Of a stretch of DNA of 45,812 bases, positions 1-45,812 are shown one piece after another. Position 1 is the stretch's first letter, and the number at the start of each line of letters is the position of its first letter. Both the position numbers and the translations under genes were made by a program. The stretch comes from Desulfurococcales archaeon (GTDB lineage Archaea; Thermoproteota; Thermoprotei_A; Sulfolobales; NBVN01): the NCBI GenBank assembly GCA_027002995.1, contig JALWZB010000105.1:1-45812 (forward strand), given 5' to 3'. The notes beneath the pieces were generated by a model, which searched no databases, was not told where the DNA came from, and saw only the letters and a program-made list of their open reading frames with translations.

Positions 1-667
1 GTACAGAGCTTTTCGGGTTAATGTATGCTACATCATCCAGTCCTTCCCTCACCCCCTCACCTTTGAGGATATATCCACGTAACCTGTACTTGCTCAGCAA
101 TTCAGTAAACTCCTCAGTTGGTTCCCCGTAGGTGAGTAGGGCTGCGCGGACCTCACCGACCTTGCCGTGCCACCTGCTCGTGAGTAGGCGGACCTCGTTC
201 TCGGGGTTGAAGTCATCTAAGCCGGCGTTCATTGGTGGGGCTAGGGTCACGTATATCCCAGCGTCGTGAGCCGCTCTGGCGATGTTGTCTAGGTATATGT
301 CGGTGACTAGTGCCGAGGTTATCCCTCGCGTCATCATTTCCATGAATGCCATCGCCGCCAAGTAGTACACATCGGTTCTCGTTAGGGTTGTTAGAAACTC
401 CTTAACGTATTCCCAGTCAACGTCAGTGACCCTGTACCTGAAGGGATAGAGCGTCACGGTGGTGAAAGCTGTTGAGAGTCCCGGCATCACTAGCCTTCCG
501 GCGCCGTTGATGAGGAGTTCAGGGTACTTTAGGTCTTCGGGCGGTTCTCCCTTCCCTACCTCTATGATCTTACCATCTTTGATGTACACGTACCCCCTCT
601 CTATTACGGGGTCATGAACCATTGATAGGGTTAGTATCGTCGCTCCATTAATTAATATCTTAACCAT
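1..667 (-). CDS. Amidohydrolase-superfamily protein, partial, metal site apparently lost
   Basis: Open reading frame with ATG at 667 that runs off the left edge (222 complete codons). The N-terminus has the composite beta-sandwich start of the MtaD/TrzN/cytosine-deaminase group (ILINGATIL, then KDGKIIEVGKG at about residues 30-40) followed by MPGL at residues 61-64. In active members the next residues carry the metal-binding HxH (PGLxNxHxH). Here the aligned residues are F68 and T70 (GLSTAFTTVT), so this first metal site is missing. A later stretch (MEMMTRGIT) resembles the family segment E-x-x-x-x-G-x-T. It lies 70 bp downstream of the nucleoside phosphorylase on the same strand, so the two are probably co-transcribed. 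A nucleoside or S-adenosyl-metabolite related role is inferred from family and context; catalysis is doubtful. The remaining metal ligands lie outside the window. Confidence 0.65.
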   Translation of the reverse strand, partial: MVKILINGATILTLSMVHDPVIERGYVYIKDGKIIEVGKGEPPEDLKYPELLINGAGRLVMPGLSTAFTTVTLYPFRYRVTDVDWEYVKEFLTTLTRTDVYYLAAMAFMEMMTRGITSALVTDIYLDNIARAAHDAGIYVTLAPPMNAGLDDFNPENEVRLLTSRWHGKVGEVRAALLTYGEPTEEFTELLSKYRLRGYILKGEGVREGLDDVAYINPKSSV

Positions 668-737
668 TTACGGTAACCCCGCACTATGACTGTTACGTTG
701 GTAATAGTCTTTCCTTCACAAGTAGCACGCCTTTAAC

Positions 738-1616
738 TCACTTCCTCGCAAGCCTCGCTATTAGTTGGGGAGTCACGTACTTCTTCCCGATCTTGCTTAG
801 TTCCTCGTCCCACTCAGCCAGTATGCGGACGGCCTCATTCCCCACCTTAACGGCGTCCTCAACTCCTGCCCCGGCCACGAATTCCTCGGTAACCCTGTTC
901 GCTATTACGGCGCATACTGCCCCAGCCCTAGCCCCGTATATGTTGGATAGCGTGAAGAGGGTGGCCGCCTCCATCTCGAAGTTAAGGACGTTCACCTCGG
1001 CTAGGTCCTTATGTATTGTTGCCCACCTCCTCGGCAGGTACCCCTTGTACCCGGGCCTCCCCTGCCCTATGTAGAACGAGTCGCTACTTGCCGTTAGTCC
1101 GACATGATACCTCACACCAAGCTCCTCGGCCGCACCGATCAACGCTAAGACAACCTCATAACTCGCTACGGCAGGATACTCGGGATCCACGTATATCTTG
1201 CTTGTCCCGTCGTACCTGACTGCCCCCGTACTGATTATCACGTCACCCACGCGTATCTCCTTCCTCAATGCCCCGGTTGTCCCCACACGTATGAAGGTAT
1301 TTGCCCCGACCCTCAGGAGCTCCTCTATCGCTATGGCGGCTGCAGGTCCCCCAATACCCGTTGATGTAGCGGCTATTCTCACCCCTTTGTACGTCCCCAC
1401 ATACGTTAGGTATTCTCTATGCTCGGAGAGTTTCCTGTGCTCGTCCCAGAAACTAGCTATTATCGGTACCCTCCCCGGATCTCCTGGAAGGAGGACGTAC
1501 CTAGGTATCTCACCTGGCTTAATTGATATGTGGTACTGCCTACCTGTCTCGTCTTCCGGTGTGGATGCGGACTTAAGCTTCTTGCCTGTTTCCACGTAGA
1601 ACACCATGTAATTCAT
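738..1616 (-). CDS. udp: Uridine phosphorylase / nucleoside phosphorylase (PNP-UDP family)
   Basis: Catalyses reversible phosphorolysis of uridine (or a related nucleoside) to the base and ribose-1-phosphate, a cytosolic salvage reaction. The 292-residue protein has the family phosphate-binding start LLPGDPGRV (about residues 42-50), the phosphate-contact motif RVGTTGAL (about 110-117), the FYIGQGR segment that supplies the Gln and Arg contacting uracil in uridine phosphorylases, and the ribose-binding NFEMEAATLF. The GQxR feature is why uridine is preferred over purine as substrate. The upp gene at 17.7 kb would act on the released uracil. The promoter region is shared with the divergent PRC-barrel gene, separated by about 85 bp of AT-rich DNA. 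An in-frame ATG three codons into the protein is an alternative start. Confidence 0.85.
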   Translation of the reverse strand: MNYMVFYVETGKKLKSASTPEDETGRQYHISIKPGEIPRYVLLPGDPGRVPIIASFWDEHRKLSEHREYLTYVGTYKGVRIAATSTGIGGPAAAIAIEELLRVGANTFIRVGTTGALRKEIRVGDVIISTGAVRYDGTSKIYVDPEYPAVASYEVVLALIGAAEELGVRYHVGLTASSDSFYIGQGRPGYKGYLPRRWATIHKDLAEVNVLNFEMEAATLFTLSNIYGARAGAVCAVIANRVTEEFVAGAGVEDAVKVGNEAVRILAEWDEELSKIGKKYVTPQLIARLARK

Positions 1617-1702
1617 GCGAGGTTACGCTTTTAACGTTGTTCAGGCACCTGCGTTTATTTTTTAAATTTCCTAAAGTAATGTAGTGCTGAAGAGGTGCTG
1701 AA

Positions 1703-2278
1703 GTGTTGGTAAGGAAAATACTGACTAAGTCCTCAGTGGTTGGGCTTAACGCTTATACCTCGGACGCCAGGTACCTTGGGAAGGTCGTTGACTTCGGTGT
1801 CGACCTTCAAAACCCTTCGAATGTGACCCTAATAATCGAGGGGAAGGACAAGAGGTACGTGGTGCCGGTCTCCTACATAAAGGCTGTCGGTGACATCATA
1901 ATACTTGCTGAGAACACACCGCTAGAGGAGCTATCTGAAAGTAAGCCTTCGGTATCAGCGTCAACACAACCAACAACCACCGCAACCACCACATCACCTA
2001 CGGCAGTATCGACACCTTCCTACCCCGTAACCCGGCGACCAGTTCAGCAACCCTCGACACAGCCCGTAATTCCTCGGTGCCCTACCTGCGGTGCGGCCCT
2101 AATATACTACCCTCAGTACGGGAGATGGTACTGCCCAAAGTGTAGGAAATACACTGAGGTCCCACCGGCAGTCCTCAACCGCGTTCCCAGATGTCCCACG
2201 TGCGGCAATTACCTATCATATATCGAACAATACGGAAGGTGGTACTGCTATAAGTGCGGCAAGTACGTCAACGTTTAA
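1703..2278 (+). CDS. PRC-barrel domain protein with two C-terminal zinc ribbons
   Basis: 191 residues with a GTG start preceded by GAGGTG at 1692-1697. Residues about 8-75 form a PRC-barrel-like beta domain (VVGLNAYTSDARYLGKVVD, then YVVPVSYIKAVGDIIIL), a fold found in RNA-processing, photosynthetic and uncharacterised archaeal proteins. A Ser/Thr/Pro-rich linker (about 80-120) follows. Two near-identical zinc ribbons end the protein: CPTCG...YGRWYCPKC and CPTCG...YGRWYCYKC, each with CxxC-CxxC ligands and a shared YGRWYC. A TATA-like AT run at 1653-1668 fits a start near 1690. The function is unknown; the architecture suggests an adaptor in RNA or protein binding (inference). Confidence 0.7.
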   Translation: MLVRKILTKSSVVGLNAYTSDARYLGKVVDFGVDLQNPSNVTLIIEGKDKRYVVPVSYIKAVGDIIILAENTPLEELSESKPSVSASTQPTTTATTTSPTAVSTPSYPVTRRPVQQPSTQPVIPRCPTCGAALIYYPQYGRWYCPKCRKYTEVPPAVLNRVPRCPTCGNYLSYIEQYGRWYCYKCGKYVNV

Positions 2279-2311
2279 GCAACATAAGTTTTTAACCTGT
2301 TAAGCCTAACT

Positions 2312-2779
2312 TCAACTCTTCACAGACATCAACTTCCTAAGCTTCCTATACACGGTCGAGGTTGAGATACCTAACTCCTCCGCGATCTCCTTAGGGGACT
2401 TACCCTTCCTGTAGAGCCTCACTATCTTACGCTCAAGTCTCTTCCCAACCTTCCTCCTCTTCTTCCTCCTCTTGAATCCACCCTGCCCAGCAGTAACGAC
2501 CTCACCCTCATTACCATCACTACCTACGCTACCCTTAAGCTCCATAACTTTACGTGAGGACTTCACCTCACCCTCTTCAGCGACAGGAGCGCTGGGTTCC
2601 TCACTAGTCACAGGCGGAACCTCATGGGCTACGGACGCCTCACCAGCAACGCTGGCAGGCACCTCCACACTTAACACGGACTCCTCCGAAGCCCCTTCCA
2701 AAGCTATCTTAATCCCTACCCCCAAGAAGACCGCCGCCACGGACCCCGCTAAGACAATGTACGGTAAGGCCTCAGACAA
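2312..2779 (-). CDS. Membrane-anchored helix-turn-helix protein
   Basis: 155 residues with a TTG start; GGTGAT lies about 5 nt upstream and a TATA-like element (GTTATAAAA on the plus strand, 2816-2824) sits at the expected distance. Residues about 5-28 (LPYIVLAGSVAAVFLGVGI) form one hydrophobic helix. Residues 30-85 are an acidic, Ser/Val/Glu-rich low-complexity linker, followed by a Lys/Arg-rich patch (RRKKRRKVG). The C-terminus is an HTH of the resolvase/sigma-70 region-4 type (LERKIVRLYRKGKSPKEIAE, ELGISTSTVYRKLRKL). The likely arrangement is an N-terminal membrane anchor with a cytoplasmic DNA-binding head. Targets cannot be inferred. No recombinase catalytic domain is present, so this is not an invertase. 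Confidence 0.65.
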   Translation of the reverse strand: MSEALPYIVLAGSVAAVFLGVGIKIALEGASEESVLSVEVPASVAGEASVAHEVPPVTSEEPSAPVAEEGEVKSSRKVMELKGSVGSDGNEGEVVTAGQGGFKRRKKRRKVGKRLERKIVRLYRKGKSPKEIAEELGISTSTVYRKLRKLMSVKS

Positions 2780-2821
2780 CCGCTATCACCAATGCATCTC
2801 TTCGAAAGTAGAAAAGTTATA

Positions 2822-3180
2822 AAAGGTCACGCTAAACAGTGCCATTCCTAACATCTGATGATAATTACCCAGTAAAGTGCTGTGGGTTAGTTTCAAGGAT
2901 AGACATTTCTGTTTGCTCGTAAAACTTCATCAGCATGAATCTCTTTATCCTAATCAGCAATTAGTTATATTTTAGTTATGTTAATTTAATTATATTGTTT
3001 AATGCTAGGTTTAATGCTAGCCTAAAGAGGCTCCCCATATCTTTTCTTATTAGCTACGGTAGTTAATCATAGCTCTTAACTTTCCATAAAGATCTTAGCC
3101 TTAGAGCATTGTACCCCAAAATATTATAAGTGAGTAAATAGCTACTTTTAGTTTTTTAAATTTGTACCAATCCACTATTC
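2822..3180. other. AT-rich intergenic region, no gene seen
   Basis: About 360 bp of AT-rich DNA between two genes on the minus strand. It contains the promoter of the HTH gene at its left edge and a T-rich stretch after the ferritin stop. No convincing ORF, tRNA or box C/D RNA was found: a TGATGA-like box occurs on each strand but without a matching CTGA. Confidence 0.5.
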
Positions 3181-3181
3181 C

Positions 3182-3670
3182 TTATTCCTCTCTCTGACCG
3201 AGTTCTTTATCAAGCATGTAGAGACCTTGAGGTGAGTTCCTAATCATTTTCACTTTAGCGAGAAGATCACTTGCTATTTTCTCTTCCTCAATTTGCTCCT
3301 CAACAAACCACCTCATAAGGTGCTGAACAGGTTTATCATTAAGTTCTTTAGCAAGATCATCTATCCTATACAGCGCCTTAGAGTTCTCTACCTCTGCCTT
3401 GTAGAAATCCTCCGCTATTTCAAGAACCGAATCCCATTCTTGCTTTGGCTTAGGGATTCCTTCAATAATGATTCTTTGCCCACGATCATTAAGGAAATCA
3501 TAAATCTTCATTGCATGTTCGATCTCTTCCTTAGCTTGAATTTTGAAGTATTTAGCAAAACCAGGTAAGTTTTTGTAATCAAGGTAGGCAGCCATAGAGA
3601 GATAAAGTAACGCATTGTAAAGCTCCCTATTCAACTGCTTATTTAGCTCCTCAACTAATCTAGTTTCCAT
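3182..3670 (-). CDS. ftn: Ferritin (ferroxidase-type iron storage)
   Basis: 162 residues, full length for the non-haem FtnA-type family, which oxidises Fe(II) and stores Fe(III) in a 24-mer shell in the cytosol. Ferroxidase ligands are recognisable: E16 (NRELYNALLYL), E49 and H52 (KEEIEHAM), with further acidic positions in the third helix (FYKAEVENSK) and fourth helix (FVEEQIEEEK). The ATG at 3670 is preceded by GGGGGT on the minus strand, about 8 nt upstream. The gene and its flanks are visibly more AT-rich than neighbouring genes, with more AAA and ATT codons, so recent acquisition is possible. A palindrome sits between the promoter and the start. Confidence 0.92.
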   Translation of the reverse strand: METRLVEELNKQLNRELYNALLYLSMAAYLDYKNLPGFAKYFKIQAKEEIEHAMKIYDFLNDRGQRIIIEGIPKPKQEWDSVLEIAEDFYKAEVENSKALYRIDDLAKELNDKPVQHLMRWFVEEQIEEEKIASDLLAKVKMIRNSPQGLYMLDKELGQREE

Positions 3671-3678
3671 AATATTAC

Positions 3679-3694
3679 CCCCAATTAACTGGGG
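3679..3694. promoter_or_regulatory. Perfect inverted repeat upstream of ferritin (candidate operator)
   Basis: CCCCA-N6-TGGGG palindrome located 9-24 bp upstream of the ferritin ATG. It overlaps the GGGG that would act as ribosome-binding site and lies about 15-20 bp downstream of a TATA-like TTTTATTT on the minus strand. A repressor bound here could block initiation, or the hairpin could mask the ribosome-binding site. A metal-responsive role is inferred only from the gene it precedes. Confidence 0.4.
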
Positions 3695-4122
3695 TTAAAG
3701 GAGAAATAAAACTTTTCAGTTAATATTTTTAGGCCTAGACTCTAAAAACATAACCTTGATTAATGCATTTGTCAATCTCTTTACCTCACCTGCAGAATCT
3801 AATGTTCGCTTCTTAGGAATATTTTAATACTGCCTTATCCCCGTTATAGTCCATGGATGCAATCATAAGAAACTTAGACAAAGTTAAAAATCTTCATAAA
3901 CCATTTACCTAAATTAAAACAAACAATGCTCTAAAACTACCCTAATGTAGGGACGGGCAGTGAAGCGAATGAATTAAATAAAGTTCATCTATTTTCTTTC
4001 TAGGAGCATCTCACGTTTATTATATTGTGTGTTGTTGTCCTTAGATACTCCTGCATATTATGTATGTAATGTAAAAACTAAGTTTGTTTACTGTTTGAGA
4101 GATTATTTGGCTAAAGGCTGGG
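3695..4122. other. AT-rich intergenic region between ferritin and tRNA-Ala, no gene seen
   Basis: About 430 bp of AT-rich DNA upstream of ferritin and downstream of the tRNA-Ala 3' end. It holds the ferritin promoter at its left edge. A 60-codon plus-strand frame (4029-4211) that reads through the tRNA is an antisense artefact. No second copy of the tRNA-Ala 3' end was found, so there is no direct evidence for an integrated element here. Confidence 0.5.
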
Positions 4123-4199
4123 TGGTGGACCGGCCGGGACTTGAACCCGGGACCTCTCGGTTGCAAGCCGAGCGCTCTTCCAGGCTGAGCTACCGGCCC
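4123..4199 (-). tRNA. tRNA-Ala (anticodon UGC)
   Basis: The minus strand folds into a complete cloverleaf with an encoded CCA end. Acceptor GGGCCGG pairs with CCGGTCC and gives the G3:U70 wobble that is the alanine identity element. The D stem is GCTC/GAGC, the anticodon stem-loop is CTCGG-CTTGCAA-CCGAG (anticodon TGC), and the T stem is CCGGG/CCCGG with loop TTCAAGT. No intron is seen. Confidence 0.97.
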
Positions 4200-4307
4200 T
4201 CGTTTCTTTGAATATTAATTTGAGATTTAAGTGTTTCCACTAACCTCCGTGATTCCTCATTGCTTGGTGGATTCAGGTAAATTAGGTTTGTTGTGGGGTT
4301 GTTTATT

Positions 4308-4639
4308 GGGGGCGGAGCCGGCTGGCGGCTACGGGGGTTTACGCCCCTGAGGAAGCACCGCCCTCCGCGCGGCACGGGGACCCCGTAAGGGGTGCGGGGA
4401 GACCCGCGGCAACGGCGCAGAAACGACACGGCCGCCCTCGGATGTCGGTGATGCGGTGAGGACCCCCTGGCAACAGGGGGTCAGTAACCCGCTGAGGATG
4501 GGGGCGGATGCGTTGAAACGGCCGTCCCCCCGGGAGCAAGGCCGAGCAGTGCCGATGAGTTGCCGCGTGAGGCACGGGTGGGCCGCATAGCTGAATGCCG
4601 CCGTAGTACAGAAGGCGGGCTATAGCCGGCACCGCCCCC
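4308..4639 (+). ncRNA. rnpB: RNase P RNA
   Basis: GC-rich 332-nt block with the universal RNase P RNA conserved regions in order. CR-I is GAGGAAG at 4349-4355, CR-II/III is GAAACGACA at 4420-4428, a CR-IV-like GAGCAAGG lies near 4533-4540, and CR-V is ACAGAAGGCGGGCTATAG starting at 4608. Helix P1 forms between GGGGGCGG (4308-4315) and CCGCCCCC (4632-4639), and P2 between GCCGGC at 4317 and 4625, which fixes the ends. It is the catalytic RNA that removes tRNA 5' leaders. The 3' end abuts the stop codon of the convergent tsr3 gene at 4641. Confidence 0.93.
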
Positions 4640-4640
4640 T

Positions 4641-5207
4641 TTAAACAAGCCCGTACTTCCTCAAGTACTTCTCCTGGATCCTGAGTACTTCCTCACGTGT
4701 TGATGCGTTGGAGTACTCCTCAAGCATCTCCTTGTTTAGGTTTAGGAAAGTTTTCCCCCACTTGAACTTGCTTAGAGTTTCCAAGGCTTGACCCCTTAGC
4801 CCAACTATGTATAGGGCTGCAGCAACCGCCTCAACACTACTTAGCTTCGTGAAGACTGCGTAGTTTATTGGGTTCCCCGCCCTGAGTAGGGGGAGAACCC
4901 TACGCCTACATCCCCTTAACCTCCTAACCACCGCGGTGATGTCATTAACTCCTCTGTTCCAGGATGAGTCTATTACGACTAAGCCTGACTTAAGTACGAA
5001 CTCCCTATCAATGGGTGCGAGCACAACACGTGAGGTTGGGTCGAGAACAACAGCACCTCTCGGAACCTCCTCTGGGGAAGCCCTGACGGCTAGTCCATGC
5101 CTAACTAGCTTTAGGGCTGTTGAGAGCTTCGGGTTGTCACCCCATACCCTGATGACGTACACCCTCACCTTCATGGACTCACTCATCGCTTCTCCATCAA
5201 CGAACAT
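4641..5207 (-). CDS. tsr3: 16S/18S rRNA aminocarboxypropyltransferase Tsr3
   Basis: Transfers the 3-amino-3-carboxypropyl group of S-adenosylmethionine to a hypermodified small-subunit rRNA nucleotide during ribosome maturation. The protein matches the Tsr3/DUF367 family throughout: VVIDSSWN, then RRVLPLLRAGNPINYA, KLSSVEAVAAALYIVG and FKWGKTFLNLN near the C-terminus. The 188-residue length is normal. Start choice: the first ATG (5207) lies roughly at the start site predicted from the TATA at 5226-5235, so the transcript would be nearly leaderless. ATG at 5186 or 5174 (MKVRVYVI) fits the family start better. It converges on the RNase P RNA gene with one base between them. Confidence 0.9.
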   Translation of the reverse strand: MFVDGEAMSESMKVRVYVIRVWGDNPKLSTALKLVRHGLAVRASPEEVPRGAVVLDPTSRVVLAPIDREFVLKSGLVVIDSSWNRGVNDITAVVRRLRGCRRRVLPLLRAGNPINYAVFTKLSSVEAVAAALYIVGLRGQALETLSKFKWGKTFLNLNKEMLEEYSNASTREEVLRIQEKYLRKYGLV

Positions 5208-5225
5208 TCACTCTAGGAGGTTAAG

Positions 5226-5235
5226 CTTTATATTT
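5226..5235. promoter_or_regulatory. Near-symmetric TATA element between tsr3 and the RAM-domain gene
   Basis: The run CTTTATATTT can be read as a TATA box in both directions (AAATATAAAG on the minus strand). It lies about 20-25 bp from the first tsr3 ATG and about 32-40 bp from the plus-strand ATG at 5266, so one element may serve both divergent genes. Confidence 0.5.
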
Positions 5236-5265
5236 CCTTCGAGTACCCTTAGGGTGGGGACGGAT

Positions 5266-5514
5266 ATGGCTGAAGCAATAGTACTCATAAACACAGACAT
5301 AGGTACAGAAGAAGAAGTGCTGCAAACCTTAGCGAACATAGATGGGGTTACTGAGGCTTACATCGTTTACGGTGTTTACGATATCGTTGCCAAGGTGAAG
5401 GCCGATACTACCGAAGCCCTCAAGGAAATAATATCAAGCAGGATAAGGAAGATACCGAAGGTAAGGTCCACCCTAACCATGATAATAGTTGAGGGCAAGA
5501 AATTCCAACGCTGA
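5266..5514 (+). CDS. Stand-alone Lrp/AsnC ligand-binding (RAM) domain protein
   Basis: 82 residues starting at ATG 5266 (MAEAIVLINTDIG). It consists only of the alpha-beta effector domain of the Lrp/AsnC family (VTEAYIVYGVYDIVAKVKA, then IRKIPKVRSTLTMIIVEG), with no DNA-binding HTH. Such single-domain proteins can co-oligomerise with full-length Lrp regulators or act as small-molecule sensors. The stop overlaps the tiaS start (ATGA at 5513-5516), so the two are translationally coupled. A longer frame open upstream to 4936 is antisense to tsr3 and is not the real gene. Confidence 0.85.
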   Translation: MAEAIVLINTDIGTEEEVLQTLANIDGVTEAYIVYGVYDIVAKVKADTTEALKEIISSRIRKIPKVRSTLTMIIVEGKKFQR

Positions 5515-6848
5515 TGAACGTGGTTTTTACGGAAGTACACGTAGGTATCGATGATTTAGACTCACCTTCAGGTGGGTGTACCACCCACGCCGCATACAGG
5601 TTAGCCAAGGAGTTAATCAACAGGTACGGAGCGAGGTTCATCGACTACCCAAACCTTGTGCGCCTCAACCCCGCAATACCTTTCAAGACAAGAGGGAATG
5701 GTGCAGTTGCGCTCAGGTTCACGATGCCAGAGAGCGAGTTCAGTAAGGCGAGCGGGTTCATAATCGAGTTCTTGACCAACTACACTGAGGAACTACCGCA
5801 TAGACCAGAGACGGAGCCAGGGATAGTCATCGTTAAGGGTAGACCCAAGAAGGAGTTCAGGACCCTATACCTCAAGGCCTTAACGGATTATGTCCCGCCA
5901 GACATAGTGATGGACGCCCTTAGGGAGTCCGGGGACGTTACGTGGCACCCCAGCGGATGGAGTAGGGGATTAGTGGGTGCTGCGGCGGCCGTGGGGTGGT
6001 TACCTCCCCATGACCACACCTACGAGTTACTTATTTACCGGTTGAACTGCGGGTCAGAGCGGTGCGTCGACCACGACTCAGTCATCACAATGGATAAGGA
6101 GACGCGGGGCGAGACCTTCCTGAATATCGACCCTGAATCAGGTAGGGTACTAATAACGCCTGGAGGTCCAGACCCGGTGCTGTGTGGTGTGCGGGGCAGT
6201 AGACCTGAGGTCCTGCTTAAGGCGTTAAACATCATTAAGGTGTGCGAGCCCATTGAGGGATGGGCAATATTTAGGACGAATCAACACACCGACGCTCACC
6301 ACGTGGTAAGGGAGGCTAGCTCAATTAGGGCGTTCCAGACCGGCTGCATTTCTGGTACGGTGTCCTCTAAACCCATTACGCTTGAGGGTGGAGCCACCCT
6401 AGTTAAGGTCTGCGATTCCTCCGGATGCGTTCACGTGGCTTCCTTCAGGGAGAGCAGGCTTTCAATCGTGTTACAACACGTTAGGGTTGGTGACGTGATT
6501 AAGGTATGCGGCTCAGCTAAGTTTTGGGAAGGGATCGGGACAGTGCTTCAGGCTGAGAAGATTGTTTTGAGGTACGTGCCGAGATACGTCACGAGGAACC
6601 CGCGTTGCCCGGTCTGCGGTAGGAGACTTAAGTCACTTGGTAGGTCTGGTGGGCTTAAGTGTGTTGGGTGCGGGTTTAGGGTTGCGGGTAGATGGGTTGA
6701 GTACGTTACTGTTGAGAGGGATGTTGAGGAGGGACTGTACTTACCCCCGCCTAAGTCGTTCAAGCATTTGATGAAACCCCTGGATAGGTATGGGCATGAG
6801 CACCTGTGCACCGAGCTTAAAGCGCCTTGGACCGAATGGATTAGGTAA
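5514..6848 (+). CDS. tiaS: tRNA(Ile2) 2-agmatinylcytidine synthetase TiaS
   Basis: Uses ATP and agmatine to convert C34 of tRNA-Ile(CAU) to agmatidine so that it decodes AUA; the enzyme is archaea-specific and essential. The 444-residue protein shows the N-terminal TiaS signature (HVGIDDLDSPSGGCTTHAAY), a phosphate/kinase-like region (RLNPAIPFKTRGNGAVA), the WHPSGWSRGLVGAAAAVGW segment, an OB-fold-like stretch (about 270-360) and a C-terminal zinc ribbon (CPVCGRRLKSLG...LKCVGCGFR). Length and order match the family. It is coupled by ATGA overlap to the preceding RAM-domain gene. Confidence 0.95.
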   Translation: MNVVFTEVHVGIDDLDSPSGGCTTHAAYRLAKELINRYGARFIDYPNLVRLNPAIPFKTRGNGAVALRFTMPESEFSKASGFIIEFLTNYTEELPHRPETEPGIVIVKGRPKKEFRTLYLKALTDYVPPDIVMDALRESGDVTWHPSGWSRGLVGAAAAVGWLPPHDHTYELLIYRLNCGSERCVDHDSVITMDKETRGETFLNIDPESGRVLITPGGPDPVLCGVRGSRPEVLLKALNIIKVCEPIEGWAIFRTNQHTDAHHVVREASSIRAFQTGCISGTVSSKPITLEGGATLVKVCDSSGCVHVASFRESRLSIVLQHVRVGDVIKVCGSAKFWEGIGTVLQAEKIVLRYVPRYVTRNPRCPVCGRRLKSLGRSGGLKCVGCGFRVAGRWVEYVTVERDVEEGLYLPPPKSFKHLMKPLDRYGHEHLCTELKAPWTEWIR

Positions 6849-6899
6849 GTCTAATTAGATAATTTAGGTTAACGGGGAATACTTTACTTCCTTACTTCC

Positions 6900-7100
6900 T
6901 TAAGGTGTCATGAACGTGACCACATACCCTAGCACTGCGACGAGCACTGAGAACCCTATTGCAATCCACAGGACACCGTATGGCGAGATCTTAACCTTCG
7001 CGTCAACGTCATCGAAGAACCTCACTAGACCGGCTGCGGTCATGGGTCCGGTGGTCTTCCTCCTGCTCTTCTTCCTCTTAGTACCTCTCCTCTTAGGCAT
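6900..7100 (-). CDS. Preprotein translocase Sec61-beta subunit (SecG-like)
   Basis: Small tail-anchored component of the SecYE-beta channel. The proposed start is ATG at 7100 (MPKRRGTKRKKSRRK). The frame extends to a TTG at 7130, but the TATA-like TTTTTAAG lies immediately upstream of that codon, so only the ATG fits. It has a basic N-terminus, the family motif GPMTAAGLVRFFDD (about 20-33), then KISPYGVLWIAIGFSVLVAV, where one C-terminal transmembrane helix begins. About 66 residues is normal for the family. It diverges from the MazG-like gene. Confidence 0.93.
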   Translation of the reverse strand: MPKRRGTKRKKSRRKTTGPMTAAGLVRFFDDVDAKVKISPYGVLWIAIGFSVLVAVLGYVVTFMTP

Positions 7101-7128
7101 CGTAGCACCGTAAAGTGATTCCCACCCC

Positions 7129-7146
7129 AACTTAAAAACTTAATAC
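7129..7146. promoter_or_regulatory. Shared AT-rich promoter between sec61-beta and mazG-like genes
   Basis: AACTTAAAAACTTAATACG contains a TATA-like CTTAAAAAC readable in both directions. It sits about 30-35 bp from the minus-strand ATG at 7100 and about 30 bp from the plus-strand GTG at 7167. This supports those starts and implies short-leader or leaderless transcripts. Confidence 0.5.
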
Positions 7147-7166
7147 GAGAGCGCCACGCATACGAT

Positions 7167-7457
7167 GTGGGAAACGCTTTGAGCGGCAAGGACGAACTTA
7201 CGCTGAGGTTTGTTCAGAACCTCATGAAGAAGTACTACTACAGGAGAGACTCAGCACGCGGACTATACGCCACATTTACATGGCTCGTTGAGGAGGTTGG
7301 TGAACTCGCCGAAGCGCTGCTCTCAGGTGATAAGGAAGCAATCGCTGAGGAAATAGCTGATGTCCTCGCCTGGCTATCCTCAGTATCGAACCTTGTTGGC
7401 GTTGATATTGAGGAGGCATTCAGGAAGAAATACATGAATCCTGAACCTCCGTTATAG
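7167..7457 (+). CDS. MazG-like nucleotide pyrophosphohydrolase
   Basis: 96-residue all-alpha NTP-PPase of the MazG/dUTPase superfamily, predicted to hydrolyse non-canonical NTPs or dNTPs to the monophosphate and pyrophosphate. The metal-binding motif is intact: WLVEEVGELAEAL (EExxE) followed after about 15 residues by EEIADVLAWL (ExxD). It starts at GTG 7167; no ATG is available in frame. One domain only, as usual for short archaeal members. A small hairpin (GTGGGA-N6-TCCCAC, 7457-7474) begins just after the last codons and could mark transcript termination. Confidence 0.88.
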   Translation: MGNALSGKDELTLRFVQNLMKKYYYRRDSARGLYATFTWLVEEVGELAEALLSGDKEAIAEEIADVLAWLSSVSNLVGVDIEEAFRKKYMNPEPPL

Positions 7458-7474
7458 TGGGATAAAATTCCCAC

Positions 7475-7865
7475 TCCACAGGAATCCAAGGGGTCCCAAA
7501 CCCACAACAACAAAGATGTGTGACACGCATTACCACCACACCTCCCACCCCCTTCCAGTTCACTTCTAAACACATTCAGAGCTACTCAGCTTGAAGATAT
7601 GGTTTGTCCTTAGAGTTACAAAAATATAGAGAATATTGAAAAAGAGAAAATGATGAGAGATAGTGTTTGTTTATATTCTCCTCATTATTCAATTATACAA
7701 ACTTCTTTCTTAAAATAGATAGTAGTTTCCAGTAGAAGTATAGGGGTGTGGGGGTCTTGTTTCCTGCCCCTAACTACGTTTGAGTGTATGGGTTGGAATT
7801 GGGTTGCTCTGTAAGGTTTGTTGTTTTGGGTGGGAAATGAGTGGGTTCCAAAAGAAGGGTTGGGG
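7475..7865. other. Intergenic region of alternating C/A-rich and G/T-rich DNA, no gene seen
   Basis: About 390 bp between the mazG-like gene and porB, which converge here. The left part (7490-7560) is C/A-rich and the right part (7740-7866) is G/T-rich. They share short complementary blocks (CCCACAACAACAAA at about 7501 against TTTGTTGTTTTGGG at about 7819), giving a weak, gapped inverted repeat. An isolated ATGATGA box at about 7650 lacks the CTGA partner needed for a C/D RNA. Confidence 0.4.
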
Positions 7866-8759
7866 TTACTTGCCGGCTAGTTTTAGTATGGTGTTCCAAG
7901 CGTCGTCGACGGCTTTCTCCAGTATCTTTATGTCGTCCTTGGTTAGTGTTCTGAATCTTCCTTGTAGTTTGATGTATTCCTCAATGGGTTTCCTTTTGCT
8001 TTTGTCTGCGTAGGGTCTGCTTGGTGGGCTTATGGTTACTTTCCCGTCTTCGGCTTCGAATAGGATCCACATGCCTGTCTCTACCGCTAGTTTGGCTACC
8101 TCGACTGTTTTTGATGGGTCGAATCTCCACCCTACTGGGCATGGGGCGTGTAGGTGTATGAACTTGAAGCCCTTGATTGACGCTGCCTTCCTTAGTTTCG
8201 CTATGAAGTCGAGGGGGTACCCGACGCTAGCTGTCGCTACGTAGGGTACTTTATGCATGAGCATTATTAGTGGGAGTTCCTTCTTATTCTCCCTCTTCCC
8301 CCTCCATGTCGTGGTGGTCCACGCACCGTAGGGTGTTAGTGAGGACCTCTGTATCCCTGTGTTCATGTATGCCTCGTTGTCAACGCAGATGTGGATTATG
8401 TTGTCATTCCTCTCAGCAGCGCCTGAGAGCGTCGCGAACCCTATGTCCGCGGTTCCTCCGTCACCTCCCCACGCAACCACTACAGCGTCCTCGCCAAGGA
8501 TCTCCTTGGCCGCTGATACTCCAGCAGCTACTGCATCCGATGACGCGAACGGGACGTTGAGTGTCGGGTAGATGAATGCGCCGCCCGGCATTAGGCCCTG
8601 AATTATTGAGGTGCATCCGGCAGGCACCACTAGGATAACTTTCTTCCCTAACGCCATACCTAAGTACTTGAGGCCCAGCGCCTCAGGGCATCCTGGGCAT
8701 GATGCATTGCCGGGTAAGAGGAGCTTTTCCTTGGGTAAGTCCCTCAACGTGACCGGCAC
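7866..8759 (-). CDS. porB: Pyruvate (2-oxoacid):ferredoxin oxidoreductase, beta subunit
   Basis: Thiamine-diphosphate-binding subunit of the four-subunit enzyme that oxidises pyruvate with CoA to acetyl-CoA, CO2 and reduced ferredoxin. 297 residues is normal. Seen: CPGCPEALGLKYL near the N-terminus, PAGCTS and HAPCPVGW, which supply Cys for the [4Fe-4S] cluster, and the ThDP motif GGDGGTADIG ending about 20 residues later in CVDNEAYMNTG. The GTG start (8759) is preceded by GGAGGTGATGG, which overlaps the end of porA, so the pair is coupled. The gene order G-D-A-B is that of archaeal POR; a related VOR-type substrate cannot be excluded from sequence alone. Confidence 0.93.
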   Translation of the reverse strand: MPVTLRDLPKEKLLLPGNASCPGCPEALGLKYLGMALGKKVILVVPAGCTSIIQGLMPGGAFIYPTLNVPFASSDAVAAGVSAAKEILGEDAVVVAWGGDGGTADIGFATLSGAAERNDNIIHICVDNEAYMNTGIQRSSLTPYGAWTTTTWRGKRENKKELPLIMLMHKVPYVATASVGYPLDFIAKLRKAASIKGFKFIHLHAPCPVGWRFDPSKTVEVAKLAVETGMWILFEAEDGKVTISPPSRPYADKSKRKPIEEYIKLQGRFRTLTKDDIKILEKAVDDAWNTILKLAGK

Positions 8760-8765
8760 ACTCCA

Positions 8766-9953
8766 TCACCTCCCATAATACCATTCAATAAATCTCGAGA
8801 ACTTACCTGTCTCCTCGACCTCCGCGACGGACTTCAGCACAGCGTCAGCTATGTCCTCATACGTCACGTCCAACCCGGTAATCCCTGCTAGAATGTTCTT
8901 CACGGGTACACGGATCCCTGCAGCCATTAGGTGGGCGGCAACGTCAAGGAATAGTGGGCCTGCCGAGCCTGCCGACACTGACCTGTCGAACACTATGACG
9001 CTCTTGGCGTTAACCACCCACTTAAGTATGTCCTCACGCGGGAATGGTCTAACGTAACGTACCTTAATCAACCCGACTTTAATGCCGTTTGTCCTTAGAG
9101 AGTCCACAGCCTCACGCATGTCGCCTACCCAAGCACCCATCCCAACGATGAAGTGGGATGCGTCCTCACACCTGTAGCACTCGATTAACCCTCCGTACCT
9201 TCTCCCAGTCAGTTTACCCCACTCCTCATCAACTTCTTCGATGACTTTCTTAGCTGCTTCCAGTGAGTTGTGGATGTCCTCCCTCATCCTCATGTTCTCC
9301 TTAAGGTTGCGGGGCACGTTACCCATTAGCAATGAGTCACCAGGCTTGAACACGTATGGCTGCCTTCTGGGTGGTAGGAACGTGTCTACGAGCTCCTGGT
9401 CAGGTATGTCGACTGGTTCGGTCGTGTGGCTAAGTATGAATGCGTCAAGACCAACTATCCCGGGCAGGAACACACGTGGGTCCTCAGTTATCTTGAACAT
9501 CTTTATTGTCTCGTCCAGAACCTCCTGGTTGTGTTCAGCCATCATTATTAGCCAGCCGCTGTCACGCTGATCCATTATGTCTGAGTGGTCGGTCCAGATG
9601 TTCCAGGGCGGACCTAAGGTCCTCGTAACTATGGTCATTACGAGAGGTATCCTCGAGCCCGCGACCCACCACACCATCTCATGCATGTACAGTAGTCCCT
9701 GAGATGATGTGGCTGTGTATGCCCTAACACCTCCTGACGCAGCACCGTACGCCGCGGCTAGTGCTGAGTGCTCTGACTCAACCCTAATCATCTTCGCGTC
9801 CATCTCACCGTCCTCTATGAACTGCGCCAGCTTCTCAACAATCGTTGTCTGCGGGGTTATTGGGTACGCAGCCACTACCTTAACCCTTGAGAGTTTGGCG
9901 GCATATGCCGCCGCGTAATTACCTGTTAAGGGCTTAACCACCATCGCGATCAC
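8766..9953 (-). CDS. porA: Pyruvate (2-oxoacid):ferredoxin oxidoreductase, alpha subunit
   Basis: 395-residue alpha subunit with the pyrimidine-binding domain start (AAYPITPQTTIVEKLAQFIE), the conserved RVESEHSALAAAYGAASGG region and the C-terminal transketolase-like domain (IKVGLIKVRYVRPFPREDI). It combines with PorB, PorD and PorG. GTG at 9953 overlaps the porD stop by 4 nt. ATG at 9944, preceded by GGGTGA, is an equally good or better start. Substrate is assigned as pyruvate from subunit set and order; 2-oxoisovalerate enzymes have the same architecture. Confidence 0.93.
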   Translation of the reverse strand: MIAMVVKPLTGNYAAAYAAKLSRVKVVAAYPITPQTTIVEKLAQFIEDGEMDAKMIRVESEHSALAAAYGAASGGVRAYTATSSQGLLYMHEMVWWVAGSRIPLVMTIVTRTLGPPWNIWTDHSDIMDQRDSGWLIMMAEHNQEVLDETIKMFKITEDPRVFLPGIVGLDAFILSHTTEPVDIPDQELVDTFLPPRRQPYVFKPGDSLLMGNVPRNLKENMRMREDIHNSLEAAKKVIEEVDEEWGKLTGRRYGGLIECYRCEDASHFIVGMGAWVGDMREAVDSLRTNGIKVGLIKVRYVRPFPREDILKWVVNAKSVIVFDRSVSAGSAGPLFLDVAAHLMAAGIRVPVKNILAGITGLDVTYEDIADAVLKSVAEVEETGKFSRFIEWYYGR

Positions 9954-10228
9954 CCTTCAGGAACCATGGTTATGGCGTTCTTGGGACATACAGACGCGCA
10001 GATCCCGCACCCCTTGCAGTAGTCGTAGTTTATCTTGATGAAGGGTCCTCCCTCCTCATTCAAGTCGATGGCGTTCTCGGGGCAGTAAAGCCAGCAGAGC
10101 CTACACTTGACGCATTTGGAGTCATCGTACACGGGCCTCATAACTCTCCATGATCCTGTCTTACCCGCGACACCTACGCAGGGCTTCGATATTGGGAGAA
10201 CCTTACCCTTAACTCTCCCCTCACTCAA
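9950..10228 (-). CDS. porD: Pyruvate (2-oxoacid):ferredoxin oxidoreductase, delta (ferredoxin-like) subunit
   Basis: 92 residues with two complete [4Fe-4S] motifs, CVKCRLCWLYCP and CKGCGICASVCP, which relay electrons from the ThDP site to external ferredoxin. It overlaps porG by 8 nt and porA by 4 nt inside a tight operon. Confidence 0.95.
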   Translation of the reverse strand: MSEGRVKGKVLPISKPCVGVAGKTGSWRVMRPVYDDSKCVKCRLCWLYCPENAIDLNEEGGPFIKINYDYCKGCGICASVCPKNAITMVPEG

Positions 10229-10784
10229 GGATCTTCACCTCCTCGTAGGCCCTTCTAGCGGCCTTCGCGTTCACCTCACCCCTGCTACCACCTAAGTAAT
10301 CCTTTATTGCCTCCTCAATGATGCCTATGTCGAACCCTAGCGGCCTTGCTAGCGCGCCGAGTATAGCAGTGTTGACTAAGGGCCACCCAGCAAGAACTAG
10401 GTTTAAGTCTAAGGCGATTTTACTTGCGTTCACGTAATAAACCCTGTAACCCTCACCGAACTCAGGCTTTGACGGAGAGTTAATGACTATTACCCCACCC
10501 TGCTTTAAACCGTCCAGTACGTTCACTAGCTTAGGCAATGCTGGGTCAAGCACTACAACGATGTCGGGGTGTCTGATCATGGATCTCACCCTAATCCTTC
10601 TCTTCGAGATCCTGGCGAACGCCATTACTGGCGCTCCACGCCTCTCAGCACCGAAGAACGGGAACGCCTGTCCCCATAGCCCTGCTTTGTAGGCGGCGTA
10701 AACCAGTATGTTTGCCGCGGTAACAGCTCCCTGCCCTCCCCTACCATGGAATCTGATTTCAATCATTTCGTCACTCAAGCTCAA
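10221..10784 (-). CDS. porG: Pyruvate (2-oxoacid):ferredoxin oxidoreductase, gamma subunit
   Basis: First gene of the porGDAB operon, 187 residues. The gamma-subunit signature [20 protein letters not shown] opens the protein and [11 protein letters not shown] plus VIVLDP-like strands follow. The gamma domain binds CoA in the assembled enzyme. TTG at 10784 gives the longest form; ATG at 10766 ([13 protein letters not shown]) is the usual family start and may be the real one. The upstream 10785-10908 region is AT-rich and carries the operon promoter. Confidence 0.93.
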
Positions 10785-10908
10785 GTTACCGCCTCACGTA
10801 ATCATTCATTGAACTGTGTAAAATATATTACCCTAACTAATGTAGAAAACCTATGTTCAGTAACGTCAATTTTGCACAAATATTTTAAAAAATTTAAGCA
10901 TGATCTCC

Positions 10909-11529
10909 TCACTTAGTTGAAGTCATCCTCACGAGGTCCTGTGGAGTGTCAACATCGGCGAGTATGCCGACATCCTCAGTAGGCACGTAAACAATGTAGC
11001 TACCAAACCTCCTAAGGAAGCCCTTCAACCCCCTAGTCTCCTCTCCTATCTCAAGCACGTACCTGAGTAATCCCTTACTAATCACAAGGGGGTGCCCACC
11101 CTTCCCTGTCCTAACGTACCTAGGAATAACTACGAAGTCACCGCCCGACCTAAGGGTGGACGCGACCGAGATCAAGTTACGGAGGGTGGTTGGTTTAATG
11201 AACGGGAGGTCACCCGGGTGAATAGCTACGATATCTGAGTACGGCATCACAGCAGCCACGCCTGCCTTAACGGATGATGACATCCCCTCCTCATATCTCC
11301 TATTAACCACGAAAGCCACACTGTCGAAGTTAACAGCGTTGATCACTTTCTCCTTCTCGTGACCCACGACAACCACGATACTGTCAAATATCCTAGACTC
11401 AATGAACTTCCTGATAGTATGATGTATTAAGGGGGCCCTAATACTGTCGAGCTCCACCTCAGTAACTAATTTATTCCCAGGGAACCTGGTTGAGAGGCCT
11501 GCAGCAAGTATCACTGCTGTCACGATCAT
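10909..11529 (-). CDS. mocA: MobA-like NTP transferase, probable molybdenum cofactor cytidylyltransferase
   Basis: Predicted to add CMP (or GMP) to molybdopterin for the adjacent molybdenum hydroxylase. The nucleotidyltransferase signature AVILAAGLSTRFPGNKL is at the N-terminus and the metal-binding IHPGDLPFIKP follows in mid-protein. The SSSVKAGVA segment and the overall layout match MocA of XDH/CODH maturation clusters. The frame opens at GTG 11562, but the TATA at 11567-11577 lies only about 5 bp from it. ATG at 11529 (MIVTAVILAAG), with GGTGAT 12-17 nt upstream, is therefore chosen. Divergent from the xdhC-like gene. Confidence 0.82.
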   Translation of the reverse strand: MIVTAVILAAGLSTRFPGNKLVTEVELDSIRAPLIHHTIRKFIESRIFDSIVVVVGHEKEKVINAVNFDSVAFVVNRRYEEGMSSSVKAGVAAVMPYSDIVAIHPGDLPFIKPTTLRNLISVASTLRSGGDFVVIPRYVRTGKGGHPLVISKGLLRYVLEIGEETRGLKGFLRRFGSYIVYVPTEDVGILADVDTPQDLVRMTSTK

Positions 11530-11566
11530 TTTTGGTTCATCCCAATCACCATAGGTACGCACTCTA

Positions 11567-11577
11567 CTAAATATTAG
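11567..11577. promoter_or_regulatory. Bidirectional TATA element of the Mo-hydroxylase maturation genes
   Basis: CTAAATATTAG is a perfect 11-bp palindromic TATA-like element. Counting about 26 bp from its centre gives a plus-strand start at about 11598, exactly the xdhC ATG, so that mRNA would be leaderless. On the minus strand it gives a start at about 11546, a 17-nt leader before the mocA ATG at 11529. Confidence 0.6.
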
Positions 11578-11597
11578 GGTGTTATAACGGTAAATCG

Positions 11598-12479
11598 ATG
11601 GGAGTTAGTATGGGAAGGAGCTTACCTGATAACGAGTTAATCAAGAAAGCAGACGAGCTACTGAATTCAGGTAAGCCCATAGCCATAGCAACAATAATAA
11701 GGAAGGAGGGTTCAGGACCGAGAGATGTTGGAGCGAAGATCATAGTCACGCAGGAAGGTGAGGCCTACGGAACGCTTGGCGGAGGGTTCTTCGAGCAACA
11801 CGTAGTTAGTGAAGCTGTGAAGGCAATAAAGGAGGGGAAACCCAAGACGCTGAAGTATTCGTTCACGGGGAAGGAGGTGGAGGGAGCCATTAATACCGGC
11901 TTAATATGTGGCGGTGTGGTGGAGGTGTTCATCGACGTGTTAAAGCCTGTTCCCAAGGTAGCTGTGTTCGGTGTTGGGAGGGTTGGGGGCCCTTTAGCAA
12001 GGATAGCAAAGTTCACGGGATTCGACGTGATCATAGCGGACACTAACGAGGAAGTGATAAGCGAGGACCTTAGGAAGATAGCGTCACATGTAATCGTCGG
12101 CAACCCCAAGCATATTGGGGGCGAACTCAGCAAGCACTTAACCGAGCATGATTACGCGGTCATAACGTATGGCGAGATCAACGCTGACTACACAGTACTG
12201 AAGGAATTGATAAACTCCAACGTCGGATACGTAGGGCTACTTGGAAGTAGGAGGAAGGTTACTGAATTCATTAAGAAACTCATTGCTGAGGGAGTACCCG
12301 AGGAGAAGATACTGAAGAAGCTTTCTGCCCCTACAGGGATAGACATAGGGGCGGAAACCCCCGAGGAGATAAGTGTCTCCATAGTCGCTGAAATCATAGC
12401 TAAGTTCAGAGGTCATGAAGCTCCAGGCAGGCTCTCCATAGTGAAGACTGTGCTGGAACGTTTGAAGCAAGGCAAATAG
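11598..12479 (+). CDS. XdhC/CoxI-family molybdenum hydroxylase maturation factor
   Basis: XdhC-type proteins bind the nucleotide form of the Mo cofactor, support its sulfuration and deliver it to XDH-family apo-enzymes. The 293-residue protein has the N-terminal XdhC/CoxI signature (ATIIRKEGSGPRDVGAKIIV, then YGTLGGGFFEQHV) and NTGLICGGVVEVFIDV with the conserved Cys, followed by a C-terminal Rossmann domain (VAVFGVGRVGGPLARIAKF, GLLGSRRKV, IGAETPEEISVSIVAEI). ATG 11598 coincides with the predicted transcript start; ATG 11610 is an alternative. It precedes the structural genes by 130 bp. Confidence 0.9.
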   Translation: MGVSMGRSLPDNELIKKADELLNSGKPIAIATIIRKEGSGPRDVGAKIIVTQEGEAYGTLGGGFFEQHVVSEAVKAIKEGKPKTLKYSFTGKEVEGAINTGLICGGVVEVFIDVLKPVPKVAVFGVGRVGGPLARIAKFTGFDVIIADTNEEVISEDLRKIASHVIVGNPKHIGGELSKHLTEHDYAVITYGEINADYTVLKELINSNVGYVGLLGSRRKVTEFIKKLIAEGVPEEKILKKLSAPTGIDIGAETPEEISVSIVAEIIAKFRGHEAPGRLSIVKTVLERLKQGK

Positions 12480-12582
12480 TTAACCTAGTTAATGGAAAGG
12501 ATTTACGCCCGCGAAATAAGTTAATGTCTCCTCATTAACATTATTAAAACAATTAACTATAAATCAGTCAATCACGGTAATA

Positions 12583-12592
12583 TTTTTATTAT
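12583..12592 (+). promoter_or_regulatory. TATA box for the Mo-hydroxylase structural genes
   Basis: TTTTTATTAT lies 18-27 bp upstream of the ATG at 12610. This spacing predicts a leaderless mRNA for the FAD-subunit gene and a transcription unit separate from the xdhC-like gene. Confidence 0.55.
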
Positions 12593-12609
12593 AACAGGCT
12601 AAACTTTAG

Positions 12610-13500
12610 ATGGTGGTATATATACCGCGGTTCAACGTCTACATACCAAAAGACGTTAGTGATGCTCTGAACGTACTCTCCCAAAGAAAGGACTTAATAC
12701 CGATGGGTGGTGGGTCAGACCTCCTAGTACTGATAAGGAGCGGGATGGTCAAGGCGGACACGGTCCTCGACCTCTGGCCACTAAGAAAGGAACTAGCCTA
12801 TATTAAACGAGAGAATGCCACCGTCAGGATAGGGGCCCTAACAACCGTTTCCGAGCTCTGCGAGTCAGACCTAATCAAGGACGTGAGGTACGCAGGCCTG
12901 GCTGACGTTTGCAAGAAGTTCAGCACACCATTCATAAGGAACATAGCTACGGTCGGGGGAAACGTGGGTGCGGCCCACCCATTATCTGACATAGCGTTAA
13001 TGCTACTGGTGCTTAACGGAAAGGTGAAGCTACTAAGTAAGAATGGAGAGAGGGAAGTAGACATAACGAAGTTCTTCAAGGGTAAGAGACAGACCGTCAG
13101 GAACCACGACGAAATCATAGCTGAGGTAAGCTTCACTGAAACACCACATAACTCCTCAACAGCCTTCATAAAGTTCGACAGAAGATGGGGACATGCGATG
13201 GGCTACGTCCTTGTTGGGGCTTACATGCAATTACGTGGCAACATGATTGAGGACGTGAGGATAGCGTTCGACAGTATGGGGAACCCATACCCGGAGAGGG
13301 CGTGGAAGACTGAGGAGTTCCTTAAGGGGAAGGAATTCAGTGACGAGCTAATCAAGCAGGCGCTAAACGATGTCCTACCCAAGGAAATGAAGAGGATAAC
13401 AGACTACAGGGCATCAGCGGAGTACAGGCTTGACCTATCAAAGGTTCTTCTGAGACGTGCACTCCTCAAAATAAAATCAAGGATTGAGGGTGGTGATTAA
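12610..13500 (+). CDS. Molybdenum hydroxylase, FAD-binding (medium) subunit
   Basis: 296-residue CoxM/CutM-type flavoprotein that passes electrons from the 2Fe-2S subunit to its acceptor. The FAD-binding motifs are present: IPMGGGSDLLVLIRSG-like first motif (PMGGGSDLL, about residues 35-43) and the second motif IRNIATVGGNVGAAHP (about 113-128). The C-terminal CO-dehydrogenase flavoprotein domain follows (RRWGHAMGYVLVGAYM). First gene of an M-S-L operon, the order of archaeal CODH/aldehyde-oxidase-like enzymes. It ends one base before the likely start of the small subunit. Confidence 0.92.
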   Translation: MVVYIPRFNVYIPKDVSDALNVLSQRKDLIPMGGGSDLLVLIRSGMVKADTVLDLWPLRKELAYIKRENATVRIGALTTVSELCESDLIKDVRYAGLADVCKKFSTPFIRNIATVGGNVGAAHPLSDIALMLLVLNGKVKLLSKNGEREVDITKFFKGKRQTVRNHDEIIAEVSFTETPHNSSTAFIKFDRRWGHAMGYVLVGAYMQLRGNMIEDVRIAFDSMGNPYPERAWKTEEFLKGKEFSDELIKQALNDVLPKEMKRITDYRASAEYRLDLSKVLLRRALLKIKSRIEGGD

Positions 13501-13501
13501 C

Positions 13502-14044
13502 GTGAGCGTGATCCCGCGTGAGGAATGGGATAAGTACCCGGACATAGAGATATCACTAAACGTCAACGGGAAGGACTATAAGGTGAAGGTAAAGCCCTAC
13601 GAACGCCTACTCGACGTTCTGAGGTACAAGCTAGGATTCACCGGTGTCAAGGAAGGATGTGGACGCGGAGAATGCGGGGCTTGTGTAGTCCTAATGGACG
13701 GTAAGCTAGTCCCATCATGCTTAGTGTTGGCTGTGAGGGCCAATGGTAGCAAAATACTGACGGTTGAGGGGCTAGCACCTGAAGGAAAGCTCCACGCAAT
13801 ACAGAAAGCGTTACTTGACACGTACGCGGTGCAGTGTGGCTTCTGCTTCCCTGGAGTTATACTGGCGATAAAGGCGTTACTGGACAGGAACCCCAACCCA
13901 ACCGATGAGGAGATCAAGGACGCGTTAAGCGGTCAGCTATGCAGGTGCGGGAGTTACCTGAGGTTCATAAAGGCGGTGAAGCTCGCCGCCCAATACATTC
14001 GTGAAGGTAAGGAATACTTCGATGAGTCAGAGGTGAGGGGGTGA
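13502..14044 (+). CDS. Molybdenum hydroxylase, 2Fe-2S (small) subunit
   Basis: About 180 residues with both [2Fe-2S] clusters of the XDH family: the plant-ferredoxin-type site GCGRGECGACVV with PSC downstream, and the C-terminal site QCGFC...LCRCGSY. It carries electrons from molybdopterin to FAD. The frame opens at TTG 13484, overlapping the previous gene, but GTG 13502 with GAGGGTGGTGATT upstream is the better-supported start. It overlaps the large-subunit gene by 4 nt. Confidence 0.93.
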   Translation: MSVIPREEWDKYPDIEISLNVNGKDYKVKVKPYERLLDVLRYKLGFTGVKEGCGRGECGACVVLMDGKLVPSCLVLAVRANGSKILTVEGLAPEGKLHAIQKALLDTYAVQCGFCFPGVILAIKALLDRNPNPTDEEIKDALSGQLCRCGSYLRFIKAVKLAAQYIREGKEYFDESEVRG

Positions 14045-16437
14045 GGCCCATGTCCGAGTTACCTGAGTATGTGAGGATAGTGGAGGAGGTATTCGATAAG
14101 TATAAGGATAAGGAGTTCCTGTACGTAGGTAAGAGGATACAGCGCTGGGATGCTATTGAGAAGGTCAAGGGGAGGATATTATTCACGGCGGACTTCGCCA
14201 AGTACTACAGGAACGCCGTATTCGTCTACAGTGTCAGGACGAAGTATGCTCACGCTAAGATAAAGTCAATAGATATCAGCGAGGCTCAGAGGTACCCTGG
14301 AGTCCTACGCGTAATAACCGCTAAAGACATACCTGGAGTCAATGATGTGGGCTATGTAATACCGGATCAGCCACTACTTGTCAGTGATAAGGCAAGATAC
14401 ATAGGCGACATAATAGCCCTTATAGTTGCGGAAGATCCTAACGTAGCTAAGGAAGCTGGTGAGCTGATTAAGGTAGACTACGAGAAGCTACCTGTAATAA
14501 CGGATCCACTCCAAGTGATTGACCTAAGGACGCTTAAGGAGAAAGAGCACCCCCTAATCCACGAGGAGAGAGGTAGTGACATAGTTGCACACTTCAAGAT
14601 AAGGAAAGGAGATATTAAGAAGGCCTTCAGTGAGGCCGACGTGATCGTTGAGGGAGAATACAGTACGCCCTTCCAAGAACACGCGTATATGGAGCCTGAA
14701 GCCGCCATAGCGTTACCTGAAGCCGATGGGGGAGTAACCATAATAGCAACCACTCAGTGCCCCTTCGACGTTAGGAAGGCTGTAGCTAAGGTACTAGGAA
14801 TAACTCAAAACAAAGTTAGGGTAATAGTGCCCGCGGTTGGCGGGGGTTTCGGCGGCAAGGAGGACGTAGCTAATGAGTTAGGCGCGAAAGCAGCCCTAGC
14901 AGCATTAATGACTGGTAGGCCGGCAGTAGTGATACACAGTAGGGAGGAGTCGATAATAGGCCACAGCAAGCGTCACCCGATGAGGGCATGGTACAGGCAC
15001 GCGGCCAAGCGAGACGGAACACTACTAGGGGTGGAGGCTAACATAGTATTCGACACGGGAGCATACGCGTCACTAGGTCCATTCGTGGCGTGGAGAGCAA
15101 CAGTCCATGCAACCGGACCCTACAAGGTTGAGGCAGCTAGAGTAGATACGCTCTCAGTATACACGAATAACGTCTACGCAGGAGCCTTCAGAGGTTTCGG
15201 ATGTCCGCAGACAGCGTTTGCGGTGGAGTCGCAGATGGATGCCTTAGCAGAGGAGCTAGGTATGGACCCAGTGGATCTCAGGTTAAAGAACATACTCAGA
15301 GAGGGCGACAGAACGGTACATGGGCAACTCCTCACGAAGGATCATGGCGTAGGGCTAGAGGAGGCTATACGAAAAGCAGTCGAAGCTTCCAAATGGTACG
15401 AGAAGAGGAAGCTATTCAGCAAGCAGTCAGGGATCCTAAGGAAGGGTATAGGCATCGCGCTACTATGGCACGGCAACTCCATAGGCGTTGAGGGAGCCGA
15501 CTACTCCTCAGCCACCCTAATAATAAACAGGGACGGCTCAATAACGTTCAGAGTCGGCCTGATAGACATGGGTCAAGGATCGCAGTGGGGCATGGTCCTA
15601 ATAGCCTCGGAAATCCTGGGTGTGCCGCCTTCATACTTCAGGATCGAGCAACCAGACACCGCGGCAACTCCTGACTCAGGCCCAACAGTAGCGTCAAGAA
15701 GCACTGTGATGGGCGGCGCAGCAGTAGTAAATGCAGCGTACAAACTTAGGCAGAGACTAAACAAGGTAGCCTCCACACTCCTTGGATGCGACCCAGATGA
15801 CGTAGAGATAAGGGCGCCCGACGTATACTGCAGGTCAAACCCAGAGAAGAAAGTGTCATGGAGTGACGTGGTGGAGCAGAGCTTCTGGCTAGGAATACCG
15901 CTCCAGGAGTTCGGTTACTTCAGGGCCCCGCCAGCGGAGTGGGATGAGGAGACAGGTCAGGGAGCCCCCTACATAACCTACACGTTCGGAGCAATAATCG
16001 CTGAAGTAACGGTTGACCTAGAGACCGGCGGTGTTAAAGTCGATAGAATGGTGACGGCATACGATATAGGGAAGGTGATAAACAGAGTTGGCGTCGAGCT
16101 CCACGCAGAAGGTGGTGCGATACAGGGCCTAGGCTATGCGTTAATGGAGGAGGTAGTGCACAACAAGGACGCGTACGTAATGAACGCGAACCTGTCAACC
16201 TACTACATACCAACGATACATGACGTGCCTGACGAGATAATACCGATATTTGTCGAGGCAAAATACAGGAGAGGACCCTTCGGAGCTAAGGGCCTAGGCG
16301 AACCATCCATAAACGGTATAGCACCGGCAATAGTGAACGCTGTCAGCCACGCAACCGGATTAAGGTTCCACAGCATACCGCTAACGCCGGAGAAAGTCTA
16401 CATGGCCCTAAAGAAAGCAGGTAAAACACCATTCTAA
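14041..16437 (+). CDS. Molybdenum hydroxylase, molybdopterin-binding (large) subunit
   Basis: 798-residue catalytic subunit of the xanthine oxidase/CO dehydrogenase family. Seen: the N-terminal a/b hammerhead domain (IEKVKGRILFTADF), GGGFGGKED (about 266-274), the active-site loop GAFRGFG at 381-387, the cofactor loop IDMGQGSQWGM, and the catalytic Glu in GLGEPS (E754). The loop differs from the AYRCSFR of form-I CO dehydrogenase and resembles xanthine/aldehyde-type enzymes, so this is probably not a CO dehydrogenase. The substrate is unknown; aldehyde or purine are candidates. GTG 14041 overlaps the small-subunit stop; ATG 14050 is an alternative. Confidence 0.93.
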   Translation: MRPMSELPEYVRIVEEVFDKYKDKEFLYVGKRIQRWDAIEKVKGRILFTADFAKYYRNAVFVYSVRTKYAHAKIKSIDISEAQRYPGVLRVITAKDIPGVNDVGYVIPDQPLLVSDKARYIGDIIALIVAEDPNVAKEAGELIKVDYEKLPVITDPLQVIDLRTLKEKEHPLIHEERGSDIVAHFKIRKGDIKKAFSEADVIVEGEYSTPFQEHAYMEPEAAIALPEADGGVTIIATTQCPFDVRKAVAKVLGITQNKVRVIVPAVGGGFGGKEDVANELGAKAALAALMTGRPAVVIHSREESIIGHSKRHPMRAWYRHAAKRDGTLLGVEANIVFDTGAYASLGPFVAWRATVHATGPYKVEAARVDTLSVYTNNVYAGAFRGFGCPQTAFAVESQMDALAEELGMDPVDLRLKNILREGDRTVHGQLLTKDHGVGLEEAIRKAVEASKWYEKRKLFSKQSGILRKGIGIALLWHGNSIGVEGADYSSATLIINRDGSITFRVGLIDMGQGSQWGMVLIASEILGVPPSYFRIEQPDTAATPDSGPTVASRSTVMGGAAVVNAAYKLRQRLNKVASTLLGCDPDDVEIRAPDVYCRSNPEKKVSWSDVVEQSFWLGIPLQEFGYFRAPPAEWDEETGQGAPYITYTFGAIIAEVTVDLETGGVKVDRMVTAYDIGKVINRVGVELHAEGGAIQGLGYALMEEVVHNKDAYVMNANLSTYYIPTIHDVPDEIIPIFVEAKYRRGPFGAKGLGEPSINGIAPAIVNAVSHATGLRFHSIPLTPEKVYMALKKAGKTPF

Positions 16438-16498
16438 GCACATGTTTTTAACTTAAAACAATTGAAGAACAGTTAATACTACATGGATGTGAGAAGGA

Positions 16499-16762
16499 TT
16501 GAAGGTCACCATTCGAAGAAACGAAATAATAATTGAGGAGATAGCCACCCACATTACCGCTGAGCTACTGACCAAGCAGTTAAGCGAGTTACTAGAAACA
16601 CGCGAGAGGAGGATAGCGTTCTTCTATGAGGGCGGGCCAGGCCCGTTAAACAAGGGGATGATAATTAAGGTGAGGCTCTCCAAGGAATTAGGGGGAAGCG
16701 ACTTAGTAGCAGTGAAGAAGTTTTTCGAGGTCCGCGGGATACCTGCTAAAGTGGTAGTGTAA
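16499..16762 (+). CDS. Small conserved-looking protein of unknown function
   Basis: 87 residues from a TTG start (16499); no ATG or GTG is available in frame, and GAGAAGG lies directly before it. The sequence is well formed (basic start KVTIRRNEIIIEEI, helix ITAELLTKQLSELLETRE, then GGPGPLNKGMI and VRLSKELGG, ending RGIPAKVVV) and has codon use like its neighbours. I do not recognise the family. It lies 60 bp after the Mo-hydroxylase large subunit on the same strand, so it may be a fourth member of that unit, or simply the next gene. Confidence 0.6.
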   Translation: MKVTIRRNEIIIEEIATHITAELLTKQLSELLETRERRIAFFYEGGPGPLNKGMIIKVRLSKELGGSDLVAVKKFFEVRGIPAKVVV

Positions 16763-16857
16763 TAGTCAATAGTCATCACTTAAAACTAATCGCTGACCGT
16801 GTATCAAGCGTTTCCCCTCTCACGGTACCTTTACTTAGTTTTTAGTGTTTTTAGTTC

Positions 16858-17005
16858 CGTGGGTGGGTTGGTCCTTGGTGTGGGTTTATGGCTTCGCCCG
16901 CACCGCGTGGGCCCGGTCGAGGGGAACGCCACGGGCCTCCATCCTCGGAGGGGTGCCTCACCAAGAAGCGGGTCATCAAGCACAACCATACACAATCCCC
17001 ACCAG
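16858..17005 (+). ncRNA. Candidate structured non-coding RNA A
   Basis: GC-rich block in AT-rich surroundings with no coding potential. Helices seen by eye: closing stem GGTGGG (16862-16867) with CCCACC (16998-17003), CTTGGTG (16874-16880) with CACCAAG (16959-16965), CGTGG (16906-16910) with CCACG (16929-16933), and the hairpin CCTCC-ATCCTC-GGAGG (16936-16951). An AT-rich TATA-like run at 16835-16844 is at the right distance for a start near the closing stem. It lacks the diagnostic segments of RNase P and SRP RNA, so family unknown. Strand is inferred from the promoter. Confidence 0.45.
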
Positions 17006-17055
17006 CGCTTAGAAACATTTAAAAATACCGTTAAAGCTGAAACAGCCGTAGCAGG

Positions 17056-17064
17056 TTTTATATG
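17056..17064 (+). promoter_or_regulatory. TATA box of candidate RNA B
   Basis: TTTTATATG centred near 17060 lies about 25 bp before 17085, the first base of the stem that closes candidate RNA B. The agreement between promoter spacing and RNA end is independent support for that transcript. Confidence 0.5.
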
Positions 17065-17084
17065 ATTGTATATGTTTTCATGCG

Positions 17085-17201
17085 GTTTGGAGGAATGTTA
17101 TTGTAGATGTGCCGTCGCCTGGGGTCGGCGGTGAGCGCCTCCCCAATGACGGATGAAACCCGACCGACAGGGGAGGAACAAGGATGAACCGATGACCAAA
17201 C
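17085..17201 (+). ncRNA. Candidate structured non-coding RNA B
   Basis: About 117 nt. A terminal stem GTTTGG (17085-17090) with CCAAAC (17196-17201) closes it. A strong nested hairpin follows: CCGTC (17112-17116) with GACGG (17148-17152), TGGGG (17120-17124) with CCCCA (17141-17145), GGCG (17127-17130) with CGCC (17136-17139), and loop GTGAG. A competing 7-bp pairing CCTCCCC (17138-17144) with GGGGAGG (17170-17176) is possible, so it could switch. GATGA-type repeats occur near 17152, 17183 and 17191. The downstream CBS-upp unit has its own TATA at 17211, so B is probably a separate RNA and not a leader. No known family recognised. Confidence 0.5.
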
Positions 17202-17210
17202 ACATAAAAA

Positions 17211-17219
17211 CATATAAAG
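17211..17219 (+). promoter_or_regulatory. TATA box of the CBS-upp unit
   Basis: CATATAAAG is a good archaeal TATA box. It predicts a start near 17240 and a leader of about 40-90 nt before the CBS gene, depending on the real start codon. Confidence 0.55.
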
Positions 17220-17330
17220 AGGCGAACCCTACTTGAGGTAAGCAATATTTCCACCTATTCTAACATTTCGTGGTGACCTTAGACGGTCGAGAAACCTGCC
17301 CGTAAGTTAGTTGTCAGGGTAAAGGACATC

Positions 17331-17714
17331 ATGACTACGCCCGTAGTGACGGCAACTAAGGAGTTCCCCATAGAGGATGTGGCTAAGTTAATGTTTGATA
17401 ATAGAATAGGTAGTGTCGTAATAGTGAATGACGAGGAAAAGATCGAGGGAATAGTGACGGAGCGAGACATGATCTACGCCATAGCTAAGAACAAAGTAGG
17501 TAGGGGAATACCCGTCTACACAATCATGACGGAGAACCCCATAACAATAGATCCGGACAAACCACTCATAGATGCCGTCCGTAAAATGCGGGAGGCTAAA
17601 GTAAGGCACCTCCCCGTAGTGAGAGATGGTGTGCCGGTAGGAATGGTTTCATTAAGAGATATTATAGAGGTAATGATATATTTAGCCTCTGGAGGAGAGC
17701 ACCTGGGAAGGTGA
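17331..17714 (+). CDS. Tandem CBS-domain protein
   Basis: 127 residues made of two CBS motifs (TTPVVTATKEFPIEDVAKLM through VTERDMIYAI, then MTENPITIDPDKPLIDAV through PVGMVSLRDIIEVMIYL). These form a Bateman module that senses adenine nucleotides or SAM. No effector domain is attached. One base separates it from upp, so it may act with or regulate uracil salvage (inference). The only canonical start is ATG 17331, yet the frame stays open upstream to a stop at 17280-17282. That upstream part encodes a typical pre-CBS segment ending VRVKDIM, so translation may begin earlier at a non-standard codon. Confidence 0.88.
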   Translation: MTTPVVTATKEFPIEDVAKLMFDNRIGSVVIVNDEEKIEGIVTERDMIYAIAKNKVGRGIPVYTIMTENPITIDPDKPLIDAVRKMREAKVRHLPVVRDGVPVGMVSLRDIIEVMIYLASGGEHLGR

Positions 17715-17715
17715 C

Positions 17716-18387
17716 ATGAGTTTGAAAGTCAAGGTCCTAGATCATCCCTACATTCAAGCAATACTCACCGTGCTAAGAAATAAGGACACGAAACAGATAG
17801 AATTTAGGAAATCGCTTGTTCGGATGGGTAGGGCGTTTGGGTTAGAGATGATAAAGGACTTTGAGACTGAGGAAGTTTACGTTGAGACACCCTTAGGGGT
17901 TAAGGCAAAAGGACTGAGGATAAAGGGTGTTGATAAGGTAGTGATAGTAACGGTGCTTCGTGCTGCATGGCCCATGGTTGAGGGACTCATTAAGATATTC
18001 CCGCAGGCAAGGCAAGGAATAATATCCGCTAGGAGGATTGAGGAGAAAGGCATGACACCCAACGGTCGATTTGACGTCGAAATATCCTACGCAAGAATAC
18101 CTAGCATAAGCAACGACGATACAGTAATACTAGTTGACCCAATGGTCGCCACAGGCTCAACAATGGAGACAATACTGAGGAAGGTCGTCGAGAAAGGAAG
18201 AGCGAAAAAGTACGCTATAGTATCAGTCATAACGACTCCCCACGCCATAGAAAGACTATCTGAAGTATGTGATGAGCTAGGGATAGACGCGGTGATGTAC
18301 ACAGCATCAATAGATCCTAAATTAAACGACAAGGGCTACATAGTGCCGGGATTAGGTGACGCTGGTGATAGGGCCTTCGGCGGGTGA
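17716..18387 (+). CDS. upp: Uracil phosphoribosyltransferase
   Basis: Converts uracil and PRPP to UMP. The 223-residue protein has the UPRT flexible-loop region, the PRPP-binding motif VILVDPMVATGSTMETIL (about residues 137-154) and the C-terminal uracil-binding YIVPGLGDAGDRAFGG that is diagnostic of Upp. Archaeal UPRTs are often allosterically controlled by GTP and CTP. Coupled to the CBS gene; together with the udp-like gene at 0.7 kb it completes a uridine to uracil to UMP salvage route. Confidence 0.96.
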   Translation: MSLKVKVLDHPYIQAILTVLRNKDTKQIEFRKSLVRMGRAFGLEMIKDFETEEVYVETPLGVKAKGLRIKGVDKVVIVTVLRAAWPMVEGLIKIFPQARQGIISARRIEEKGMTPNGRFDVEISYARIPSISNDDTVILVDPMVATGSTMETILRKVVEKGRAKKYAIVSVITTPHAIERLSEVCDELGIDAVMYTASIDPKLNDKGYIVPGLGDAGDRAFGG

Positions 18388-18481
18388 AGGAGTTAATAAA
18401 ATTTCCATTACAAATCAAGGAAAGTACGTAGTTAAAATTTTTAAAATAGGTTAACCTCAGTAAAACGAGTCCCCATACCGG

Positions 18482-19921
18482 GTGATGGGCATTAGTGCGA
18501 GTAAAGCACTGAGATGGTGTGTGCCAGGTTTAGATGATGAGTTAGGGGAGATACATCCGGGAACCCTAATAGTACTCTTAGGTCACCCTGGCGCAGGTAA
18601 GACGACGCTTGCCTCTAAGGTAGTATCCTGTAACATGGATAGGCTAGGCATTAAGGTGGTTTACTTCAGTACATCCGAAACTAAGGAGAAATACTTCACG
18701 TACATGGAGAACCTAGGTTTGAGGCTTAAGGACTTTGAGAGTAGGGAGTCACTGAAGTTTATTGAGTTACCGACATTCTCAGGGGAGATGGCGTGCGACA
18801 TGTTCGTTGACATACTCACCCGCACGGTTACGGAGGAGGATCCGGACTTAATAGTGATAGATAGCGTGACACCGATACTCTGGTACCTTAAGGACGACCC
18901 ATCCCGTCGCTCCTTTCTGCATGCTGGGATATATAAGGTGGTCTCGGAATTTCGTAAAACCATGATATTAATAGGTGACTTACCCTACGGTAAGGAACGC
19001 GTTGACTTGGGCGGCATAGAGTTCGTGGCCGACGTGGTGTTAGTGGCAAAGCTACTTAGCGAGCGCGGGAAACCCACACGAAGGCTTGAGATAAGGAAGT
19101 TCAGGGGAAGGAGTGTAAGAGTAAGTGAGTTTCCCTTTGCCATTGTTGAGGGGGCCGGGATAAAGGTAGTAAAGCCTCCGCATACGTGGAGCCCCAAGCA
19201 CAAGGTTCGGTCTAAGCTGACAATACTTAATGGTGATCCCCTGAGTAGGGCGGTAGGTCCGATATTTAGGGGTGAACAAATCCTGGTGACGTACCCCGCA
19301 GGATCAGGTGTTCCGTTAAGATTTGCAACGATGATTGCGCGTAGAGCGGTAAGGGATAAGCTAAAGTTACTGGTAGTGACGAGTTCATCTTCGGCGGAGC
19401 TCATCAGCGCATATATATACTCAGCATTAAGAGCGCTTGGCGAGGACTGCTCTAAGGAGGACTTCAGTAAGTATGTGAAGATACATGTTCAGGACCTATT
19501 CACAATGTCGGTTACAGAACTCATGGGTAGAACTTTAGTAGTGTCTGAGGAATATGACCCAGATATTGTATTGGTGCTGGACGTGACGGTTGAGAGGGAT
19601 GTGCTGTGGCAGAATATGGAACTATTCAATCAAATGAATTATGTGTTTGTATCGATAGATAGGTCTAATGGGGTGGTAACCTTTAGGCTGTTTGGAACCC
19701 GCGGGAACGATGTTAGGGAGGCAGGACTCCTCGCGGAGGTGAGTGACGTGGTCATACAGGTAACGCCACAATCATGTTGCGAATATTCTGTGAGAGTTAT
19801 TAAGAATCCCTTCAGGAGACCGAGTCCTTCAGCGATCCAAGAGCTGGAAAGGGAACTTAACTCAATAGCGCCTCGTGAGGAGGAGTTCATCCAAAACTTA
19901 TCAGGAATGAAGAACGGTTAG
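18482..19921 (+). CDS. KaiC/RadA-like ATPase with a second, degenerate ATPase domain
   Basis: 479 residues. The N-terminal RecA-type domain has an intact Walker A, GHPGAGKTT at 34-42, the family step VVYFSTSETKEKYF, and a Walker B-like DLIVIDSVTPI. The second half repeats the layout (RGEQILVTYPAGSGVPLRF, with Walker A replaced by YPAGSGVPL at 271-279 and lacking the Lys-Thr). It keeps Walker B-like strands (DIVLVLDVTVERD) and is thus probably non-catalytic. This is the double-domain layout of KaiC, with a degenerate second half. The role is unknown; archaeal KaiC-like proteins act in motility and signalling control. It ends 4 bp inside the convergent DUF4392 gene. GTG 18482 or ATG 18485 starts it. 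Confidence 0.82.
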   Translation: MMGISASKALRWCVPGLDDELGEIHPGTLIVLLGHPGAGKTTLASKVVSCNMDRLGIKVVYFSTSETKEKYFTYMENLGLRLKDFESRESLKFIELPTFSGEMACDMFVDILTRTVTEEDPDLIVIDSVTPILWYLKDDPSRRSFLHAGIYKVVSEFRKTMILIGDLPYGKERVDLGGIEFVADVVLVAKLLSERGKPTRRLEIRKFRGRSVRVSEFPFAIVEGAGIKVVKPPHTWSPKHKVRSKLTILNGDPLSRAVGPIFRGEQILVTYPAGSGVPLRFATMIARRAVRDKLKLLVVTSSSSAELISAYIYSALRALGEDCSKEDFSKYVKIHVQDLFTMSVTELMGRTLVVSEEYDPDIVLVLDVTVERDVLWQNMELFNQMNYVFVSIDRSNGVVTFRLFGTRGNDVREAGLLAEVSDVVIQVTPQSCCEYSVRVIKNPFRRPSPSAIQELERELNSIAPREEEFIQNLSGMKNG

Positions 19922-20907
19922 GTCACCACATCAAGTACCCTGTAAAGTAACTCTTCATAAGCGCCTTGCGGTAACCCGTCAACCATAACTTTAGACGCGC
20001 CAGTAATGCCGTCCACGGCCCCGTTAGATACTGCGGACTTCAAACACAGTATCTCATCGCCGACCGTATGCGCGTAATTCAACTTACCGAGCAACTTAAG
20101 TAGAAGTAACTCCATAGCGTAGGCACCTACATTCGAAATCACTGACGTTATTAGGTAGTCAACCACGGAACTTGCGGCTATACCGCCTCCGCAAGGACAC
20201 CTGCAGGTGTTGCCGTAAGGCACTACCCTCCTAATGGTATCCTCAATAACACCCATACCAACTTCATTTCCTCCATCACCGACGGATATTGTGATAGTGT
20301 CGTAGGTTCTGGCGACGTTTATAACCTCCTCGATGTGTGAGTGGTATTGTGAGATGTCGATCCCTTTCATAGAGTGATACACTCCTAAGTAGTTATGTCC
20401 AGCCTTCTCCACGAACACTATTGCTGAAGGTGGTAGGTTATCGAATATTTCTGTAAGGTCACACCTAGTTAGAGGGTATGCTGTCCTCAGAGTAAGTATG
20501 GGGACCCAAGCATTACGTAGACTACGCACGCTAAGAGGACATCCTCTCGTAAACACAGGCTTTAAACCAACTGTCCTTAAAGACTCCTCAGTTACTCGGA
20601 TTAGGTCTGTCCGCTCGTCAATTATTAGGGCAGTAGTCACGCCAAGCCTCTTTAAAGCCCTAGCAAGGAATATTGCCCCAGTAACCCCATCCGTTTCCTG
20701 CACGTATTTTGGAGGTGTGGCGAAACCGAATGAAATGAAGATCACGTCAGCCCTGTGACGCTGTATGACGTCTGCGAGAGTCTCGCATACCAGCAGGAGC
20801 GGGTTAACACCGTACTTGCTGGTGGTGGCTTCGCAGAGCTCACCTATTACCCCACGTTTGTTGATATCCACGCATATAATATCACGTAACTTGCTGGCTA
20901 GACTCAC
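19918..20907 (-). CDS. DUF4392 protein, D-glutamate cyclase-like
   Basis: 329 residues from GTG 20907. The family includes the mitochondrial D-glutamate cyclase domain, which interconverts D-glutamate and 5-oxo-D-proline. Recognised segments: FISFGFATPPKYVQETDGVTG-type substrate region (GFATPPKYVQETDG), VEKAGHNYLGVYHSMKG, ISVGDGGNEVGMG and CPCGGGIAASSVVDYL. These Gly/Asp-rich motifs are the conserved core. Whether the archaeal protein acts on D-glutamate is not shown by sequence. It converges with the KaiC-like gene with a 4-bp overlap of stops. Confidence 0.8.
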   Translation of the reverse strand: MSLASKLRDIICVDINKRGVIGELCEATTSKYGVNPLLLVCETLADVIQRHRADVIFISFGFATPPKYVQETDGVTGAIFLARALKRLGVTTALIIDERTDLIRVTEESLRTVGLKPVFTRGCPLSVRSLRNAWVPILTLRTAYPLTRCDLTEIFDNLPPSAIVFVEKAGHNYLGVYHSMKGIDISQYHSHIEEVINVARTYDTITISVGDGGNEVGMGVIEDTIRRVVPYGNTCRCPCGGGIAASSVVDYLITSVISNVGAYAMELLLLKLLGKLNYAHTVGDEILCLKSAVSNGAVDGITGASKVMVDGLPQGAYEELLYRVLDVVT

Positions 20908-21117
20908 GTTGCTCAGGTCACATCCCCCTGCTATGGTTCTCCTAAGGGAAGTATAGTCTTACGGTTGTGAGGTGTTCACATCGGATATTCTTCTGAGGTT
21001 TTCTCATAATGTAGCATTTTACAATGGATTTTGAGTTAATTGCGAACGTTAACTATTTGGATTGTATTCATATTTTTAAGCTGTTTGCCTCAAAATATAC
21101 AGGGGCTGTGATGATTA

Positions 21118-22101
21118 ATGGTGATAGAGAGGTCATTCGAGGTAGTCACAGTAGTCCCCCCTGAAGACGTCCTTGAAATTTTATCCGACCTCGAACTCAG
21201 CATACCAATGTGGTCTATTTACGAGTCAATGGAGCTAATTAACGATAGTGAGGCCTACGTTACGCTCAGGATCTCCGGCTCCACCTACAGGTTAAGACTG
21301 CGGTTGAGGAGGGAGAGAAACCGAATAATAATTGAGGGGGCAGGTCCCATAACACTCACAATAGTAATAAACGTCGAAAGACGTGGCGCGGGGACTATAA
21401 TAAGCGGGAAAGTCGTGGTCAAGGCAGGGTTCTTTAAAGAGCGAATACTTGCCCCAGGAATAGCTGCGTTCATAGACGACACTAAGAACAAGGTGATGTT
21501 TCAACTACCAATGATTGCTGAGGTGTATAGGGAAAGGAGAAAGGTCATGGAGAAACCCCCCGTAGAGAGGGAGAAGCCGAGAGAAAAAGTTGAGGAGGTT
21601 AAGAAACCTGAGGTTAAAGCGCCAGCACCGATCCAGCGTGAGGTTAAACCACAGCCTAAGGAGGTACGCAAGTACGAAGAAGCCCCCGAGAAAGTGAAGG
21701 AGAGGAAAGAGGCACCAGCACCTAAGCCTGCCAAAGTACCAACACGAATCAATATTGAAGCAAATCCTGACAAGCTAAGCGACGAGTTAGTACTAGGCAT
21801 GATATTACTCAAGTCAGAACTAATCGACACTGTAAGGATCAGCTTAAGCGGTGAAGAGATACTGAATCAGGTCAGCAGAAAGTATAGTGACCTCAAAGAA
21901 GACGTACTATACATAAATATTAGGTCTCCAGACGGGAAGATTAATATGAAATTCCTCATAGAGAAAGGGGCGTTAACAGGGGTCAGAGTAGACCTCCAGG
22001 ACAGGGTACTAAACGGTAAAGAAGCACTGGAACACATAATGAATTTACCTAAGATAGAAGGGAGGATGTATATATTTAAGGTTCCTCCAGGCGTTGTGTA
22101 A
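21118..22101 (+). CDS. Two-domain protein with a charged Pro/Lys/Glu linker, function unknown
   Basis: 327 residues. Residues 1-140 look like an SRPBCC/START-type alpha-beta barrel (ERSFEVVTVVPPEDVLEILS, then a series of beta strands, GFFKERILAPGIAAFI). Residues about 145-215 are a Lys/Glu/Pro/Ala-rich linker. Residues 216-327 form a second alpha/beta domain (RINIEANPDKLSDELVLGMI, then INMKFLIEKGALTGVRVDLQ). It starts at ATG 21118, downstream of TATA-like runs at 21073-21080 and 21092-21099. I do not recognise the C-terminal family. Ligand binding by the first domain is an inference from fold resemblance. Confidence 0.6.
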   Translation: MVIERSFEVVTVVPPEDVLEILSDLELSIPMWSIYESMELINDSEAYVTLRISGSTYRLRLRLRRERNRIIIEGAGPITLTIVINVERRGAGTIISGKVVVKAGFFKERILAPGIAAFIDDTKNKVMFQLPMIAEVYRERRKVMEKPPVEREKPREKVEEVKKPEVKAPAPIQREVKPQPKEVRKYEEAPEKVKERKEAPAPKPAKVPTRINIEANPDKLSDELVLGMILLKSELIDTVRISLSGEEILNQVSRKYSDLKEDVLYINIRSPDGKINMKFLIEKGALTGVRVDLQDRVLNGKEALEHIMNLPKIEGRMYIFKVPPGVV

Positions 22102-22210
22102 AAACAGAGTGTAAAAATGACATGGTAGGGAATGCTCTAGCATCACTTAATTGAGAAGATTAAGATATTAAGGTAAGCTGTTATCGATAGTAGGATGTAA
22201 GGCGCATGAA

Positions 22211-22975
22211 ATGATACCGGTACTAATAGTAATCGGTGCACTAGGAATAGGATTCATCTCAGCCATGGCTGGAATAGGTGGAGGAAGTCTACTAGTGCCG
22301 TTCCTTGTCTTAGCTCTCGGTTACGACGTTAAAATCGCGATAGCGACTAGCCTTATGTGTATAGTTGTCACCTCATCCTCAGCCTCAAGCGAATACCTTA
22401 GACGTGGATTAGTGGACATGAACACAGCACTACTACTGGAACCCCTCACAGCGTTAGGAGCGATAACAGGTGCTTACGTAACACTATCGCTACCAGCAAA
22501 CGTCCTCAAGGTAGCCCTCGGTGCCCTGTTCCTATACATATCGACCGAAACAATATGGAAAGCATTACATGAACAAAGGGGATGCGAGAAAGCTCTCAAG
22601 AATGTGACGACCCTCCATAAAGCAGTAGGCTCTACCTTATCTTTCATGGCGGGATTAACCTCCGGGATCTTTGGAATAGGTGGGGGAGTGATTAAAGTAC
22701 CCATAATGACGTACATAATGAAGCTCCCCATAAAAACGGCGGTAGCGACAAGCTCCTTCATGGTGGGTCTAACAGCAGCTAGTGGAGAAATAGTCTACCT
22801 AACGAAAGGTCTTACAGATTCCCTAACAGCAACACTACTCTCCATAGGCATAATACCTGGCGCTATCCTCGGAGCAAAGTGCCTAAAGAAAACAAAGCCA
22901 AAATACGTGAAGATAGTGTTCGGCGCAGTATTGCTGTACGCATCCTTAAGACTACTCATATCGATAACCCCATAA
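22211..22975 (+). CDS. TauE/SafE-family permease
   Basis: 254-residue integral membrane protein of the TSUP family, which exports or imports sulfite, sulfonates or other anions. It has about eight hydrophobic segments and the two family repeats AGIGGGSLLVPFL (about residues 18-30) and FGIGGGVIKVPIM (about 154-166), showing the internal duplication. ATG at 22211. It is followed 13 bp later by a DUF1634 gene, its usual partner. Substrate cannot be read from the sequence. Confidence 0.92.
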   Translation: MIPVLIVIGALGIGFISAMAGIGGGSLLVPFLVLALGYDVKIAIATSLMCIVVTSSSASSEYLRRGLVDMNTALLLEPLTALGAITGAYVTLSLPANVLKVALGALFLYISTETIWKALHEQRGCEKALKNVTTLHKAVGSTLSFMAGLTSGIFGIGGGVIKVPIMTYIMKLPIKTAVATSSFMVGLTAASGEIVYLTKGLTDSLTATLLSIGIIPGAILGAKCLKKTKPKYVKIVFGAVLLYASLRLLISITP

Positions 22976-22988
22976 TGGGAGGGAGATC

Positions 22989-23261
22989 ATGAAGTACAAA
23001 ATACCATCACTAATCCTAAGGTATGGCACAATCACTGGACTAATAATAGCGATACTGGGAGAGACACTAACAACAATAAACCCCGCATTTAAGCCACTGA
23101 CGCATTACGGGTTAGGAACAATAATAGCAACACCCATAACGTCATTAACAACAATAGCCGCCATACATGCAATGAAACATGATCTAAAAACATTCGCACT
23201 AGCTACGCTTACACTAGCAGTAATATTCACAACAATAATTATTATGCTAACAAAATCATAG
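22989..23261 (+). CDS. DUF1634 small membrane protein, TauE/SafE partner
   Basis: 90 residues with three hydrophobic segments (YGTITGLIIAILGETL, GLGTIIATPITSLTTIAAI and FALATLTLAVIFTTIIIML). Size, topology and position directly after a TauE/SafE gene match DUF1634, which is thought to be an accessory subunit of the permease. The ATG is preceded by GGGAGGGAGATC, a strong ribosome-binding site. Confidence 0.82.
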   Translation: MKYKIPSLILRYGTITGLIIAILGETLTTINPAFKPLTHYGLGTIIATPITSLTTIAAIHAMKHDLKTFALATLTLAVIFTTIIIMLTKS

Positions 23262-23387
23262 CAAAACAACGTCCGGATCATCTAGATATCTTTCGCTATT
23301 CTGCCTTAGACTAAGATGCTATACCATCTCCCCTAAGAATACCGTACTATTAACTCGAGGTATAATAATAATAATTTTGTTAGGAGA

Positions 23388-23433
23388 TTGGTGCGGCGGC
23401 CGGGATTTGAACCCGGGATCTCCGGCTTGGGGG
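23388..23433 (-). repeat. attachment-site direct repeat, left copy (displaced tRNA-Gly 3' half)
   Basis: 46 bp identical to 24652-24697: from the CCA end (TGG at 23389-23391 on the plus strand) through the T arm to the anticodon loop, ending where the anticodon stem would begin. Sequence beyond it (ACCAGAAC) no longer matches the tRNA. The breakpoint at the anticodon stem-loop is a classical tyrosine-recombinase crossover region. Confidence 0.9.
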
Positions 23434-23551
23434 ACCAGAACAATATGAAAGAAAACATATCGAGCGATATGAAAATGATGCAGAGATGATAATCAATATA
23501 CATAACCATAAGATGCTATTACTTGATAGTCGATATGAAAGGTCTATGTAG
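23411..23551 (+). pseudogene. Probable int(C)-side remnant of a tyrosine integrase
   Basis: Plus-strand frame opening in the left repeat (TRDLRLGGPEQYERKH) and continuing 39 codons into the element (IERYENDAEM, then LLLDSRYERSM) before TAG at 23549. TRDLRLG is the antisense reading of a tRNA 3' half that is a hallmark of SSV-type integrase N-termini. The frame is the same as that entering the right repeat at 24630. The downstream catalytic domain is absent. Confidence 0.45.
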
Positions 23552-23577
23552 GGCTATTGTTTACTACCTACTAGTGC

Positions 23578-23814
23578 TTACTTCATCTTTATTTTGCCTA
23601 TGTAGAGTTTCATTCTAGGATATCTCTGTAGCTATCTTTGTACACATACCCTTCTATGATGGGTTTTATACATTGCTTCGAGCTCGTTTTCAAGAGGATA
23701 GTGTTTTTCAGTCTATCTAGTTAAGTGTTTACGTAGAAATGGATCGTATAGTCCTGTTTTAATTTGAACTCTTAAGTGTATTGGATAGTAGTAAATAAGT
23801 TGTTCATAGAGCAT
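23578..23814 (-). pseudogene. Possible decayed gene with two in-frame TAG stops
   Basis: Frame from ATG 23814 with protein-like composition (MLYEQLIYYYPIHLRVQIK, then LENELEAMYKTHHRRVCVQR and LQRYPRMKLYIGKIKMK). It is interrupted by TAG at codons 34 and 61 and lies directly downstream of the toxin gene on the same strand. I do not recognise a family. In AT-rich DNA a frame with two stops in 79 codons is not far from chance, so confidence is low. Confidence 0.25.
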
Positions 23815-23816
23815 AT

Positions 23817-24212
23817 TCAATGCTTAGTACGTATCAAATCCAGTATGAATCTTAGGAAGTGCTCCACAGCCTTTATCGGGTCTTCAGGTAAGTGACTCTC
23901 CTCAACCCTATCTTCACTACCTCTATGAAAGTGTTTTGGAAATGTCCTTATATGCTGATGTTTTTCATGAGGTGCGTTGTCGTGTCGATAAACTGTTCCA
24001 TCAATATGCCTTCTCTCGTAGTGTAAGCTATAGCGTCCACTAGAACTCCAATAAATGTCAAGGAAACTACTATCAACGAAGACAACGCGCACCTTCGCTA
24101 CTACTCCAGAAGCTAACTCTACTTTAGCAACCTCACGTATGAAATCTCTGTACCTCTTTGAAGCAACTGTTATGAGATAGCTATATATGGTCTCGAGTAC
24201 GTCCTTTTTCAA
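23817..24212 (-). CDS. TumE-like (DUF6516) toxin of a type II toxin-antitoxin system
   Basis: 131 residues. The family core is clear: VVFVDSSFLDIYW, GRYSLHYERRHIDGTVYRHD, then DNAPHEKHQHIRTFPKHFH and EDPIKAVEHFLRFIL at the end. The conserved Tyr/His/Asp pattern (YxxH...RxDNAPH...H) defines DUF6516, the TumE toxin family. It would act in the cytosol; the molecular target is not established here. TTG start at 24212, with AGGAG immediately before it and 3 nt after the antitoxin stop, suggesting coupled and perhaps weak translation. Antitoxin-first order is typical of type II systems. Confidence 0.78.
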   Translation of the reverse strand: MKKDVLETIYSYLITVASKRYRDFIREVAKVELASGVVAKVRVVFVDSSFLDIYWSSSGRYSLHYERRHIDGTVYRHDNAPHEKHQHIRTFPKHFHRGSEDRVEESHLPEDPIKAVEHFLRFILDLIRTKH

Positions 24213-24215
24213 CTC

Positions 24216-24524
24216 CTAGAGCCTCAATGCTTCACTAAGTTTTTTCTTTTCTTCGAGGAGTCTTTCTAGCGTTATTAGGTCTTCCCATGCAGGATGCTCA
24301 GCAACCTTACCTCTGCGTATATATCTCTCTAACTCCTCAGCACTTCGAACGCCGTACTTAGTGAGTATCTCAGCTATCTCAGCCTCTATAAGAGCAAGCT
24401 TGCGTCTGAGCCAAACTTCCACAGCTTCACGTTCAAGTCTCTCCGGCGAAATTCCCAGACGGCGTGCTACGACATCGACAACCCTAGCCATACCTCTATC
24501 CACATATAACTTCGTGCGGAGCAC
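24216..24524 (-). CDS. Predicted antitoxin partner of the TumE-like toxin
   Basis: 102 residues. The N-terminus (RTKLYVDRGMARVVDVVARR, then LGISPERLEREAVEVWLRRK) looks like a DNA-binding or dimerisation segment. The C-terminal half is charged and helical (AEIAEILTKYGVRSAEELER, then EHPAWEDLITLERLLEEKKK), the pattern of toxin-binding tails in archaeal TA antitoxins. Upstream of and 3 nt from the toxin gene, on the same strand. The family was assigned mainly from this context; it is not the HTH antitoxin described with bacterial TumE. Confidence 0.65.
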   Translation of the reverse strand: MLRTKLYVDRGMARVVDVVARRLGISPERLEREAVEVWLRRKLALIEAEIAEILTKYGVRSAEELERYIRRGKVAEHPAWEDLITLERLLEEKKKLSEALRL

Positions 24525-24629
24525 GATAAGTTTAGCGGATGTATCTATGCACTACACTATCAGTTCTGATATCCATGTATGAAAATATTAATATGAATAG
24601 CTGTTTGAGTCCTGCACAGGGGTGTTAGT

Positions 24630-24697
24630 GTGAAAGAGGAGTTTCTATTGTTTGGTGCGGCGGCCGGGATTTGAACCCGGGATCTCCGGCTTGGGGG
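24630..24697 (+). pseudogene. Probable int(N) fragment of a tyrosine integrase
   Basis: GTG at 24630 preceded by GGGGTG at 24619-24624 opens the frame VKEEFLLFGAAAGI, which runs into the right repeat and hits TGA inside the tRNA T-loop. After that stop the same frame reads TRDLRLG, identical to the start of the left-end remnant. Many archaeal tRNAs with a TTCGA T-loop give an Arg codon (CGA) at this position; here the T-loop TTCAAAT gives TGA. Confidence 0.45.
24652..24697 (-). repeat. attachment-site direct repeat, right copy (inside tRNA-Gly)
   Basis: 46 bp identical to 23388-23433, covering the encoded CCA, acceptor 3' strand, T arm, variable region and 3' anticodon arm plus loop of the intact tRNA-Gly gene. 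Integration therefore kept the tRNA functional. Confidence 0.9.
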
Positions 24698-24731
24698 GCC
24701 GGCGTCCTAGACCAGGCTAGACGACCGCCGC
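24653..24731 (-). tRNA. tRNA-Gly (anticodon CCC) with C at position 33
   Basis: Complete cloverleaf with encoded CCA. Acceptor GCGGCGG pairs perfectly with CCGCCGC, discriminator is A73, D stem GTCT/GGAC, T stem CCGGG/CCCGG with loop TTCAAAT. The anticodon stem CCGGC/GCCGG encloses the loop CCCCCAA, giving anticodon CCC. The base before the anticodon is C, not the near-universal U33. The 5' half (24698-24731) is outside the integrated repeat. Confidence 0.92.
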
Positions 24732-24770
24732 GCCATGATTTTTGTTTTGGGTGAGGCTTATAAGTTCTAG

Positions 24771-25538
24771 TTATTTTCTCTTTATTGATTTTATGATTTC
24801 TACGCTTTTTTCAGGGTCTTTCTCTACTATTGTTCCTGTTACTATGATATCTGCGCCTGCCTTTACGGCGGCCTTGGCTTTCTCGGGTGACCTTATGCCT
24901 CCTCCGACGATGAGTGTTAGGTTCTTCTTTACTTTGGCTGCGTACCTTATGAAGGTGGGTGGTATTGGTTCTGGCGCTCCGGATCCTGCTTCGAGGTATG
25001 CGTACTTCATTCCCATCATCCTGGCTGCTAGTATATATGCGGCCCCTATTTCGGGGCGGTCGTACGGTATTGGCCTTGCTCTCCCAACATATCCTGCCGC
25101 ACCGCCGTACCCAACTATTATGTAAGCTGTGGGTAAGGTTTCTAGTCCATATCTTTCTATTATTGGTGCTCCGAGTACCTGCGCACCTATGATGAAGTAT
25201 GGATCGTCTGAATTTAGGAGCGAGAGGAAGAGTATGGCGTCAGCATACCTGGATATACCGGTGATGTTTCCTGGGAATAGTATGACTGGGACTCCCAGCC
25301 CCTTAAGTTCCTGAACTACAGTGTCAGCGTCCCTTTCCGAGACCCCCACAGACCCGCCGACGAGGAATGCGTCTGTTCCTGCCTCAACCATGGACTTACC
25401 CAGTTTGCGCACGTTCTTTATTGCTTCCCCGCAAGCCTTGTCAGGATCTATTAGCGTGAAGTGTAGCGCGTCTTCCTCAGCGATCTTATTAATGATGTAG
25501 TCATGCACCGATGACCAGCTATTCTGTGCCTTCCTCAA
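24771..25538 (-). CDS. Geranylgeranylglyceryl phosphate synthase
   Basis: Makes the first ether bond of archaeal membrane lipids, joining sn-glycerol-1-phosphate to geranylgeranyl diphosphate. A TIM-barrel of 255 residues with the family motifs TLIDPDKA (about residues 27-34), DAFLVGGSVGV (about 55-65), VPVILFPGNITGIS, YLEAGSGAP (about 180-190) and the phosphate-binding LIVGGGIRSPEKA. TTG 25538, preceded by GGAGGAAAGCG and overlapping the elf1 stop region, fits translational coupling with the upstream gene. Confidence 0.96.
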   Translation of the reverse strand: MRKAQNSWSSVHDYIINKIAEEDALHFTLIDPDKACGEAIKNVRKLGKSMVEAGTDAFLVGGSVGVSERDADTVVQELKGLGVPVILFPGNITGISRYADAILFLSLLNSDDPYFIIGAQVLGAPIIERYGLETLPTAYIIVGYGGAAGYVGRARPIPYDRPEIGAAYILAARMMGMKYAYLEAGSGAPEPIPPTFIRYAAKVKKNLTLIVGGGIRSPEKAKAAVKAGADIIVTGTIVEKDPEKSVEIIKSIKRK

Positions 25539-25854
25539 CGCTTTCCTCCTCGGGAGTCTCGTAAGCTACCTCAATCTCACCAGAGGTAAATTTATCTAGG
25601 AACTTCGAGTATATGTCCACAGCGTCAAGTATCGGGGGTATGTCCTCCATAATTGCGCGTAACCCGCATGAAGGGTTGAGGCACTTGATTACGGCTCTTT
25701 TCCTAGTGAAGCTCTCGTCCTCTTTGTTAACAGTGTATTCCTCAACATCGATAACCAGGTTAGGTAACCCACAGGCTGGGCATTGAAACACCTTAGGTAG
25801 TCGGCGCCTTTGCGGCCTTATTTTCCTATAGCGTTTCCTTCTGCGCCTACCCAT
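25519..25854 (-). CDS. Elf1-like transcription elongation factor, zinc-ribbon protein
   Basis: 111 residues: very basic N-terminus (MGRRRRKRYRKIRPQRRR), a zinc ribbon with FQCPACGLPN and, about 35 residues later, IKCLNPSCGL, then an acidic tail. Size, the basic tail and CxxC...CxxxxC spacing match archaeal Elf1, which binds RNA polymerase and aids elongation. Coupled to the GGGP synthase gene by a 20-bp overlap. Confidence 0.88.
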   Translation of the reverse strand: MGRRRRKRYRKIRPQRRRLPKVFQCPACGLPNLVIDVEEYTVNKEDESFTRKRAVIKCLNPSCGLRAIMEDIPPILDAVDIYSKFLDKFTSGEIEVAYETPEEESVEEGTE

Positions 25855-25895
25855 TAAACCACCGTGTTAGGGGATACGTGAGACCTATAATTAAG

Positions 25896-26288
25896 TTACC
25901 GCCGCTTGAGAAGTAATTTACGTAACGTATTAGATTTGCCATCTAGGATAAGTTCGTATATTATATCATAGAATTCGTCGGTACTCAACCGAAGCTCCTT
26001 AACAGCACCCTTCCTCTCGGCAACCTCGGTCGCCACGAGGTGGTAGCAGGCAGGTCTCCTACGGCGTAACGCGACGTTGAACTCAAAGTCCTTACACGTG
26101 CAGAAGAATCTCCTCACGATGAAGTAATCGCGGTCCCTGCCCTTAAAGAAGGTGAAGCTCCTGCCCCCAACGCTTACCCTTATTACTCTCTTCTCATGTA
26201 TTGCTGCCTTAGATCGGGGCGGTATGTCTAAGTTGTCGCCAGATAGGTAGGTTAGGGTTCTCGCATATCCTTGAGCTTCGTGGAGCAT
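25896..26288 (-). CDS. SWIM zinc-finger protein
   Basis: 130 residues with the SWIM signature CTCKDFEFNVALRRRRPACYH (CxC-Xn-CxH) at about residues 63-82, preceded by beta strands (KRVIRVSVGGRSFTFFKGRD). SWIM domains bind DNA or proteins and occur in recombination-linked factors. No other domain is present. It lies 41 bp upstream of the elf1-like gene on the same strand. The specific role is unknown. Confidence 0.78.
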   Translation of the reverse strand: MLHEAQGYARTLTYLSGDNLDIPPRSKAAIHEKRVIRVSVGGRSFTFFKGRDRDYFIVRRFFCTCKDFEFNVALRRRRPACYHLVATEVAERKGAVKELRLSTDEFYDIIYELILDGKSNTLRKLLLKRR

Positions 26289-26319
26289 GGGTGAGCACTA
26301 CCTCGTAACTAGTGCTTCG

Positions 26320-27870
26320 TTATATGAGCTTCAGGGATATCGTTATGCCGTACTCGCTCTCAAGCTTCCTTAGCTTTCTCCTTAGTCTCTTGAGCGACCT
26401 GAGGTCCTCTCTGGGAACGAGTATTGTGACGTCACTGCCCTCTACACGAATTTCGGCTGTCGGCACGATGTTATGGAGTATTCTACGTAGCCTGCTTTCC
26501 AACCCGGTGATTCCAAGCCCCCTGACAGGAACCACTATTGTTTGCTCGCCGAAGGTGTATATCTCGTATTCTAGCTGACCGGTGAGGAAGTCCTTCACCT
26601 CCACCACGGGTCTCGCTAACTCAGCTTCCCTTAAGCCTGTGGGTAACTTCACGGTCATATTTAACTCGTATACTTTCCGAACTTCACCCTCCTCGATGAA
26701 TATGACGGTGTCGATTATGGATGGTATCATGCCTAGGTCGACCCTACGCAGGAACCTCTGGACCGCGTCTATAGGCGTGGTTGCGTGTACGACGCCAATC
26801 ATGCCTATGCCAGCTAACCTTAAATCAACGTAGAGTCTGAAGTCGTCATCGGTTCTCATCTCGTCAAATACCGTGTAGTCTGGTCTCGAGAGGAGGAGTA
26901 TGTCATGTAACTCGTCAGGCGATGCATACACTTTAGAATACTGAGTTACGTCTGGGGGTAACCTCATGTCACGCGGTGATTCAATGGTCTTTACAACTTT
27001 TCTCTTACGCATATAGTACTCGGCGAGTGCTTGTGCAAAGGTTGTCTTACCCATCCCTGGCGCGCCAGCTATCAGTATGCCTTCAGCGCGTTCCTCCAGC
27101 CTCCGCACTAGCTTGGGAGGTAGGTTATAGTCCTCTAGCTTGGGCTTGGCTAGCGGGCGTACTGCAGTGATTTCCCACCCGTCACTCATCGGCGGTCTAG
27201 TAATTACTATTCTGTAGTCGCCGAGCTGAACGATCGTTGATCCCATCCTCTCAACCTCTACGACGGCTTCGGACGTTGTCCTGGCGGCCTCTATGATCTC
27301 GTCAGCTATTGCCTCTACCTCCTCCCTACTGAGTGGTGACTCACTTAACTGAACTAAGGACCAGTGACCAGGATACCCCTTCTTAGCGTACGGAGGTGCA
27401 CCCTCCTTCAAGTGTACTGACATAGTTGAATCGTCGAAGAACCTCTCAAGTAGTGTTAAGCGTGCCCTAGGTGGTGGAACGTAAAGCACCTTAATGCCTA
27501 AGGACTCAGCAGCTAACTGCTGGACCTTTGACGAGGTTATGAGTGTCGCGCCCGTATCCAAACAATAGCTACGTGTTAGAGAGTCTAGCGTTGAGTACTT
27601 CCTCCTTCCAGACACCTCAACAACGTCAAGTTCGATGCCCTTACTCTCACACGCTGCCCTAATTAGCCTCAGTTCCTCAAGACCTATAAGGCCAACAGCA
27701 CGTCCCTCCTTAGCCTGCTCCTCAAACGAATCCACTACCTCCTTGAGTATCACGAGCCTGCCCTTAAGTTTCCCGTCAATTACTAACCTACGTAGTGTGC
27801 CGTCAGTAATCACGCTCACGTCAGGCACGAACACCTCAACACTGATTTCCCGGATTCCCAAGACATCCAT
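26320..27870 (-). CDS. PIN-domain / PilT-type ATPase with C-terminal KH-like domain
   Basis: 516-residue protein of the archaeal PINc-VirB11/PilT ATPase family. The N-terminal PIN domain has the acidic pattern VPDVSVITDG, FEEQA and DTGATLITSSKVQQL. The central secretion-ATPase core has Walker A GAPGMGKTTFA (about residues 262-272), TIESPRDMRLPP and Walker B-like PDYTVFDEMRTDDD. The C-terminus (VPVRGLGITGLESRLRRIL, then IRVEGSDVTILVPREDL) resembles a KH-like RNA-binding domain. An RNA-processing or quality-control role fits the domains better than pilus retraction, as no pilin genes are near. Confidence 0.88.
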   Translation of the reverse strand: MDVLGIREISVEVFVPDVSVITDGTLRRLVIDGKLKGRLVILKEVVDSFEEQAKEGRAVGLIGLEELRLIRAACESKGIELDVVEVSGRRKYSTLDSLTRSYCLDTGATLITSSKVQQLAAESLGIKVLYVPPPRARLTLLERFFDDSTMSVHLKEGAPPYAKKGYPGHWSLVQLSESPLSREEVEAIADEIIEAARTTSEAVVEVERMGSTIVQLGDYRIVITRPPMSDGWEITAVRPLAKPKLEDYNLPPKLVRRLEERAEGILIAGAPGMGKTTFAQALAEYYMRKRKVVKTIESPRDMRLPPDVTQYSKVYASPDELHDILLLSRPDYTVFDEMRTDDDFRLYVDLRLAGIGMIGVVHATTPIDAVQRFLRRVDLGMIPSIIDTVIFIEEGEVRKVYELNMTVKLPTGLREAELARPVVEVKDFLTGQLEYEIYTFGEQTIVVPVRGLGITGLESRLRRILHNIVPTAEIRVEGSDVTILVPREDLRSLKRLRRKLRKLESEYGITISLKLI

Positions 27871-27958
27871 CCCTATGATGAAGGACTAAGCGAGTTTATA
27901 AGCGCCTAGGCAGAAACCGATTTTAACCCGTTATACCCCACAAAATAATGGGTTGTGT

Positions 27959-28036
27959 GGCTCCGGTAGCGCAGATCGGTAGCGCGCGGGGCTGTGGACC
28001 CCGAGGTCCCGGGTTCAAGTCCCGGCCGGAGCCCCA
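27959..28036 (+). tRNA. tRNA-His (anticodon GUG)
   Basis: Cloverleaf with acceptor GCTCCGG/CCGGAGC, anticodon stem-loop CGGGG-CTGTGGA-CCCCG (anticodon GTG) and T stem CCGGG/CCCGG with loop TTCAAGT. A G at 27959 (position -1) faces C73, the G-1:C73 pair that defines histidine tRNAs, so G-1 appears to be encoded. CCA is encoded. A TATA-like ATTTTTAAC or TTATACC lies 20-40 bp upstream. Confidence 0.97.
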
Positions 28037-28095
28037 CCTACCCCTTAATTAAGCCACCGGCCCTAGCATATTTCGAGTTTAAGATAGTTATGGTG

Positions 28096-28470
28096 TCAAA
28101 GTTCTTCCTCCAATGCTTGTCTGAAGCTGATGGCGTACATGAGTAATGTACCTATCTCCCGCCTGAGGACCCTTAGGTGTATTGGGTATAGTCGTAGGGG
28201 AGGGCTCTCAGGTTCATTAATATTGAGGATTCTGCAAATCAGCTTTATGGCGATGGGGTCCTCGACCTCAGCAACCATTTCCTTTAGCTCGGCCCTCATT
28301 TCGAGGATTATCGGTAGGAGGAGGTTTCCGCAGAGCTCATTTCCTAGGATGTCGCAGGCCTTCTGGAGTTCGGAGTACCTGAACATGTGGACACTACCGT
28401 CACGCAGTGGGACATGAGGGTATTCCTCGTTGAGGAGTTTCTTGAGGTTCTTCCTCTTCTTTGGAAGCAT
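28096..28470 (-). CDS. UPF0216 (DUF61) family protein
   Basis: 124 residues from ATG 28470 (MLPKKRKNLKKLLNEEYPHV, then PLRDGSVHMFRYSELQKACD) match the archaeal UPF0216 family, whose function is unknown. The frame remains open upstream through sequence that fits the family N-terminus (DKVLERLLRDELKAVNY), but no ATG, GTG or TTG occurs there. A CTG at 28563 has AAGGAGGGG about 7 nt upstream. The true start may therefore be non-canonical and within the end of atpD. It is the last gene of the ATP synthase operon. Confidence 0.85.
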   Translation of the reverse strand: MLPKKRKNLKKLLNEEYPHVPLRDGSVHMFRYSELQKACDILGNELCGNLLLPIILEMRAELKEMVAEVEDPIAIKLICRILNINEPESPPLRLYPIHLRVLRREIGTLLMYAISFRQALEEEL

Positions 28471-28549
28471 GTAGTTGACGGCCTTGAGTTCGTCGCGTAG
28501 TAAGCGCTCTAGAACTTTATCGGTGGTGTTGCTTCCGAACTCTTCACTG

Positions 28550-29209
28550 TTAAGTGGAGGCAGAGGTAGTCCCCTCCTTTCGTGCGAGTATTTGTTTCAC
28601 CTTCTTCATCCTCGTCTTATCTTCACGCTCTCTTTCCTCGAACTTGAATTCCAGGAACTTTATGGTGTTCTCCATCCTAGGTATTAGGACGTTCTCTAAT
28701 GCATTAACCCTTCTCTTAACACGCGCTACCTCGGCGCCTAACCTAGTTATGGAAGCCTCTACCTCACCCAGCCTAGCTGTGAGGTCCAGTAGTTCCTCGA
28801 AGCACCTGCTAGTAAGCGTCAGCAGTATGGGGTACTCTGGACCCTCCCTGGGCTTACCTCCCCTCCTTACCTCAATTAACGGTACGCGGACACCGGCAAC
28901 TACACGCGACCCTATTATACCCTCAACCTTACCGTACCTGGTGCGGGCGTAGGACTCCATTAAGGACGGATCGATGAGGGGTGTTGACTTAATGAGGAGA
29001 GACCCGCATTCCTGCACCTTATCGCAGATCTTCTGACGTAACTCAACGGCATCCTTCATCAGCATTATAAGTTCCTGCGTCAGTATTATGAGACGATCCT
29101 TCAGTACCTTATGTAACCTCTTAGCTACCTTAACCCGCTTCTTTAACCTGATTAACTCTATTTTCGTCGGCCTAGTTACCCTCAACGTCTGCTGTGACAC
29201 TCGCCTCAC
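28550..29209 (-). CDS. atpD: A/V-type ATP synthase subunit D (central stalk)
   Basis: Coiled-coil rotor shaft that couples A3B3 to the membrane ring with subunit F. The start of the conserved part is [20 protein letters not shown], followed by the long N-terminal helix, the central domain ([16 protein letters not shown]) and a second long helix ([20 protein letters not shown]). The frame starts at GTG 29209 inside the end of atpB; GTG 29200 or TTG 29182 would remove an unusual short extension. 219 residues is normal. Confidence 0.95.
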
Positions 29210-30611
29210 CGCCCTTCAGCGCCTTACGGTACTTGGGGTGGTACTTCTTGATGTTCTCCACGCTGATTAGCTTCAGGTCCTCCTCCGGCAACATTGATAG
29301 GAGCTCCCAACCGATATCCAGGGTCTCCTCAATAGTTCTGCGCTCAAACTCACCTTGGTTTATGAATTTCCTCTCGAATAGTTCTGCGTACTCAAGGTAT
29401 TTTTTATCACGCTCGCTTAGCGACTCAACACCTATTATTGCGGAAAGTTCCCTCAGGTACTGGCCCTCCGTGTACGCCGCTATTAACTGCATGAATACCT
29501 GGTAATGATCCTCCCTGGTCTTGCCGGGACCAACGCCGTCTTTCATGAGCCTGGAGAGTGAGAGGAGGGCATCTACTGGCGGGTAAACACCCTTCCTATG
29601 CAGGTCCCTTGAGAGCACTATCTGCCCTTCAGTTATGTAGCCCGTGAGGTCGGGTATGGGATGCGTTATGTCGTCGTTAGGCATCGTAAGTATGGGCATC
29701 TGCGTCACCGAGCCCTTCATACCTTGAATCCTCCCAGCCCTTTCATAAATCGTTGCGAGGTCCGTGTACATGTAGCCCGGGTACCCTCTCCTCCCGGGGA
29801 TCTCCTCTCTAGCAGCACTTAATTCGCGTAGCGCTTCGCAGTAGTTAGTCATGTCGGTCATCACTACTAGGACATGCATGCCGTGGCGCCATGCGAGGAA
29901 CTCAGCCGTGGTTAAGGCCACTCTAGGAATGACGATTCTTTCGATCACAGGTGAGGCCGCTGTGTTGATGAACGCGACAATGTTCTCAATGTTTCCCGTC
30001 CTCCTTAAGTTCTCTATGAAGAAGTACGCCTCCTCGTAAGTTACGCCTATCGCAGCGAATACTACGGCGAAGCGTTCTTCCTTACCCTTAACCCTCGCCT
30101 GACGCACTATCTGCGCAGCTATCCTGTTATGGGGTAAGCCAGCCCCACTGAATATGGGAAGCTTCTGCCCTCTGACCACCGAGAATAAGCCGTCGATGGC
30201 TGAGATACCTGTCTCAATGAACTCGGAAGGCGGCTCCCTGACCGCAGGGTTTATCGGAGCACCGTTTATGTCTAGCCAATCTTCCGGAACTATTGGGGGA
30301 CCGCCGTCAATAGGTCTTGCTAGGCCATCAAAGATACGGCCAAGCATGTCCAGTGATACAGGTATCCTGAGTACCTCACCCTTGAACCTTACGTGGGCAT
30401 TCTTCAGGTTGACTTCGCTGACCCCGCCGAAGACCTGGAGAACGGCAACGTCTCGTGACACGTCTATTACTTGCCCGAACCTCGTCTCACCGGACTCTAG
30501 GATTACTTCGGCTACTTCATTATACTTGATTCCGGGGACGGGTTTAACGAAGAGCAATGATCCCTTAGCGCTTAGTGCTTTCCTAACTTCCTTCACGTAG
30601 AGTTCTGTCAC
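29172..30611 (-). CDS. atpB: A/V-type ATP synthase subunit B (regulatory)
   Basis: 479-residue non-catalytic partner in the A3B3 hexamer. Typical segments: [60 protein letters not shown] and [10 protein letters not shown]-like [15 protein letters not shown]. The P-loop is degenerate (FSGAGLPHN), as expected for B. It overlaps atpA by 4 nt and atpD by 38 nt. Confidence 0.97.
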
Positions 30612-33600
30612 TCCCCACCCACCTCCTTAAGTAACCTCTTAATGCTCTCCTTAATCTCCGCGATTAGTGCGTCGTGAGTATCCTTGAACTGGTCATAGGG
30701 TACCTCCTTCATACGGGCTATCTTAACCCTTACTGGTAGTGCCCTAATCTTCTCGAGTGGCACGCCGTTACTTAATGCTCTTAGTGCCTCATGATAGAAC
30801 GTGAGTATGACATCCATCATGAGCACAGTCTTCTCTGGCGGGCAATAACTATCTATTGGATGGAAAGCATTTTGCTGTAGGAAGTCCTCCCTAATCATTC
30901 TGGCTGCATCGAGCAGTAGCTTATCATTGTCAGGTAGTGCATCGGGCCCAACTAACCTAACGATTTCCATGAGTTCTGCCTCACGCTGAAGGATGTTTAA
31001 TGCCTCGTCCCTAAGTCTTCTCCACTGGGGGAATGATTTCCTCCACCAACGCTCAACAGTCTCCACGTAGAGTGAGTAGCTAAGTAACCAGCTCACCGCG
31101 GGGAAGTGCCTGCGGTTAGCTAGTGACACGTCAAGTGCTATTAACGTACCAATATACCTTAGGGTGTTCTGCGTGACTGGCTCACTGAAGTCAGCGCCAG
31201 GAGGTGATACCGCACCGACTATGGTCAGCGACCCCACACGCTCATCCTCACCCAAGCATTTCACTCTCCCTGACCGCTCGTAGAACTCGGCGAGCCTTGA
31301 CCCTAGGTATGCGGGGAAGCCCTCCTCACCAGGCATCTCCTCAAGCCTCGCGGAGATCTCCCTCATTGCCTCAGCCCACCTGGAGGTTGAGTCGGCAACT
31401 AGGAGCACGTCATATCCCATGTCACGGAAGTACTCCCCTATAGTGACTCCTAGGAACACGCTTGTCTCCCTAGCCGCTACAGGCATGTTTGAAGTGTTAG
31501 CAATGAACACGGCCTTCTCAGCTAGAGGCCTTCCTGAGGCCGGGTCCTTGAGCTTAAGGAAGCTGTGGAGGGCATCCGCCATCTCATTACCTCGCTCTCC
31601 GCATCCCACGTAGATGTTCAGCCTAGTGCGTGCCCACTTAGTAAGCGTCTGGAGGAGTACAGTATTATGGTAAATGACCGGGATTTCACCTCCTACAAAT
31701 GTATGTATATCTTCAACTACTAAGTCATAGACTTCGCCTTCATAGTCAATTACATTCACATGCTCTATTTTTTCAAACGTCACGTAATTAAGCACTGGAA
31801 TTAAAGTTCTGAGTCTCTTAACGAGTAGTGATGCCTTATTTTCAATACCGTCATTGAGTGCAGGCAGTGAGGCTATCTTAAGCATAGTTCCGTAACCTAA
31901 CCTCTCACTGTTATAAATATAATTACCTATGCGTATACCTCTTGCTTCTAGGAATCTCTTAGATAGAACTCCGTATATTGAACGTATAAAGGTCGAATCT
32001 AAGGATACTGAGTCCCTTAAGGCTCCTTTGGGTCTCTTTTTGCTTAAGTACTCCCTCAGGTTCCTCACCTTAGGTATATCTAAGTTAATTGCTGACAATA
32101 CTTTCTCATGGAACTTCCTAAGTTCTCTTACACTGGTTATGAAGAGTCTGTATCGTCTATATTTCTCATCTTTGCTAACTGAGTATGCTATCCCCAGCTT
32201 TAGTAGGAGGTAAGTGAGACCTGATATTAACTTATGCGAGGCTGATGTTAATTCTAGCGTGCTTTGATGAAAAGTACCATCACCTAGATATAATCCCCTA
32301 ACGAAAGCACTTACTATGTTAGGCGGTGACTTCATTACTATCCTAGGAACTACCGCGTCCTTAGATTTAGTCCTCTTAGGTAAGTCGAAGATATCCCTAA
32401 GCAGCCTAGCTAGGAGAGCTGACGTAACCTCGATGCAGTAAACAGTATTACATAATTTTTCCCTTCCTCTAACCCCGAATACTTCATATAGAAGTTCATT
32501 AAATCTTTCCCTTAATTCCTTAGAGTTATTAAAGAAGACTACTCTATTGTTAATTACTGAGCCATCAGAGATAAGTAATCCCAGCAATTCAGCTAACTTC
32601 TCGCTCATCCTCTCTGGAATTATTAAAACTGCTTTACTTCTCCTTAGCCCTAAAACCCTCGGGGTGCCTAGGTCTATATTGAAGCAGCCTTTGATTGAAG
32701 TTATTAATCTTAGTGGCACGCCCTTTTCTTTTTTATACATTATGTTCCTCAATGTATTTAGTGATAGTCCTAAGGTCCGACATAACTTACTTAATTCTTT
32801 ACTACTTAACTTCTTAAGGAATTCCCTCACCTTTTTATTAAGTTCTTTATCCCTACTCACCACATCTTCATACTTAGCTAAATTCTCTAAAGGTATCCTA
32901 GGTTCATTACTTGAGATATGTGTTAACACGAGTCTGGGAATAACTAGGTGCATTTCAGGTTTTAGGTCTATAGCTCTAACATACCTTATGGATCCAAAGG
33001 AATCCACTATGGGTAGTTTGTGGTTAGGTGTTACTCTTAATGACTTACCGGTAGATGTCCTAATTTCCACTAGTTTATCCGTATAGCCTCTGTATATGTG
33101 CGTTGCTTTAGCAGGTTTTAACTTGACACCGTCAAATCCTATAACGATAAGGGGTTCTTCGAGCTCTATTAACTCCTCTTTATCACTCAGCTTCATTCTT
33201 CTTCCTTTAGCTTTACGGTATATATCATCTATGGGAACTATGTCCCAGCTAGCTAGGAGCACAGGTGTGCCTGGCGGTACGCATTTTCCGCTACCGAAGC
33301 CTCCGGGCACGGCTGCCTTACCGCCCCTGGCTATCGGGAACATCATGTCAAGCACTCGCTGCCCCGTGATTAAGGGCTCTGTGGGTTCAAGCCTCCTTAC
33401 GTAAGGCCTTGGTTTTCTCACGGGCCACTTCTGAAGCATAGTTAACTCAACTTCCTTCCCATCTACCTCAACCACCGCTATGGGGTCGGTTATTGTGTAG
33501 TCCCCATCACTAACAAGTTCCCTTAACTTCCCATGGATGTTTGGTGGAACCATTATGTAGTGGTCAATGAGTTGAGTCTCCTTGACTACCCCAAGGATTG

Positions 33601-34012
33601 TTCCCGGCCCCACTTTGTCGCCAGGCTTCAATTTACTATTCCTAGTGAAGTGCCACTTAACATCACGCGGGAGTGCCGGGACCTTCACACCCCTCTTCAC
33701 GAAGGGACCTATGAGGCTCCCAATAACTGACAGGGGGCGCTGAAGCCCGTCAAAGACTTTACCAACGATCCCAGGCCCCAACTCAGCGAATAAAAGGCTT
33801 CCTGAGCCCTCCACGGGTTCTCCGACCTCAAGACCTGAGGTATCCTCGTAAACCTGGATGTAAGCGTGGTCACCATGTAAGCCTATGATCTCGCCTATGA
33901 GGCGTTCCTCACCAACATACACCACCTCGTAAACCATGGACCCACTCATACCTTCAGCCACGACCAGCGGGCCTGAGATACGCCTTATCTTACCCACGAC
34001 CAAAGGTATCAC
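30608..34012 (-). CDS. atpA: A/V-type ATP synthase catalytic subunit A, interrupted by an intein
   Basis: 1134 codons. Exteins (residues 1-243 and 784-1134, 594 in total) are a normal subunit A: N-terminal beta barrel, bulge region ([17 protein letters not shown]), P-loop GGFGSGK followed after splicing by T, then [13 protein letters not shown] and the [20 protein letters not shown] catalytic region. The 540-residue insertion begins with Cys right after the P-loop Lys and must be removed for activity. ATG or near-ATG start at 34012 overlaps atpF by 4 nt. Confidence 0.97.
31664..33283 (-). mobile_element. Intein with LAGLIDADG homing endonuclease in atpA
   Basis: 540-residue in-frame intein (atpA residues 244-783) between P-loop Lys and Thr, a recurrent archaeal VMA insertion point. 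Splicing blocks: A starts [11 protein letters not shown] has VTPNHKLP (TxxH), F has [20 protein letters not shown] ends IPVIYHN with penultimate His and terminal Asn, followed by Thr as the +1 nucleophile. Two LAGLIDADG-type helices are present, [11 protein letters not shown] and [11 protein letters not shown], with both Asp-Gly pairs, so the endonuclease may be active. The DNA is more AT-rich than the exteins, in keeping with recent mobility. Confidence 0.96.
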
Positions 34013-34362
34013 CCGAGTTCCAAAGCTATACCTAAATAACGTCTTATTAAGGAGGAATAATACTCCTTAACCTTCGCCTTAGAGGCGGATGTGATGTCAG
34101 GAACGTAAACAACAATACCCTTACTTAATGATTGCCTCACCTTCTCGAAATAGGGTTTGAGTTTATCCTGCACAATTACTAGTGTTATACCTTTCTTGGA
34201 TAAATCATCAACCACGGCATTCAATGCCTTAAGCACCTTATCATCGGGAGCGTTGATACTAACTATGTACCTCTCACCAGCCCCTCCTAACGCGAAACCA
34301 AGCGTGAAGTACTCATCCCCGACAACGCATATACTACCCTTACTTACCGGTAATTTTGCCAT
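34009..34362 (-). CDS. atpF: A/V-type ATP synthase subunit F
   Basis: 117-residue Rossmann-like stalk subunit (GSICVVGDEYFTLGFALGGA, then ITLVIVQDKLKPYFEKVRQS and YVPDITSASKAKVKEYYSSL). Position between C and A is standard. Overlaps atpC by 23 nt and atpA by 4 nt. Confidence 0.95.
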   Translation of the reverse strand: MAKLPVSKGSICVVGDEYFTLGFALGGAGERYIVSINAPDDKVLKALNAVVDDLSKKGITLVIVQDKLKPYFEKVRQSLSKGIVVYVPDITSASKAKVKEYYSSLIRRYLGIALELG

Positions 34363-35329
34363 AGGCGTTCAACCACCTACTAAGTACTTCATCAAGAAAA
34401 TATTTGCCCAAACCAAGAGCCTGCGATTTAATAAACGATGAAAGGAGAAACGCCTCATACTCCTTCGCAACCATATACGCGATAGTCACATCATGTGAAA
34501 GGGGACTGAACGCCATCTCATCAACACACATGGCATATCTTAGCGTAGCAATGATGAAATCAACCTCTAAGGGATCACTGCCTTCAATAACTTCGGAAAT
34601 CTTGGAGGGTAACTTCGGAAGATCCGCAGAGACTTCCTTACCTTCAAGGAATGCCTCCCTAACCCTTAACTCGAGCATATCAATTAACTTGAGATTCCTC
34701 AAGCACTTATCGAACTTCACCTTAGGCTGAATATTACTGGCTACGGACTCTATTCTGCGCCAGTAGTTCTCAATTACGGAATCGCGTAGGGAATTAACGT
34801 TAAGTTCATGGATAGAGCCTTCAGGGCTCAGCATGAGGGCATCAGCCACTATCATCGCAGGTACTGAACGATACTCTCTGAGTACAGATATTAAATGTTG
34901 TGTGCTCTCAGCGCTTGCGAGTCTTTCCGGTAACCACTCACTAATGAAGGGAAAGCGGGTTAGTACCCTCCGATTTGACGAAAGCTCTCGCAGTGCCTCA
35001 AGTAATCCTAGGAGTTCATACTTTTTCATAAACAATGTAATGAACTGGACGACGTTCTCTCCGGGCTTAGTTAACTCAGCGATGTTCGTTAGATCGTCAT
35101 GCCAGCACTTCATGAGTGTGGCGAAAATCTCCTTAAGGGACGCTTCCCGAAAGTCAATGCCGGTCCGTACCTTCAAGCATTCGATAGCCGGGTAGGGGCT
35201 CAAGGATTCCAAGAAGGTGTTAATGTCTGCTAGGTTGGACTCGTTTAGCGAACGCAATAAATCAGGGGTTACGATGTGTTGAAATTCAACCTTGATTTTC
35301 TCAAGGAAGCTTAGGTTGCCTGAACTCAT
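34340..35329 (-). CDS. atpC: A/V-type ATP synthase subunit C (rotor-stalk coupling)
   Basis: 329 residues, mainly alpha-helical, with three-fold internal repeats typical of subunit C/d, which docks the central stalk on the membrane ring. Sequence is poorly conserved; recognised from operon position, length and the helical C-terminal stretch EYEAFLLSSFIKSQALGLGK. Four-nt overlap with atpE. Confidence 0.9.
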   Translation of the reverse strand: MSSGNLSFLEKIKVEFQHIVTPDLLRSLNESNLADINTFLESLSPYPAIECLKVRTGIDFREASLKEIFATLMKCWHDDLTNIAELTKPGENVVQFITLFMKKYELLGLLEALRELSSNRRVLTRFPFISEWLPERLASAESTQHLISVLREYRSVPAMIVADALMLSPEGSIHELNVNSLRDSVIENYWRRIESVASNIQPKVKFDKCLRNLKLIDMLELRVREAFLEGKEVSADLPKLPSKISEVIEGSDPLEVDFIIATLRYAMCVDEMAFSPLSHDVTIAYMVAKEYEAFLLSSFIKSQALGLGKYFLDEVLSRWLNAYGKITGK

Positions 35330-35937
35330 TTTCGGATTACCCTTTCAGACTGGAATATCTTAGTGTTGAGCATATTCATAATTTCAGGCATTGCCTTCTC
35401 AAGCCGCGTAGTGTAAGTATTATCAATGGCATGCTCTTCATCAATGCTCTCAACGAGTACACCACCTAATCTTCTCGGATCACATAATTCCACAGCAGTC
35501 ACAACGTCCTTAAAATACTCTTGAACAACCTCCTTAATTACATCGGAGTCATTAGGGACTACCTTAACTATCACATCACCAGTAAAGACACCGCTCTCGA
35601 TACTTTCCTTAAGAAGGACCTTAAGAGACTCCTTACGCTTAGGGACAGGTAACTCTGTTAACTCCCTTCGTACCTCTGCCAGGATTTCATTAAGTATTCT
35701 ATTTTTAAGCTTCAGAAGCTCAGTATTAAGTTCCATTAACTTGCTGACATACTCCGCGTTCTTCTTCTCGGTGAATTCCTGTAGCGCCCTCCTCTTAGCG
35801 TTCCTTAACCTCCTATAATATTCCTCCTTAGCCTCGGTAATGATTCTCTCTGCTTCTTCCTTAGCCTTACGTAGTATCTCCTCTGCCTCCCTCTGCGCCT
35901 CCTCCAAAATCCTCTTCCTTAGTTCCTCTAGGCTCAT
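35326..35937 (-). CDS. atpE: A/V-type ATP synthase subunit E (peripheral stalk)
   Basis: 203 residues: a long charged N-terminal coiled coil (ILEEAQREAEEILRKAKEEA) and a globular C-terminal domain (PRRLGGVLVESIDEEHAIDN, TYTTRLEKAMPEIM). Forms the EH stator that holds A3B3. Starts with ATG 35937, 10 bp after atpK. Confidence 0.95.
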   Translation of the reverse strand: MSLEELRKRILEEAQREAEEILRKAKEEAERIITEAKEEYYRRLRNAKRRALQEFTEKKNAEYVSKLMELNTELLKLKNRILNEILAEVRRELTELPVPKRKESLKVLLKESIESGVFTGDVIVKVVPNDSDVIKEVVQEYFKDVVTAVELCDPRRLGGVLVESIDEEHAIDNTYTTRLEKAMPEIMNMLNTKIFQSERVIRK

Positions 35938-35947
35938 AACGCATCGC

Positions 35948-36424
35948 CTACACAGGCAGGCCAGCCACCATGGTGAGAAGTAAGTACCCGAACACTAAAC
36001 CAAGGATCCCGAATAGCTCAACGTAGGACGCGAGTATCATCGTGTGTACCCATATTCCCCCCTTAGTTTTCGGTACCTCTATAATGCCCGACATACACAC
36101 AACGCCCTGCATCCACGCGGATGCGAACTCGGCGCAGAATACGGCTATCCCTATGCCTAGAAAAGCCCAACCCTTAAGGGCGGTTAACTCGCTAACAGAG
36201 GGAAGCACTGACGTGAGACCCAGCAAGGTGAAGATCAGACCATAGAACGTCTGAGTCATGGGTAATGCGGATAGTATCAACACTTGCTTGAAGTACCCGG
36301 GCTCCTCAGCCAACACTGTAAGCCCAGCCGAAGCTGCTCTTGCAGTTCCTATGGATGATCCCGCCAAACCTCCTGCCAGACCCAAGGCTATGCCTAGTGT
36401 CGCAACGAAATTCACGATATCCAC
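35948..36424 (-). CDS. atpK: A/V-type ATP synthase proteolipid subunit K, duplicated, one carboxylate
   Basis: 158 residues, two fused hairpins with four transmembrane helices that build the rotor ring. The repeats align with an offset of 80. The ion-binding Glu is E136 in the second hairpin (LASYVELFGILG) but is M56 in the first (ALPMTQTFYGL). Each subunit therefore has one ion site per four helices, as in eukaryotic V-ATPases and described for Pyrococcus. This lowers ions per turn. The GTG start at 36424 follows 185 bp of AT-rich DNA with TATA-like runs, so K-E-C-F-A-B-D may have its own promoter besides the H-I one. Confidence 0.95.
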   Translation of the reverse strand: MDIVNFVATLGIALGLAGGLAGSSIGTARAASAGLTVLAEEPGYFKQVLILSALPMTQTFYGLIFTLLGLTSVLPSVSELTALKGWAFLGIGIAVFCAEFASAWMQGVVCMSGIIEVPKTKGGIWVHTMILASYVELFGILGLVFGYLLLTMVAGLPV

Positions 36425-36609
36425 GGCGTTGCACCTTCGATATTATAAAATAAGGGGCTTATAAAGAATATTATATAATGAACTATACAAATTTTTCAAA
36501 TTCATAACGTAATGATAGTAATGTATAACAACGGTTGAGGGTATTCCTCGAAGAGAAGTTAAGTATTATATTATGCAAAAATAGTGGATGATCCTTAGCA
36601 GGACCAGGA

Positions 36610-38667
36610 TTAGGAGCTGTGAATTCCGCCAGAACCTATGAGGATGGCGTCCTCAACCTTTATTGTGAAGGGCTGGAACTCTTTCCCATCCCCCTCATAG
36701 AACTTGGGGAGGAACTCCACGAAGCATAATCTCAGTGAGTGAACAAATGCGCCAATTATTCCGAATGCTATGTTCAGCAGGTTAGTTAGTACCATGACGA
36801 TGAACGCTGCTATAGCGCCGAGAACTAATCCTAAAGCATGCATTGGTACTGCCGATGAAACAGCGCCGCCGAGTTCTAAGGAAAGACTATTAAAATTCTG
36901 CGCCAGTAATGTTGTAGCCAGGCCTATCCCCGCTAGCCTCGTGTACGACATCACGTCACCGAGTAGTCCTGTTAGGTCGAAGAGCCAGAACAGCGAGCCC
37001 AGTGCCTTGTAAGCTATTAGCTTACCAACGATTAGTAGGGATAACCCAACAACTATGCCGTACACTAGGTAGTTTGCAAAGGAGTTCAAAGGCGCTGGTA
37101 GGCTAACGTTGAGGAACTTGTACAGGACGTATGGTATGCCGAATACTTCGCTTATGAAGAACCCTATCTTGGAGATGACCTCTCCCTTATCTTTTAATTT
37201 AATGTATTTTATGAATGAGAGAATATGTGCTATGTTAACGTGTACTAGTCCAATAATCAGTGCAAGGTTTATGAAGAACATGGGGTTAAGTAGCGGTAGT
37301 AAAGCCTGTAGCGTTGATCCTGAGGATGCAACAAAGCTTATCCTACCGTTATTGAAGACTATTGAGTACCCGGCAAAGCTGTTGGAGAGTAAACCAAAGA
37401 ATATCGACGATAATGAGAGGTAAGTGCAGAGCCTCTTGAACAACCTGTATCCCTCAGAGTAGGGGTTCTCTATGAACCCTGTCTTCTCTAGAAGGTAGTT
37501 AACTATGATGAACATAGCGGTACCGTAGACCACATCAGCAAACATTAGACCGAAGAATAAGGTAAGGGAGTACGTAATTATTGGGGTCGGGTCATACTCA
37601 TTATAATTTGGAACGCCATAAATCTTCGTTATCATTTCATAGGGCTTAAATATGCGCGGGTTCTTAAGCTTCGTCGGGGGTGTCTTGCCGGGTGGTGGAG
37701 GAGAATCAACGACATACACGTACTTCAAGCCGGTGTAAAGGAAATCCTCCAACCACTTCCTGCTCGAGAGAGGCACCCACCCCTCAACAGCGACTAGATA
37801 CCTTCCCTTCAAAGCGGAGAGGAGAACCTGTAGCCTATCCCTGTACGCTGTGACCACTACCTTACCCAGGGCCAGATCCTTTGAGACCTTGCTTACAAGC
37901 TTCTCGAACTCGTCCTTAAGTTTGCCTAGCTCTGCACGGAGATCCTTGATACGCACCTTTAACTTTTTCAGAAACTCTGAGACAGTGAAGTGCTCTTCGG
38001 GTATCTCGATTACCTTACCTCCAACACTCCTGGAAATCTCATTAACAGCTTCCACATCACCCTTTGGGCCGGCAACTATGATTACTGCCTTCCTATACTC
38101 CTTTAAGGTCACTATGTCAAGCACTACTCGCTGCCTGAGGTCTTCAGGTAACTCAGTGAGAAACTCGTCAACAAGATCTTTCTCCAGCAGTATTGTGTGT
38201 GCAGCCACGATATTCCCGTTAAAGGATACGTTGTCAATGGGGGCATTGCTGTATTTCGGAATTGCAGACAATATTGATAATACCCACAGGATTTCCTCAG
38301 ACTTAGTGATTTCCTCACTGATTTGCTCAATCTTAGCCTTAATGCTCTTGGCTTGTTGTAAAGCTTCCGAGAGTTTGCTCAGCAGGCTTAGGAGGTAGTC
38401 GTGAAGCTTACTTGCTGATATCTCACCATCTAACTTGACGAGGATCTGTCCGGGGATGATTGCGTCGAACTCGCTGAGTACGCGTTCTAGCTTACGTAGT
38501 CTCTCAGCCTCCTTAGAGAGGGCCTCACGATCTTTTTCGCTGATCTCGGTAAGTACCTCGGGGTGTAGGGAACCAGCGCTCTGGAGGGCCTCCAGCAATT
38601 TCCCAGCAAGTTTCTTCTCAGTAAGCACCCTTACGTAGACTACCTTCTCTGGGGTAGATACGATCAT
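36610..38667 (-). CDS. atpI: A/V-type ATP synthase subunit I (membrane stator, subunit a)
   Basis: 685 residues. The N-terminal half is a cytoplasmic coiled-coil arm (residues 1-340) ending in PPPGKTPPTKLKNPRIFKPY. The C-terminal half has about seven to eight transmembrane helices. It contains the conserved ion-channel Arg in DVMSYTRLAGIGLATTLLAQ and the family segment YGTAMFIIVNYLL. Works with ring K. Two bp after atpH. Confidence 0.96.
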   Translation of the reverse strand: MIVSTPEKVVYVRVLTEKKLAGKLLEALQSAGSLHPEVLTEISEKDREALSKEAERLRKLERVLSEFDAIIPGQILVKLDGEISASKLHDYLLSLLSKLSEALQQAKSIKAKIEQISEEITKSEEILWVLSILSAIPKYSNAPIDNVSFNGNIVAAHTILLEKDLVDEFLTELPEDLRQRVVLDIVTLKEYRKAVIIVAGPKGDVEAVNEISRSVGGKVIEIPEEHFTVSEFLKKLKVRIKDLRAELGKLKDEFEKLVSKVSKDLALGKVVVTAYRDRLQVLLSALKGRYLVAVEGWVPLSSRKWLEDFLYTGLKYVYVVDSPPPPGKTPPTKLKNPRIFKPYEMITKIYGVPNYNEYDPTPIITYSLTLFFGLMFADVVYGTAMFIIVNYLLEKTGFIENPYSEGYRLFKRLCTYLSLSSIFFGLLSNSFAGYSIVFNNGRISFVASSGSTLQALLPLLNPMFFINLALIIGLVHVNIAHILSFIKYIKLKDKGEVISKIGFFISEVFGIPYVLYKFLNVSLPAPLNSFANYLVYGIVVGLSLLIVGKLIAYKALGSLFWLFDLTGLLGDVMSYTRLAGIGLATTLLAQNFNSLSLELGGAVSSAVPMHALGLVLGAIAAFIVMVLTNLLNIAFGIIGAFVHSLRLCFVEFLPKFYEGDGKEFQPFTIKVEDAILIGSGGIHSS

Positions 38668-38669
38668 CT

Positions 38670-38975
38670 TTAACTCCCTTGAGCAGTCCCCGCAACCAAC
38701 TCTACAACCTTGGAAACAATTTCACCCTTGTACCGACTATATCTCTCCTCTATTACCCGCTTCCTCCTCTCGAAGTCTTCCTGTGCCTTTTCAAGTTTCA
38801 CACGGAACTCTTCCTCAATTTCCTTAATCTCACCCTCGCTCAATGATGCGTTGATTTCTGCGCTCCTCAATGACTCTGCTTCCTCTTTAGCTTTACGTAG
38901 TATTTCCTCTGCCTCCTTCTTAGCTCTCTCTACGATCTCCTTAGCTTCCCTCTCAATATCGCTTAAGGAAGACAA
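38670..38975 (-). CDS. atpH: A/V-type ATP synthase subunit H (peripheral stalk)
   Basis: 101-residue almost wholly coiled-coil protein (IEREAKEIVERAKKEAEEIL, then EFRVKLEKAQEDFERRKRVI), first gene of the operon. It pairs with subunit E. TTG start at 38975 preceded by GTGAGAGG. Identity rests on length, composition and position before atpI. Confidence 0.9.
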   Translation of the reverse strand: MSSLSDIEREAKEIVERAKKEAEEILRKAKEEAESLRSAEINASLSEGEIKEIEEEFRVKLEKAQEDFERRKRVIEERYSRYKGEIVSKVVELVAGTAQGS

Positions 38976-39158
38976 CCTCTCACTCCCTAAGATTTGTTAG
39001 GGGTTTTCAAATAAGCTTTAGCTTACCGAAGGGAGGTCATCAGCCCTCACACGGTTCTTCATGCTTTTTAAAGTATTTAATCCGCTCCGGAGTGGTCCTC
39101 ATCATGCGCACGCTAATGTTTTTAGAAACTTAATTAACATTACTTCGGGATTGTTGAG

Positions 39159-39905
39159 ATGAGTGAGGAGTATATCGTCAAGTTTGAGCATTCTAGCGCT
39201 AAGCAATTAGTGACGGTCTTGGAGGCGTTAGGGAACATCGTTGATGAGGCGCTATTTAGGTTCACACAGGAGGGCTTGACCGTTAAGGCGCTGGACCCAG
39301 CGCAAATAGCGTTGATAATCATAAAAATGCCCTCGGAGGCATTCCTTGAGTACAGCATAGAGAAAGACCTGGAGGTTGGTGTAAATGTTAACAACCTCAT
39401 CAAGACCCTACCCAAACCTAAGAAAGGCGATAAGTTCGTGTTCAAGGCCAACGAGGAATTCTACGAAGTAATAATAGAAGGTATGTCAACGAAGAGATAC
39501 AAGTATAGATCCATAGAGGTTTCAGCACAGGAAGTTGGTGAGATAACGCCTGAGTTTAAGGTTTCAGCACTCGTAGTTGCTAGGGCCTTTAAGGAGGCCC
39601 TCAAAGACCTTAAGGGTGCTGGCACAATAACTTTCGCCGCTGAGGATGATCAGTACCTCTACTTAAAGGCGCTAGAGGTAAATGCTGAAGCAAGGCTTTC
39701 TAGGATGGGAGGATCCATACTTGAGATGGATGTTAAGGAACCTTCACGAGCTAACTATGATGAGGACTACATATTAAAGGTGCTCAACTTGACAGGCGTG
39801 ACCGATGCCGTAAACATAAAATTTGGGAGTGATGTTCCCCTCTACCTTTCATTCACCCTTGTTGAAGGGGGGAACGTTGAATATCTACTGGCGCCAAAGA
39901 TGTAA
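39159..39905 (+). CDS. pcn: DNA polymerase sliding clamp PCNA
   Basis: 248-residue two-domain clamp that encircles DNA and tethers polymerase, ligase and nucleases. Recognised by GLTVKALDPAQIALIIIKMP, the interdomain region, the second-domain start FKVSALVVARAFKEALKDLK and the C-terminal YLSFTLVEGGNVEYLLAPKM. Crenarchaea often encode three PCNA paralogues forming a heterotrimer; only this one is in the window. ATG at 39159 with a TATA-like run about 90 bp upstream. Confidence 0.97.
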   Translation: MSEEYIVKFEHSSAKQLVTVLEALGNIVDEALFRFTQEGLTVKALDPAQIALIIIKMPSEAFLEYSIEKDLEVGVNVNNLIKTLPKPKKGDKFVFKANEEFYEVIIEGMSTKRYKYRSIEVSAQEVGEITPEFKVSALVVARAFKEALKDLKGAGTITFAAEDDQYLYLKALEVNAEARLSRMGGSILEMDVKEPSRANYDEDYILKVLNLTGVTDAVNIKFGSDVPLYLSFTLVEGGNVEYLLAPKM

Positions 39906-39942
39906 TGATAAGATTTTTATTTGACTGATGATAAAAAATTAA

Positions 39943-40413
39943 GTGGGTGCTACCTTGGCCGTCTTAGATTTAGACGAGATAGACAAGAAATTAATAAATA
40001 TTCTCCAAGAAAATGCCGACCTAACGTACGCAGAGCTAGGAAGGATGCTAGGCATAAGTTCTTCTACAGTCTATATGCGTGTTAAGCGCCTCAAGGAGAG
40101 AGGCATTATTAAGAGAATCGTTGCGGAGGTCTCGCCAGAGACCTTGGGATATAATCTAAGATCCTTAGTCTTCCTTGCAGTAGACATAAAGAAGTATAAT
40201 GATATAGTGCAGGCACTCCTTAAGATTCCGCAGATAAAAGTAATTTACGACATCACAGGAGAATGGACATTCGCACTAGAGATACTTGTCAGGGATCATA
40301 AGGAGCTCTCAGAACTTCTCGACAAAATAGGAACCATTGAAGGCGTCCAGCATACATCAACAGCAGTCGTGCTACGAGTAATTAAGGAGGACAGAAAGGT
40401 AACGCCACCGTGA
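39943..40413 (+). CDS. Lrp/AsnC-family transcriptional regulator
   Basis: 156 residues with an N-terminal winged HTH (DEIDKKLINILQENADLTYA, ELGRMLGISSSTVYMRVKRL) and a C-terminal RAM effector domain (YDITGEWTFALEILVRDHKE). GTG 39943, or TTG 39955, starts it 37 bp after PCNA. Target and ligand are not evident. Its stop overlaps the next gene by 4 nt. Confidence 0.93.
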   Translation: MGATLAVLDLDEIDKKLINILQENADLTYAELGRMLGISSSTVYMRVKRLKERGIIKRIVAEVSPETLGYNLRSLVFLAVDIKKYNDIVQALLKIPQIKVIYDITGEWTFALEILVRDHKELSELLDKIGTIEGVQHTSTAVVLRVIKEDRKVTPP

Positions 40414-40973
40414 AGCCCGTATTCGGGTACTGCTACTTCACGGTAGATAGGTCAGGGCAATTCACGGAAGTAATAGTTTTTGAGTATATCGATGAAGACC
40501 AGGAGTTTACGAAGATCTTATCAGATAATCTTAGGCTACGTGAGGAGTTAACTAAGGTAAGAGAGAACATGCAATCGTTTATCGATGCTGAGGAAGTCAG
40601 GGTGAATGGAAAACGCGTTCGCCCGCGAATAATTAAGGCTTTAGCGGGTATTGCGGGCGACCCGTGTAGACCCTATATATCATTTATCATTAGGTTCAGG
40701 GGGACCCTTAAGCCTGGGCTGAACGTGTATGAGGATAAGTACGAGGAGGACGTTGCTGAGTACGACTACACGGTTACATGGGTTTTACCCCCAGGAAGCC
40801 GTGTTGTTGAAGCTGAGTTTGGGTTTAAGTATGAGGTAGGTCCCGATAATGTAATTTCGTTTAGGGTTCCGAAGGGTTCCTCTACTCCTGGGTATGAGAA
40901 GATACTGTTTTACCTCCCCCCGCTTTCCGAGAAGCACGTAACTGGCGCCAGTAGTACTGAAGAGGGCTCTTAA
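40410..40973 (+). CDS. Protein of unknown function, overlapping priL tail to tail
   Basis: 187 residues from GTG 40410, overlapping the Lrp-type regulator stop, so translation is coupled. The sequence is well formed: YCYFTVDRSGQFTEVIVFEY at the start, a central PRIIKALAGIAGDPCRPYIS, and a beta-rich end (YDYTVTWVLPPGSRVVEAEF). No signal peptide or membrane segment. I do not recognise a family. The last 92 bp overlap the 3' end of the convergent primase gene. Confidence 0.7.
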   Translation: MKPVFGYCYFTVDRSGQFTEVIVFEYIDEDQEFTKILSDNLRLREELTKVRENMQSFIDAEEVRVNGKRVRPRIIKALAGIAGDPCRPYISFIIRFRGTLKPGLNVYEDKYEEDVAEYDYTVTWVLPPGSRVVEAEFGFKYEVGPDNVISFRVPKGSSTPGYEKILFYLPPLSEKHVTGASSTEEGS

Positions 40974-42027
40974 CACCGCATTCCGCCACACACATACCTA
41001 GGGTCTTCATCTTCTCACAACTATACATACTATACTTTTTCCTAGACCCTCTTAAACCCGCCAAATGCTCTACTTGGTAACGAGCTATTCTCTCGTTGAA
41101 ATCCGGGAGATTACGCATCAGGTCAACCACGTAATCAACGTCCGCACCAATATTCAGGAGAAACGTGGCCAAGGCGAAACGCTGGTGATGTGAGAGGTGT
41201 TCGCCCTTAAGTAAGGTATTCATGATCTCCGTTATGCAAGGAGGAAAGAATTTCTCCACGATCTGACCCTTGAGTTCCTCCATGAATTTATCTTTTTCTG
41301 TGCTTAAGAAGCCACGTACGCTACGTACAAGTTCCCTAAGCTCATTAACTTCAGGCATGACGCGTTCCGGGTCAATACTTGCGGTTGATGTAAGCTCGCT
41401 TGCTAGCTCAATAATCCTTAATTTGACGGCGTTCTCAAGTAACCTAGCAGCATCACGCTTGTTCAGGTATACATACCCGCGGATCACGTACCTATTCACT
41501 AATTTCCATTTAGGATCTGAAACAAGTGATTCCGTTAACCGCAAGTAAGTAGGGATTGTCACTCTGAAAGGATGACACTCAACTATCTCCTTGCCTGTGC
41601 GCTTCTCTACGCCCACCACCACTCTATGGCCGCAGATGTTTGACTCTGAGCCAAAATACTCTAACTCAACCCCAAGTTTTCCAGCTATTATGCTGATTAC
41701 CTTATCCCTATCCCCCAGCATGAAGTTAACAGCACGCTTGGCCTCAACATCGGCGTATTTACGTAAAGCCCAGGGATCTACGATACTAGCGAACATTAAC
41801 GCCAAGTAAAATGAAATAACCTCCTGATCCTCATCAAACGAAACCGAGTAGGTACCTTTCCCCAGCGCTGACCTAACTCTTAGTAGTCCGCGCTCCTTGA
41901 AATCATGTAAGTCGAGTAAGTCATTAAGTGTTAGCTCAGTTCCGTAAGTATGTAGAAGGTACTCCTCTAAGGAGACCATAAAAGGATACTTAGCGTAGAA
42001 GGGTCTTTCCTTAGGCATCTTCTCCAA
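40882..42027 (-). CDS. priL: DNA primase large subunit PriL
   Basis: Regulatory subunit that with PriS makes RNA/DNA primers. 381 residues. The helical N-terminal half (FYAKYPFMVSLEEYLLHTYG) is followed by the C-terminal [4Fe-4S] domain with its four Cys: FFPPC, YSCEKMK, LGMC and AECG, and the conserved HLSHHQRFALATFLLNIG. TTG 42027 or ATG 42018 starts it. A tail of about 25 residues after the conserved QYYWRQL overlaps the convergent unknown gene. Confidence 0.95.
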   Translation of the reverse strand: MEKMPKERPFYAKYPFMVSLEEYLLHTYGTELTLNDLLDLHDFKERGLLRVRSALGKGTYSVSFDEDQEVISFYLALMFASIVDPWALRKYADVEAKRAVNFMLGDRDKVISIIAGKLGVELEYFGSESNICGHRVVVGVEKRTGKEIVECHPFRVTIPTYLRLTESLVSDPKWKLVNRYVIRGYVYLNKRDAARLLENAVKLRIIELASELTSTASIDPERVMPEVNELRELVRSVRGFLSTEKDKFMEELKGQIVEKFFPPCITEIMNTLLKGEHLSHHQRFALATFLLNIGADVDYVVDLMRNLPDFNERIARYQVEHLAGLRGSRKKYSMYSCEKMKTLGMCVAECGVKSPLQYYWRQLRASRKAGGGKTVSSHTQE

Positions 42028-42146
42028 GCCCCATCACAAGTCGTAACAACGCTATAATAGGTATCTCATCAGAAAGTCAATCACGGTAATTAATACAGGA
42101 GCGCTACGTATTAAGAATGACTCTAACTAATAGGCAAGGAACTCAA

Positions 42147-42554
42147 TTAAACATTGATTTCTGGTAGTAAGTTCTCTCCCTTTATCTTAACAGATATCCT
42201 TGAGAGGGCTTCATAAGTCTTCTCGTCAACCAGTACATCCTCACCCTCCACTAGTATGCCTAGACCCTCGAACGGCGAGATTGGTGGGTCAGGGAGGTGA
42301 GGATCAGGTTTATCCCTACCTACGTATACCCACCTGATTTTCCCTTTTCGTTTTATTACGCGGTACCAGTAACGCCCAAAGTACAGGTACTTCAACTTCC
42401 TCCCGCCAACGACCTTGTGTACTATGTGAAGGGGTTTCAAGTAGTAACCACTATCCTTTATCCTGTCATTATACTCATATATCCTAACGCGGTAGGGAGA
42501 GTATAACTCCATCACTATCTTATACCCGCCAACTATTCTTAGGCTCTTCACCAT
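42147..42554 (-). CDS. Small protein of unknown function, Tyr-rich beta protein
   Basis: 135 residues rich in Tyr, Arg and Lys (KIVMELYSPYRVRIYEYNDR, then KYLYFGRYWYRVIKRKGKIR) with a Pro-rich middle (PDPHLPDPPISPF). No membrane segment or known motif was recognised. The stretch WYRVIKRKGKIRWVYVG suggests a basic, beta-rich, nucleic-acid- or ribosome-binding surface (weak inference). Same strand as the next unknown (42603-43064), 48 bp apart, so possibly co-transcribed. Confidence 0.6.
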   Translation of the reverse strand: MVKSLRIVGGYKIVMELYSPYRVRIYEYNDRIKDSGYYLKPLHIVHKVVGGRKLKYLYFGRYWYRVIKRKGKIRWVYVGRDKPDPHLPDPPISPFEGLGILVEGEDVLVDEKTYEALSRISVKIKGENLLPEINV

Positions 42555-42602
42555 GATCTCTCTACTCTGATTACCTACTACATCAGGTATTAAACTTACG
42601 GA

Positions 42603-43064
42603 TCATTCTTTACTCAAGCAAATATCCGTTAGTTTGAGTTTAAACCTCTTTAACTCTTTATAGACATTGTTCTTAAATTTCTCTAGCTCCTCAGGAAGGA
42701 CTCCCCGCTCGGCAGCGATTTTCTTCACCTCATCCTCAACTACGGCATACTTCTTATATTTTTCATTCAGAGCTTTCCACGGTATGCCTTTGAGGGCGTC
42801 ACCTATTCTCGAATCGTACGGTAAGGCCCCCTTAATCATGAGCACAGCTATTATCGGGTAGCCCACGTACCCTCTATACACTGTACCGTTATCGGTGCTA
42901 CACGCTTCCTTCCGCGTTAGGTTGACGTAGACCGAGTATCTCCGGCTACCGTCGGATGACACCACTACAGCATTCCTCTCATCGGTGAAAGTAATCCTCC
43001 CATCCGCTATCGCACCTGCTGCTTCTAGAACCTTTATCTTGGGAGGCATTCTGAGGTAAGGCAA
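42603..43064 (-). CDS. Protein of unknown function
   Basis: 153 residues: N-terminal beta-rich part (KVLEAAGAIADGRITFTDER, NAVVVSSDGSRRYSVYVNL), a middle YVGYPIIAVLMIKGALPYDS, and a helical charged C-terminus (VEDEVKKIAAERGVLPEELE). I do not recognise a family. It lies between gcvH and the Tyr-rich unknown on the same strand. Confidence 0.6.
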   Translation of the reverse strand: MPYLRMPPKIKVLEAAGAIADGRITFTDERNAVVVSSDGSRRYSVYVNLTRKEACSTDNGTVYRGYVGYPIIAVLMIKGALPYDSRIGDALKGIPWKALNEKYKKYAVVEDEVKKIAAERGVLPEELEKFKNNVYKELKRFKLKLTDICLSKE

Positions 43065-43138
43065 TGCCTACCACCCAGTATTCCATTCCTATAAAGTAAG
43101 GAGTACTGAACAGCGAAAAACCTTGTGGGTGAGTTTCC

Positions 43139-43570
43139 TTATCCTTCCTTGGCTCTAATTTTCTCCGCGTAAGCCTCGGGGCTCAGGAACTTGCTCTCAT
43201 CTATGGGTTCGGCAGGCTTTATCTTAACTAACCATCCCGCGCCGTAGGGGTCCTTATTTATTAGGTCAGGTGTGTCGTAGAGTTCCTCATTAACCTCTAG
43301 CACTTCACCAGAGCATGGAGAGTACGCGTCAGCCACGGACTTTACGGATTCCAGTGTAACTATAGGCTCGCCCGCATTCACTGACGCGCCTGGTTCAGGT
43401 AACTCAACGTTCACCACGTACTTTAGCTTCTTCTGTGCGTAATCTGTTATGCCAAGAGTGATTGTATCGTCCTGAACCTTAATCCACTCGTCGCTTTTGG
43501 TGTAGAGTAATCCCTTCTTAACGAGGTACTCACCAAGTTTTGTCTTTACTAGAATATCCTCTGCACTCAT
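43139..43570 (-). CDS. gcvH: Glycine cleavage system H protein
   Basis: Carries the aminomethyl group on a lipoyl-lysine. 143 residues with the lipoylation site TLESVKSVADAYSP (K77) in the beta-hairpin, followed by GEVLEVNEELYDTPDLINKD and GAGWLVKI, the usual H-protein end. Downstream of gcvT by 19 bp, same strand, so one operon. Confidence 0.97.
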   Translation of the reverse strand: MSAEDILVKTKLGEYLVKKGLLYTKSDEWIKVQDDTITLGITDYAQKKLKYVVNVELPEPGASVNAGEPIVTLESVKSVADAYSPCSGEVLEVNEELYDTPDLINKDPYGAGWLVKIKPAEPIDESKFLSPEAYAEKIRAKEG

Positions 43571-43589
43571 GGGGTTTCACCGAATCACA

Positions 43590-44699
43590 CTATATTAGAG
43601 GGAAATCAAGTATTTTAGCTTCATAGGTTTTGCCGCGAATGTCTATGGTTACCTTGAAACCTATGTAGGAGTGTGTTGCCTCAATATATCCCATACCAAT
43701 GCTTCTCCCAAGTACGGGGGAGTAGGCCCCGCTAGTCACGTAACCCACAACTTTACCATCGATTAACACATTGTTCCCGTGCCGGGGGATCCTCCTAACG
43801 CCTTTCTTAAGTTTGAATGCCACCCTAAACTTACTTACTCCTTCCCTGTAGATCCTCCTTAGGGCCTCCTCTCCCAGGAAGCCCCGCTTCTTGAGACTAA
43901 GGGCCATCCAGTACCTCGCCTCTATAGGGTTCACATCGTTCCCTATGTCAACACCTATGAGTGGGTACCCCATCTCCAACCTTAGGCTATCTCTAGCTAT
44001 TAGCCCTGCGGGCTTAGCCCCCGCTTTGACCGCTGCCTCAAATACGCGTTTCCCATGCTCGACCGTGGTCATGATCTCATATCCGTGCGAACGCACCTCT
44101 TCACCCGTCCAGCCAGACCTACTCACGAGTATTGCCTCCTCCCCCAGCACGCTAGGGCGACGTAGGAATTCAAGTATACTTAAGCTCTCTGCTTCCTTCA
44201 CGCCTAGCTTCTCAATAACTTCAGGAGCTCGGGGACCCTGAATAGCTATAAGAGCGGTACTCAGAGTGATATCCTCGATCGTGATGTTATATCCCCACTC
44301 CTTAGCCCACTTAAGGATCCAGACACGATCTTTCTCGATGTTAGGCGCATTAACAACGGCAAGCCACTCGGCATCACTTAAGTAGTACAGCATGACGTCA
44401 TCAATAATATGAGCATTCTCATTAAGTAGCAGTACTGGGCCACTCATGCGTCCTTCCTTGAACTTACTCAAGTCCTTAGACACTAATTTCTGGAAGAACT
44501 CGAAGAGATTGTCCCCGCGTATGAGGTACCTCCCCATGTGCGACACGTCGAACACTGTAACGGAGTTGCGGGTTGCCATATGTTCTTCAAGGGGGTTCCC
44601 GTAGTCCATTGCGGTTATCCATCCCGCAAATTCCCCTACATTGGCATCGTGCTTTCTAAGGGTTTCTAGGAGTGGTGTCTCCCTAGCCGTTTTTAACAC
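43590..44699 (-). CDS. gcvT: Glycine cleavage system T protein (aminomethyltransferase)
   Basis: Releases ammonia from H-bound aminomethyl and makes 5,10-methylene-tetrahydrofolate or -tetrahydromethanopterin. 369 residues with the signature EFAGWITAMDYGNPLEEHMA, FDVSHMGRYLIRGD, then ARDSLRLEMGYPLIGVD and YVTSGAYSPVLGRSIGMGYI. GTG start at 44699. Divergent from gcvPA across about 157 bp that hold both promoters. Confidence 0.97.
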   Translation of the reverse strand: MLKTARETPLLETLRKHDANVGEFAGWITAMDYGNPLEEHMATRNSVTVFDVSHMGRYLIRGDNLFEFFQKLVSKDLSKFKEGRMSGPVLLLNENAHIIDDVMLYYLSDAEWLAVVNAPNIEKDRVWILKWAKEWGYNITIEDITLSTALIAIQGPRAPEVIEKLGVKEAESLSILEFLRRPSVLGEEAILVSRSGWTGEEVRSHGYEIMTTVEHGKRVFEAAVKAGAKPAGLIARDSLRLEMGYPLIGVDIGNDVNPIEARYWMALSLKKRGFLGEEALRRIYREGVSKFRVAFKLKKGVRRIPRHGNNVLIDGKVVGYVTSGAYSPVLGRSIGMGYIEATHSYIGFKVTIDIRGKTYEAKILDFPLI

Positions 44700-44856
44700 C
44701 TTGAAATTCTCGCGGTGATAGCTGATTAACTTTTACCTAAGCAAGTACATTGCAATATATAAAAATTGAGACGTAGTCACAACATTAATCACAGCCTCAT
44801 GCGTGGATAGTTAAACACTTTTAGTGATACCCCCTAATTAGTAAGGGAATGTTAGA

Positions 44857-45812
44857 ATGCCACATTACTGGATACCGAACTCCACTAAAGAAGTAAAGCG
44901 GGAGATGCTCAAGGAAGCAGGGGTCGATGACATTGAGGAGTTCTTTAAGGACATCCCGGAGCAACTTCGTTTGAAGAAGGAATTACGCGTAGGATCCGGC
45001 AAGCCACTACTCGAGCATGAGGCCAGAAGGAAGTTCCTTGAAATACTAAGTAAGAATAAATTCACAGGATTCACGGACGCTCACCGAGTGTTCTTAGGTG
45101 GGGGTGTCTGTGTTCATTACATTCCCTCAGTGATTAAGGCCATAGTGTCCCGAGCAGAATTCTATACTGCCTACACACCGTATCAGCCCGAAATAAATCA
45201 AGGTATACTTCAGGCATTCTTTGAGTACCAGAGCCTAATGGCGGAACTCTACGGCGTTGACATAGTAAATGCCTCAATGTATAATGTGAGCACTGCGGCA
45301 GCTGAAGCAGTTAGGATGGCACTCAGGGTTAAGAGGGGAAGGAAAAAGATACTTATAGCGTCCTCAGCGCACCCTGAGATTAAGGAGGTTATTAGGACCT
45401 GGGTTAAGGGGTTAAACATCCGGTTAGAGGAGATCCCCTACGGACGGGAAGACGGTGAGCTTGACGTTAGTGCACTCCACGCAAAGCTCAGCGATGACGT
45501 AGCCGCGGTTTATGTGGAATCCCCTAATTTCTTCGGTATAATTGAGCGTAAGCTACGTGACATTATAGAAATTACCCATGATGCAGGGGCACTCGCTATA
45601 GTGAACGCGAACCCGCTCTCATTAGGGATATTCAAGGCTCCTGGAGAGCTCGGTGCCGACATAGTGGTCGGAGACGCGCAACCTCTGGGTGTAGGTCTGA
45701 ACTACGGTGGTCCATCAGCCGGAATATTGGGTATTCAGGATAGGAAGGAACTCTTAAGGCAGCTCCCTGGGAGGCTTGTTGGCATGACTAAAACTGTTGA
45801 TGGGTCGGAAAA
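44857..45812 (+). CDS. gcvPA: Glycine dehydrogenase (decarboxylating) subunit 1, partial
   Basis: N-terminal subunit of the two-subunit P protein, which decarboxylates glycine with PLP. ATG 44857 (MPHYWIPNSTKEVKREML); the gene runs off the window after about 318 codons. Family segments: FLGGGVCVHYIPSVIKAI, YTAYTPYQPEINQGILQAFF, VVGDAQPLGVGLNYGGPSAG. The PLP Lys is expected in subunit 2 (gcvPB), probably just beyond the edge. Confidence 0.97.
   Translation, partial: MPHYWIPNSTKEVKREMLKEAGVDDIEEFFKDIPEQLRLKKELRVGSGKPLLEHEARRKFLEILSKNKFTGFTDAHRVFLGGGVCVHYIPSVIKAIVSRAEFYTAYTPYQPEINQGILQAFFEYQSLMAELYGVDIVNASMYNVSTAAAEAVRMALRVKRGRKKILIASSAHPEIKEVIRTWVKGLNIRLEEIPYGREDGELDVSALHAKLSDDVAAVYVESPNFFGIIERKLRDIIEITHDAGALAIVNANPLSLGIFKAPGELGADIVVGDAQPLGVGLNYGGPSAGILGIQDRKELLRQLPGRLVGMTKTVDGSE

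What the first reader, a model, noticed from the sequence alone, without database searches (positions are those of the whole stretch)
17085..17201. Candidate new structured RNA with a strong nested hairpin and a possible switch helix
A 14-bp hairpin in three segments, a separate 6-bp terminal stem, and a TATA box placed about 25 bp before the first paired base all agree on one transcript. A 7-bp alternative helix (CCTCCCC/GGGGAGG) would break the hairpin, and GATGA-type motifs recur in the 3' part. It does not match RNase P, SRP, tRNA, C/D or fluoride-riboswitch patterns.
Basis: partly seen in the sequence, partly recalled or inferred. Interest (0 to 1): 0.6.

Follow-up and report, generated by a model that had tools for sequence, protein, structure and literature searches.

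The report
Transposon guide RNA without its nuclease
The 'new RNA' is the guide-RNA end of a small archaeal jumping gene (IS607/TnpB type) that has lost its own protein genes; it belongs to a known kind of RNA, although relatives of this archaeon carry dozens of such guide-only copies, which is unusual enough to test.

Summary
There is a real structured RNA here, but it is not a free-standing new RNA or a switch. Window 17048-17229 is an internally deleted IS607-type transposon: left end with the tnpA-type TATA box, about 25 codons of the tnpB tail, the TnpB guide-RNA (omegaRNA/reRNA) scaffold, and the right end ..GAACCC followed by a natural guide (17230 on). In related loci the same RNA overlaps the 3' end of intact tnpB genes, one of them beside an IS607 transposase. 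Two same-genus genomes have the empty site, so this is an insertion (16810-17228). Covariation over 53 sequences supports two helices. The left part of the insertion (16810-17044) is a second tnpB-less TnpB-type element on the opposite strand. Related genomes hold many such guide-only copies: 15 of 17 in one, and 22 of 27 strong hits in another lack an adjacent TnpB domain. Known kind; the guide-only expansions are the interesting part. Transcription and activity are untested.

The parts
17048..17229 (+). tnpA/tnpB-less IS607-type element, LE (GTAGCAGG..) to RE (..GAACCC), preceded by AGCC (17044-17047)
   Evidence: LE and RE align to the full IS607 element in L079; RE end shared with L021/L022/L028; empty site in G001/G004
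17057..17064 (+). TATA-like box (TTTATATG) in LE, homologous to the promoter region before tnpA in L079 2227-2269
   Evidence: 79% identity over 43 bp; TATA-like boxes sit 111-119 bp before the scaffold in 11 of the 15 guide-only copies of G005; transcription not tested
17107..17187 (+). remnant of the tnpB C-terminal tail, MCRRLGSAVSASPMTDETRPTGEEQG*
   Evidence: same tail in L021 (..GSAGPRAMTDETRPSLG*) and L022 (..GSWGTRSMTDETRP..)
17110..17229 (+). omegaRNA (reRNA) scaffold, about 120 nt
   Evidence: covariance model hit 17103-17202, 85.5 bits (the window is one of the model's 17 sequences); homologues lie over the 3' end of tnpB
17110..17133 (+). helix P1: 17110-17117 with 17126-17133, loop CCTGGGGT (17118-17125)
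   Evidence: 6 of 7 pairs with changes on both sides, 95.0% of cells paired
   Evidence: 115 of 119 cells paired, partner-swap maximum 107; 6 of 7 pairs with changes on both sides
17224..17229 (+). RE end GAACCC, proposed pseudoknot partner of the P1 loop GGG(U)
   Evidence: position matches the PK of ISDra2 and ISXfa1 (PMC10097598; PMC10711439); the segment is invariant, so no covariation test is possible
17230..17249 (+). natural guide segment, TACTTGAGGTAAGCAATATT
   Evidence: follows the RE; present with 1 mismatch at the empty sites of G001 and G004
16810..17044 (-). second element, minus strand, also tnpB-less; scaffold about 16944 down to 16808, guide region from 16807 down
   Evidence: about 43 further hits in 11 of 41 genomes; in L138 it overlaps the end of a TnpB C-terminal ORF; compensatory pairs

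Best explanation
Window 17048-17229 is a MITE-like, internally deleted IS607-family transposon. It keeps the left end with the tnpA-type promoter, the last codons of tnpB, and the whole guide-RNA (omegaRNA/reRNA) scaffold and right end of a TnpB system. Transcription from the LE TATA box would give an RNA of two helices, a P1-loop/3'-end pseudoknot and a guide copied from the flanking DNA. If a TnpB supplied in trans binds it, the complex would cut DNA carrying AGCC plus the guide sequence, that is the empty insertion site, and so favour keeping the element. Shown: homology, insertion, deleted genes, covarying P1/P2, conserved AGCC at left flanks. Inferred: transcription, pseudoknot, loading into TnpB, cutting.
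For: Homologues lie over the 3' end of an intact 395-aa TnpB in the same genome (guided_TnpB NF040570 103.3 bits, cut-off 100) and of a TnpB beside an IS607 transposase in L079 (NF033518 213.3 bits, cut-off 110). Window LE, tnpB tail and RE align to L079, where the element interrupts a PIN gene with CC at both ends. Empty sites in G001 and G004. P1/P2 covary. AGCC precedes LE in 10 of 10 readable G005 copies. IS607 TnpA reading frames without stops exist in the same genome.
Against: No expression data. The pseudoknot cannot be tested by covariation. No copy identical to the window element was found, so it could be inert debris. The scaffolds of the resident TnpBs are only about 67-75% identical to it, so loading in trans is uncertain. 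L079 has GTGCC, not AGCC, before its LE. IS607 assignment rests on one tnpA-bearing relative.
Confidence: 0.91

Rival explanations
1. Same origin, but dead debris: a deletion relic that is not transcribed or not used by any TnpB. (This shares the identity claim of the best explanation and differs only on activity, so the two confidences are not exclusive.)
For: Single copy of this form; guide-only divergence in G018 is hardly lower in the scaffold than elsewhere (0.075 vs 0.090); sister genomes lack it.
Against: P1, P2, the GGG loop and the RE end are all intact; G005 guide-only copies differ less in the scaffold (0.098) than in LE/linker (0.185); TATA box kept.
Confidence: 0.45
2. A cis-regulatory RNA or riboswitch of the downstream CBS-domain/uracil phosphoribosyltransferase genes, as the switch idea implies.
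For: It lies upstream of these genes on the same strand; two mutually exclusive folds can be drawn.
Against: Absent at the same locus in G001 and G004, whose flanking genes align without a gap; homologues lie beside unrelated genes and over tnpB; one of the two folds is not conserved.
Confidence: 0.03
3. A C/D-box-like or other modification-guide RNA, suggested by the GATGA motifs.
For: GATGA repeats; weak Rfam hit to snoZ163 (18.0 bits, gathering 39).
Against: Below threshold; the GATGA-containing stretch includes tnpB codons (..MTDE..) and conserved RE sequence shared with tnpB loci.
Confidence: 0.01

Closest known systems
TnpB omegaRNA / reRNA (ISDra2 TnpB, PMC10097598)
   Same: Right-end RNA overlapping the tnpB 3' end, scaffold of about 116-120 nt, first stem whose loop faces the last scaffold nucleotides, guide taken from the flank
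   Different: No tnpB or tnpA here; motif AGCC rather than TTGAT; unrelated sequence
IS607 TnpB reRNA (ISXfa1, PMC10711439; RAGATH-18/ISFba1, PMC11061315)
   Same: IS607 transposase beside the relative L079; fixed dinucleotide (CC) at both ends taken into the scaffold end
   Different: Does not match the RAGATH-18 Rfam model in the window; overlaps tnpB, whereas RAGATH-18 reRNA does not (PMC11061315)
Sulfolobus IS200/IS605 TnpB omegaRNA (SisTnpB1, PMC10640517)
   Same: Thermophilic archaeal TnpB guide RNA with hairpins near the 3' end
   Different: That system uses an AT-rich TAM (TTTAA) and keeps tnpB
PATEs of Haloquadratum (PMC3119063)
   Same: Transposase-free elements, some derived by core deletion from TnpB transposons, more numerous than the transposons, often hit by other elements
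   Different: PATEs are IS605-type with near-terminal palindromes; here IS607-type with a covarying guide-RNA scaffold

Membership tests
TnpB omegaRNA / reRNA | RNA overlaps or follows the 3' end of a tnpB gene and reaches the transposon right end | tested here: met
   In homologues L021, L022, L079, L091; the window keeps only the tnpB tail
TnpB omegaRNA / reRNA | Conserved paired scaffold | tested here: met
   P1 and P2 covary, 93.5% cells paired, 0 of 500 shuffles as high
TnpB omegaRNA / reRNA | Pseudoknot between first-stem loop and scaffold 3' end | tested here: inconclusive
   GGG(U) and GAACCC complementary and in the right place, but nearly invariant
TnpB omegaRNA / reRNA | Guide from flanking DNA, matching the empty site next to a motif | tested here: met
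   1 mismatch to G001/G004 empty sites, both after AAGCC
TnpB omegaRNA / reRNA | Bound by TnpB and directs cleavage | not testable with these tools
   needs biochemistry
IS607 family transposon | Serine-recombinase TnpA | tested here: inconclusive
   Absent from the window element; present in L079 (NF033518) and elsewhere in the same genome
IS607 family transposon | Fixed dinucleotide at both ends, no target duplication beyond it | tested here: met
   CC at both ends in L079 and in the window
Known Rfam families (RNase P, SRP, tRNA, C/D, riboswitches) | Match above gathering score | tested here: not met
   none in 16760-17335

The most novel reading that the evidence does not exclude
In this archaeal family a few TnpB nucleases serve many dispersed, self-promoted guide-only elements in trans: a scattered guide array of dozens of different guides, kept by TnpB cutting of empty sites.
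Probability: 0.3. Interest if true: 0.65.

Novelty: new member of a known kind. Interest (0 to 1): 0.42.

Why it matters
It explains an apparent orphan RNA. It also gives an archaeal omegaRNA family (covariance model R1) not matched by Rfam in this window, and exposes genomes where guide-only elements outnumber their nuclease, so trans-use of guides and TnpB-driven retention become directly testable.

Tried and rejected
Rfam at gathering and at E<=10: only weak snoZ163 and thermometer hits, rejected. Folding energy alone is not significant. Hairpin-in-three-segments model: rejected by homologues. Cis-regulation of the CBS/upp genes: rejected by empty sites. First idea that 16810-17228 is one element: rejected, because it is two adjacent elements on opposite strands. 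A 3-bp target duplication and terminal inverted repeat for the minus element was considered; a two-base GC at each end fits as well and is simpler. Sigma-70 and terminator scans are uninformative for archaea. Literature searches for guide-only TnpB elements found no direct report in the held library; this is not proof of absence.

Full report
What was claimed. A new structured RNA at 17085-17201 with a 14-bp nested hairpin, a terminal stem, a TATA box and a 7-bp helix that could act as a switch.

Observation. All the elements can be drawn in the sequence. Folding energy is ordinary (z = -0.96) and no Rfam family matches, so energy alone cannot decide.

Homologues. A DNA search of 41 genomes found paralogues in the same genome and in relatives. 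In L021 (same genome) the match covers the last codons of an intact 395-aa TnpB and the DNA after it; in L022 the TnpB is broken. TnpB searches found more. L079 (an Acidilobaceae archaeon MAG) carries the full arrangement: serine-recombinase tnpA, tnpB, then this RNA. There the element interrupts a PIN-domain gene, with CC at both ends. NCBIfam calls these proteins IS607 transposase (213.3 bits, cut-off 110) and RNA-guided TnpB (100.0, cut-off 100); the L021 TnpB scores 103.3. From sequence, the L021 protein keeps the D/E/D RuvC motifs (ALDVNLK, VEDLEKLW, ADRDTVG).

The window element. Window 17040-17081 aligns to the DNA just before L079 tnpA, and 17107-17229 to the end of tnpB and the right end. 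The tnpB tail MCRRLGSAVSASPMTDETRPTGEEQG* remains in frame; everything between the tnpA promoter region and this tail is missing. The element is thus an internally deleted IS607-type copy, 17048-17229.

Empty site. G001 and G004 align to the window without a gap except for 16810-17228..TCAAGC|CTACTTAAGG.. The RNA is therefore an insertion in this lineage, not an old control element of the CBS-domain and uracil phosphoribosyltransferase genes. The 20 bases after GAACCC match both empty sites with one mismatch, as expected of a TnpB guide.

Structure. In 17 homologues aligned without reference to structure, P1 and P2 pair in 91.0% of cells, with 12 of 14 pairs showing changes on both sides, 0 of 500 shuffles as good, and slid controls at 47-65%. 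With 53 distinct sequences aligned by the model the figure is 93.5% against 37-61% slid (this alignment leans to the model). TnpB binding and the pseudoknot are not in that calculation, and evolution sides with P1/P2. Known omegaRNAs pair the first-stem loop with the last scaffold bases (ISDra2, PMC10097598; ISXfa1, shown by mutation and rescue, PMC10711439). Here GGG(U) in the P1 loop (17118-17125) and GAACCC at 17224-17229 fit that role, but do not vary enough to test.

A second element. The left part of the insertion, 16810-17044, is a separate dispersed repeat on the minus strand. In L138 it overlaps the end of a TnpB C-terminal reading frame (weak TnpB-domain hit below cut-off), and its helices show compensatory changes. 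It is also tnpB-less in the window. The simplest history is that it inserted first, and the plus element then inserted at its AGCC end; this order is inferred.

Guide-only expansions. Model R1 finds 17 strong copies in G005, of which 15 have no tnpB, and 42 (27 at E below 0.001) in G018. Comparing positions with the PF07282 hits, 5 of the 27 strong G018 copies sit beside a TnpB domain. Copies end in a constant GAACCC or GAGCTGAACCCC followed by different guides. In G005, AGCC precedes LE in 10 of 10 readable copies and a TATA-like box lies 111-119 bp before the scaffold in 11. Scaffold divergence among G005 guide-only copies is about half that of LE/linker (0.098 against 0.185); G018 shows little difference (0.075 against 0.090). 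Constraint on the guide RNA is thus suggested, not shown.

Reading. The anatomy says guide RNA of a TnpB transposon, in a copy that would need TnpA and TnpB in trans; IS607 TnpA frames without stops and a complete TnpB frame exist in this genome. Whether the RNA is made and used is unknown. It works like an omegaRNA; membership is met on every sequence feature that could be tested except the pseudoknot, which is inconclusive.

Novelty. The kind is known: omegaRNA, and transposase-free derivatives such as PATEs in haloarchaea (PMC3119063). From general knowledge, not checked here, stand-alone omegaRNAs have also been described for IscB. What is less usual is the number of guide-only copies per nuclease in these archaea.

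Noticed in passing
window 16810-17044 (minus strand); L109, L119, L120, L124 and others: A second dispersed element, about 235 bp, with a covarying scaffold ending GGGGAAACGC, tnpB-less in the window; at L138 it overlaps a TnpB C-terminal frame. Some copies are at the same loci in sister species (L120/L123, L124/L125).
   Followed up: partly
G018 (L176-L195): 42 model hits for a distant relative of this RNA, mostly about 285-bp tnpB-less copies 86-94% identical to each other with different guides.
   Followed up: partly
G005 (L196-L212) and G018 linkers: Guide-only elements of two genomes carry, in place of tnpB, a strong hairpin upstream of the scaffold (TATCCACC..GGTAGGTGGATCCC; GATCGAGAGCC..GGCTCTCCCCGAG). 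Its role is unexplained.
   Followed up: no
L079 2076-4570: An IS607 element interrupts a PIN-domain gene; a truncated integrase-like gene lies just upstream, and a copy of the second repeat at 1103-1240.
   Followed up: partly
L021 1701-1798 (minus strand): Another tnpB-less copy of the plus-family scaffold directly upstream of, and opposite to, the intact TnpB gene.
   Followed up: no
G018 copies L185, L189: An alternative P2-loop variant (AAGGGTGATGCAAACCCAAGACC instead of AAGCCCGATGAAAACCCGAGCGG) that may be a paired swap.
   Followed up: no
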